A DNA stretch of 39,329 nucleotides from a bacterium (GTDB lineage: Bacteria > Joyebacterota > Joyebacteria > Joyebacterales > Joyebacteraceae), in the NCBI GenBank assembly GCA_025774245.1, contig JALGWI010000024.1, positions 1 through 39,329 on the forward strand, in the 5' to 3' direction. Below, piece by piece: positions 1 to 39,329 of this stretch; position 1 is the first letter of the stretch; each line of letters starts with the position of its first letter. A program made the translations under genes and the position numbers. The notes beneath the pieces were generated by a model. It was not told where the DNA came from. It ran no database searches and saw only the letters and a list, made by a program, of their open reading frames with translations.

Positions 1-10
1 GCGAGAGGCG

Positions 11-763
11 TCACTGCGCTCCGAAGGGGGAATCCGTGATGAGTTCGGCGCCCTCGGGCTTGGGCAGCACGAACGCGCCGTCGGGCGTCGGCACGTCGAA
101 GTGGCAGGCGTGCATCCTGTAGGCGGTGCGGTCGCCCGCTGTTGAGAAGGCGACGATGTTCACGATCGAGTGCGAGCGCAGGTCGATGGTAGCCAGGAGC
201 CGTGCGGGCTCGGTGAACGACATCGAGGGCCTCATGCTGACGGTCCTCGTGCCGGCGGTGCGGTCGTCGTCGTCGGCGAAGGGCGCGAGCCGGTCGGGGT
301 GGAACTCCCTCAGGAGCACGGCCGGGTCGAGCATGACGTCCGCCGACTCGATGGTGGTCAGGAAGAACTGGTTGGTCATCGCGACGAAGACCCGCATGGT
401 GTCTCCGTCGACGACGATACGTCCGCCGTCGTCGTACGAGACCGAGATCCGATCGGGGCGCTCCAGGAACAGGACGCCCTCGGCGAAGTGCGACGTGTCG
501 GCGAGAGCCCAGTAGCTCTCCTGCGTGAACTCGATCCGATAGGAGCGCGCTCCCTCGTAGCGATCCACGACGCGGTCGACGAGCGCCTGTGCCTCGGCGA
601 GTTCGGGCGAAGCGGGAGGCTCCTCAGCGAGGGCCGGATGCGGGAAGAACAGCCCCGTGGCGGCGAGGAACAGAAAAGCGGTCGTCGCCCACCCGACCGC
701 CGCGCTCGTGCTCGTCGGGACGCGCATCCTCCGCGCGGCTCCCGGAAGACTACTGTTCGTCAT
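11..763 (-). CDS. lolA: LolA-like outer-membrane lipoprotein carrier protein (periplasmic)
   Basis: The predicted product is 250 residues. It starts with a signal peptide: a basic start, a hydrophobic stretch (WATTAFLFLAATGLFF) and an ALA-E cleavage site near residue 41. The mature part has LolA-family features: an early 'YRIEFTQES' segment, 'GVLFLERPDRISVSYDDG', then 'IVVDGDTMRVFV'. LolA proteins shuttle lipoproteins from the inner membrane LolCDE complex to the outer membrane, so the cell should be diderm. The ATG at 763 overlaps the end of ftsK by 14 bases, which indicates translational coupling. A longer reading into the ftsK tail would give a run of Lys and Arg that is only a shadow of the acidic tail codons. 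The family call is good; whether it is the housekeeping LolA or a paralogue cannot be decided here. Confidence 0.72.
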   Translation of the reverse strand: MTNSSLPGAARRMRVPTSTSAAVGWATTAFLFLAATGLFFPHPALAEEPPASPELAEAQALVDRVVDRYEGARSYRIEFTQESYWALADTSHFAEGVLFLERPDRISVSYDDGGRIVVDGDTMRVFVAMTNQFFLTTIESADVMLDPAVLLREFHPDRLAPFADDDDRTAGTRTVSMRPSMSFTEPARLLATIDLRSHSIVNIVAFSTAGDRTAYRMHACHFDVPTPDGAFVLPKPEGAELITDSPFGAQ

Positions 764-3302
764 CTTCCTCCTCTTCTTCCTCTTCCTCTTCCTCCTCGTC
801 CCCGCTCTCCTCCTCTTCTTCTTCGTCTTCTTCCTCTTCCTTCTCCTCTTCCTCGTCCCCGTCCCCGCTCTCCTCCTCCTCTTCTTCGTCTTCTTCCGCC
901 TCTTCCTCCTCCCACTCCGGCTCCCCGCCGCTATCGTATTCGTCGCTCTCGCCGCCCGCCTCTTCAATCGCGTCCGGGGGCTCCGCCGCCGTCGCGACGG
1001 CCAGGCCCGCGGCCATCTCCTCCAGGTACTCGGGCCCGATGAGAACGTCACGCGCTTTGCTGCCCTTGAAGGGGCCGACGATGCCGTTCGCCTCGAGGAG
1101 ATCCATGAGGCGGCCGGCGCGCGCGTAGCCGACCGAGAGCCTCCGTTGGAGGAGCGACGTCGATCCGAGCTGAACCCCTACAACGATCTCGAGCGCCTTC
1201 TCGTAGAGCTCGTCCTTCTGCGTCGCCTCGAGCTTCGCCATGCTGCCCTTGTCCTCGATGTCGAAGAGGTAGCAGGGCGGCCCCTGCTTCCGGAGGAAGC
1301 CGACGAGTCGTTTGGTCTCCTCCGGGGATATGTAGGCGCCGTGGACCCGGATCGGATCGGGCTTCCCCGTGGGAAGGAAGAGCATGTCGCCGCTTCCGAG
1401 GAGCGTCTCCGCGCCGTTTCTGTCCAGCACGGTCCTCGAGTCGATCATCGAGATCACGCGGAATGCGATCCGCGATGCGAAGTTCGCCTTGATGACGCCG
1501 GTGATCACGTCGACGGATGGACGCTGGGTCGCGAAGACCAGGTGGATTCCCACGGCTCGGGCCATCTGAGCCAGCCTCTGCACGGGGGCCTCCACTTCGC
1601 GCGGCGCCCGGACCATGAGATCGGCGAACTCGTCGACCACGATGACGATGTGGGGCAGCTTGTGTTGGTCGGCGGGCGCGAGGGCGTCGATCTCCTCGCG
1701 GTCGGTGATCCGTCGGTTGAAGCCGTAGATGTCGCGCACGGTCAGGGCCGAGAGGATGTCGTAGCGCCGGTCCATCTCACCGACGAGCCACTGGAGCGCC
1801 ATGGCCGCCTGCTTCGCATCGGTGACCACGGGTGCCATGAGGTGCGGGATGCCCGAGTAGCGCGGAAGCTCGAGCCGCTTCGGATCGATCAGGAGGAAGC
1901 GCACCTCCTCCGGCGTCGAGCGGAAGACAATCCCGGAGAGGAGTGCGTTCAGACAGATGCTCTTACCCGATCCGGTCGCTCCCGCCACGAGCAGGTGCGG
2001 CATCTTCGCGAGATCGGCGCAGAAGACGCGCCCCGTCGTGTCCTTCCCGAGCGCCAGCGGGATCTCCGACTGCACCTGCTGGAAGGCGTCCGAAGCGAGC
2101 GTGTCCTTCAGGTAGACGACGGCCGGGTGTTCGTTCGGGATCTCTATGCCGATCGCGCCCTTTCCCGGGATCGGCGCGATGATCCGGATGGCGGTCGCCT
2201 TCATCGCCAGCGCGAGATCGTCCTGCAGGTTGGCGATCTGGCTGACCTTGACCCCGCGCGCCGGTTCGATCTCGAACCGCGTGATGATCGGTCCGGGGTG
2301 GACCTGCACGACGGAGGCGGTCACGCCGAAGTCGCCGAGCTTCTCCTCGAGGAGCTTCGACCGCGCGAGCAGCTCCTCCTTGGACGCCTGGTTCCTCGAG
2401 TCGTCGGGCGGGTCGTCCATGAGCGAGAGCGGCGGAAGCCGGTATCCTCCCGGGGGTGCCGACCTCCGAAGCGGAGCCTTCGACCGGGTGCTCCTCTGAG
2501 CCTGGACGATCCTGGGCGCCCTCGACACCCTCCGCTTCTCGGGAACGGGTGCGGGCGGCGCCTCCCTCTTCTCCTTCGCAGGTCTGCCTCCGCGCTCCGC
2601 ACGAGCGGCGGCCTTGTCGGCCTTCCTGTCGGCCTTCTTGTCGGTCTTGCGGCCGGTGCGGGCCTCCGAGCGCCGGCTCCTGCTGGCCGCCGGCCTCGGA
2701 GGTCGGCTCTCCTCGTGGGCCTCCGCCCGCTCGTCGATCCAGTCGCGGAACGACTCCCAGCGGGAACCGAGCCACTCCCCGAACGAGATCAGGGGTTGCG
2801 TGAGAGCATCGAGGTCGAACTCGGTCGTGAGGAGTGTGATGACGACGATCGCCCCGGCGCCGGCCAGGAACGTCCCGACCTTGCCGATGTGGGTCGTGCC
2901 GAAGTCGGCGAGGAACGCGCCGACGACGCCCGAGAACGCCGCCGCGCGCTCGCCTCCCACGAGGTACACGAGGGACGCGACGACCATCGAGACGGCCAGG
3001 AGAAACACGGTTCTCAAGGCGAGCCGTTCAGCGTCGCCGTCCGCGATCCGGTTCCAGCCCCAGAGGATCAGGAGCACCGGCGCCACCCAGGCGCAGATGC
3101 CGAGGAGGTCGTACATCCAGTTGGCGATCTGCCGGTTCTGGACACCGAGCTGCGTCGTCCAGACCTCCGACCCCAGATCGCCGGAGAAGGAGAAGTAGGC
3201 GTGCGTGCCGAGGCTCACACCGAGAAGAAGGCCCAGGAGCAACAGAAGGACGCCGACGAGCTGCCGTCTCTTGTCGTCGGTCATGTGATCGAAGAGCGCC
3301 AC
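750..3302 (-). CDS. ftsK: FtsK/SpoIIIE DNA translocase with long acidic C-terminal tail
   Basis: 850 residues. FtsK pumps chromosome-dimer DNA at the division septum and activates XerCD. Four to five hydrophobic segments lie in residues 17-175, then a basic, Pro/Ala-rich linker (about 195-290), then the motor: Walker A GATGSGKS at 441-448 and Walker B IVIVVDEFADL at about 552-562. The winged-helix gamma domain (residues 698-758) has the usual 'SVGYARAGRLMDLLE' helix that reads KOPS sites. The GTG start at 3302 is preceded by GGAGG nine bases upstream; an ATG six codons in is the alternative. The oddity is the end: after residue 778 the protein is almost only Glu and Asp for about 70 residues. 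The gene lies downstream of comB (87-base gap) and overlaps lolA. Confidence 0.95.
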   Translation of the reverse strand: MALFDHMTDDKRRQLVGVLLLLLGLLLGVSLGTHAYFSFSGDLGSEVWTTQLGVQNRQIANWMYDLLGICAWVAPVLLILWGWNRIADGDAERLALRTVFLLAVSMVVASLVYLVGGERAAAFSGVVGAFLADFGTTHIGKVGTFLAGAGAIVVITLLTTEFDLDALTQPLISFGEWLGSRWESFRDWIDERAEAHEESRPPRPAASRSRRSEARTGRKTDKKADRKADKAAARAERGGRPAKEKREAPPAPVPEKRRVSRAPRIVQAQRSTRSKAPLRRSAPPGGYRLPPLSLMDDPPDDSRNQASKEELLARSKLLEEKLGDFGVTASVVQVHPGPIITRFEIEPARGVKVSQIANLQDDLALAMKATAIRIIAPIPGKGAIGIEIPNEHPAVVYLKDTLASDAFQQVQSEIPLALGKDTTGRVFCADLAKMPHLLVAGATGSGKSICLNALLSGIVFRSTPEEVRFLLIDPKRLELPRYSGIPHLMAPVVTDAKQAAMALQWLVGEMDRRYDILSALTVRDIYGFNRRITDREEIDALAPADQHKLPHIVIVVDEFADLMVRAPREVEAPVQRLAQMARAVGIHLVFATQRPSVDVITGVIKANFASRIAFRVISMIDSRTVLDRNGAETLLGSGDMLFLPTGKPDPIRVHGAYISPEETKRLVGFLRKQGPPCYLFDIEDKGSMAKLEATQKDELYEKALEIVVGVQLGSTSLLQRRLSVGYARAGRLMDLLEANGIVGPFKGSKARDVLIGPEYLEEMAAGLAVATAAEPPDAIEEAGGESDEYDSGGEPEWEEEEAEEDEEEEEESGDGDEEEEKEEEEDEEEEEESGDEEEEEEEEEEEDDEQ
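753..968 (-). repeat. Low-complexity GAG/GAA/GAC codon run encoding the FtsK acidic tail
   Basis: On the plus strand this reads as a pyrimidine-only run of CTC, TTC and TCC triplets. It encodes about 70 mainly Glu/Asp residues, with short SGD-type interruptions that recur (ESGDGDEEEE, ESGDEEEE). The unit is a codon, so slippage would keep the frame and change only tail length. Confidence 0.85.
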
Positions 3303-3389
3303 GCCGTCTTGCCTCCGGTCGGAAAGCGGTCCGCTCGGCAGACCTCTCGATGAGTGCTCGGTTCTTCGGGTACGCGAGCCGGACGGGCC

Positions 3390-4127
3390 CTAGCGGTGGT
3401 TCGCTACCTGGCCGCAGATTCTGCCTTCGGCGACGATCGGGACGGAGTCGTACGCGTCCAGCCTCGAGCAGAACTCCAGATCGTCGACGAATCCCAGCGA
3501 CGCAAGGTAGCGTCCGTGGGTCGAGTTCCTGACAACGTCGGCGATATCGGTCATCGAGCCGGCAAGCGTCCTCGCGGCCGCCGCCCCGTCGTTCAGCTCG
3601 AGCGCGGGACCCAGGTCCCTCTCGATCCGGCGCACCATGAGTCCTCCGCACACGAAGTCCTCGAGCGAGAGCTGACCGAGGTTGCCGGAGCAGAGGATCG
3701 CCGCCTCCCTGGGCGCCTGCTCCAGGACGCTCGCGACCGTAGCGGAGAGGTTGAGGAAGCTGCCGACGCGGATCGTCTCGGCGGGCGCGCTCTGGGCGAT
3801 CGCGGTCGTGCCGTTCGACGTGGAGAAGATGAGCGTCTTCCCCTCGACGGCCTCCCTCGTGTACTCGAGGGGCGAGTTGCCGAGATCGAACCCCTCGATC
3901 TTCTGTCCCTCCCGCTCGCCGCCCAGCAGGGTCGTCTTCCGATCGAGCGTCGGAACGAGTTTCGCGGCGTCCTCGACGCGAGCGACGGGGATGATGCGAT
4001 CGACACCGCTCTCGTACGCCTGTACGATCGTGCTCGACGCCCGCAGGACGTCGATGATCACGACGTGCCTGCCCTTGGCGCGGGATTCCGCAAACTCGCT
4101 CGGTTTCGTGTAGAGGCAGAGTTCCAT
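3390..4127 (-). CDS. comB: ComB-like 2-phosphosulfolactate phosphatase family protein
   Basis: 245 residues, the usual size for the ComB family (Mg-dependent acid phosphatase fold; the archaeal enzyme hydrolyses 2-phosphosulfolactate in coenzyme M synthesis). Family motifs are visible: VVIIDVLRASSTIV near the N-terminus, then GNSPLEYT, FSTSNGTTAI, LCSGNLGQLSLEDFVCGGL. No other coenzyme M or sulfolactate gene is in the window, so the true substrate is open. The ATG at 4127 lies five bases after the accC stop, so it is almost certainly co-transcribed and coupled with accBC. The family call is firm; the physiological role is not. Confidence 0.88.
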   Translation of the reverse strand: MELCLYTKPSEFAESRAKGRHVVIIDVLRASSTIVQAYESGVDRIIPVARVEDAAKLVPTLDRKTTLLGGEREGQKIEGFDLGNSPLEYTREAVEGKTLIFSTSNGTTAIAQSAPAETIRVGSFLNLSATVASVLEQAPREAAILCSGNLGQLSLEDFVCGGLMVRRIERDLGPALELNDGAAAARTLAGSMTDIADVVRNSTHGRYLASLGFVDDLEFCSRLDAYDSVPIVAEGRICGQVANHR

Positions 4128-4132
4128 GATGT

Positions 4133-5500
4133 CTAGACGGTTACCGCGAGCTCCTTCTCAGTCTTTTTTTTTCTCTCGAGGGTGCCGGTATCGAACTTGC
4201 CGGATAGGAAGTCGGGGTCCCTCATCATCTCGGAGTGGAAGGGAATCGTCGTCGCGACGCCCGCGATGACGAATTCCTCGAGCGCGCGACTCATCCTCGC
4301 AATCGCCTCTTCCCTCGTGTTCCCGTGCGCGAGGAGCTTGGCGATCATCGAATCGTAATGCGGCGGGATCGTGTAGCCGCTGTACACGTGCGTGTCGACG
4401 CGGATCCCCGGGCCTCCCGGGACGTAGAAGTCGGTCACCTGTCCTGGATGCGGCGCGAAGTTCCTCGAGGGATCCTCCGCGTTGATGCGGCACTCGATAG
4501 CGTGGCCACGGAGGGCCAGCCTCTCTTGGTCGAGCGAGAGGCGCTCTCCTGCCGCGATCCGGATCTGCTCCTTGACCAGGTCGACGCCCGTGACGAGCTC
4601 CGTGACGGGGTGCTCGACCTGGATCCTCGTGTTCATCTCCATGAAGTAGAAGCCACCCCGCGCGTCCAGAAGGAACTCGATGGTGCCGGCGCTGGCGTAC
4701 CCGATTCCCTTCGCGCCCTTCACCGCGGCATCGCCCATCGTCTCCCGGAGCTCGGGCGTCACTGCCGGCGAGGGCGATTCCTCGATGAGCTTCTGGTGGC
4801 GCCGCTGGATCGAGCAGTCCCTCTCGCCCAGGTGAACGACATTCCCGTGCGAGTCGCCGAGGATCTGGAACTCGATGTGCCGCGGGTCGATGACCAGCTT
4901 CTCGAGATAGATCGCGCCGTTCCCGAACGCGGCCTCCGCCTCCCCGCTGGCGATGCGCATGTTCGCGGCGAACTCCTCGGCGTTGCGCGCGACCCGCATT
5001 CCCTTGCCGCCGCCGCCAGCCGACGCCTTGATCATGACCGGATACCCGATCGACTCGGCGACCGTGAGCCCTTCTTCCTCGTTGGCCACGACGCCTTCGC
5101 TGCCGGGGATGATGGGAACGCCGGCGCGCACCATCATCTTGCGGGCCTGGGCCTTGTCTCCCATGAGCCGCATCATGTCGCCGGTCGGCCCGATGAAGAC
5201 GAGGTCGTGCGCGACGCAGATGTCGGCGAACTCAGCGTTCTCGGCCAGGAAGCCGTACCCCGGGTGGATCGCCTCGGCTCCCGTCACCTCGGCGGCCGAG
5301 AGGATCGCCTTGACGTTGAGATAGCTCTCGGCTGCCGGGGCGGGCCCGACGCAGACCGCCTCGTCGGCGAACTTGACGTGGAGCGCCTCCGTGTCGGCCT
5401 CGGAGTGGACCGCCACCGTGGGGATCTGGAGCTCCCTGCAGGCTCGCATCACCCTGAGCGCGATCTCGCCCCTGTTGGCCACGAGGATCTTGCTGAACAT
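4133..5500 (-). CDS. accC: Biotin carboxylase subunit of acetyl-CoA carboxylase
   Basis: 455 residues starting [16 protein letters not shown], the standard AccC N-terminus. It carboxylates the biotin on AccB using ATP and bicarbonate, the first step of fatty acid synthesis. Domains: biotin carboxylase N-domain (about 1-115), ATP-grasp with the glycine-rich [14 protein letters not shown] loop, metal and catalytic segment '[16 protein letters not shown]', and C-domain ('[16 protein letters not shown]'). In-frame sequence extends 22 codons further upstream, but the family start is the ATG at 5500, with a GGAG-type ribosome site just before it. It follows accB after 62 bases and precedes comB by five. 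Confidence 0.97.
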
Positions 5501-5562
5501 GAGTTCTGCTCCGTGGTGGCCGCGCGACGCCCGGTCTGCGAAACGCGGGTCCGTGACGAGCG

Positions 5563-6036
5563 TCAATCCGGCTCGATGAGGAAGAGGGACTGTCCGAACT
5601 CGACCGGCTGAGCGTTTTCCACGAGCCTTCTCACGATCGTCCCGGAGGCCTCAGATTCGATCTCGTTCATGAGCTTCATCGCCTCGACGATGCAGATTAT
5701 CTGTCCCTTGCTGACGCGGTCGCCCTGCCGCACGTAGGGATCGGAGTCGGGCGAGGGGGCGGTGTAGAAGGTCCCCACCATCGGCGACACGACAGGGACG
5801 AGACCGCTGTCGCGGTCGCTCTCGGTCGTTTCATCCGCCGCAGCGTCCGGCCCGCCGGGCTCCGCCGCCGCCGGTGTCACGGACTGTGCTGCCGCGACGT
5901 GGATCTCACCATGGGTGGTCGCCTGGGCTCCGGCCTTGATGATGCGCACCGAGGTCATGGGACCGCTGAGGGAGAGCTCCTGGATGTCGCTCTCCTCCAC
6001 GAGCCTGATCAGTTCCTCGAGCTTCTTTCTGTTCAT
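5563..6036 (-). CDS. accB: Biotin carboxyl carrier protein of acetyl-CoA carboxylase
   Basis: 157 residues. The N-terminal helix ([16 protein letters not shown]) is typical of AccB, followed by an Ala/Pro-rich linker (about 40-80) and a biotinyl domain. The biotinylated lysine is K121 in the EAMKLMNE motif, and the protruding thumb segment [12 protein letters not shown] is present as in the E. coli protein. It delivers carboxybiotin between AccC and the carboxyltransferase. It sits between efp and accC on the same strand (32 bases after efp, 62 before accC). Confidence 0.97.
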
Positions 6037-6068
6037 CCCGCCTCCGGTCGATTCTCGTAAGAGGTTTG

Positions 6069-6626
6069 CTAGACGCGAGATACGTACTCTCCAGTGCGGG
6101 TGTCGATCTTGACGACATCACCCTCCTGGAGAAAGAGAGGTACCTGAACTACCGCGCCGGTCTCGAGAGTGGCGGGCTTCGAACCGCCGGAGACCGTGTC
6201 GCCCTTGACCCCGGGATCGGTCCTGGTGACCTCGAGCTCGACGAAGTTGGGGAGTTCCACCACGACCGGCTCGACGTCGTCGAAGAGCATCTCCACCTCG
6301 AGTCCTTCCTTCAGGAAGCGCGCCTTGTTCTCTCCCACATTCTCGACCGGGAGGGAGAGCTGCTCGTAGTTGTCGAGCTTCATGAAGTGGAGGAAGTCGT
6401 CGCGGTAGAGAAACTGGGTCTTCTGCCGTTCGAGCCGCACTTCGTTGACCTTCTCCCCCGCCCGCCAGGTGATCTCGAGCACGCGTCCGCTCTTGACGTC
6501 CTTGAGCTTGCTTCTGACGAACGCGCCTCCCTTGCCCGGTTTGACGTGGAGAAACTCGACGATCGAGTAGAGCTTCCCGTCTCTTCTGATCACCATCCCG
6601 TTGCGGAAGTCGTTGCTCGTTGCCAT
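6069..6626 (-). CDS. efp: Translation elongation factor P
   Basis: 185 residues, standard EF-P length, with KOW-like N domain, OB domain and C-terminal OB domain ([29 protein letters not shown]). EF-P relieves ribosomes stalled at polyproline. The tip loop reads [12 protein letters not shown], so a lysine (K32) occupies the position of E. coli Lys34 that is beta-lysylated by EpmA; no epmA/epmB is in the window, so its modification is unknown. The ATG at 6626 gives the family N-terminus [11 protein letters not shown] and has GAGGAG just upstream; in-frame sequence beyond it is not family-like. A promoter is readable at 6677-6705. Confidence 0.97.
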
Positions 6627-6676
6627 GATCTCCTCGGTCGATAGTCTCGCGGCGTCGCCGCCGTCGGCACGGGAGC

Positions 6677-6705
6677 AGAATACACGCGGCCCCACGCTCC
6701 GTCAA
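6677..6705 (-). promoter_or_regulatory. Sigma70-type promoter upstream of efp
   Basis: On the minus strand TTGACG and TATTCT are separated by exactly 17 bases. The predicted start lies about 45 bases before the efp ATG. It would allow efp-accB-accC-comB-ftsK-lolA to be transcribed independently of the TPR gene upstream. Sequence inspection only. Confidence 0.6.
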
Positions 6706-6805
6706 CCCGTATGTTCCCGTTTCATCCCGGACCCGCGCGCGAGACGTCCCGCCAACCGCCTGTCCCACGGCGAGTTGCCGGGACGCGCCTCGAGGACGGC
6801 ACGCT

Positions 6806-7435
6806 CTAGCTCACCTGCGCGAGGCTCCTCCGGTAGTCCTGAAGCCGGTCGGCCGCCTGGGAGTCCCCTGGGTCCTTCTCCAGGATGCGCTCGCATACCT
6901 CCATCGCCCGGGAGAAGAGCCCCTGGCGCGCGTAAATCTCTGCGAGCGTGAGCGTTGCGATCCCGCCGAGGGCGTCGTTGGCGCCCGAATCGGCGCCCGT
7001 CCCCGGTGCGCCGAGAAGGTCCGCGAGATGAGAGAGCTCGTCTGTGAGTGAACCCGGCTGAATCTCCGCTCGGGAGGTCTGGAGAAGCGACGCCGCACCC
7101 GGAGAACGCGCGTCGGTCCCGGTCGAGACCTCCATCTCGAGGGCGGCCTTGGCCTCGGTGTTCTCGCGGTCGACCGACAGGACCTCGCGGTAGGCCGCCC
7201 GGGCGTCGCCTCGCGCACCGGCGTCGATCAGCGCTCTCGCGAGGACGATTCGGATGGCGGCGTGCTGCGGGAACGTAGCGAGGCCCTCACGGGCCACGTG
7301 GATCGCCGCGTCGGGGTTCCCCCGGAGCCGGTACGCCTCGGCGAGCGGGGCGTAGGCGCGCGGCGAACGTCGCTCCGCGAGCTGCCTCCGCAGATCGGCG
7401 ATGATGCCCTGAAGAACCTCGCCGTCCATTCTCAT
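6806..7435 (-). CDS. Cytoplasmic TPR-repeat protein
   Basis: 209 residues with no signal peptide. TPR-like helices are clear at about 22-60 (AYAPLAEAYRLRGNPDAAIHVAREGL), 61-100 (ALIDAGARGDARAAYREVL) and 160-205 (LAEIYARQGLFSRAMEVCERILEKDPGD), with a low-complexity Gly/Ser/Ala linker between. TPRs mediate protein-protein contacts; no specific partner can be named. The ATG at 7435 is used; a second ATG two codons later is possible. It has its own promoter (7500-7528) and is separated from efp by 179 bases containing another promoter, so joint regulation with efp is not required. Confidence 0.8.
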   Translation of the reverse strand: MRMDGEVLQGIIADLRRQLAERRSPRAYAPLAEAYRLRGNPDAAIHVAREGLATFPQHAAIRIVLARALIDAGARGDARAAYREVLSVDRENTEAKAALEMEVSTGTDARSPGAASLLQTSRAEIQPGSLTDELSHLADLLGAPGTGADSGANDALGGIATLTLAEIYARQGLFSRAMEVCERILEKDPGDSQAADRLQDYRRSLAQVS

Positions 7436-7499
7436 CCGTGATTCTCCCGATGGCGAGCGCGAGTGGCTCGGGTTCCCCTCCCGAGCGTGAGGTCACCGC

Positions 7500-7528
7500 A
7501 CGCTAACAGAGCCGTCACAACATGTCAA
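7500..7528 (-). promoter_or_regulatory. Sigma70-type promoter upstream of the TPR gene
   Basis: Minus strand TTGACA, 17-base spacer, TAGCGT, with TG one base before the -10 (extended -10). The predicted start is near 7493. A 7-bp hairpin (GCTCGGG / CCCGAGC, 7466-7486) lies at the 5' end of the resulting transcript. It has no following T-run, so it is not an obvious terminator. The -10 match is weak; the -35 is perfect. Confidence 0.5.
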
Positions 7529-7555
7529 GGCGCATCGGGCGATCGGCGCAGGCGC

Positions 7556-8560
7556 TCAGCGCACCGGATGGGCCGCGAAGGTGTGGGCGGTCGCGTCGAG
7601 GTTCCGCATGAGTGGCACCTTGTCGAGTCCGGGCGCGAAGAGCGACGCGTCCACGAGGTAGACGCGGCCCTGCGACGGGACGTGGAAGCAGTAGGTCCGG
7701 AACGGACCTCCCCCGACCAGCGTGCGGTTGGCCCACCAGCCCGAGATCCTGATGGCCTCTCCGCCGGCGAACTCCACGGTCTCGATCTCGAAGGGGCGCT
7801 GCCACTCGATCTCGTCGCCGTCGTAGTACATCCTCGCCAGCTCCTCCCGCTTCGAGAGGGCGAACTGCTCCGCGACGTGGTGAGCCCCGCCCTCCTGCCA
7901 GTAGACGAACATCGTCCTGTCCGGACGCGTCCGCCTGATGAACACGAAGCCGTCCGAGGCGTTGCTCGTGAAGAGGTCGTATCCGGTCGGCGGCGCGAGC
8001 GACCAACCGAATCGCCCGCCGAGAGCCTCCTCGACACCTGCAGACTGCGCCTCTTCCCTGCGCAGCTCGGCGTAGCTTTCGACAGATCCGTTTTCGAAAG
8101 CGGTGAGGATCTCGGCTCCGCGCTCCTCGAGGAATGAGAGGAGCTGCGACTCGTCGTCGGCCATGACGACGGCGACGATCTGTCCCTTCGCCCAGACGTC
8201 ACGGTCGAGGTGGAGCCGGGGCGGCTCACCGGGCTCAAGGGCCGGGAACCGGCGCCGCACGGTCTTCTCCACCTGTCCCCCGTTCCACGTGCCGACGACG
8301 AACAGCTGTCGGCGGTTCTTGAGGTCACCCGCGGCCGACAGCGTCGTCAGCGTCGCTTTGTACGCCGGCTCATCGAGGAGCCACGCGTCGCTCGCCTGCA
8401 TGATCTCCATCAGCCTGCTCGCGGCACGGTTCGTCGCGCCGCCGTCGTGGATGACGATGAGATCGTCGCTCTCGCCCACCGCGGTCACGACCGGTCCCGA
8501 GCAGGACTGCATGACCAGGAGGGCGAAGGCGACGGCGAGGACCGCTCCGAGTTTCTTCAT
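7556..8560 (-). CDS. DUF4837-like lipoprotein
   Basis: 334 residues beginning MKKLGAVLAVAFALLVMQSC, a lipoprotein signal with Cys at about residue 20. The body resembles the DUF4837 family known from Bacteroidetes and relatives: an N-terminal part where paired strands around 'QLFVVGTWNGG' and 'GQIVAVVMADDE' are followed by a helix, and a C-terminal part with a Trp-rich segment (ISGWWANRTLVGGG). Function unknown. The ATG at 8560 is chosen because GGAGG lies five bases upstream; a GTG four codons earlier is possible. It follows the preceding lipoprotein gene by two bases, so the two are translated together. Confidence 0.68.
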   Translation of the reverse strand: MKKLGAVLAVAFALLVMQSCSGPVVTAVGESDDLIVIHDGGATNRAASRLMEIMQASDAWLLDEPAYKATLTTLSAAGDLKNRRQLFVVGTWNGGQVEKTVRRRFPALEPGEPPRLHLDRDVWAKGQIVAVVMADDESQLLSFLEERGAEILTAFENGSVESYAELRREEAQSAGVEEALGGRFGWSLAPPTGYDLFTSNASDGFVFIRRTRPDRTMFVYWQEGGAHHVAEQFALSKREELARMYYDGDEIEWQRPFEIETVEFAGGEAIRISGWWANRTLVGGGPFRTYCFHVPSQGRVYLVDASLFAPGLDKVPLMRNLDATAHTFAAHPVR

Positions 8561-8562
8561 CT

Positions 8563-9375
8563 TCACCTCCACGAGGTGAGGTCCTCCCAGCCGAGTATCT
8601 TCGCGCCCTCCGGCACCTCGAACGTGAACTCGCTGCGGTCTATCGGGTCGCTCTCCTTGAGGGAACGGAACTCGAGCTCGACCCTCATCTCCTTCGTGGT
8701 GCCCTCGAACGCGCTGAGCTCCACGGTCCGCGGCGCGGGCGTGTCGCCCTTCCAGCCGTGTCCCGAGTAGAGGAGCGTGACACGCTCCTCATCGTCGGGC
8801 CTCCCGATGTCGATCCGTAGAATCGCGCCGAACTTCTGGTCTATCGTCGTCGTCACGTGTCGCTCGAGGATCGTTCCCTGCAGAACGACGGTCTCGTCTT
8901 TCGCCGAGATCGTCGGCTTCGAGAGGCGGGTGAGGTACGTCGCGTCCGGGAGTCCGATCAGAAACGCCGCAGGGTCGTCGACGCTGAGGCCGCCGAGAAC
9001 GTCCTCGAAGCAGCCGCGGACCTCGATCAGTCTGGCCGGGAAGTAGGCACTGGCGCAGTCGCCGTCCATGATCGCCATCGCAGTGAGCGATGTTCCGAGG
9101 ACGCCGAGCTCCGGTCTGAGGTCCGCACGCAGCCACGCCGGGCGACTGTAGACGAACGCGAAGTCGTAGCGGAGCGTCCTCCCCGAAAAGCGCATCAGCC
9201 CCTTGCCGGTCGCGCGCATCGCGCCGTCGGTCGGGAGGTGCGAATTCAGCGTCGACACCAGGTCGCCGAGTTCCTCCGGAGAGACCGGCTCACCCGGAGG
9301 AGGAACGCGCGCGCAGCCCGCCAGAAGGGAGAGCGCGAGGAGGGCGATCAGACCGCGTCGGACCGGGTGCGTCAT
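8563..9375 (-). CDS. LolB/DUF4292-like outer-membrane lipoprotein
   Basis: 270 residues. The signal ends in a clean lipobox (LSLLAGC, Cys at about residue 18). The mature protein is a beta-rich domain of the LolA/LolB-like lipoprotein-binding type: 'GLMRFSGRTLRYDFAFVYSRPAWLRADLRPELGVLGTS' is the first sheet and 'FGAILRIDI...RVTLLYSG' a later one, as in DUF4292 proteins. By analogy it may bind acyl chains or lipoproteins at the outer membrane; this is an inference from fold. The ATG at 9375 overlaps the TPR gene stop in an ATGA arrangement. Confidence 0.62.
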   Translation of the reverse strand: MTHPVRRGLIALLALSLLAGCARVPPPGEPVSPEELGDLVSTLNSHLPTDGAMRATGKGLMRFSGRTLRYDFAFVYSRPAWLRADLRPELGVLGTSLTAMAIMDGDCASAYFPARLIEVRGCFEDVLGGLSVDDPAAFLIGLPDATYLTRLSKPTISAKDETVVLQGTILERHVTTTIDQKFGAILRIDIGRPDDEERVTLLYSGHGWKGDTPAPRTVELSAFEGTTKEMRVELEFRSLKESDPIDRSEFTFEVPEGAKILGWEDLTSWR

Positions 9376-10772
9376 GGTTCCTCCGGATCGTCGGACGCGG
9401 GAGGTCGCTCGGGCGCGGCAGGCGACTCGGGCGCCTCCGGCGTTTCTGACGCGTCGGGCGTCTCCGGTGTCTCGATCGGGTGACCGAGGGCGTCCTCGAG
9501 GCGCTCGCGCGTCGAGTCCTGGCCGGGGCTGAGGCTGAGCGCCCGACTCCACGCCGACACGGCGTCATCGTTTCGTCCGAGCGCGGCGAAGGTGTCGCCG
9601 AGATGTTCCAGGACCACGGGGTGGGGGCCGCCAAGCTCGATCGCCCGCTCGAGTTCCGGGAGCGCTTCTTCGAATCGCCCGAGCTGGAAGTAGCACCACC
9701 CGAGCGTGTCTCTCACGTCCTGGTTCTCCGGGTCGAGCTCGGCGGCCCGCACGGCGTATGAGAGCGCGCGGTCGAGATCTCGATCCTCCACCGCGAGGAA
9801 GTAGGCCACTTCGTTGAGCGCCTCGACGGAGTCGGGGTCGAGCTCGAGCAGCTCCTCGTACGCCGCGAACGCCTCCTCGTGCGCTCCCGCCCTGCTGTGG
9901 AGCCGGGCCCGGGTGAACATGATCCCCTCGGTGCGGCCGAACTTCTCCTCGGCCTCGGCGAGGATCTCGAGAGCTCGCTGGTGCTGTTCGATGGTGACGT
10001 ACGCCCACGCGAGCTTCGTGTGGTCCTCCTCGGGCAGTTCCGTCTGCGCCATCAGGATCTCGAGGATCGGGATGCCCTCCTCGGGCCTGCCCAGATCGAT
10101 CAGGAGATACCCGAGCAGTGTGTCGAGCTCCCGGTTCTCGGGATCGAGACGGCGGGCCCGGTGGAGCTCGCTCAGGGCCTCGTCCTCGCGTCCGGAGACG
10201 AGAAGCGCGCTCGCGTGGAGGAACGCCAGATTCGGGGCCAGGCTGTCGGCGGCCGCCCGCGACCCGATGAGTATCTCCGCTTCGTCGGCGCGGCCCTGCT
10301 CGATGAGCGCGTGACCGAGAAGCGCGAGCAGCTGCCCGGGAGCGTCGCTCGGCCGCGCGCGCGGGTCGAGGATCTCCTCGGCCTTCTCGGGTTCGCCTCG
10401 CGCCATCAGGATCTGGGCGTGGATCGCGATTCCCGCGTCGCTCTCCGGACAGCGGCCGCGAGCTGCTTCGACCGTCTCGAGTGCCGTGTCGAGCCTCCCG
10501 AGCGCGGCGAGCGTGCGCGCCATCGCGAGTCCGAGCTCGCAGTGTCCGGGGTCGATCGAGGCGGCGCGCCGGTACTGCACGAGCGCCTCGCTCTGCATCC
10601 CCTCGATCTCCATGAGGCGGCCGAGGCTGTAGTGGAGGTACGCGTCGGCCCTGCGGTCGATCCTTCTGGCCTCCGACGCGGACGCCGGGCCGCCCGGACC
10701 TGCAAGGAGCACGAGGAGCGCGATCGCGACAGGCACGACGCGCCGTCCTCGGCGCCGGGAAAGACATGTCAT
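9372..10772 (-). CDS. Periplasmic or secreted TPR-repeat protein
   Basis: 466 residues. An N-terminal signal (RRRGRRVVPVAIALLVLLAG...ASA, cleavage near 32) is followed by roughly ten consecutive TPR units (for example YLHYSLGRLMEIEGMQSEAL and LGWCYFQLGRFEEALPELE). It ends in a Pro/Glu/Ala-rich tail of about 35 residues. Such long TPR scaffolds often assist outer-membrane or exopolysaccharide machinery. It heads an operon with two lipoproteins, which fits an envelope role. The ATG at 10772 places the signal peptide at the N-terminus; longer in-frame sequence upstream lacks one. Confidence 0.8.
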   Translation of the reverse strand: MTCLSRRRGRRVVPVAIALLVLLAGPGGPASASEARRIDRRADAYLHYSLGRLMEIEGMQSEALVQYRRAASIDPGHCELGLAMARTLAALGRLDTALETVEAARGRCPESDAGIAIHAQILMARGEPEKAEEILDPRARPSDAPGQLLALLGHALIEQGRADEAEILIGSRAAADSLAPNLAFLHASALLVSGREDEALSELHRARRLDPENRELDTLLGYLLIDLGRPEEGIPILEILMAQTELPEEDHTKLAWAYVTIEQHQRALEILAEAEEKFGRTEGIMFTRARLHSRAGAHEEAFAAYEELLELDPDSVEALNEVAYFLAVEDRDLDRALSYAVRAAELDPENQDVRDTLGWCYFQLGRFEEALPELERAIELGGPHPVVLEHLGDTFAALGRNDDAVSAWSRALSLSPGQDSTRERLEDALGHPIETPETPDASETPEAPESPAAPERPPASDDPEEP

Positions 10773-10850
10773 CGTCAGGACGCACCTCCGTTCTGGTGGC
10801 GTGGACCGCAGAGCCGGCCGCGTTTCGCCGACCGGACCCATGCCGCCCGA

Positions 10851-10879
10851 AGTGTAGCACGCGGGCCGGGGCCCAACAA
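10851..10879 (-). promoter_or_regulatory. Sigma70-type promoter of the TPR/lipoprotein operon
   Basis: Minus strand TTGTTG, 17-base spacer, TACACT, with TG one base before the -10 (extended -10). The predicted start is near 10844, about 72 bases before the ATG. The -35 is weak, which the extended -10 would compensate. Confidence 0.45.
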
Positions 10880-10928
10880 CCTCGGTCGGACGGCCCCTCG
10901 GGCCGCATAATGGTGAGACACATGAGCG

Positions 10929-10957
10929 TTTACTTCTATTCGCCGGTGCGGTATGTT
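10929..10957 (+). promoter_or_regulatory. Sigma70-type promoter of the CxxCH lipoprotein/outer-membrane barrel pair
   Basis: TTTACT, 17-base spacer, TATGTT, in the divergent intergenic region (10773-11130), about 50 bases from the opposing promoter. Both hexamers match the consensus at four of six positions. It would give a leader of about 165 nt. Confidence 0.4.
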
Positions 10958-10964
10958 GAATGTC

Positions 10965-11130
10965 GTCCGACTCTGTGACGTCTCACGAACACGGGGTTTA
11001 GCTTGGAGATCTCCGCCGGGCGCAAGGCCCGCCGGCTCCTCGGTCTGACGGCGACCCCGCGAGCGCCGCGCGGTCCCGAATCCGTGTCCGCGGCAACGAT
11101 CTCGTCCGACTACGGAAGGGGGCGGGAGTG
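10965..11130 (+). other. Structured 5' leader of the lipoprotein mRNA
   Basis: No reading frame is convincing here. CGGGGT (10992-10997) is perfectly complementary to ACCCCG (11054-11059). Inside this closing helix lie the palindrome GGAGATCTCC (11005-11014) and a hairpin CGGGC-GCAAG-GCCCG (11017-11031). A ribosome site (GGGAG) precedes the ATG at 11131. It may be a regulatory leader, but no known riboswitch class fits. Confidence 0.35.
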
Positions 11131-11721
11131 ATGAAACGGTTATCGGTTCCCCTCTGGACGCTTCTGATCCTCGTGATCCTCGTGCTGGCCGGCTGCTACA
11201 CAATGGTCAAACACCCGACGGGGCGCGAGGTCGTGTATGAAGAGTCGTCCGACCACGGCTGCATCGACTGCCACCCGGACGCGGCCTACTACCACCCGTA
11301 CTACGGCTACGCGAGATCCCACTACTGGTGGAACGGGTACTACGGCTACCCGTGGTGGTACTACGACTGCTGGTGGTGGTACTGGTGCGACAGCGGCGGT
11401 GGCAGCGGCGTGCCGGTCGAGACGGGGAGCAGGCACCTCTGGCACACTGGCAGCGGCTGGGCGACAGGCGGCTGGGCTGGCGTCAAGGGGTCCCCTTCGC
11501 GAGACTCGGGGATGCCCATTCCGCCTCCTCCTGAGAAGCCTCCGGAAGGCAAGAGGCACGACGAGGAGGAACGGAAGTCCGGCAAGAGCAAGAAGGGCGG
11601 GCGGACGGAAGAGATCAAGGCTCCGCCGCAGACCGATCCCCCAAAGAAGGAAACCGACAAGCCCTCCCAGCCGAGGAGGCAGGAGTCGAACATGTGGGGG
11701 AACCGGAAGAAGGGCAGCTGA
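11131..11721 (+). CDS. Lipoprotein with one c-type heme motif and a Tyr/Trp-rich segment
   Basis: 196 residues. The signal ends in a lipobox (LVILVLAGC, Cys22). A single CxxCH motif (CIDCH, residues 44-48) would bind one c-type heme. Residues 52-87 are extremely aromatic, mostly Tyr and Trp with His and Gly, and include a second Cys pair (DCWWWYWC). The second half is Gly/Ser-rich, then Lys/Glu/Pro-rich and probably disordered. I do not recognise a family. Electron transfer at the cell surface is one reading; the CxxCH could also bind a metal or be chance. It is followed after 23 bases by the outer-membrane barrel gene, with which it probably forms an operon. A GTG one codon earlier is an alternative start. 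Confidence 0.72.
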   Translation: MKRLSVPLWTLLILVILVLAGCYTMVKHPTGREVVYEESSDHGCIDCHPDAAYYHPYYGYARSHYWWNGYYGYPWWYYDCWWWYWCDSGGGSGVPVETGSRHLWHTGSGWATGGWAGVKGSPSRDSGMPIPPPPEKPPEGKRHDEEERKSGKSKKGGRTEEIKAPPQTDPPKKETDKPSQPRRQESNMWGNRKKGS

Positions 11722-11744
11722 CCGACGCTCGGGAGATACCACGC

Positions 11745-13037
11745 ATGAGAACAGAACACCGGACGGCGCGAGTTCAACTGATCGTCCTTCTGCTCGTTCT
11801 CGGGACGGCTCCGCTCGCGCAGGCGTACGACTACTTCATCGCGCCGATCAACGAGATCCCGCTCACCTCGCGCGCGGTCGTTGGGGCGCGTGCGATGGGA
11901 ATGGGCGGTGTCGCGTTCGCCGTCTCCGACGACGCTTCCGCGATGACCACGAACCCCGCCGGCCTGGCCCGCCTGAGGCGGGTCGAGCTGTCCGGCGGCC
12001 TCTCCAAGAAGAAGAGGGACCTCACCGGCTCGACCTTCGGAAGCGACTTCGACACGTCCGTGTCCAGCACGCGACTCTCCTCGATGCGCTTCGCCTATCC
12101 GTTCCCGACCTTCCGCGGGAGCCTCGTGCTGGGGCTCTCCGTCGATCAGATGTACGACTTCGCGGACGACTTCCTTGCGATCTACTCCGATTCGTACGAG
12201 GGGACCGACGGGAACATCGTCGACCAGGCGGAGGGCTACCTCCAGGACGGCGCGATCTACTCGTGGACGCTCTCCGGAGCGTTCGACGCGTCGGAGAACG
12301 TGTCCCTCGGCGTGTCGGTCGCGTGGTGGACCGGTGACTACCGCCAGGGCTTCCAGTGGGAGGCAGACACCGACGATCTCCCGCCCGACTACTACGGAGA
12401 GACGGCCTACGGGTTCCGCACCGACTCCAGCGTGTCGGGATTCCAGGCGAAGTTCGGGACGCTCTTCTACGCCTCGGACAAGATCGCCCTCGGCTTCGTG
12501 CTCGACACACCCGTGGGGCTCACCTTCAACGGCTACCGCGAGGACTACGGGACCTACGAAGACGAGAGCCAGTGGTACGAGGGCAGGTACTTCCGCGACA
12601 AGATCACGATCCCCTTCGGGTTCGGGGGCGGCATCGCACTGTATCCGACGGATCTCATCGTGATCGGTGCGGACGTCTACTACACGGACTGGTCGGAGAT
12701 GCGGTACGAGTGGCCGGACAACCTCCTCGACCCGACGTCGCGTCGCCTTCCCTACGAGGCCACGACCGACGTCAGGGTCGGCGCCGAGTTCACCGTGCCG
12801 TCGTGGCCGCTCCGTCTCCGCGGGGGGTACATGACGAGCCCGCTCGCATACCAGGGGCTCGAGATCGACCAGGACAGGTCCTACTTCACGGTCGGCGCGG
12901 GCGTCCTGATCGACACGGTTCTCACGATCGACTTCGCGTATCTGTGGGGCGGGTTCGAACGATCCGGGGACGGCTACGACTACTCGGAGAAGTCGGACGA
13001 GACCGCCTTCCTGCTCGAGGCCGCGTACAGGTTCTAG
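11745..13037 (+). CDS. Outer-membrane beta-barrel protein (OmpP1/FadL- or PorV-like)
   Basis: 430 residues. Signal peptide with cleavage after APLAQA (near residue 28). The N-terminal segment 'RAVVGARAMGMGGVAFAVSDDASAM...NPAGLARL' is the hallmark of FadL/OmpP1, UPF0164 and PorV-type barrels, where it plugs the pore. Alternating amphipathic strands rich in Tyr, Gly and Asp follow, and the chain ends in ...EAAYRF, a C-terminal aromatic insertion signal for BAM. Likely a channel for hydrophobic substrates or a secretion-linked porin; the substrate is unknown. The ATG at 11745 puts the signal peptide at the N-terminus. The gene ends 24 bases before a strong hairpin. Confidence 0.82.
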   Translation: MRTEHRTARVQLIVLLLVLGTAPLAQAYDYFIAPINEIPLTSRAVVGARAMGMGGVAFAVSDDASAMTTNPAGLARLRRVELSGGLSKKKRDLTGSTFGSDFDTSVSSTRLSSMRFAYPFPTFRGSLVLGLSVDQMYDFADDFLAIYSDSYEGTDGNIVDQAEGYLQDGAIYSWTLSGAFDASENVSLGVSVAWWTGDYRQGFQWEADTDDLPPDYYGETAYGFRTDSSVSGFQAKFGTLFYASDKIALGFVLDTPVGLTFNGYREDYGTYEDESQWYEGRYFRDKITIPFGFGGGIALYPTDLIVIGADVYYTDWSEMRYEWPDNLLDPTSRRLPYEATTDVRVGAEFTVPSWPLRLRGGYMTSPLAYQGLEIDQDRSYFTVGAGVLIDTVLTIDFAYLWGGFERSGDGYDYSEKSDETAFLLEAAYRF

Positions 13038-13061
13038 CCTTCGATCCCACCAGCTCGCTGA

Positions 13062-13098
13062 AAGGAAACGGCCCGGCGGACAACCGGGCCGTTTCCTT
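13062..13098. terminator. Intrinsic terminator between convergent genes
   Basis: A 15-bp perfect stem (AAGGAAACGGCCCGG / CCGGGCCGTTTCCTT) with a 7-base loop. The stem extends by CTGA/TCAG with one A bulge. It is symmetric and lies between the ends of the plus-strand barrel gene and the minus-strand PilZ gene, so it can serve both. A/T residues at the stem base supply the U-tract on either strand. Confidence 0.85.
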
Positions 13099-13177
13099 CA
13101 GTCTATCGGGTTCTGGAGGAGCGGGACGACGGAGCCGACGCTGCGTCGCGCTCTCGTTCCCTCTCCGGCGGTCCCGC

Positions 13178-13576
13178 TCAGGTCGACGAGTGCTGCCTGA
13201 CGTAGTCCTCGAGCGTGGCCCGCGTGCTTGTGTCGAGGCCCGTGAAGAAACACGCGATCCTGTACCCGCCGGACTCTGCGCCCGCGGGCTGACACCTGAC
13301 CACAACGGCCTGCGTCTTGACCACTTCGTTCTTCACCTGGCCCTTCCGGTTCTGGAGGGGCAGCACCATGGTGACCTGGAGCTTCGTCAAAGGCGCGATG
13401 AAATGTGCGACGTGGCAGTAGACCCCCTCGGCGCCCACGTTGATGCTCTCGGTTGTGATCGACTCCGCTGGAAAGGTGTCGTCCGTGCCCGAGAGCTGAA
13501 GCGCCACCTGCGCGTCGACGCGCTGTGAGCGTCTCCGCTCTCGACCCGAGTAATCCTCGTTCTTTTTTTCGCTCAT
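13178..13576 (-). CDS. PilZ-domain protein (cyclic di-GMP receptor candidate)
   Basis: 132 residues, essentially one PilZ domain. The c-di-GMP switch motif RxxxR is present as R15-RSQ-R19. The second motif is N46-V-G-A-E-G51, with Gly where Ser is usual in [D/N]xSxxG, so binding is likely but not certain. Single-domain PilZ proteins act as adaptors for motility, secretion or exopolysaccharide output. It is the last gene of the run HU, bS22, flavin reductase, PilZ. The ATG at 13576 has GGAGG just upstream. Confidence 0.85.
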   Translation of the reverse strand: MSEKKNEDYSGRERRRSQRVDAQVALQLSGTDDTFPAESITTESINVGAEGVYCHVAHFIAPLTKLQVTMVLPLQNRKGQVKNEVVKTQAVVVRCQPAGAESGGYRIACFFTGLDTSTRATLEDYVRQHSST

Positions 13577-13629
13577 CCCGCCTCCAGAATGCGGTCAGTG
13601 CCGCCTCGGACGGCCAGGCCGGCGGCGTC

Positions 13630-14181
13630 CTACGAAGCCGACAGCCTCGTCCCTGCCGACGTCACGAAGTGCGGCCCTCCGAGGTGATGCAACGTGTGAA
13701 AAGGCTGCTTGAGCCTGAGGTGCCCGTCGAACGCCTTCTCCTCGACCGAGGCCGCGACGGCCTCACCGAGGAAGAGCGTGTGGTCCCCCGTCGTCGGGGC
13801 CCGGATTACCCGGCACTCGATGTGCGCAAAGCACTCTTCGACGAGGGGCGCCGCGACCACGCTCGCAGGCGCGGGCGTGAGCTTCGCCCCTCGGAACTTG
13901 TCCCCCTCGCTGCCCGATTTCGTCCCGCAGTACCACACCGCCGGGAGCAGCCGGGACGGGGGTACGTTGATCACGTACTCCCTGGAGCGCATGATGAGCC
14001 CGTGCGAGTAGCGCCCCGGCGCGATGGCGATCGCAAGCATCGGCGGATCCATGCTGACAGGCATGAACCAGGCGAGCGTGATGATGTTGTTCCGCCCGCC
14101 GTGGCCGCTGGAAACGAGAACCGTCGGCCCGTGGTTGACGAGCCTGAGCATCTTCGCGCTGTCGAGTGCCCTCTTCGGCAT
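13630..14181 (-). CDS. Flavin reductase-like FMN-binding split-barrel protein
   Basis: 183 residues. Features of the flavin reductase-like/FMN split-barrel family: 'NIITLAWFMPVSMDPPMLAIAIAPGRYSHGLI' (binding strands after the start), 'EYVINVPP', 'GSEGDKF' and a conserved 'AHIECRV' strand. Such enzymes bind FMN and either reduce free flavin with NAD(P)H or act as small flavoproteins; the substrate cannot be told. It starts 16 bases after the bS22 stop and ends 53 bases before pilZ, so it is probably in the same transcript. Confidence 0.85.
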   Translation of the reverse strand: MPKRALDSAKMLRLVNHGPTVLVSSGHGGRNNIITLAWFMPVSMDPPMLAIAIAPGRYSHGLIMRSREYVINVPPSRLLPAVWYCGTKSGSEGDKFRGAKLTPAPASVVAAPLVEECFAHIECRVIRAPTTGDHTLFLGEAVAASVEEKAFDGHLRLKQPFHTLHHLGGPHFVTSAGTRLSAS

Positions 14182-14197
14182 CAGCGCCCCTTCCTGT

Positions 14198-14293
14198 CTA
14201 GCGGACCTTCTTCTTGTGACGGTCCTTTCTGCGGCGCTTCTTCAACTTGTGCTTCGCCATCTTCCTGCGTCGCTTCTTCTTCAGACTCGACAT
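14198..14293 (-). CDS. Small basic ribosomal protein bS22/mS38-like (AURKAIP1/COX24 family)
   Basis: 31 residues, about two thirds Lys and Arg, beginning MSSLKKKRRRKMAKHKLKKR and ending DRHKKKVR. The pattern KKRRRKM-x5-KKRRRK-x2-HKKK matches the AURKAIP1/COX24 family, which includes mitochondrial mS38 and mycobacterial bS22, both bound to the small ribosomal subunit near the decoding site. It is preceded by GAGGAGG three bases before the ATG, so it is clearly a translated gene. It lies eight bases after the HU stop. It is short enough to be missed by many gene callers. Confidence 0.82.
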   Translation of the reverse strand: MSSLKKKRRRKMAKHKLKKRRRKDRHKKKVR

Positions 14294-14301
14294 GATCCTC
14301 C

Positions 14302-14637
14302 TCAGCTCGAAACGTCCGTTCCTTCCGGATCCGGCGCCGGACGCGCGTCCGGCCTGTCCACCCAGTTGACCCTCTCCTTGAGGAACTTGCTGGGCTTGAA
14401 AACGGGGACCATCTTCTCCGGCACAACCACCTTCTGAGAACGGTCCCTCGGGTTGTACTTCATGCTGGCCTTGCGCCGCTTCACCTTGAACGTGCCGAAC
14501 TCCCGAATCTCGATGTGGCTGTGCTCTGCCAGGGAGTCCTTGATGGCTTCCAGCAGCGCCTCGACCACCGCGGCTACATCGCGCTTGGTGAGGCCCGTCT
14601 TCCCCGCCACCCGATCGACAAGGTCCGCCTTCGTCAT
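14302..14637 (-). CDS. HU/IHF-family DNA-binding protein
   Basis: 111 residues. The N-terminal helices (MTKADLVDRVAGKTGLTKRDVAAVVEALLEAI) are followed by the HU signature (IEIREFGTFKVKRRKASMKYNPRD) with the proline-tipped arm, then a family C-terminus (PVFKPSKFLKERV). A further 20-residue Pro/Asp/Glu-rich tail goes beyond the usual 90 residues. HU compacts and bends DNA. The ATG at 14637 has GGAGG ten bases upstream. A near-consensus promoter at 14967-14995 leaves a leader of about 320 nt. Confidence 0.93.
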   Translation of the reverse strand: MTKADLVDRVAGKTGLTKRDVAAVVEALLEAIKDSLAEHSHIEIREFGTFKVKRRKASMKYNPRDRSQKVVVPEKMVPVFKPSKFLKERVNWVDRPDARPAPDPEGTDVSS

Positions 14638-14960
14638 GGCCTTGAACCTCCGTGGTCGATGTCGACGGCCTCTCCCTCGGCCGTCCAGGCGCCATGCGTC
14701 TCCCCTGCGGGGCCTCCGGCGCGCCTGAGGGTCCGAACCGGGCACACAACCTCTCGAAACGAGGTTCCCCGGATACTCCCGGCGGTTCCCGCTCCGCCAT
14801 GCGATCCCGACGCGCACGCCCACCAGCGGACGCGTCGGCGCAGCCCCGGGGCTTCACGCCCCCAGGGCGGCTCGCGCGGACGGCTTGGGGCTGCCGGCGT
14901 GGCTACGCAATCCAAGACACCGCGGACCCGGCAGCAGCCAGGGTCCGTCAGGGTAGTCCC
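14638..14960 (-). other. Long structured leader of the HU operon (no gene seen)
   Basis: Between the promoter and the HU start lie about 320 nt with no credible coding frame. Hairpins visible on the minus strand include GGACCC-T-GGC / GCC-GGGTCC (14924-14946), a GGGGC-GTGAA-GCCCC stem near 14855-14870, and an AACCTCG/CGAGAGGTT stem near 14748-14766. It could be an autoregulatory leader or a separate RNA; no known family is recognised. Confidence 0.4.
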
Positions 14961-14966
14961 CGACAC

Positions 14967-14995
14967 ATCCTAGCAACAGGGTCCGGACGTGTCAA
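14967..14995 (-). promoter_or_regulatory. Strong sigma70-type promoter of the HU operon
   Basis: Minus strand TTGACA, exactly 17 bases, TAGGAT, with TG one base upstream of the -10. It lies 16 bases downstream of the sppA stop. The predicted start is near 14960. Confidence 0.7.
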
Positions 14996-15010
14996 ATCCT
15001 TTTGTGAAGG

Positions 15011-15904
15011 TCACTTGGCGGGCCTGTAGAGGTACTGGGCGCCGTGACTGGAGGCGTCCGGCTCGAGCAGTCTCGAGACGGATCCGGCCAGGAAATCCAA
15101 CAATGTCAATCGCGTGCGCCTGACAGGCTCCTGGACCCGGGGTTTTCCCGAGATCTCCCCCATTCTGCCGGCCATCCGGATCGCGTCGTCGAGCGTCCCG
15201 ACGGCATCGACGAGTCCGGCATCGAGCGCCTGCCGCCCGGAGAGAATTCGGCCGTCGGCGAGGGCGCGGATGTCCTCCTCCGACATCACCCGCTCGAGGG
15301 CGATGATTTCGATGAACTGCTCGTAGATGTCGTCGATCGTCCCCTGAAGGAGGGCGCGCTCGGCCTCGGTCATCTGGCGGCTCCAGCTTCCGATATCTTT
15401 GAACTCGCCGCTTTTCACGACCTCGTAGTCGAGACCGATCTTGCCGAGGAGCTCCTCGATATTCGCGAACGACATGATCACGCCTATGCTGCCCGTGATC
15501 GTGCTGGGATTCGCCAGGATGGAGTCGGCCGGGCACGAGATGTAGTACCCCCCCGATGCAGCGACCGATCCCATCGAGACGACGACCGGCATGCCTGCAT
15601 CCCGTACCTCGACGATCTTCTTGTAGATCTCGTACGAAGCCGCAGCCCCTCCTCCCGGGCTGTCGACGCGCAGCACGATCGCCCGGATGCCCGGGTCGCT
15701 CGCCATCGTCTCCAGATCGTCGATGGTCTGCGTGGGGTTGGACAGGACCCCCACCACTCGGACGAGCCCCACCCGCGCTCCGTACGTCGGGAACGACAGA
15801 CTCTGCCCGAGCAACGACTCGATCGCGATGATCGTAACCAGGAAGATGACGAGGAGGGCGACGATACCAATGAGCCATCCCCAGATGCATCCCTTCCGTG
15901 TCAT
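15011..15904 (-). CDS. sppA: Signal peptide peptidase SppA
   Basis: 297 residues. One N-terminal membrane segment (about 8-29), then a single ClpP-like SppA domain. The Ser/Lys dyad fits the Bacillus form: Ser117 in VAASGGYYIS and Lys169 in SGEFKDIGSW, 52 residues apart as in B. subtilis SppA. 'VDSPGGG' forms the oxyanion region. It degrades cleaved signal peptides in the membrane, with the active site outside the cytoplasm. The ATG at 15904 lies 77 bases after the aldolase stop, so it may be read from the microcompartment operon, although no function links them. Confidence 0.93.
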   Translation of the reverse strand: MTRKGCIWGWLIGIVALLVIFLVTIIAIESLLGQSLSFPTYGARVGLVRVVGVLSNPTQTIDDLETMASDPGIRAIVLRVDSPGGGAAASYEIYKKIVEVRDAGMPVVVSMGSVAASGGYYISCPADSILANPSTITGSIGVIMSFANIEELLGKIGLDYEVVKSGEFKDIGSWSRQMTEAERALLQGTIDDIYEQFIEIIALERVMSEEDIRALADGRILSGRQALDAGLVDAVGTLDDAIRMAGRMGEISGKPRVQEPVRRTRLTLLDFLAGSVSRLLEPDASSHGAQYLYRPAK

Positions 15905-15981
15905 GGCGTCTACCCCCTCTGTCGGTATCTCAGCGCGAATGGCGCGCGAGCGCCGAGTGGACGCTGAACGAACGCCGAGCG

Positions 15982-16839
15982 CTACCCCTTCCGCATCGCG
16001 CGTTCGACCTCAGCGATGACGGCTCGCACGATCTCTTCTTCGTCCGGCGGACGTGGCGAAGCCCCGGCGGCCCGTTCCGCGGTTGCGTCGCTCGGTGTTG
16101 CCGCGGTCGCGGGTAGGGCTGCCGTCTGTGTGGTCGCGGTGCCGGGCGCGCTGCCCGGCTCGCACGCGCCGCAGGAGACGCACTCCTCAGGCACCGCGCC
16201 GAGGCCCAGACTCTCCCTCACCGAGAGGAGTTTCCTGATCTCCTCCTGACCGAGCGGGGCGGCTCCTCCGAGGAGTTTGGTCGTGAGCGTGATGTGGGCG
16301 AAGTGCTCGACCGTCTCGAGGCGGTAGTAGGCGCGCTCGACGTCGTCGCCGAGCGTCAGGACGCCGTGGTTTCTGAGGAGGAGCGCGTTGAAGCGGTCGA
16401 TGAACTCCTCGATCGACTGCGGGACCTCGTGGGTCGACGGCGTCGCGTAGCTCGTTAGCGGGATGCAGCCGAGGGTCAGGATCACCTCGGGCAGGATGCA
16501 CTGCGCGAGCGGGACGCCGGCGGCCGCGAAACCTGTGGCTCTGGGCGGATGCGCGTGCACGACGGCGCCGACGTCGGCCCTCCTCCGATAGACGAAGAGG
16601 TGCATCGGGAGCTCGGACGTCGGCGGGAGCGGTCCGGAGAGAGGCCTCCCATCGAGGTCGACGAGGGCCAGCTCCTCCGGCTTCAGAAACCCCTTCGAGC
16701 GTCCCGTCGGCGTTACGAGGATCCTGTCGCCGGGAAGGCGCACGCTCAGGTTGCCGTCGTTCGCGGCGACGTAGCCGCGTTCCCAGATTCGTCTGCCGAT
16801 CTCGACGATCTGTCTTCTCGCCTCGAACTCGGAGGGCAT
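15982..16839 (-). CDS. Class II (fuculose/rhamnulose-phosphate type) aldolase with microcompartment targeting tail
   Basis: 285 residues; the core (1-215) is the class II aldolase/adducin domain. Zinc ligands H95 and H97 (HAHPP) and H158 (RNHG), and catalytic E76 (PTSELPMH), are present, with AANDGNLSVR and TPTGRSKGF forming the phosphate site. It would split a ketose 1-phosphate into DHAP and a short aldehyde (L-lactaldehyde from fuculose or rhamnulose phosphate; acetaldehyde if the substrate is 5-deoxyribulose phosphate). After the core come C220-x2-C223-x2-C226, an Ala/Thr/Pro linker (227-264) and an amphipathic helix EEEIVRAVIAEVERAMRKG, a probable encapsulation peptide. It lies four bases after a shell gene. 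Domain call firm, substrate inferred. Confidence 0.92.
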   Translation of the reverse strand: MPSEFEARRQIVEIGRRIWERGYVAANDGNLSVRLPGDRILVTPTGRSKGFLKPEELALVDLDGRPLSGPLPPTSELPMHLFVYRRRADVGAVVHAHPPRATGFAAAGVPLAQCILPEVILTLGCIPLTSYATPSTHEVPQSIEEFIDRFNALLLRNHGVLTLGDDVERAYYRLETVEHFAHITLTTKLLGGAAPLGQEEIRKLLSVRESLGLGAVPEECVSCGACEPGSAPGTATTQTAALPATAATPSDATAERAAGASPRPPDEEEIVRAVIAEVERAMRKG

Positions 16840-16843
16840 CCGG

Positions 16844-17116
16844 TTACACCTCGATGTTGATCTCGTCGATCACGCCCACGATGACGGTTCGGATCGGAGG
16901 GTCGTCGAGCCCTGTGACGAGGGCGGCCGAGCTCCCCTCGTCCATGATGAGGACGGTGTCGCCCACGCCCGCGTCGACGGAGTCGACGGCAAGGAGGGAG
17001 TCCCCGAGCGAGTCGCCCTCGGGGGACAGCTTCTCGATCACGAGGAGCTTCAGGCTCGAGAGCGCCTCATGGTGGACGGTGGACACGACCTCGCCGATGA
17101 CGCGGGCGATGAACAT
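16844..17116 (-). CDS. EutN/CcmL-type pentameric microcompartment vertex protein (first)
   Basis: 90 residues, the usual size. Starts MFIARVIGEVVSTVHHEAL and contains LLAVDSVDAGVGDTVLIMDEGSSA and VIVGVIDEINIEV, the standard EutN/CcmL core. Pentamers close the 12 vertices of the icosahedral shell. One of three distinct copies in the operon; it lies directly before the aldolase (4-base gap). Confidence 0.95.
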   Translation of the reverse strand: MFIARVIGEVVSTVHHEALSSLKLLVIEKLSPEGDSLGDSLLAVDSVDAGVGDTVLIMDEGSSAALVTGLDDPPIRTVIVGVIDEINIEV

Positions 17117-17162
17117 CTTCCGAGCTCCCGTCGCTCAGGGGAACGAACCTGCGCGCAACGCG

Positions 17163-17435
17163 CTACGAGTCGGCGATCGTCACGTGATCGACGATCCCGA
17201 CGATCGCCGCATCGACAGGATTGAATCTCTCCTCGAGGGCCTTCGAAGCCTCCCGCGAGGCGACGTAGTAGACCAGCTGTCCGGGCGCCGCGCTGACGGT
17301 GTCGACCGCCACGAGCGGACGCCCCTTCTTCTTGAGATCGTGGGTCAGGGGCTGGACGACGAGCATCCGGTAGCCCGTCAGGGTCTCCACCTTCTGCGTC
17401 GCCCACACGGTACCTACGACCCTGGCCAGGTGCAC
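17163..17435 (-). CDS. EutN/CcmL-type pentameric microcompartment vertex protein (second)
   Basis: 90 residues starting MHLARVVGTVWATQKVETLTG; core VAVDTVSAAPGQLVYYVASREAS and AAIVGIVDHVTIADS. The start is GTG, with GGGAGG six bases upstream. It differs clearly from the other two copies (for example a KKKGR loop), so vertices may be mixed or the copies may serve different conditions. Confidence 0.95.
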   Translation of the reverse strand: MHLARVVGTVWATQKVETLTGYRMLVVQPLTHDLKKKGRPLVAVDTVSAAPGQLVYYVASREASKALEERFNPVDAAIVGIVDHVTIADS

Positions 17436-17474
17436 GCTTCCTCCCGCGCCCGGACCGTCCGGGCTGGAGCCGGT

Positions 17475-18029
17475 TCAGAGGATCTTCGGACCGAGCGCCT
17501 CGTGAGGCCTCGGGATGACGACGCTGCGGACGAGGTTGCCTCCGTCCTTCGCAACACGGAGCGCCGCCTCGTGCGCGGCCTCGATCTCGAAGATCTCGCC
17601 GGTCATGATGAAGAACGCTTTTCCTCCGAGGCCCTTCGCCAGCCGGATCTCGATCAGCCGGACGCCGGCAGTCTTCGCGGCCGCGTCGGCCGCGAGGATC
17701 GACGAGGCGACAGTGAACGTCTCGACGACCGCCGTGGCTCCGAGCGTGTCGACCGTCGTTGCCGCGAGGATCGCCGGGAAGACCTGCGGGTGGACGTGCG
17801 GGATGAAGAGCGTGTCGACCACGACGTCGCCGCCCACCGCGATCCCACGCTCGAGTGACGACTCGACCGACGACACGTCTCCGGCGATCAGGACCATGTA
17901 CTTGCCGGGGCAGATCGCCGTCGCCTCGAGGATCTCGACGTCGGCCGTTTTCGCCATCTCGTCGGCGATCATCACGCCGACGGCGATGCTGACGGTCTCC
18001 ACAAGGCCGATCGCTTCCCTCACGTGCAC
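17475..18029 (-). CDS. pduT: PduT-like tandem-BMC trimer shell protein with iron-sulfur pore cysteine
   Basis: 184 residues with two BMC domains (about 4-90 and 95-180), the size of PduT. The first domain has TAICPGKYMVLIAGD, with Cys40 in the position of the PduT pore cysteine (Cys38 in Citrobacter/Salmonella) that holds one [4Fe-4S] cluster at the trimer centre. PHVHPQVFPAI and the C-terminal RSVVIPRPHEAL also match PduT. It should sit in the shell facet and pass electrons. GTG start at 18029 with GGAGG upstream. It is immediately downstream of the PduS-like gene, as expected for partners. Confidence 0.92.
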   Translation of the reverse strand: MHVREAIGLVETVSIAVGVMIADEMAKTADVEILEATAICPGKYMVLIAGDVSSVESSLERGIAVGGDVVVDTLFIPHVHPQVFPAILAATTVDTLGATAVVETFTVASSILAADAAAKTAGVRLIEIRLAKGLGGKAFFIMTGEIFEIEAAHEAALRVAKDGGNLVRSVVIPRPHEALGPKIL

Positions 18030-18087
18030 GATCCTCCGTTCCGCGGCAGTGTCGGTGCAGGGCGGCGGCGGATGCCGCCGCTTCCCG

Positions 18088-19419
18088 CTATCCCGCGTCG
18101 ATGACGATCCCCTCGCCGCTCACCGAGCGTACCGTTCCGTCGATGCTGGCGTGGACCCGTGCGCCGAGCTTCCCCTCGGGGATCTCCCCCACGACGTCGC
18201 CCGCGAGGACCCGGTCTCCCGCGGCGACCGCCGGCACCGCCGGCGCGCCGGCGTGCTGGAGCATCGCCAGCGTGACGGTCGCGGGCACGACCGCCCGGTC
18301 GTCGAGAGGCGCCGGACGGTCGTACTCGGTGAGCCCGAGCCTCTGCACCAGGCGTCCCGATGGTATCTGTCTGTACTCGCGCACCCCGTCGGGCGTGAGG
18401 TCCGCGCGGTGGTGCGGGTTCGCGACCCCCCGTCGCGTGAGCTCCGCCTTGAGCGACGCGAGGATCGCCCGCGGCTGGATCCCGAGCGGACACGCGAAGA
18501 GCTCGCACATCCCGCACTCGCAGCAGAGGAACGCGGAGGTGATGTGCGCGTGATCCTCCGGCAGCGTGTCGTACTGAACCGCGCGGACGGTCCGGTGCGG
18601 CATGAGATCGTGCCCCAGCAGCCACCTCGGGCAGAGCTCCGTGCACGCGAGACACTGGCAGCACGCGGCGCGCGCCACGCGGAGCACGTGCGCCGGGGTC
18701 GCCGCGCGCGTCGTCACCAGACGGTGATCGCGCTTGAGCACGATCAGCCCGGCGACCGTCTTCGTGACGGGCTCCGACATGTCACGGGCGAGCCGTCCCA
18801 TCATCGGGCCGCCGACGATGACGGCCGGGTCCTCGATGGTGGCGTCTCCGGCAAGCTCGACGACCTCGCCGATCGGCGCCCCGATCGGGACGCGGAGCGT
18901 CGTCGGGGTCGCTACCTCTCCCTGGACCGTGACGAGCCGGGAGGTGACCGGTCGTCCCTCGACGGCGTCCGCGACCTGCGAGAGCGTCGTGACGTTGTTC
19001 ACGACGACGCCGACGTCGAGCGGGATGCCGCCCTCGGGGATCACGCGCCCCGTCGCCTCGAAGACGAGCAGGAACTCGTCGCCCGCCGGGTAGACGTTGT
19101 CGAGGATCAGGACCTCGACGGCGCTGCCGTCGGCGATCGCCCGCCGGACTGCATCGATCGCGGCCGCGTTCTTGCGCTTGAGGGCCACGATCGCGCGCGT
19201 CGCGCCGACCGCCTCCCTCATGAGCTCGGTCCCCCGGACGACCTTCTCGGCGTCCGAGAGCATGAGCTCGCTGTCGGACCTCAGGAGCGGCTCGCACTCG
19301 GCGCCGTTCGCGAGGAGGACGTCGACGGAAGCACTCGCCTTGACGTGCGTGGGGAAGCCTCCCCCGCCGGCCCCGACCACCCCCGCCTTCTCGATCGCCT
19401 TCGCAACCGGCTGCGCCAC
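18088..19419 (-). CDS. pduS: PduS/RnfC-like flavo-iron-sulfur electron transfer protein
   Basis: 443 residues, close to PduS (about 450). The N-terminal glycine-rich GAGGGGFPTHVK (residues 17-28) and ANGAECEPLL (38-46) are the RnfC/NuoF-type flavin and NADH site. A SLBB-type domain follows (about 130-195), then two ferredoxin-type clusters: C253, C256, C259, C263 and C299, C302, C305, C310. A C-terminal barrel-sandwich domain is present. In 1,2-propanediol compartments PduS reduces cobalamin, but no B12 enzyme is in this operon. Here it more likely oxidises NADH made by the aldehyde dehydrogenase and passes electrons to PduT. GTG start with GGAGG upstream. Confidence 0.92.
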   Translation of the reverse strand: MAQPVAKAIEKAGVVGAGGGGFPTHVKASASVDVLLANGAECEPLLRSDSELMLSDAEKVVRGTELMREAVGATRAIVALKRKNAAAIDAVRRAIADGSAVEVLILDNVYPAGDEFLLVFEATGRVIPEGGIPLDVGVVVNNVTTLSQVADAVEGRPVTSRLVTVQGEVATPTTLRVPIGAPIGEVVELAGDATIEDPAVIVGGPMMGRLARDMSEPVTKTVAGLIVLKRDHRLVTTRAATPAHVLRVARAACCQCLACTELCPRWLLGHDLMPHRTVRAVQYDTLPEDHAHITSAFLCCECGMCELFACPLGIQPRAILASLKAELTRRGVANPHHRADLTPDGVREYRQIPSGRLVQRLGLTEYDRPAPLDDRAVVPATVTLAMLQHAGAPAVPAVAAGDRVLAGDVVGEIPEGKLGARVHASIDGTVRSVSGEGIVIDAG

Positions 19420-19441
19420 GTTCTTCCTCCGCTGCGTCCGC

Positions 19442-20881
19442 CTACACGATCCTGAAGTAGTCGACGAGCGTGCAGCGGCGCTCGCGCGTGAAGTCCTTCG
19501 CCGACGTGAGGCCCTCGCCGGTCGGGCTCGCGATCGTGAAGCTTGCGAACCCTTCTCCGCCGAAGGAGAGCCCCGCGTACGACGGGCCGTTCTTGACGAA
19601 GATCGAGACGTCCATCAGCCTGGCCATTCCCGAGAGGACGTCGATGTTCCTCGAGTGCGCGACGGCCGTGTGGCGGTAGCCCCTCTCGACGAGCTTCGCG
19701 AGGTCGATCGCCTCCCGCGCGGTCTCCGCCGCGACGAGCGGGATGATCGGCATCATCTGTTCGCTCCAGACGAGCGGGTGGTCGCGGTCGGTCTCGAAGA
19801 ACGCGATGCGGGCATCTTCCGGGCACGGGAGCCCCGCCGCGCGGAGAATCGTGCAGGCGTCTCTCCCGATGAACTCCCTGGCGATCCGGGAACTCCTCCC
19901 AGCGCCGAGGTTCTCCTCGACGACGAGAGCGGTCACGCGATCGATCGCCTGGCCCTTGAGCTCGACGGCTCCGGCCGCCACGAGCGCGGACTTGAGCTCG
20001 GGAACGATCTTCCGGACGGCGATGATCTCCTTCTCCGCGATGCAGACGATGTTGTTGTCGAGGCTGGCCCCGGCGATGATGTCGCGGGCCGCCCTCTCGA
20101 TCTCGGCGGTCTCGTCCACGATGACCGGCGGGTTGCCCGGCCCCGCCGCGATGACCTTCTTGCCGGATTGCATGGCGGCGCGGACGACGCCCGGGCCTCC
20201 CGTCACCACGAGGAGGTCGATCCCGGGATGGTCCATGAGCGCCTGTGCCGTCTCGATCGACGGCTCGCTGACCGCGTAGAGAAGGGCCCTGGGGCCGCCG
20301 GCCTCCGACATGGCTCGATTGAGGACGTCGATCGTCGTGAGGGAGACCGCGCGCGCGCTCGGGTGGGGATTGAAAACGACGGCGTTCCCGGCGGTGACCA
20401 TGCCGATGGCGTTGCAGATGATCGTCTCGGACGGGTTCGTGGAGGGCGTGACGGAGCCGATGACGCCGTACGGAGCCCGTTCGACGATCGTGAGCCCGTG
20501 GTCTCCGGAGAACGCCACCGGGGCCAGGTCTTCGAGCCCGGGCGTCCGCGTCGCGACGAGCGTGTTCTTGCGGATCTTGTCCTCGAGGCGTCCGAGGCCG
20601 GTCTCCTCGACGGCCATGCGAGAGAGGCGCTCCACGTTCTCGAGGGCGGCGCGCTTCATCGCGTCGATCATGGCGCCGCGGCGTTCGAGCGTGATCCCGC
20701 GGGACGACTCGAAGCTCGTTCGGGCGGCCCGGACGGCGCTGTCGATGTCCTCGAGAATCCCGCGGCCGTCGAACGCCGGAGGCGCCTCCGGCGCCGCGAG
20801 GGTCGCCCCCCGCGCCGTCAGCTCATCGACGACCTTGCCAACGAGCGACTCGATCGAGAGATCCTCTCTGCTCACGGGCAT
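19442..20881 (-). CDS. pduP: CoA-acylating aldehyde dehydrogenase (PduP/EutE type)
   Basis: 479 residues. It oxidises an aldehyde to acyl-CoA with NAD+. The catalytic cysteine is C280 in DNNIVCIAEKE; VIGSVTPSTNPSETI and VVTGGPGVVRAAMQSGKKVIAAGPGNPPVIVDE are hallmark PduP/EutE segments. Residues 7-24 (DLSIESLVGKVVDELTAR) form an amphipathic helix followed by an Ala/Pro linker, the typical N-terminal encapsulation peptide. The substrate is set by the aldolase: lactaldehyde or acetaldehyde. ATG at 20881 with GAGG upstream. It lies 22 bases before the PduS-like gene. Confidence 0.95.
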   Translation of the reverse strand: MPVSREDLSIESLVGKVVDELTARGATLAAPEAPPAFDGRGILEDIDSAVRAARTSFESSRGITLERRGAMIDAMKRAALENVERLSRMAVEETGLGRLEDKIRKNTLVATRTPGLEDLAPVAFSGDHGLTIVERAPYGVIGSVTPSTNPSETIICNAIGMVTAGNAVVFNPHPSARAVSLTTIDVLNRAMSEAGGPRALLYAVSEPSIETAQALMDHPGIDLLVVTGGPGVVRAAMQSGKKVIAAGPGNPPVIVDETAEIERAARDIIAGASLDNNIVCIAEKEIIAVRKIVPELKSALVAAGAVELKGQAIDRVTALVVEENLGAGRSSRIAREFIGRDACTILRAAGLPCPEDARIAFFETDRDHPLVWSEQMMPIIPLVAAETAREAIDLAKLVERGYRHTAVAHSRNIDVLSGMARLMDVSIFVKNGPSYAGLSFGGEGFASFTIASPTGEGLTSAKDFTRERRCTLVDYFRIV

Positions 20882-20976
20882 GGTTCCTCAAGATGGAACG
20901 GCGACCCCGCCTGTGGCGAAGGACCGAGCCCTGGGAGTGCCTTCCTCAGACTCGTCCGCGCCCGGGATCGCCACCC

Positions 20977-21267
20977 TTAGGACTTGCTGTAGACGAGATC
21001 GCCCTCGACCTCGACCGAATCGACGATCGCCATGATCACGGCGTCCGCGGGTCGGTTCTCAGTGATGGCGGTCTGGCGGGCGGAACTGCCGCTGGCGTAG
21101 AGCACGACCTCTCCGGGCCCGGCGCCGACGGCGTCGATGGCCACGACGTACGACCCAGTCTCGTTCCCCTGGGGGTCGATCTGCTTGACCACCAGGAGCT
21201 TCGTGCCGGTGAGCTTCTCGTCTTTGTGGGTCGAGACGACCGTGCCGACGACCTTACCGAGATTCAT
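20977..21267 (-). CDS. EutN/CcmL-type pentameric microcompartment vertex protein (third)
   Basis: 96 residues starting [21 protein letters not shown]; core [23 protein letters not shown] and [15 protein letters not shown]. The ATG at 21267 aligns with the paralogues; in-frame sequence upstream is Pro/Cys-rich and not family-like. It lies between the hexamer shell genes and the aldehyde dehydrogenase. Confidence 0.95.
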
Positions 21268-21376
21268 GGCCTCACTCTCGCGGCATCCCGCGCTGCCCGG
21301 CGCGCTCGCGCTGCAGGGTTCCCGAGGCCCGGGCGGGCACACAGGTCCCCTGCCGCCGTCGCTGCCGGCGTCCGCC

Positions 21377-21673
21377 TTACTTCACCTTGGCCATCGCGGC
21401 CTTGCCGATCGGGAGCACGTCTTCCAGGCTCTCGTGCGGCTTGGGGATGACGTGCGTCGAGATGAGCTCGCCGACCTTGCCGGCGGCTGCGGCGCCCGCG
21501 TCGACGGCGGCCCTCACCGCCGCGACGTCGCCGCGAACGATGGCTGCGACGTAGCCACCGCCGACCTTCTCGTAGTGTACGAGGGTCACCTTCGCGGCCT
21601 TCACCATGGCGTCCGAAGCCTCTACCATGCCGACGAAACCTCTCGTCTCGATCATGCCAAGGGCCTCGCCCAT
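21377..21673 (-). CDS. Hexameric BMC-domain shell protein (BMC-H, first)
   Basis: 98 residues, a single BMC domain: [20 protein letters not shown], the pore strand [17 protein letters not shown] and [17 protein letters not shown]. Hexamers tile the facets and their pores admit metabolites. The GGGY pore-edge sequence is shared with the second copy, from which it differs mainly at the N-terminus and by a longer Ala/Lys-rich C-terminus. Confidence 0.96.
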
Positions 21674-21760
21674 CGCGTCCTCCTGGAGGGTGTCGTTCCG
21701 GGTTCGGTAACAGTGTGCATCACGTCCGCCCAGCCGGCGTCAGTACGCGCGGCGACACGG

Positions 21761-22033
21761 CTAGGTGAGCATGATGTCCTCGAGCATGTCGTGCGGCGCG
21801 GGGATCACGTGATACGAGACGAGCTCGCCGACCTTGGCGGCCGCCTCCGCGCCCGCGGCCACGGATGCTTTCACAGCGCCGACGTCACCGCGAACGAGCG
21901 CCGTGACGTATCCCCCGCCGATCCTCTCGTACTTCGTGAGCTCCACGTTGGCCGTCTTCACCATCGCGTCGGCCGCTTCGATCAGGCCGATCACGCCCCT
22001 CGTCTCCACCATGCCGAGCGCAAGACCGGGCAA
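21761..22033 (-). CDS. Hexameric BMC-domain shell protein (BMC-H, second)
   Basis: 90 residues from a TTG start: (M)[53 protein letters not shown]. The TTG at 22033 is chosen because GGAGG lies exactly eight bases upstream and the resulting N-terminus aligns with its paralogue. The alternative GTG at 22063 would add ten residues and has only a weak GGTGG. First shell gene after pduL (about 40 bases). Confidence 0.93.
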
Positions 22034-22073
22034 GGGTTTCACCTCCGGAAGTTTCGTGCTCACCCACCGCGGG

Positions 22074-22721
22074 TCAGCGCAGGATCTCTACCGTGGTTCG
22101 GGGCCGCACGTCCGCCGCGTTCGCGTCGTCGGTGTCGAGATGGAGCTCGAGGGCGGAACTGCCCCCGACGCGGACGAGCACGTTCTCGAAGACCAGGGCC
22201 CGCTCGCCTGGGAATCTGACCCTGACGAGGTCGCCGTCCTTCACCCGATGGACGGCCGCGTCCCGGTCGTTCATGTGGATGTGGCGCGTGGCCCTGACGG
22301 CCCCTTGTTTGAGCGCCACCGTCCCCGCCGGGCCGACGAGCGTGATCGGCTCGCTGCCGACGAGGTCACCCGAGCGCCGCACCGGCGGGTCGATCCCGAG
22401 CCGCATCGCGTCGCTCCTCGAGATCTCCACCTGGGTGTAGGTCCTGACAGGTCCCAGGAGCCTGACGTCCTCGATCGCCCGCATCGAGCGTCCGACCACC
22501 GTCACGGTCTCGCCGGATGCGAACTCGCCGGGCTGACCGAGATCGCGGAGCTTGGTCAGCTGGTAGCCCTCACCGTAGAGGGCGTCGAGCACGCCGCGGG
22601 CAACGTGGATATGCCGGGCCGAAACGGTCACGGGGATCCCACCGCCCGTGGCGGCATCGCCGGGGTCATTCCCCTTGAGCCTCCGCATGACCTCCTGGGC
22701 GATCCTCTCGACGTCGTCCAT
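22074..22721 (-). CDS. pduL: Phosphotransacylase PduL
   Basis: 215 residues. Converts acyl-CoA plus phosphate to acyl phosphate and CoA inside the shell, recycling CoA. Two PduL-type beta-barrels carry the zinc-binding motifs SARHIHV (H37, H39) and [11 protein letters not shown], with [14 protein letters not shown] near the end. Residues 1-18 ([18 protein letters not shown]) form an amphipathic helix plus a Gly/Asp linker, the expected N-terminal encapsulation peptide. ATG at 22721 has GGAGG eight bases upstream. It is the first gene of the microcompartment operon. No acetate/propionate kinase follows in this window. Confidence 0.95.
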
Positions 22722-22815
22722 GCGTCGATCCTCCGGCGCGCGTACAAGATCGAGGACGGACGAACCTTCTCGCCCGGCCGACGCGGAACGCCTCCCCGGT
22801 CCCAAGTTGAGCGCG

Positions 22816-22844
22816 AGTCTAGCAGAGGGCCCATAACCTGTCAA
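22816..22844 (-). promoter_or_regulatory. Sigma70-type promoter of the microcompartment operon
   Basis: Minus strand TTGACA, 17-base spacer, TAGACT, with TG one base before the -10. The predicted start is near 22809, about 88 bases before pduL. It lies 85 bases downstream of the terminator at 22929-22964, so the operon can be transcribed independently of the sigma54 unit. Confidence 0.68.
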
Positions 22845-22928
22845 CGGAAAGGCACTAGGGCCGTTCAGGCGGGCTCGGCGGACGGGATACGACCGGTCGG
22901 CGCGAGGTGTGGATGTGTGGGGTGGCTG

Positions 22929-22964
22929 AAAACCGGAACGGCCCGCCTTGAAGGCGGGCCGTTC
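22929..22964 (-). terminator. Intrinsic terminator ahead of the microcompartment promoter
   Basis: Perfect 12-bp GC-rich stem (GAACGGCCCGCC / GGCGGGCCGTTC) with a 5-base loop (22936-22964). On the minus strand it is followed by CGG and then TTTT (22929-22932). The other strand has no T-run, so it works leftward. It ends the candidate RNA and also insulates the glycan operon from the microcompartment operon. Confidence 0.75.
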
Positions 22965-23096
22965 TGAGAGGAGAGCGTTCCCCGCGTCTGCCGTGCAACA
23001 GGTTCAGACGACTCATTCTCTGGATAGGGGATCAGCCCACGACCTGGCGACTGCTCACGAGCATGGCAGGGAACGCCTCTCTATTCAGCTGTCTTC
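22929..23096 (-). ncRNA. Candidate sigma54-driven structured small RNA or leader
   Basis: About 168 nt between a perfect sigma54 promoter and an intrinsic terminator, without a credible coding frame. Plus-strand coordinates of pairings: GAGAGCGTTCCC (22971-22982) with GGGAACGCCTCTC (23069-23081; 12 bp, one bulge), stacked on TGCC (22989-22992) with GGCA (23065-23068). Inside, CAGGT (22999-23003) pairs with ACCTG (23042-23046), and small hairpins lie at 23052-23063 (TGCT/AGCA) and 23005-23022 (CAGA/TCTG). Two distant arms closing over 110 nt are hard to explain by chance. Not recognised as 6S, SRP, tmRNA or any riboswitch. Confidence 0.6.
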
Positions 23097-23106
23097 CCTG
23101 ACATCA

Positions 23107-23122
23107 TGCAAAGACCGTGCCA
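23107..23122 (-). promoter_or_regulatory. Sigma54 (RpoN) -24/-12 promoter
   Basis: On the minus strand TGGCACG, four bases, TTGCA: an exact match to the sigma54 consensus, with the required ten bases between the GG and GC dinucleotides. The predicted start is 23096. About 0.005 chance matches to these 12 fixed bases are expected in a window this size on both strands (equal base use assumed). Confidence 0.8.
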
Positions 23123-23283
23123 TCGGTCGCGGGCTCCCCCCTCCCGCCTCGAGGAGCCGCGGAGGGCCTCAAGCAGGGGCTCTCTGCCTCTCCGCGTGAG
23201 GGAGCGCGCCGGAATGTTGCAGTCCCAGGTCGCCGGGAAGGCCGGCGGCCTCCTCTTCTGCAACGGGACGTGACTCAGAGACG

Positions 23284-23361
23284 GCGGGTCGGCCGGGTGC
23301 GTCGGGTCGGTGCGTCGGAGCAGTGCATCGGAAAGGCGCTTCGGAAAGGCGCTTCGCAACG
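23284..23361. repeat. Six-unit 13-bp tandem repeat array (possible enhancer site)
   Basis: Exact 13-base period over 78 bases; consensus GYGCNTCGGNNNG. Units: GCGGGTCGGCCGG, GTGCGTCGGGTCG, GTGCGTCGGAGCA, GTGCATCGGAAAG, GCGCTTCGGAAAG, GCGCTTCGCAACG. The period is not a multiple of three, so it is not a coding repeat. It lies 188-265 bases upstream of the sigma54 start, where enhancer-binding proteins usually bind, and just after the stop of the glycosyltransferase gene. The stretch between the array and the sigma54 promoter (23123-23283) holds nothing else I can name. Confidence 0.7.
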
Positions 23362-23381
23362 GACACGCGGGGGGGGTGGCC

Positions 23382-24338
23382 TCAGGAGGCCCGGGACGCG
23401 ACGTTCTCGGCGAGTCCCAGGCGGTACTCGTGCGCGATGAGGTAGACCATCACGCGGCGGGAGAAGGGACCGAGCCGGAAGGCGCGAGCCAGGGCCCGCG
23501 TCGCGGCGAAGCACGGTCCGTTCGTCGCCCAGCGGACGAGAAGCTTCTTCGCCCTCATGCCGGCGCCGTCGTCGGGCGAGAGAGGCATGAGCGCGTCCGC
23601 CGAGAGCTCGGCGGCGCGCTCGGGGTGCCTCTCGATCAGGCGGAGGAGTGGCAGCGTCGCGTCGCGGCGCTTCTCGAGGACGCCGTCCAGGGTCTGGGCG
23701 TGGAGGTGGTAGGCCACGGCCTCTCCGCAGAACCAGGTCGTGAGGTCGGCCTGGTCCTCGAGGCGGAAGGCGAGCTCCGTGTCCTCGAAGCCGTACTTCC
23801 TGAACGATTCGTCGAAGAGCCCGACGGCGATGATCGGCCCGCGCGGGATCGATGCGTTGTTCGTCACGAAGTACCGGGAGGGCGCGCGGGATCCCGACGT
23901 GAGCTTGTGCACCCCCATCTCGTCGAGGTACCTGAAGACGGTCGAGCGTCCGAGCTCGGGGGCCTGGACGGCGCTACCGATCACCATCGCCTTCGGGTGG
24001 GTCTCGTGAAACCGAACGTGCGCGCGGATCAGATCCTGGTCGCACCGCATGTCGTCGTCGACGAAGACGACGAGGTCGCCGGTCGCCGCTCTGAGCGCCG
24101 TGTTGCGGGCGGCGGCGCGTCCCTTGTTGACCTCGTGGCGGATGGGGACGAGCGAGAGCGGAGTCTCGAGCTCGCGCAGGAACTCGAGCGTTCCGTCGCT
24201 GGAGCAGTCGTCGACCACGACGACCTCGATCGACTCCGCGGGATAGGTCTGACCGGCGAGCGACGCGAGGGTCTCGCGGAGGAGCTTCTTCCTGTCGCGC
24301 GTCGGCATCACGACCGTGACCGTCCTAGCGGCCTCCAT
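23382..24338 (-). CDS. Family 2 glycosyltransferase
   Basis: 318 residues. GT-A fold: VTVVMPTRDRKKLLRETLASL at the N-terminus, nucleotide-sugar site VVDDCSSDGT (42-50), metal-binding VFVDDDMRCD (91-100) and an acceptor-side segment FGFE-like 'RKYGFEDTELAFRLE'. Cytoplasmic, no membrane segment, with a 90-residue C-terminal extension. It transfers a sugar to a glycan intermediate; the sugar is unknown. It overlaps the GT4 gene start-to-stop by 14 bases and is the last gene of the glycan operon. Confidence 0.92.
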   Translation of the reverse strand: MEAARTVTVVMPTRDRKKLLRETLASLAGQTYPAESIEVVVVDDCSSDGTLEFLRELETPLSLVPIRHEVNKGRAAARNTALRAATGDLVVFVDDDMRCDQDLIRAHVRFHETHPKAMVIGSAVQAPELGRSTVFRYLDEMGVHKLTSGSRAPSRYFVTNNASIPRGPIIAVGLFDESFRKYGFEDTELAFRLEDQADLTTWFCGEAVAYHLHAQTLDGVLEKRRDATLPLLRLIERHPERAAELSADALMPLSPDDGAGMRAKKLLVRWATNGPCFAATRALARAFRLGPFSRRVMVYLIAHEYRLGLAENVASRAS

Positions 24339-25434
24339 CGCCCGACCTCCACTTCGACACGAGCTCCTCGCACAGCCGTTCCATCGTCGCCATGTGCGCC
24401 TCGTGGTCGGCGCCCGCCCGGACCCGCGCGACCGTCTTCTCCGCGATCCGCGCCCGCAGGTCAGGCGAGTCGATGAGCCGCAGGACGGCCCCCTCGAGGG
24501 CCTCCTGGTCCTTGGGCGGCACGACGAGGCCGCTCTCCCCGTCCGTGACCCACTCGAGGGCGGACGGGAGGCTCGAGATGACGGGCGGCGAGCCGCACGC
24601 CATCGCCTCGAGGAGCGATACGGGCGTCGCGTCGACCGACGGCACCGTCAGAAACGCGTCGGAGGTGACCAGGTAGGCCGGCAGATCCTCGTGAGGGATC
24701 CTGCCGACGAAGTGTGCGCGCTCGTCGATCCCGAGCCCCGTGGCGAGGCTCCTGAGCTCGGTGTCGTCGCCCTCGTTGCCGGCGATGATGAAGTGCGTCT
24801 CCGGGCGCTCCGCGAGGATCCGTGGGATCGCCCGCACGATCACATCGATGTTGTAGTAGGCCTGCGTGAAGCTCCGGATGCTGATGACGACGGGCGCGTC
24901 CTCCGGGATGCCGAGCCGCCGTCGCACGTCGGAGGGCGCGTCGGGCCGGAAGCTCTTGAGATCGACCCCCCACTGCACGACGTGGCAGACCTCCTGCTTC
25001 GCCCCCATCTTCACGGCGTGATCCAGGATGTCTTCCGAGTCGCCGGTCACGAGGTCGGCGCGGCGAAGCACGAAGCGGGCGAGCACGCCCTTCAGGAACG
25101 AGGCGTGCGGCGTCAGGTATACGTCGTCGCCCCAGACCGTCATGATGAACGGGCGAAACCCGGAGAAGGCTCCCCAGTAGCCGTATCCCGTCAGGAAGTG
25201 CGTGTGGATGAGATCGGGCTCGATCGCCGCGAGGATCCGCCGCACCCGCCTGAGGGCCACGGCGTAGTGGACGGGTTTCAGGGGGATTCCCGTCCGGATG
25301 TCGTAGACCTTGACCCCCTCGATCGGCGCCGGCTGGACGGTCAACAGGTGCACGTCGTGGCCGCGCTCGACGAAGTAGCGAAGCCAGCGCTCGGTATGGA
25401 TGTGCCCGCCGATCGACAGGTATGCGATCCTCAT
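24325..25434 (-). CDS. Family 4 glycosyltransferase
   Basis: 369 residues of GT-B fold. N-terminal MRIAYLSIGGHIHTERWLRYF and PDLIHTHFLTGYGYWG; C-terminal donor site with FVGRIPHEDLPAYL and SVDATPVSLLEAMACGSPPVIS, where the E-x7-E-type motif of GT4 lies. A retaining enzyme using an NDP-sugar. It sits 63 bases after the membrane glycosyltransferase gene and overlaps the following GT2. Confidence 0.93.
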   Translation of the reverse strand: MRIAYLSIGGHIHTERWLRYFVERGHDVHLLTVQPAPIEGVKVYDIRTGIPLKPVHYAVALRRVRRILAAIEPDLIHTHFLTGYGYWGAFSGFRPFIMTVWGDDVYLTPHASFLKGVLARFVLRRADLVTGDSEDILDHAVKMGAKQEVCHVVQWGVDLKSFRPDAPSDVRRRLGIPEDAPVVISIRSFTQAYYNIDVIVRAIPRILAERPETHFIIAGNEGDDTELRSLATGLGIDERAHFVGRIPHEDLPAYLVTSDAFLTVPSVDATPVSLLEAMACGSPPVISSLPSALEWVTDGESGLVVPPKDQEALEGAVLRLIDSPDLRARIAEKTVARVRAGADHEAHMATMERLCEELVSKWRSGDGGR

Positions 25435-25497
25435 GGTGCCTCGATCTCCCCGGCGAGAGGAGGTCGGCCGGCCGCCGCGCCGATCAGGGCGCGGCGA

Positions 25498-26775
25498 TCA
25501 CAGCGTGATGGCCAGGCCGTTGTCCGGGACGCTCTCCATTCTCCTGGCGTGCCGCCTGTAGTAGCCGGCGGCCACCCACACGAAGAGCCACACGAGCGGG
25601 ACGACCTTGAAGGTGTGGTTCAGGATGTGCTCGAAGGCCGACCAGTAGATCTCGGGATCGTCCATCGGCACGTCGTAGAGCACGAAGAGCGTCGGCGCGG
25701 CCGCGAGCGCGAAGATCACCCACAGGACCCGCGCCCTCGTCTTCGCGTAGAACAGGACGAAGAGCGGCTGCAGGAGCACGTAGTGGTACTCCCAGACCTC
25801 CCGGAAGACGAAGAAGTAGACCATCGTCCAGAGCGCGAGCGACTCGATGAAGTCGAACGGCTTCCGCTTGAGCGTGATCCAGAGACTGACGAGAGTCGGG
25901 ACGAGCATCGTGCCCAGCACGAGGAACCTCGTGATCGACAGCTTGAGCGGGCCGATGTGCGTGGCGATCTCGGAGGCGCGCGGGAAGAGGTGCATCTTGA
26001 GCACCATGACGAGCGCGAGGACGCCGAAGTTCCCGGGGAACGGATAGAGCGACAGATTGAAATTGTCGTGCTTCAGGTGGCCGACGCCCGACGTCCTCAT
26101 GAGGAAGTACGGGAGCGTCGTCAGGACGAGCAGGAGAACGGCGATCGCGATCGTCCGGTAGCGTTTGAGCCGAAAGAGAATCGGAACGTAGAGGATCGTG
26201 AGGTGCTTGATGAGCACGCTCAGGATCCACCAGGTGTCGAACGCCCGCATCCGCCCGCGCGCGTACGAGAGCGCCGCGGCGAAGACGAGCACGCCCATCA
26301 CGAAGTTCAGCTGTCCCATGTACTGCTCTATGTAGAACGGCGTGAACAGGAGCCACATCGTGGCGAGGCGGGCGAAGAGGTCGAGGTCCGTCACCATCTT
26401 CCTCGTCGCCCAGATCGCGGCGGCGAGGAAGAGCTCCACGATCACGACCCAGATCCAGTACGCGGGCCACGGTCCGACCGCGTTCGACGCCACGCCGATC
26501 GTGTAGGCGACGAACGGCAGGTAACGGTAGAAGTAGGCGTACGGCACGACCCGGTCGGGGTCCTCCATGGGGCGCCGGTAGATGTCGTCGCCGTCGAGCA
26601 CGTACCTCCCGGCCTGGTAGAAGGCGAAGTAGTCGGCGGCGGGCCCGTCGCCGATGTTGTGGACTCCCTCCGGGAAGAGCGGATTCAGGAAGTGGCTCGG
26701 GTGCACGAGCGAGATGATGAAGAGGATGTGCACCGCCACGGCGACAGCCAGCAGGATCCTGGAAGACGTTTTCAC
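25498..26775 (-). CDS. Polytopic membrane glycosyltransferase (GT87/DUF2029-like)
   Basis: 425 residues with about ten hydrophobic segments. The first periplasmic loop carries GDGPAADYFAFYQAGRYVLDGDDIYRR, the DFxxxYxAGxxxLxGxxxY pattern of GT87/DUF2029 mannosyltransferase-like proteins, with the Asp that acts as general base. These use polyprenyl-phosphate sugars outside the membrane. The start is GTG at 26775, overlapping the preceding gene's stop as GTGA. A dolichol-phosphate-mannose-type synthase later in the cluster could supply donor. Confidence 0.8.
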   Translation of the reverse strand: MKTSSRILLAVAVAVHILFIISLVHPSHFLNPLFPEGVHNIGDGPAADYFAFYQAGRYVLDGDDIYRRPMEDPDRVVPYAYFYRYLPFVAYTIGVASNAVGPWPAYWIWVVIVELFLAAAIWATRKMVTDLDLFARLATMWLLFTPFYIEQYMGQLNFVMGVLVFAAALSYARGRMRAFDTWWILSVLIKHLTILYVPILFRLKRYRTIAIAVLLLVLTTLPYFLMRTSGVGHLKHDNFNLSLYPFPGNFGVLALVMVLKMHLFPRASEIATHIGPLKLSITRFLVLGTMLVPTLVSLWITLKRKPFDFIESLALWTMVYFFVFREVWEYHYVLLQPLFVLFYAKTRARVLWVIFALAAAPTLFVLYDVPMDDPEIYWSAFEHILNHTFKVVPLVWLFVWVAAGYYRRHARRMESVPDNGLAITL

Positions 26776-27752
26776 GAGCTGCTCCTTCGCCGACTCGAAC
26801 CCCGAGACTTGATCGCGCGGTACCAGGTCTTCTCGGCCCGGTACCAGCGGAAACGAACGCGTTCGGTTCCGAACGACTCCTTGAACGCCTCGACGCCCTT
26901 GATGCCGGCGCTCGATCCGAGATTATACGTCGAACACCCGGCGCGCAACCCCTCCTCGATGCCGACGGCGTGGAGGAGGTTGTTGGGCGCCAGACGCCTG
27001 GCGCTCTCGTGCGAGACGTTTCCCCAGTTCATGATCATCCCGTGAAGCGCGAAGTTGAGGTCGCCCGCGATGATGCGGCCGTCGTGCTCCGCGATCCACA
27101 TCTGGACGGCGTCGCCCTCGAGCCGGGCCAGCTCCGTGAAGAACTCCGCTCCGAACCCGGAGTCGACCCCCCACTTCCTCTCGCTCGCGGCCAGCATCTC
27201 GTGGTACGCGAGGAAGTCCCCCTCGCTCGACGCCCGCCGGACCTCGACTCCGGCCTTCAGCGCCTTTCGGATCTTGTTTCGGGCCGACGGCTTGAAGCGG
27301 CTCGAGAGCTCCTCGTAGTCGCGGTCGAGGCGCACGATCTGCGCTTCCTCCTCGACGGTCTCGAACCCCGGGATCCCGTCCGGGAGCCGGGAAGCGAAAT
27401 CGACGAGGTGGGCCGACGCCGTCCTGAGGCCGGCCGCCTCACCGCGGAACGCGTCGACGAGTGCGGCGACCGCCCCCGCGGGCGCGCCGGGTCTCACGAC
27501 GGGGCCTCCGAAGGTCCCGAACGGCATCGATGAGACGATCCGGAAGCCCGCCCGCTCGCTCACGAGCGCCGGGATCCCCGCGACGAGCCGGCCTTCGGTC
27601 CTCGCGAGCAGGAAGAGAGGACGGAAGCGTCCGGCCGACGCCGACAGGGCGCGCGCCCAGCCGGACGTGTGGAAGAACGTGGCGGCCTCGTCCTTCCGGA
27701 CGAGGTCGTCCCACTCCGCCGGGACAGCCTCGTGCGCGACCTCGATATCCAC
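26772..27752 (-). CDS. FemAB-like / BioF2-type GNAT acyltransferase
   Basis: 326 residues with the double-GNAT layout of FemAB-like proteins: 'EWDDLVRKDEAATFFHTSGWARAL' at the start, 'RFKPSARNKIRKALKAGVEVRRA' in the middle and 'NWGNVSHESARRLAPNNLLHAVGIEEGL...YNLGSSAGIKGVEAFKESFG' at the end. In polysaccharide loci such proteins may acylate amino sugars. It lies directly after a DegT aminotransferase gene (9 bases), which fits N-acylation of its product; this is inference. GTG start. Confidence 0.85.
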   Translation of the reverse strand: MDIEVAHEAVPAEWDDLVRKDEAATFFHTSGWARALSASAGRFRPLFLLARTEGRLVAGIPALVSERAGFRIVSSMPFGTFGGPVVRPGAPAGAVAALVDAFRGEAAGLRTASAHLVDFASRLPDGIPGFETVEEEAQIVRLDRDYEELSSRFKPSARNKIRKALKAGVEVRRASSEGDFLAYHEMLAASERKWGVDSGFGAEFFTELARLEGDAVQMWIAEHDGRIIAGDLNFALHGMIMNWGNVSHESARRLAPNNLLHAVGIEEGLRAGCSTYNLGSSAGIKGVEAFKESFGTERVRFRWYRAEKTWYRAIKSRGSSRRRSSS

Positions 27753-27761
27753 GGCAGCGAC

Positions 27762-28967
27762 CTACCTCCTGTAGTGGCGCAGGAGCTTGGCGACCGCCGT
27801 CACGACGTCCCGCGCGTCGTCCTCGGTCATCGACGGGTAGATCGGAAGGGAGATGGAGCGGTCGAAGTACCGCTCCGTCACGGGGAGCGCGCCCATCCCG
27901 GCGCCGTAGTAGTCGCGGTAGAAGGGATGGTAGTGGATCGGAATGAAGTGCACGCTGACGCCGATCCCCTCCTCGAGGAGGGCGAGGATGAACCGGTTCC
28001 TGTCGATCGAGAGGGCGTCGGTCTCGATCTGGATCGGATAGAGGTGCCAGGCGTGCAGGCCCTCGGTCACGGGCGGCGGAACGACCACCCCGTCGACCTG
28101 CGCGAGCTCGCGGGAGTAGGCCTCCGCGATGCTGACGCGGTCGTCGCGGAACACGTCGACGCGCTCCATCTGACACAGCCCGAGGGCCGCCTGCATGTCG
28201 TTCATGTTGTACTTGAAGCCCGGCTCGAGGATCTCGTAGTACCACGGGCCCTTGTCGCTGTATCGCTTCCACGCGCCGCTCGACATGCCGTGCAGGGAGA
28301 GCCGCCTCACCCTTCCGATGAAGTCCCTGTCGGGGGACGTGACGATTCCGCCCTCGCCGGTCGTGATGCCTTTCGTCACGTAGAAGCTGAACGACGTGGC
28401 GTCCGCGAGCGCGCCGACGTTCCCCGTCGGGTATCGCGCGCCGATCGCGTGCGCACCGTCTCCGAGCACCTTGAGGCCTCTCGAACGCGCGAGGTCGAGG
28501 ATCCCCTCCATGTCGCACGGCCTGCCCGCGAAGTGGAGCGGCAGGAGGAGCTTCGTCTTCTCGGTGATGGCGGCCTCGAGGATCTCGGGCGTGACGTTGA
28601 GCGTGTCGGGGTCGATGTCGACGAGGACCGGCGTGGCCCTCCTGTGGAGGACCATGTTGGGCGCCGCCGCGAAGTTGAGCGCGGGAAGCACGACCTCGTC
28701 GCCCTTCCCCACGCCGAGCGCGACCATCGAGAGGTGGAGGCCGGCGGTGCACGAGTGCACGGCGGCGGCCTTCTCGACCCCCACGTAGCTGGCGACCATC
28801 TGCTCGAACTCCCTCGTTCGAGGGCCGACGGTCAGCCAGCCGGACTTGAGCGTCTCGACCACGCGCTCGATGTCCGTTCGCCCGATCGACGGGCGGGCGA
28901 AGGGCAGGAACTCGTCCCGTACGGGGACGCCACCCTCAATTGCAGGTTGTGTCGCTCTCGTCGTCAC
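27762..28967 (-). CDS. DegT/DnrJ/EryC1-family sugar aminotransferase
   Basis: 401 residues. PLP lysine K199 in SFSFYVTKGITTGEGG, the GDGAHAIGA segment (169-177) that holds the cofactor, and PSIGRTDIERVVETLKSGWLTVGPRTREFE at the start are standard for the family. It converts a keto-sugar nucleotide to the amino sugar with glutamate as donor. The upstream overlapping gene is a 4,6-dehydratase, which would supply the 4-keto substrate. GTG start at 28967, overlapping that gene by 32 bases. Confidence 0.93.
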   Translation of the reverse strand: MTTRATQPAIEGGVPVRDEFLPFARPSIGRTDIERVVETLKSGWLTVGPRTREFEQMVASYVGVEKAAAVHSCTAGLHLSMVALGVGKGDEVVLPALNFAAAPNMVLHRRATPVLVDIDPDTLNVTPEILEAAITEKTKLLLPLHFAGRPCDMEGILDLARSRGLKVLGDGAHAIGARYPTGNVGALADATSFSFYVTKGITTGEGGIVTSPDRDFIGRVRRLSLHGMSSGAWKRYSDKGPWYYEILEPGFKYNMNDMQAALGLCQMERVDVFRDDRVSIAEAYSRELAQVDGVVVPPPVTEGLHAWHLYPIQIETDALSIDRNRFILALLEEGIGVSVHFIPIHYHPFYRDYYGAGMGALPVTERYFDRSISLPIYPSMTEDDARDVVTAVAKLLRHYRR

Positions 28968-30399
28968 GCTTCCGTCCGATGTCGGGGAAAATCCGGCCGA
29001 GCTCTCTCCTGACCTCCTCGCGGTCGCCGGCGCGAGCGAGGCCCTCGAGGCGAGCGATCGTTGTGTCGAGATCCTCGATCTCGTCGTTGGAGTTCGACTG
29101 CACGATGAGGATCTTGTCGTACGCGGTTCTCGAGAGGGTCTCCTCCGAGCACCACAGCTCCTCGTGGAGCTTCTCGCCCGGGCGGAGGCCCTTGAACTGG
29201 ATCTGTATGTCCTTGCCGGGCTCGAGGCCCGACATCCGGATCAGATGCTCGGCGAGCTCGGCGATCCTGATGGGATCGCCCATGTCGAGCACGAACACCT
29301 CGCCCCCCTCGCCGATGAACCCGGCCTCGAGGACGAGCATGGCCGCCTCGCGGATCGTCATGAAGTAGCGGGTGACATCGGGGTGCGTCACGGTGACGGG
29401 GCCGCCGAGGCGGATCTGCTGACGGAACATCGGCACGACGCTCCCGCGGCTCCCGAGCACGTTGCCGAAGCGCACCGCCACGAGCTTCGTCGAACAGCCG
29501 GCGCGCGCCCTCTGCATGAGAAGGAGCTCGGCGAGACGCTTCGACGCTCCCATGGCGCCGTGCGGCCGCACCGCCTTGTCGGTCGAGAGGAGCACGAGGC
29601 GGTCGGCGCCGTACCTGACAGCCGCGTCGATCAGCGCTCGCGTCCCGACGACGTTGTTCTTGATCGCCTCGTCGGGGAAGTACTCCATGAGGTGGACGTG
29701 CTTGTGCGCCGCCGCGTGGTAGACGATCTCGGGTCGGTGTTCCTGGAAGACCTTCTCGACGGCGACCTCGTCGGTCACGCTTCCGATCACCGCCACCTTC
29801 TCGACGTCGGGGTAGTCGAGCGAGAGTTCCTGGTCGATCTCGAAGACGCTGTTCTCGCCCCGCCCCATCAACACGAGCTTCTCGGGCCCGAACCCCGCGA
29901 CGAGCCTCACGAGATCCGATCCGATCGATCCGCCCGCGCCCGTCACGAGGACCCGCTTTCCCTTCAGGTAGCCGGTCATCTCCTCCGTGTCGAGCGCCAC
30001 GGTCTCCCTGCCGAGGAGGTCGTCGAGGGTCACCTCGCGGATCTGGCTGATCCTGACGTTCCCGAGGAGGATCTCCCAGACGCCCGGGACGATCTTGAAC
30101 GACGTGCCGGCCTCTTCGCAGAGGCGGACGACCTCGCGGATCGTGTGGCCCGACGCCGAGGGGATCGCGATCACGATCTCTTGGACGTCGTGCTCGCTCG
30201 CGAGCGCCACGAGGTCGCCGGTCCTTCCGAGGACCGGCGCGCCCACGACCTCGCTACCGAGCTTCTCCGGGTCGTCGTCGAGGAACCCGATGACGACGTA
30301 CCCGTGCTCGGGGCGAACGGACATCTCCTCGGCCGCCATGCGACCTGCGGAGCCCGCGCCGACGATCAGTGTGCGTACCTTGTCTCTCGTCTCAGGCAT
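28936..30399 (-). CDS. NDP-sugar 4,6-dehydratase, FlaA1/CapD family without membrane domain
   Basis: 487 residues. N-terminal Rossmann-like sensor half (residues 8-130: TLIVGAGSAGRMAAEEM), then the SDR catalytic domain with NAD motif TGAGGSIG (153-160), active-site STDKAV (272-277) and MGASK (283-287). Met replaces the usual SDR Tyr, as in UDP-GlcNAc 4,6-dehydratases of the PglF/FlaA1 group. Family members often start with four membrane helices; these are absent, so it is soluble. It probably makes UDP-4-keto-6-deoxy-HexNAc for the aminotransferase downstream. Confidence 0.92.
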   Translation of the reverse strand: MPETRDKVRTLIVGAGSAGRMAAEEMSVRPEHGYVVIGFLDDDPEKLGSEVVGAPVLGRTGDLVALASEHDVQEIVIAIPSASGHTIREVVRLCEEAGTSFKIVPGVWEILLGNVRISQIREVTLDDLLGRETVALDTEEMTGYLKGKRVLVTGAGGSIGSDLVRLVAGFGPEKLVLMGRGENSVFEIDQELSLDYPDVEKVAVIGSVTDEVAVEKVFQEHRPEIVYHAAAHKHVHLMEYFPDEAIKNNVVGTRALIDAAVRYGADRLVLLSTDKAVRPHGAMGASKRLAELLLMQRARAGCSTKLVAVRFGNVLGSRGSVVPMFRQQIRLGGPVTVTHPDVTRYFMTIREAAMLVLEAGFIGEGGEVFVLDMGDPIRIAELAEHLIRMSGLEPGKDIQIQFKGLRPGEKLHEELWCSEETLSRTAYDKILIVQSNSNDEIEDLDTTIARLEGLARAGDREEVRRELGRIFPDIGRKRDDESDTTCN

Positions 30400-30402
30400 G
30401 TT

Positions 30403-31812
30403 CTACCAGATGACCGCGACCTTGGTGACTATGGCGTCGCCCTGCGGCGGCTCGGCCCTCACGATGTAGACGCCGCTCGGCACCTTGTTCGAAGAGGCGT
30501 CGAGGAGGTCCCATCCGTACGGCTGCTCGCGCGTCGCGAGCGCGCGGACACGCTCGCCGGCGATGTCGAAGATCTCGATCTTCGTACCATCCGGAACACC
30601 GCGCACGTTGACGATCGGGTCGTACGTGTCCGACCGCCAGGGATTCGGGTAGACGTAGAAGGTCTCCTTCGACCAAGGCACGTACCCCGACGCCAGGCGA
30701 TGCAGGGTCGTCGTCTGGGTGACCTCTTCCAGGGCCAGGGCCCAGACGTGGCCGTCCAGACCGTCCACGCCGACGGCATCGATCCGCTTCCCCGCCAGCC
30801 CGGCGGCAGAGGGCACATCTCTGAGAGCAACTGCCGTGCCGTTCGGGTAGAGCAGCCTCACGCCGTCCTCGGTCCCGATCCAGAGGTAGTTCAGGAGGTC
30901 CTCGTCGATGGTTCTGGCCTGAATCCCGGGCAGTTCGTCGCCCGGGATCGTCGTCCAGCTGTCGTTCCGTGGATTGTAGAATGCGAGGCCGTTGAGCGTC
31001 CCGACCCAGACCCTGCCATCCTGCGCAACGTAGATCGTATGGACTAGATTCGACGGGAGGCCGTTGGTGACGTCGTAGTGCGTCCACACGTCGTCCTCCC
31101 AGTCGTCGATGTCGCCGTAATCCCAGACGTCGACTCCTCGTTCGTGGTAGCCGATCCAGAGCCTCTCGTCGTGGTCGATTGCGAGGGCCCGGACGTCGTC
31201 GTCGTAGAACTGGGTCAGGTAGGGCTCCAGGGCGTTGTCGTAGTGCCGCCAGTCGTCGTCCGTCGTGGTCGGGTCGTTCTCGATCAGGTAGGAGACGACC
31301 CCGATGCTGAGGTGGTCCTCATCCCGATAGCCGAACCACTTGTTGCCCTCGCTGTCCTCGGCGATCGAGAACACCCTGGGATTGATGAACTCGGCTGGCT
31401 CTGCGTCGTCCCACGAGTAGTAGGTCCACACGTCGTCCGTCTTGTCGGTGAGCGTCAGAGCGTCGTCGAGCCGGTCGGCGGTGTAGCTGAACGACCAGGG
31501 GTCGGGTCCCACCCGATCGCGGGTCACCCACTTCTCGCGCGCGGCGTCAGCGAACATCACGTACCCGTAGTCGTTCCACCGGAGTCCTTCGTCCGCCATG
31601 ACGTGATGGACCCACTCCACCCCGTCGTACGCGTAGAGGCCTTCGTTCTTCGACGAGAGCCACACGACGTTGACGTCGATCGTCATGTCGAGGATCCTCG
31701 GCTGGTCCCCGGGATCGCCGCCGATGTCCACGGTCTCCCACCCGTCGGCACCGGCGGCCGCGGCGAACACGGCCGTCGCCATCAAGAAGCACGTCACGCG
31801 GAGCATCTTCAT
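30403..31812 (-). CDS. Secreted propeller-repeat protein with FlgD/type-A-sorting-like C-terminal domain
   Basis: 469 residues. Signal peptide MKMLRVTCFLMATAVFAAAAGADG. The body consists of two-component-regulator-type propeller repeats (for example NGLPSNLVHTIYVAQDGRVWVGTLNGLAFYNP and LWIGTEDGVRLLYPNG). The last 85 residues start with YPNPWRSD and contain IEIFDIAGERVRAL and VPSGVYIVRAE, ending TKVAVIW, the fold seen in FlgD-like and type A sorting domains of FCB bacteria. The propeller half has no sensor kinase attached. It may bind glycan at the surface. It is embedded in the glycan operon, three bases before the dehydratase. ATG at 31812; another ATG two codons later. Confidence 0.8.
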   Translation of the reverse strand: MKMLRVTCFLMATAVFAAAAGADGWETVDIGGDPGDQPRILDMTIDVNVVWLSSKNEGLYAYDGVEWVHHVMADEGLRWNDYGYVMFADAAREKWVTRDRVGPDPWSFSYTADRLDDALTLTDKTDDVWTYYSWDDAEPAEFINPRVFSIAEDSEGNKWFGYRDEDHLSIGVVSYLIENDPTTTDDDWRHYDNALEPYLTQFYDDDVRALAIDHDERLWIGYHERGVDVWDYGDIDDWEDDVWTHYDVTNGLPSNLVHTIYVAQDGRVWVGTLNGLAFYNPRNDSWTTIPGDELPGIQARTIDEDLLNYLWIGTEDGVRLLYPNGTAVALRDVPSAAGLAGKRIDAVGVDGLDGHVWALALEEVTQTTTLHRLASGYVPWSKETFYVYPNPWRSDTYDPIVNVRGVPDGTKIEIFDIAGERVRALATREQPYGWDLLDASSNKVPSGVYIVRAEPPQGDAIVTKVAVIW

Positions 31813-31903
31813 CGAGGCCCTTCCTTTGTTTCGTCTTCGTTCGGGATTCACGCGGTTCTCCCCTCCCCGCCTCCGCGGCCGGGACGCCGTCGCGGCGGTC
31901 CGG

Positions 31904-34084
31904 TCAGCATGAACAGCGGCCGCCGAGGCAACGCCCGATCCATCTGAGCAGGATCTTGACGTCGCCCCCGAGAGACCAGTTCTGCACGTAGTACACCTCG
32001 AGCGCGGCAGGACTCCCGTCCGCGCCGCCCGAGGCGAGAGATGTCTGCGACGGGCCCGTGAGGCCGGGGCGCGCGTCGAAGCGGACGCGCTCTCGCCGGC
32101 CGAACTCGTCGACCCTCGACGGCTCCACGGGCTCCGGGCCGACGAAGCTCATCTCCCCGTTCCAGACGTTCACGACGGCCGGGAAGCGGGAGAGCCCGTG
32201 GCGATCGACGAAACGCCTGAGCGCCGAGGGCCTCTCCGTCGGTCGGAGCGTGTACATGTCGTAGGGCTTCGTGTCGAGGCCGGCCCTCTCCGTCTTCGAG
32301 AGAGGACCGCCCCTCGTCGCCGTGGCCAGCGCCGTCAGCGCGAGGAAGGGGGACCAGAGGACGAGGAGGCAGCCGGCGAGCACGAAGTCGATCGCCCGCT
32401 TCGCGCCGGCGCCCGCTCTCAGGAGCGCCTCGCGCTCGAACGAGACGACCGGGAGATCGAGGAACTCCTCGACGCGGGCCCGCTGCGTCAGAATACCCGT
32501 GAGGCCGGAGACCATCTTGACGTCGACCGTGCTTCTCCTCGCCGTGAGGAGGAAGTCGGCGATCTCGTCGTGTGAGAGCTCGGGTTCGGCGAAGACCACC
32601 TCCCCGACCCGCAGCTCGTCGATGAGCCGCGGGAGGTCTTCGAGCTTCCCGATGACCGGGAAGCCGGTGCTCCGCGGCTCGTCGCCGGTGGCGACGAGGC
32701 CCGCCAGGTCGTAGCCCAGTTCCGAGTTGGCCACGAGGCGGCGGGCGATCCGCTCGGCGGTCTCACCCGTTCCCACGATCGCGACGCGCTTGAGGTCGAA
32801 GCGCCCGGCCCTGACGTGCCGGTGGGCCGTGCGGAGGAGCATCCTGAGCGCCGTCACGAGGACGACGGTGAGGACGCTGAACGTCCCGACGAGCACCCTC
32901 GAGTAGAGGGTCTGCGAGGTCAGGAACGTGCTCGCCATCATTATGATCGCGGAGACCGCCGCCGCACGCAACACCTTCAGGAAGAGATCGCTGCCGGGCT
33001 CGCGCCCGCTTCTCGCGTCGTACAGGCCGAAGAACGCGAACGAGACCACGAAGACGATGTTCGCGAACACGAGGAACGGCGCGTAGATCTCGACCCCGAA
33101 CATCGGCTTCTCGAGGAGGCCCTTGAGGCTCGATCTCAACAGGTACGCGAGCGCGAAGCCGAGGTTGATGGCCACGAGATCCGAGAGGAGCAGAACGGTC
33201 CGGAGCACGACACGGCGGTACTTCTTCACGGCGTAGATGACCTTTCCCCACTTCTCGTAGAAGAGGAAGAGCGACATCACGTGCATGAGGAGCTGTCTCG
33301 AGAGGCCCGGCCGCGCGCTCTCACGGGCGTACCGGTGTCTCATGACGGAGTCGGCGACGTAGTAGACCTTCCACCCGCCCCGCCAGATGCGGAAGCACCA
33401 GTCGACGTCCTCGAAATACAGGAAGAACCGCTCGTCCATGAGGCCCACCGCGTCGAGCGCCCGCTTCCTCACGAACATGCAGGCCCCGATGATCCAGTCG
33501 ACCTCGCGCGACTCCTCGTGGTCGTAGTCGAGCATGAGGTAGTCGCGAAGCGCGCGGCTCTCCTTGAATATCTTCCCCAGGAACGTCCGCCTGAGGAGCA
33601 GCGTCCAGAACGTGTAGAACCTGCGGCACGAGTACTGAAGCGATCCGTCGGTGTTCAACAGCTTCGAACCCGCGATCCCGGCGTCCTCGTGCTCGTCCAT
33701 GAACTGGATCAGACGATCGAGCGACCCTTCGGTCACGACGATGTCGGGGTTGAGCGCCAGGACGTAACGACCGCGGGACTCGGCGATCCCGTGGTTCACC
33801 GCCTTCGCGAGCCCGACGTTCGCCGCGTTCTCGTAGAGGCGGACCCACGGGAAGTTCTCGCGTATGAAGTCGCCGGTCCCGTCCGACGACTCGTTGTCGA
33901 CCACGATCGTCTCGCAGCTCGCGCGAGACGGATGATCGCGGATCGACGCGAGGCATTCGCCGAGGGGCTCACGGCTGTTGTACCCGACGATGACGATCGA
34001 GAGGTCGAGCGCCTCCCGAGGCGCTACAGCCTCCCGAGAATCCTGTCGAACCTCAGGCGCCAAACCAACCACATCGCTTCCCAT
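31904..34084 (-). CDS. GT2 fused to degenerate polyprenyl-phosphate phosphoglycosyltransferase domain
   Basis: 726 residues. Residues 26-260 are a GT2 (LSIVIVGYNSREP, VVDNESSDGT, LNPDIVV, MDERFFLYFEDVDWCFR). Residues 292-412 hold four membrane helices, 432-500 a nucleotide-binding-like domain (VAIVGTGETAERIA), and 562-726 a bacterial sugar transferase domain (KRAIDFVLAG, VVNVWNGEMSFVGPEP, ARPGLTGPSQ). The catalytic SLDELPQ of this family is GLSRFPA here (630-636), so the Asp-Glu pair is absent, and the segment before it is shortened. The ATG at 34084 overlaps the upstream gene by 61 bases; sequence further upstream in this frame is a shadow. Activity of the C-terminal half is doubtful. Confidence 0.85.
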   Translation of the reverse strand: MGSDVVGLAPEVRQDSREAVAPREALDLSIVIVGYNSREPLGECLASIRDHPSRASCETIVVDNESSDGTGDFIRENFPWVRLYENAANVGLAKAVNHGIAESRGRYVLALNPDIVVTEGSLDRLIQFMDEHEDAGIAGSKLLNTDGSLQYSCRRFYTFWTLLLRRTFLGKIFKESRALRDYLMLDYDHEESREVDWIIGACMFVRKRALDAVGLMDERFFLYFEDVDWCFRIWRGGWKVYYVADSVMRHRYARESARPGLSRQLLMHVMSLFLFYEKWGKVIYAVKKYRRVVLRTVLLLSDLVAINLGFALAYLLRSSLKGLLEKPMFGVEIYAPFLVFANIVFVVSFAFFGLYDARSGREPGSDLFLKVLRAAAVSAIIMMASTFLTSQTLYSRVLVGTFSVLTVVLVTALRMLLRTAHRHVRAGRFDLKRVAIVGTGETAERIARRLVANSELGYDLAGLVATGDEPRSTGFPVIGKLEDLPRLIDELRVGEVVFAEPELSHDEIADFLLTARRSTVDVKMVSGLTGILTQRARVEEFLDLPVVSFEREALLRAGAGAKRAIDFVLAGCLLVLWSPFLALTALATATRGGPLSKTERAGLDTKPYDMYTLRPTERPSALRRFVDRHGLSRFPAVVNVWNGEMSFVGPEPVEPSRVDEFGRRERVRFDARPGLTGPSQTSLASGGADGSPAALEVYYVQNWSLGGDVKILLRWIGRCLGGRCSC

Positions 34085-34737
34085 ACGATCCGCCGGGACA
34101 TCTTCGACGTGCCGGAGTGCCGGTCGACGAAGATGATGGGGATCTCGCGCATCGAGAAGCCCTTTCGCCAGCACCGGAAGTTGATCTCGATCTGGAACGA
34201 GTAGCCGTCGGATCGTACGGCGTCGAGATCGATCGACTCGAGCACGTTTCGGCGAAAGCACTTGAACCCACCAGTCGAGTCCCGGAGCGGGAGACCGGTC
34301 GCGATGTGCGTGTAGACGTTGGCGAAGTAGCTGAGGAAGAGCCTCCTCAGCGGCCAGTTCACCACGTTCGCGCCTGTGATGTAGCGCGACCCGATGACGA
34401 CGTCGTACTCGCCCATCTTCTCCACGAGATCCGGGATGACGTTGGGATCGTGGGAGAAGTCGGCGTCCATCTGGATGACGAGATCGGCCTTCGTGCCGAG
34501 GGCGTACTTGAAGCCCTTGACGTATGCCGACCCCAGCCCCATCTTCCCGGGGCGGTGCAGGACGTGGACCCTCGGGTCCCGCTCGGCCAACCCGTCGGCG
34601 TACTCCCCGGTCCCGTCCGGCGACCCGTCGTCGACGATCAGGAGCTCGGCGTCCGGGAGCTGCGACAGGACCTTCGGCGCCAGCTCCTCGATGTTCTGGC
34701 GCTCGTTGTAGGTCGGCACGACCACCATCACCTTCAT
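34024..34737 (-). CDS. Polyprenol-phosphate sugar synthase (dolichol-phosphate mannose synthase-like GT2)
   Basis: 237 residues, the compact DPM1/Ppm1 form without membrane tail. VVVPTYNERQNIEELAP, DDGSPDGT (36-43), QMDADFSHDP (89-98), GSRYITGANVVNWPLRR and DSTGGFKCFRR are standard. It loads a sugar, by family precedent mannose, onto polyprenyl phosphate at the inner face of the membrane. The ATG at 34737 overlaps the YfhO-like gene's stop (ATGA), as donor synthase and user often do. Confidence 0.93.
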   Translation of the reverse strand: MKVMVVVPTYNERQNIEELAPKVLSQLPDAELLIVDDGSPDGTGEYADGLAERDPRVHVLHRPGKMGLGSAYVKGFKYALGTKADLVIQMDADFSHDPNVIPDLVEKMGEYDVVIGSRYITGANVVNWPLRRLFLSYFANVYTHIATGLPLRDSTGGFKCFRRNVLESIDLDAVRSDGYSFQIEINFRCWRKGFSMREIPIIFVDRHSGTSKMSRRIVWEAMWLVWRLRFDRILGRL

Positions 34738-37139
34738 GAGCGGTTCCTCTTCGCCGGCAGCACGGCCAGCGCCGCGATCGCGACGGCCGCCGCGATGCTG
34801 ATGGCAAGTCCCGCGAGGAGCGACGGCAACCGGTGCCGCATCACGACGGTGTGCTCCCCCGACTCAAGATATACCGAACGGAAGGCGTAATTGGTTCGGT
34901 AGGTCTCGACCTCCGTACCGTCCACGAACGCCTTCCAGCCCGGCGGATAGTATACCTCCGAGAAAACGAGAAGACAAGGCCGCCTGATGCTCGTGACGAC
35001 CTCGATCTCCCGGGGCGTGTGCGAGACGAGGGTCGCGGTGCTTCCCTCGGCGCTCTCCACCGGTCCAGGGAGCTCATCGAGCACCGTCGCGTACTCCCAC
35101 GGCTGGAAGCTGTCGACGAGGTACTCGCGCAGCATCATGTCCGGGCCGCTGGAACGTCTGGCGTCCCCGATCAGGAAGACCCGAGGCAGCGTGTTCTTGT
35201 ACTCGTGCACTCCCGGCGCCACCTGCTCGAAGAACGGGTGCTCGAAGTCCTCCGCCCCAACGAGGTACTTGACGTTCAGCGTGGCGAAGAGCTTCAGATT
35301 CCCCATCGAGACCTTCTCGAGGAGGTTGTCGACGACGGTGAGCTTGGCGGGGTGGTAGCCGCCGATCGATTCGATCCTGTGGTACATCCAGGCGTTCGAG
35401 GTGAACTCCCGCCCCGCCGGAGCGATCCGGAACGGGCCGGGCTGGCTCTTGAGATACGCCACCGCCGGGGTGGTCGGGTAGTACCTGTCGAGGGGCAGCA
35501 TCCTCTCGGGCTTCATGAAACGCGAGTTCACGACGCCGACGTCCCAGAGGACGATTCCGATGAGGAGCGCGGCGCAGATCCACGCGGCCAGTCTACGGGT
35601 CCCGGTGACGAAGATCGCCACACCCGCGGCCGCCGCGAAGGCGATGAGGATCCCGGCGTCGCGGATGGCGAGTCGAGCCGCGTCCGAGCCGAGCTGACGA
35701 AGGACCGACGCCGGCACGCCCGCGTGCCTCTTCATGAGCTCCGTGGCGGCCGCCTGGGCCACGCTGCTCTTCGCCGCCGCGACGATGAGACCGACGACGA
35801 TGCCGACCGCCGCGGTTCCGATCGCCCAGCGGAGCCAGGAGCGCCGTTCGCCACCCGTCTCTTCCAGGAGGACCGACGCGCCGTGTCCGGCGAGCGCCGC
35901 CGCGGCGAACTGTGACAGGAGCAGGAAGAGGGCGGGGACGCGGAAGCTCTTGAAGCCGGGGAGCACGGCATAGAGAACGCGGTAGAGCGGCTCGAAGTGC
36001 CGACCGAACGACAGCACGATCCCGACCGCGAAAAGGACGACGAGGAAGCGGACGTCGCGGTCGCGTTTCCTGGCGACGGCGATCGCGGCGAGCGCGAGGA
36101 CGACGTACCCGACGTAGTGCGAGACCTGCTGGAACGGCATCGTGCCCCAGTACGTCTCGTTCGCGAGCCCGAAGAGCGACGGGACGAGGAACGTCAGGAT
36201 CTCCTTCGGGTGGAACGACCACTGGACGGCCTGCTCGAAGCCCATGCCGCCCCCCTGGGCCACCCGCGTCGAGAAGCCCGAGTACCGGAGGACGGGCAGG
36301 AGGAGCACCGCCGCGAGGGCGGCGGCGAGCACCCCGGCCGCCACGACGGCGGCCGTCCTCCCGCCGAGCACGTTCCACTTCTCCCCTTGCCTTCGTCCCG
36401 CGACGAGGAAGTAGACGAGGAGCACGAGAACGATCAGCCACGTGTAGTAACTGACCTGCACGTGCCGCGCGAGGAACTGGAGCCCGCCCACGAGCGCCAG
36501 GATCGCCACCCACCGTCGTCCCCCGCCGTCCAGGATCTTCATCGCCGCCATGATGACGAGCGGGATGTAGGCGGCCGTGAGCACCTTGCCGCCGTGACCG
36601 ATCGTGGCGAGCCCCACCAGGTGCGGCGAGAGCATGAAGGCGACGCCCCCGAGCGTGGCGCCGGCGTGTCCGACGCCGCGCGATCGCAGGAAGAAGAAGG
36701 TGCCGATGCCCGCGAGGAGGTAGTGCATCACGAGGAAGAAGAGCCGGGGAAGGTCGACCCCGGGGATCTTCTCCAGGACGAAGTTGATCCAGAAGCTCGG
36801 GTAGACGAACGCGCTCCAGGTCATGCTCTCGAAGAACGGCATGCCCCCGAACATGTAAGGGTTCCAGAGCGGGAGGGTGCCCTTCGAGATCTCCTCGGTC
36901 GCGTACTGCTCGAAGATCGCCGCGCCGGCCAGGACGTCGCCGCCGGTGAGGATCTCGCCCAGGAAGAGCACGCGCCAGAAGAAGACCAGCCCGACCACCA
37001 CGATGATCGCGACGGCGACCAACGTGGACCTCGGGCCGAAGATGGGCCCCTTAGCACCCCTCTCGACCGGACGCCGATCCGGCCGCTTCGCCGACGCCTT
37101 CTCGGCCGTGCCTCTCTTCGCCCTCTTCTTCGCCGTCAT
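34734..37139 (-). CDS. YfhO-like polytopic membrane glycosyltransferase
   Basis: 801 residues. A basic cytosolic start (MTAKKRAKRGTAEKASAKRP), then about 12-13 membrane segments, and a large exocytoplasmic domain near residues 590-760 ('RAYLKSQPGPFRIAPAG'-like region, 'YHRIESIGGYHPAKL', 'NVKYLV') that is typical for YfhO-family proteins. One more membrane helix closes the chain. YfhO of Bacillus uses polyprenyl-phosphate sugar made by its GT2 partner to glycosylate surface polymers. The downstream overlapping DPM-type synthase supports the same pairing here. ATG at 37139 with GAGG upstream. Confidence 0.85.
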   Translation of the reverse strand: MTAKKRAKRGTAEKASAKRPDRRPVERGAKGPIFGPRSTLVAVAIIVVVGLVFFWRVLFLGEILTGGDVLAGAAIFEQYATEEISKGTLPLWNPYMFGGMPFFESMTWSAFVYPSFWINFVLEKIPGVDLPRLFFLVMHYLLAGIGTFFFLRSRGVGHAGATLGGVAFMLSPHLVGLATIGHGGKVLTAAYIPLVIMAAMKILDGGGRRWVAILALVGGLQFLARHVQVSYYTWLIVLVLLVYFLVAGRRQGEKWNVLGGRTAAVVAAGVLAAALAAVLLLPVLRYSGFSTRVAQGGGMGFEQAVQWSFHPKEILTFLVPSLFGLANETYWGTMPFQQVSHYVGYVVLALAAIAVARKRDRDVRFLVVLFAVGIVLSFGRHFEPLYRVLYAVLPGFKSFRVPALFLLLSQFAAAALAGHGASVLLEETGGERRSWLRWAIGTAAVGIVVGLIVAAAKSSVAQAAATELMKRHAGVPASVLRQLGSDAARLAIRDAGILIAFAAAAGVAIFVTGTRRLAAWICAALLIGIVLWDVGVVNSRFMKPERMLPLDRYYPTTPAVAYLKSQPGPFRIAPAGREFTSNAWMYHRIESIGGYHPAKLTVVDNLLEKVSMGNLKLFATLNVKYLVGAEDFEHPFFEQVAPGVHEYKNTLPRVFLIGDARRSSGPDMMLREYLVDSFQPWEYATVLDELPGPVESAEGSTATLVSHTPREIEVVTSIRRPCLLVFSEVYYPPGWKAFVDGTEVETYRTNYAFRSVYLESGEHTVVMRHRLPSLLAGLAISIAAAVAIAALAVLPAKRNRS

Positions 37140-37242
37140 GAGTACCTCGTGTTGGATGTTCCTCCGCAAGGACCGCCTCCCGGCGGTCGCCGGTTCGCCG
37201 CGCTGTGCCGGAAGCCGAGGGCCGCCCGGCCGCTTGGGTGCG

Positions 37243-38511
37243 CTACAGCGCCTCCGGCCCCTCGCCCGCCGGCCCGAGGTGGGCCCGATGGCGCGCGATG
37301 ACCACGTATCCTCCGGCCACCCTGATGCCCCACGCGATGGCCGTCGCCACGGCGGCTCCGAGGAGCCCCATGGCGCGGATCAGGACGATGTCGAGCGCGA
37401 CGTTGACCGCGATCCCGGCCAGGTTGAACCACAGGAAATCTCGCAGCGCGGCCCGAGGGAGCCTGCCGCCGATGATGCTCGAGGGAACAGAGTAGAACAG
37501 CTTGAGGATGCCCGACAAGGCGAAAGGAGCGATGAGGTAGAGGCCCTGGTCGTAGCGGCCCGCGAACAGGAGCCGCACGACGTCGTCGCCCAGGAGCAGG
37601 TAGAGGGTCGCGACGACGAGCGCCACGATCGCGATCGACGCGTTGAGGCGCTTGAGGCTCACCGTCTCCATGGCGCCGACGCGGGGCATGAGCACGAAGG
37701 TGATCGAGTAGAAGATGAAGTCGAACCCCTTCATCACGGCGAAGATCGTCGCGTAGACGGCGAGGTCAGCGTACGGCAGCATCTTGCCGATGACGACCTT
37801 GTCGAGCGCGACCATCACCGAGAAGGAGACGGCGATTCCGAAGAAGAAGAGCCCCTCACGCATGACGGACGTCGGCACCGGCTCGGCGCCGGAGTCGACC
37901 GCCCTGAGCTGCCAGACCGTGTAGACGAGCGCCGTCGATGCGAAGGCGATGATGATCGTGATGAGGGCGGTGTCGAACGTGATGAGACGAAGCGTGAAGA
38001 GGACGGCGAGCCCGACGCCGGTGGCGATCTGGGGAAGCCAGCGGCCGATCATCGCGCGTTCGTAGCGGTGGCGCGCGCGCGGGATCGACGTCGTCACCGC
38101 GATCGAGTTCTGCGAGATGACGAGCACGACGGCCGCCAGGGCGGCGATCCCCGCGAGGCTGTAGAAACGGGCGCCCACGAGACCGACCGCGGCGCCGAGC
38201 GGGAGCACGAGCAGGAGCACGCGCCGGACGTGCGACCGCACGTCGCTCCCACCGCTCTCGGTGCGGCTCAGGAAGCGGACCGTCGCGAGATCCTGGCCGA
38301 GGAGCGAGAGCGAAGAGAGAAGCGGGAGCGCGCCGAGGAGGAGCGAGATGACGCCCACCTCGGGCTTCGGCAGCGTCCGCGCAAGAAGCGTCTGTGACAG
38401 GATTCCGAGGAGGGCGCCGAGGACGACGATCGACAGGACCCGTCCGACCCGCACGTGGGCCGCGCTCACGCTCAGGAGCGATGTGAGCCTGAGTCCGCTG
38501 CTGTCCTTCAC
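37243..38511 (-). CDS. Wzx-like polysaccharide flippase (MATE/MVF superfamily)
   Basis: 422 residues with about 12 hydrophobic helices, of the polysaccharide-transporter type: 'VLGALLGILSQTLLARTLPKPEVGVISLLLG' at the start, 'DKVVIGKMLPYADLAVYATIFAVMKG' in the second half. It would flip lipid-linked oligosaccharide across the inner membrane. GTG start with GGAGG just upstream. It lies 103 bases before the YfhO-like gene; no promoter was seen in that gap. Confidence 0.9.
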   Translation of the reverse strand: MKDSSGLRLTSLLSVSAAHVRVGRVLSIVVLGALLGILSQTLLARTLPKPEVGVISLLLGALPLLSSLSLLGQDLATVRFLSRTESGGSDVRSHVRRVLLLVLPLGAAVGLVGARFYSLAGIAALAAVVLVISQNSIAVTTSIPRARHRYERAMIGRWLPQIATGVGLAVLFTLRLITFDTALITIIIAFASTALVYTVWQLRAVDSGAEPVPTSVMREGLFFFGIAVSFSVMVALDKVVIGKMLPYADLAVYATIFAVMKGFDFIFYSITFVLMPRVGAMETVSLKRLNASIAIVALVVATLYLLLGDDVVRLLFAGRYDQGLYLIAPFALSGILKLFYSVPSSIIGGRLPRAALRDFLWFNLAGIAVNVALDIVLIRAMGLLGAAVATAIAWGIRVAGGYVVIARHRAHLGPAGEGPEAL

Positions 38512-38553
38512 CGGCCCTCCGTGGGATGGTGGGCGAGCGCCGTCCGCTCCCCC

Positions 38554-39329
38554 CTACTCGATGTATCCGAGGGAGCGGAGTTCCTCCTTGAGTGCATCGT
38601 CCATCGACGATTCGGTCTCCTCCGTCTCCCTGCCCACGTCCGGCTCGTAGGACGTGACGGAGACGAGGGGATGGTCTCTCAGGTGCTCGGGCCGGATCGT
38701 CTCGAGCAGGACGCGGCCCTTCATGTCGTCCGCGACCGGCAGCCCCATGACGGCGAGCGCGGTCGGCACGATGTCGAGAACGCCGGCCCCCTCGAAGTGG
38801 CCGCTCGAGCGGAACTGGGGGCCCGCGGCGATGATGACGCCGTCGATGTCGTGGCGGCCCGTCAGCTGCGGGCGTCCCGGGTCGAGGTCGAGGCGCGGTT
38901 GGAACCCGTGGTCGGACACTATGATCACGTTGACGTCGTCGCCCAGCGCGTCGAGCAGCCGGTCGAGGAGAGCGTCCTGATAGATGCAGTAGCGCCGGAT
39001 CACGTTGCCGTAGAGCCTCACGTCGTCGGGCGGCACGTCTCCGAACGGCTCGGGATCGAAGTACTTCCAGAAGAAGTGCTGCACGAAATCGACCCCGCGG
39101 AAGTAGACCGCCATGAGGCTCGGGCGGTACTGCGGGAACGACGCGAACGCGATCTTCCCGTAGATCACGTCGCGGAGGTAGCCGCGCCTCAGGGGCTCGT
39201 CTACGATCCTGTTCTGCTGGTAGCGGAGGTCCGTCTCCGGGTACCGCCTGTATCCCGGATCGAACGCGAACTCGCCGAATCCCTCGAACACCTCATTCGT
39301 GGGGCGGCCCGAGAGGGACTGCTTGATCT
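38554..39329 (-). CDS. Alkaline phosphatase superfamily phosphodiesterase (5' part outside the window)
   Basis: Only the C-terminal 257 or so residues are present; the frame stays open to the window edge. Metal-site motifs of the type I phosphodiesterase/nucleotide pyrophosphatase group are visible: VIIVSDHGF and the later His in LTGRHDIDGVII, followed by VLDIVPTALAVMGLPVADDMKGRVL. The end (EELRSLGYIE) is common in this group. Possible roles are nucleotide or phospholipid-head-group hydrolysis or phosphoethanolamine transfer. It precedes the flippase by 42 bases on the same strand. Confidence 0.85.
   Translation of the reverse strand, partial: IKQSLSGRPTNEVFEGFGEFAFDPGYRRYPETDLRYQQNRIVDEPLRRGYLRDVIYGKIAFASFPQYRPSLMAVYFRGVDFVQHFFWKYFDPEPFGDVPPDDVRLYGNVIRRYCIYQDALLDRLLDALGDDVNVIIVSDHGFQPRLDLDPGRPQLTGRHDIDGVIIAAGPQFRSSGHFEGAGVLDIVPTALAVMGLPVADDMKGRVLLETIRPEHLRDHPLVSVTSYEPDVGRETEETESSMDDALKEELRSLGYIE

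Follow-up and report, generated by a model that had tools for sequence, protein, structure and literature searches.

The window, a stretch of 39,329 nucleotides, contains a microcompartment operon on the minus strand and, just upstream of it, an interval that is predicted to encode a small RNA. The genome is of the Candidatus Effluviviacota type. The DNA pattern of the RNA core matches metagenome-assembled genomes of Candidatus Eisenbacteria and Candidatus Effluviviaceae, the latter being assigned to the phylum Candidatus Effluviviacota in the NCBI taxonomy. A preliminary description of this DNA had placed a structured RNA immediately before the operon, which is correct for the window, where pduL is the first gene of the operon. 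The main features are as follows:

23107..23122, minus strand: sigma54 -24/-12 promoter TGGCACGGTCTTTGCA, identified by consensus match and by equivalents upstream of homologues
22929..23096, minus strand: predicted small RNA of ~168 nt, with the 5' end inferred from the promoter and the 3' end from the terminator
23081..23087, minus strand: leader element TGAATAG, shared by many relatives
22936..22964, minus strand: terminator hairpin with a 13-bp stem and then TTTT (22929-22932), predicted from the fold
22816..22844, minus strand: sigma70-type promoter TTGACA-N17-TAGACT, the microcompartment operon's own, between the RNA and pduL
22074..22721, minus strand: pduL (PF06130), first gene of the microcompartment operon, outside the RNA

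Promoter and predicted transcript

The sequence at 23107-23122 on the minus strand reads TGGCACG-GTCT-TTGCA, which is the sigma54 consensus. Both this re-reading and a scan of the window agree with the perfect site reported before, and no other position of the window matches the pattern with one mismatch or fewer (chance expectation 0.29). A strict sigma54 pattern lies within 130 nt upstream of the RNA at 57 of 66 loci, compared with 1 of 190 control windows. Of the nine loci that fail the strict pattern, weaker GG-N10-GC forms were recognised by eye at three (L165, L166, and L179), and another two are located at a contig end, where the upstream sequence is absent. The -24/-12 site sits 64-80 nt ahead of the core CCAGGTCGTGGGCTGATC in all 17 aligned homologues; its loss in close relatives, which the preliminary description had named as a point against its own proposal, did not occur. 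Each of the 13 family genomes examined for rpoN has the gene. The genome of the window contains rpoN together with eight clear sigma54-activator genes, as that description had suggested looking for. Both marks of a sigma54-dependent transcript, a conserved GG-N10-GC element and the rpoN and activator genes, are present here. Inspection of 260 nt upstream revealed no convincing motif common to all loci that could serve as a shared activator-binding site. A TTGCAGAA-hairpin-TGTAACATTCGG element recurs at ~23222-23270, where it precedes the sigma54 site by about 100-140 nt, and at the equivalent place in L084, L085, and L095; it may terminate the glycosyltransferase gene that lies upstream, or belong to a dispersed repeat.

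Transcription is predicted to start near 23096, about 12 nt past the -12 element, and to stop at the TTTT run. For the resulting 168-nt RNA, the fold has an energy of -78.3 kcal/mol (z = -4.4), a value equalled by none of 200 shuffles, and an Rfam scan returned no family at its threshold, so that the earlier picture of an unrecognised structured RNA of this length behind a sigma54 promoter is supported. The perfect 12-bp terminator proposed at its 3' end was recovered as a hairpin (13 bp here) with its TTTT, but it was not called by a simple terminator scan because only four T residues follow. Many relatives carry a terminator-like hairpin or a T-rich tail after P1. The RNA interval holds no coding frame of note. 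A candidate micropeptide, MLVSSRQVVG followed by a stop, was rejected, since 1-nt indels break its frame in the relatives L014, L025, and L029.

A conserved family of structured RNAs

The conserved helices and the core were located in the window as follows:

23067..23076, minus strand: P1 5' arm GCGTTCCCTG, a 6S-like closing stem, from covariation and 6S comparison
22975..22984, minus strand: P1 3' arm CGGGGAACGC, from covariation
23056..23063, minus strand: P2 5' arm TGCTCGTG, from covariation
22989..22995, minus strand: P2 3' arm CACGGCA, from covariation
23042..23049, minus strand: P3 5' arm CGCCAGGT, from covariation
22996..23003, minus strand: P3 3' arm ACCTGTTG, from covariation
23030..23047, minus strand: core CCAGGTCGTGGGCTGATC, from the alignment of the window's phylum
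23009..23014, minus strand: P4 3' arm GAGTCG, from covariation

P1 consists of 10 bp and is lengthened outward by GAGAG/CTCTC with one bulged G. Its U-G wobble is kept in 65 of 66 rows, with a near-invariant U in the 5' arm. The core is invariant across the window's phylum apart from one 1-nt insertion, and GGGCTGATC within it contains the P4 5' arm. The 12-bp closing helix described previously (22971-22982 with 23069-23081) is present, but its coordinates are close to those of P1 rather than identical. The TGCC/GGCA helix described with it can be drawn, whereas the comparative data favour P2 as CGTG/CACG, together with P3 and P4.

Two-sided changes occur in 20 of 28 pairs among 66 distinct aligned rows, and P1, P2, P3, and P4 each include some; the covariation that had been suggested as a check in homologous regions was therefore found. 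Across the 66 rows, 94% of cells pair, a share that falls to 33-48% with slid partners, and none of 500 shuffles reaches any of the five measures, in an alignment that was fitted to the covariance model and so leans toward the structure. P1-P3 were already supported by a 17-sequence MAFFT alignment built without the model.

A DNA search retrieved homologues of the RNA in 16 further genomes of the same family, and the covariance model gave a single strong hit per genome in 17 of the 20 available genomes of the window's phylum. In a 386-genome sample, the model also detected six genomes from three other groups. Group-wide searches with the refined model then gave 7 of 7, 8 of 8, and 33 of 47 genomes of these three phylum-level groups, which carry more distant homologues. 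The RNA is a conserved, previously uncatalogued family of four phylum-level groups that is absent from Rfam, and this is new in itself. The preliminary description had noticed neither this wide distribution nor the likeness to 6S RNA described below.

Relation to the microcompartment operon

Same-strand microcompartment genes lie downstream of the RNA at 46 of 66 loci, across the four phylum-level groups, and comprise PduL, BMC-H, EutN, PduP, PduS, and class II aldolase, which is a PVM-like set. At 17 of the 66 loci, the RNA is kept with no microcompartment genes in the available downstream sequence (up to 8 kb), and these RNAs retain sigma54-type sites. This persistence argues for action in trans. 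Within the window's phylum, the RNA and the microcompartment genes are missing from the same genomes; the exception is G007, where the RNA is at a contig end. An RNA obligatorily tied to microcompartments was considered and rejected, because other groups place it, with no microcompartment genes, before S49 peptidase-HU-RNase R, subtilase, or OPT transporter genes. In group f263, the RNA is followed directly by genes for an S49 peptidase, HU, and RNase R; the window has an S49 peptidase gene and an HU-like gene (14377-15904) after the microcompartment genes. This gene order suggests that the microcompartment genes may be cargo inserted in an older locus. The class II aldolase of the window (15982-16839) lies inside the microcompartment cluster and suggests a PVM-like (fucose/rhamnose-type) substrate. 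A study of Effluviviacota found the microcompartment substrate unclear (PMC11323493).

The preliminary description had also considered a leader with a conditional terminator. Such a cis-acting leader, from which sigma54 transcription would run into pduL upon terminator bypass, would suit the frequent occurrence of microcompartment genes on the same strand and a gap between RNA and operon that narrows to ~70 nt in L078. It is nevertheless an unlikely reading. The sigma70-type promoter after the RNA is kept in most relatives, group f135 included, so that the RNA and the operon look like separate transcription units. The RNA has terminator-like ends and survives at the 17 loci mentioned above. 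The exchange of GGAACG/CGTTCC partners that had been envisaged costs ~25 kcal/mol relative to the free fold when forced, the CGTTCC of the terminator is not conserved, and no favourable terminator/antiterminator alternative emerged from folding. A riboswitch or attenuator always belongs to the leader of its target gene and has an exchangeable terminator, whereas the genes downstream of this RNA differ. The interval could instead act as a local device, in which the adjacent sigma70-type promoter is tuned either by transcription that starts at the sigma54 site or by the activator bound there, and the RNA is secondary. The two promoters of the window are indeed ~200-300 bp apart, but the sequence and base pairs of the RNA are conserved across phyla far beyond the surrounding DNA, which makes this explanation very improbable.

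Resemblance to 6S RNA and proposed function

The top Rfam match of the RNA is 6S (RF00013), at 24.9 bits in the window and up to 30.1 bits in relatives, below the threshold of 46.4. In whole-genome searches within the window's phylum, the RF00013 E value is as low as 3e-4, and the RNA locus is the best, mostly the only, match per genome. RF00013 finds no match in the distant homologues of the RNA, and the family covariance model does not detect canonical 6S. At least four of the genomes with these distant homologues have a canonical 6S above threshold elsewhere, which means that the additional RNA must serve a different purpose. In the 20 genomes of the window's phylum (G000-G019), RF00013 finds no canonical 6S besides the RNA locus, and rpoN is intact; the 6S of this lineage may have disappeared or diverged strongly.

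The arms of the RNA were compared with the 6S RNAs of the same genomes after the resemblance had been seen. Their mean score was 34.0, where the null gave 22.5 (sd 1.4), and none of 2000 pair-preserving shuffles reached it. When P1 was omitted, the score was 26.2 against 19.8 (0 of 1000 shuffles), and the resemblance was weaker against 6S RNAs of unrelated phyla (24 of 1000 shuffles). A 7-bp stem, UUCCCUG/CGGGGAA, is identical in the RNA and 6S, U-G wobble included. In G344, both RNAs share UUCCCUGCnGnnCUCGUGAU and GGCACACGG..GGCGGGGAAC nearly letter for letter, and in G153 the leader GAATTGAATAG precedes the canonical 6S as it precedes the new RNA. The resemblance of the arms points to descent from 6S or mimicry of it. 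A TGAATAG-type leader is also found ahead of canonical 6S in one distant genome (L100), where GAATTGAATAG, 20-30 nt before the 6S start, resembles the new-RNA leader GACAACTGAATAG of the same genome.

The RNA shares with 6S the closing stem CCCUGC..GUUCGU / ACGGC..GCGGGG with its U-G wobble, the order and spacing of helices, and the rod shape. Its GRGCYGA-type helix occupies the region where the product RNA (pRNA) starts in 6S; its most conserved letters, GUGGGCUGAUC, sit at that position, and GGGCTGATC appears to lie there as well. The two differ in that the core of the RNA is ~105 nt rather than 160-200 nt, the long apical (-35-like) arm is replaced by a loop of ~15-25 nt, the covarying P3 spans the large open bubble of 6S and leaves a one-sided bulge of 6-9 nt, and the RNA is under a sigma54 promoter. 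Plain 6S identity was rejected on the basis of the threshold, arm, and bubble tests and the presence of canonical 6S elsewhere in several genomes. Among the titles and abstracts retrieved in a literature search on 6S with sigma54 or rpoN, none describes a sigma54-driven 6S. A further 6S-like RNA of ~124 nt was observed in three genomes of group f135 (L204:3149-3272, L205:2802-2924, and L206:2725-2847). It has a sigma70-type promoter and a GGGUUCA motif, adjoins what reads as the end of guaA, and gives a weak family-model match (E ~1e-3 per genome) and no RF00013 match.

6S RNA imitates an open promoter and is freed once polymerase has used it as the template for a short product RNA. An artificial 78-nt B. 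subtilis 6S-1 without the -35 arm retained polymerase binding and product RNA, with ~10-fold lower affinity (PMC8876501). Given this working short form and the 6S-like layout, a polymerase-binding RNA made by sigma54 is proposed. We tentatively favour, at slightly less than an even chance, a stand-alone, trans-acting, sigma54-dependent family, most likely a compact 6S paralogue that occupies polymerase. It would have kept the 6S-type closing stem, the bulged middle, and the GRGCYGA-type helix, but not the long apical arm, the part of 6S that imitates the -35 region. Once a sigma54 activator responds to its signal, the RNA would accumulate and occupy RNA polymerase, probably the primary-sigma holoenzyme, while its own synthesis by sigma54 would stay unblocked. 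Housekeeping transcription, including that from neighbouring sigma70-type promoters, would be lowered until the RNA is released by synthesis of a short product RNA, which would begin AUCAGCCC.

The main weakness of this polymerase-binding reading is that P3 pairs across the supposed open bubble. A sigma54-dependent trans-acting sRNA that works otherwise, by base-pairing with mRNA or by holding a regulatory protein, is a substantial possibility; the 6S-like stem would then be a coincidence or a protein platform. The sigma54 promoter, the discrete predicted ends, and the invariant single-stranded core would all fit such an sRNA, as would the closure of the bubble by P3, the coexistence with canonical 6S, and the distant homologues without an RF00013 match. 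However, the likeness of the arms to 6S far exceeds pair-preserving shuffles even without P1, and the helix order and spacing of 6S are matched, which speaks for the compact 6S paralogue. A broader proposal is more doubtful: a second 6S class in several phyla, transcribed by sigma54 polymerase and by nature devoid of the arm that imitates the -35 region, through which a signal-specific activator would throttle housekeeping polymerase and which may have replaced 6S in the window's phylum. If the RNA binds polymerase, it would couple a signal-specific sigma54 system to global transcription control and reveal which parts of 6S nature can dispense with.

Two 6S RNAs in one genome are already known from B. 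subtilis, namely 6S-1 and 6S-2. EutX and Rli55 are small RNAs beside ethanolamine microcompartment operons, with a B12 riboswitch and EutV sites; the RNA described here also adjoins a microcompartment operon, but matched no riboswitch family. The downstream class II aldolase, PduL, PduP, BMC-H/T, and EutN genes resemble PVM-type loci, and the word RNA is absent from the text of the paper that catalogues these loci (PMC8217296). Ms1 RNA of actinobacteria is likewise structurally related to 6S and has its own role at RNA polymerase, but it belongs to another phylum and binds core polymerase, and it is likened here by structure (PMC9130861). The truncated 6S-1 is short as well, but the short form described here is natural and sigma54-driven. 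If it binds polymerase, it would provide an evolutionary test case for what the shortened 6S-1 does in vitro (PMC8876501).
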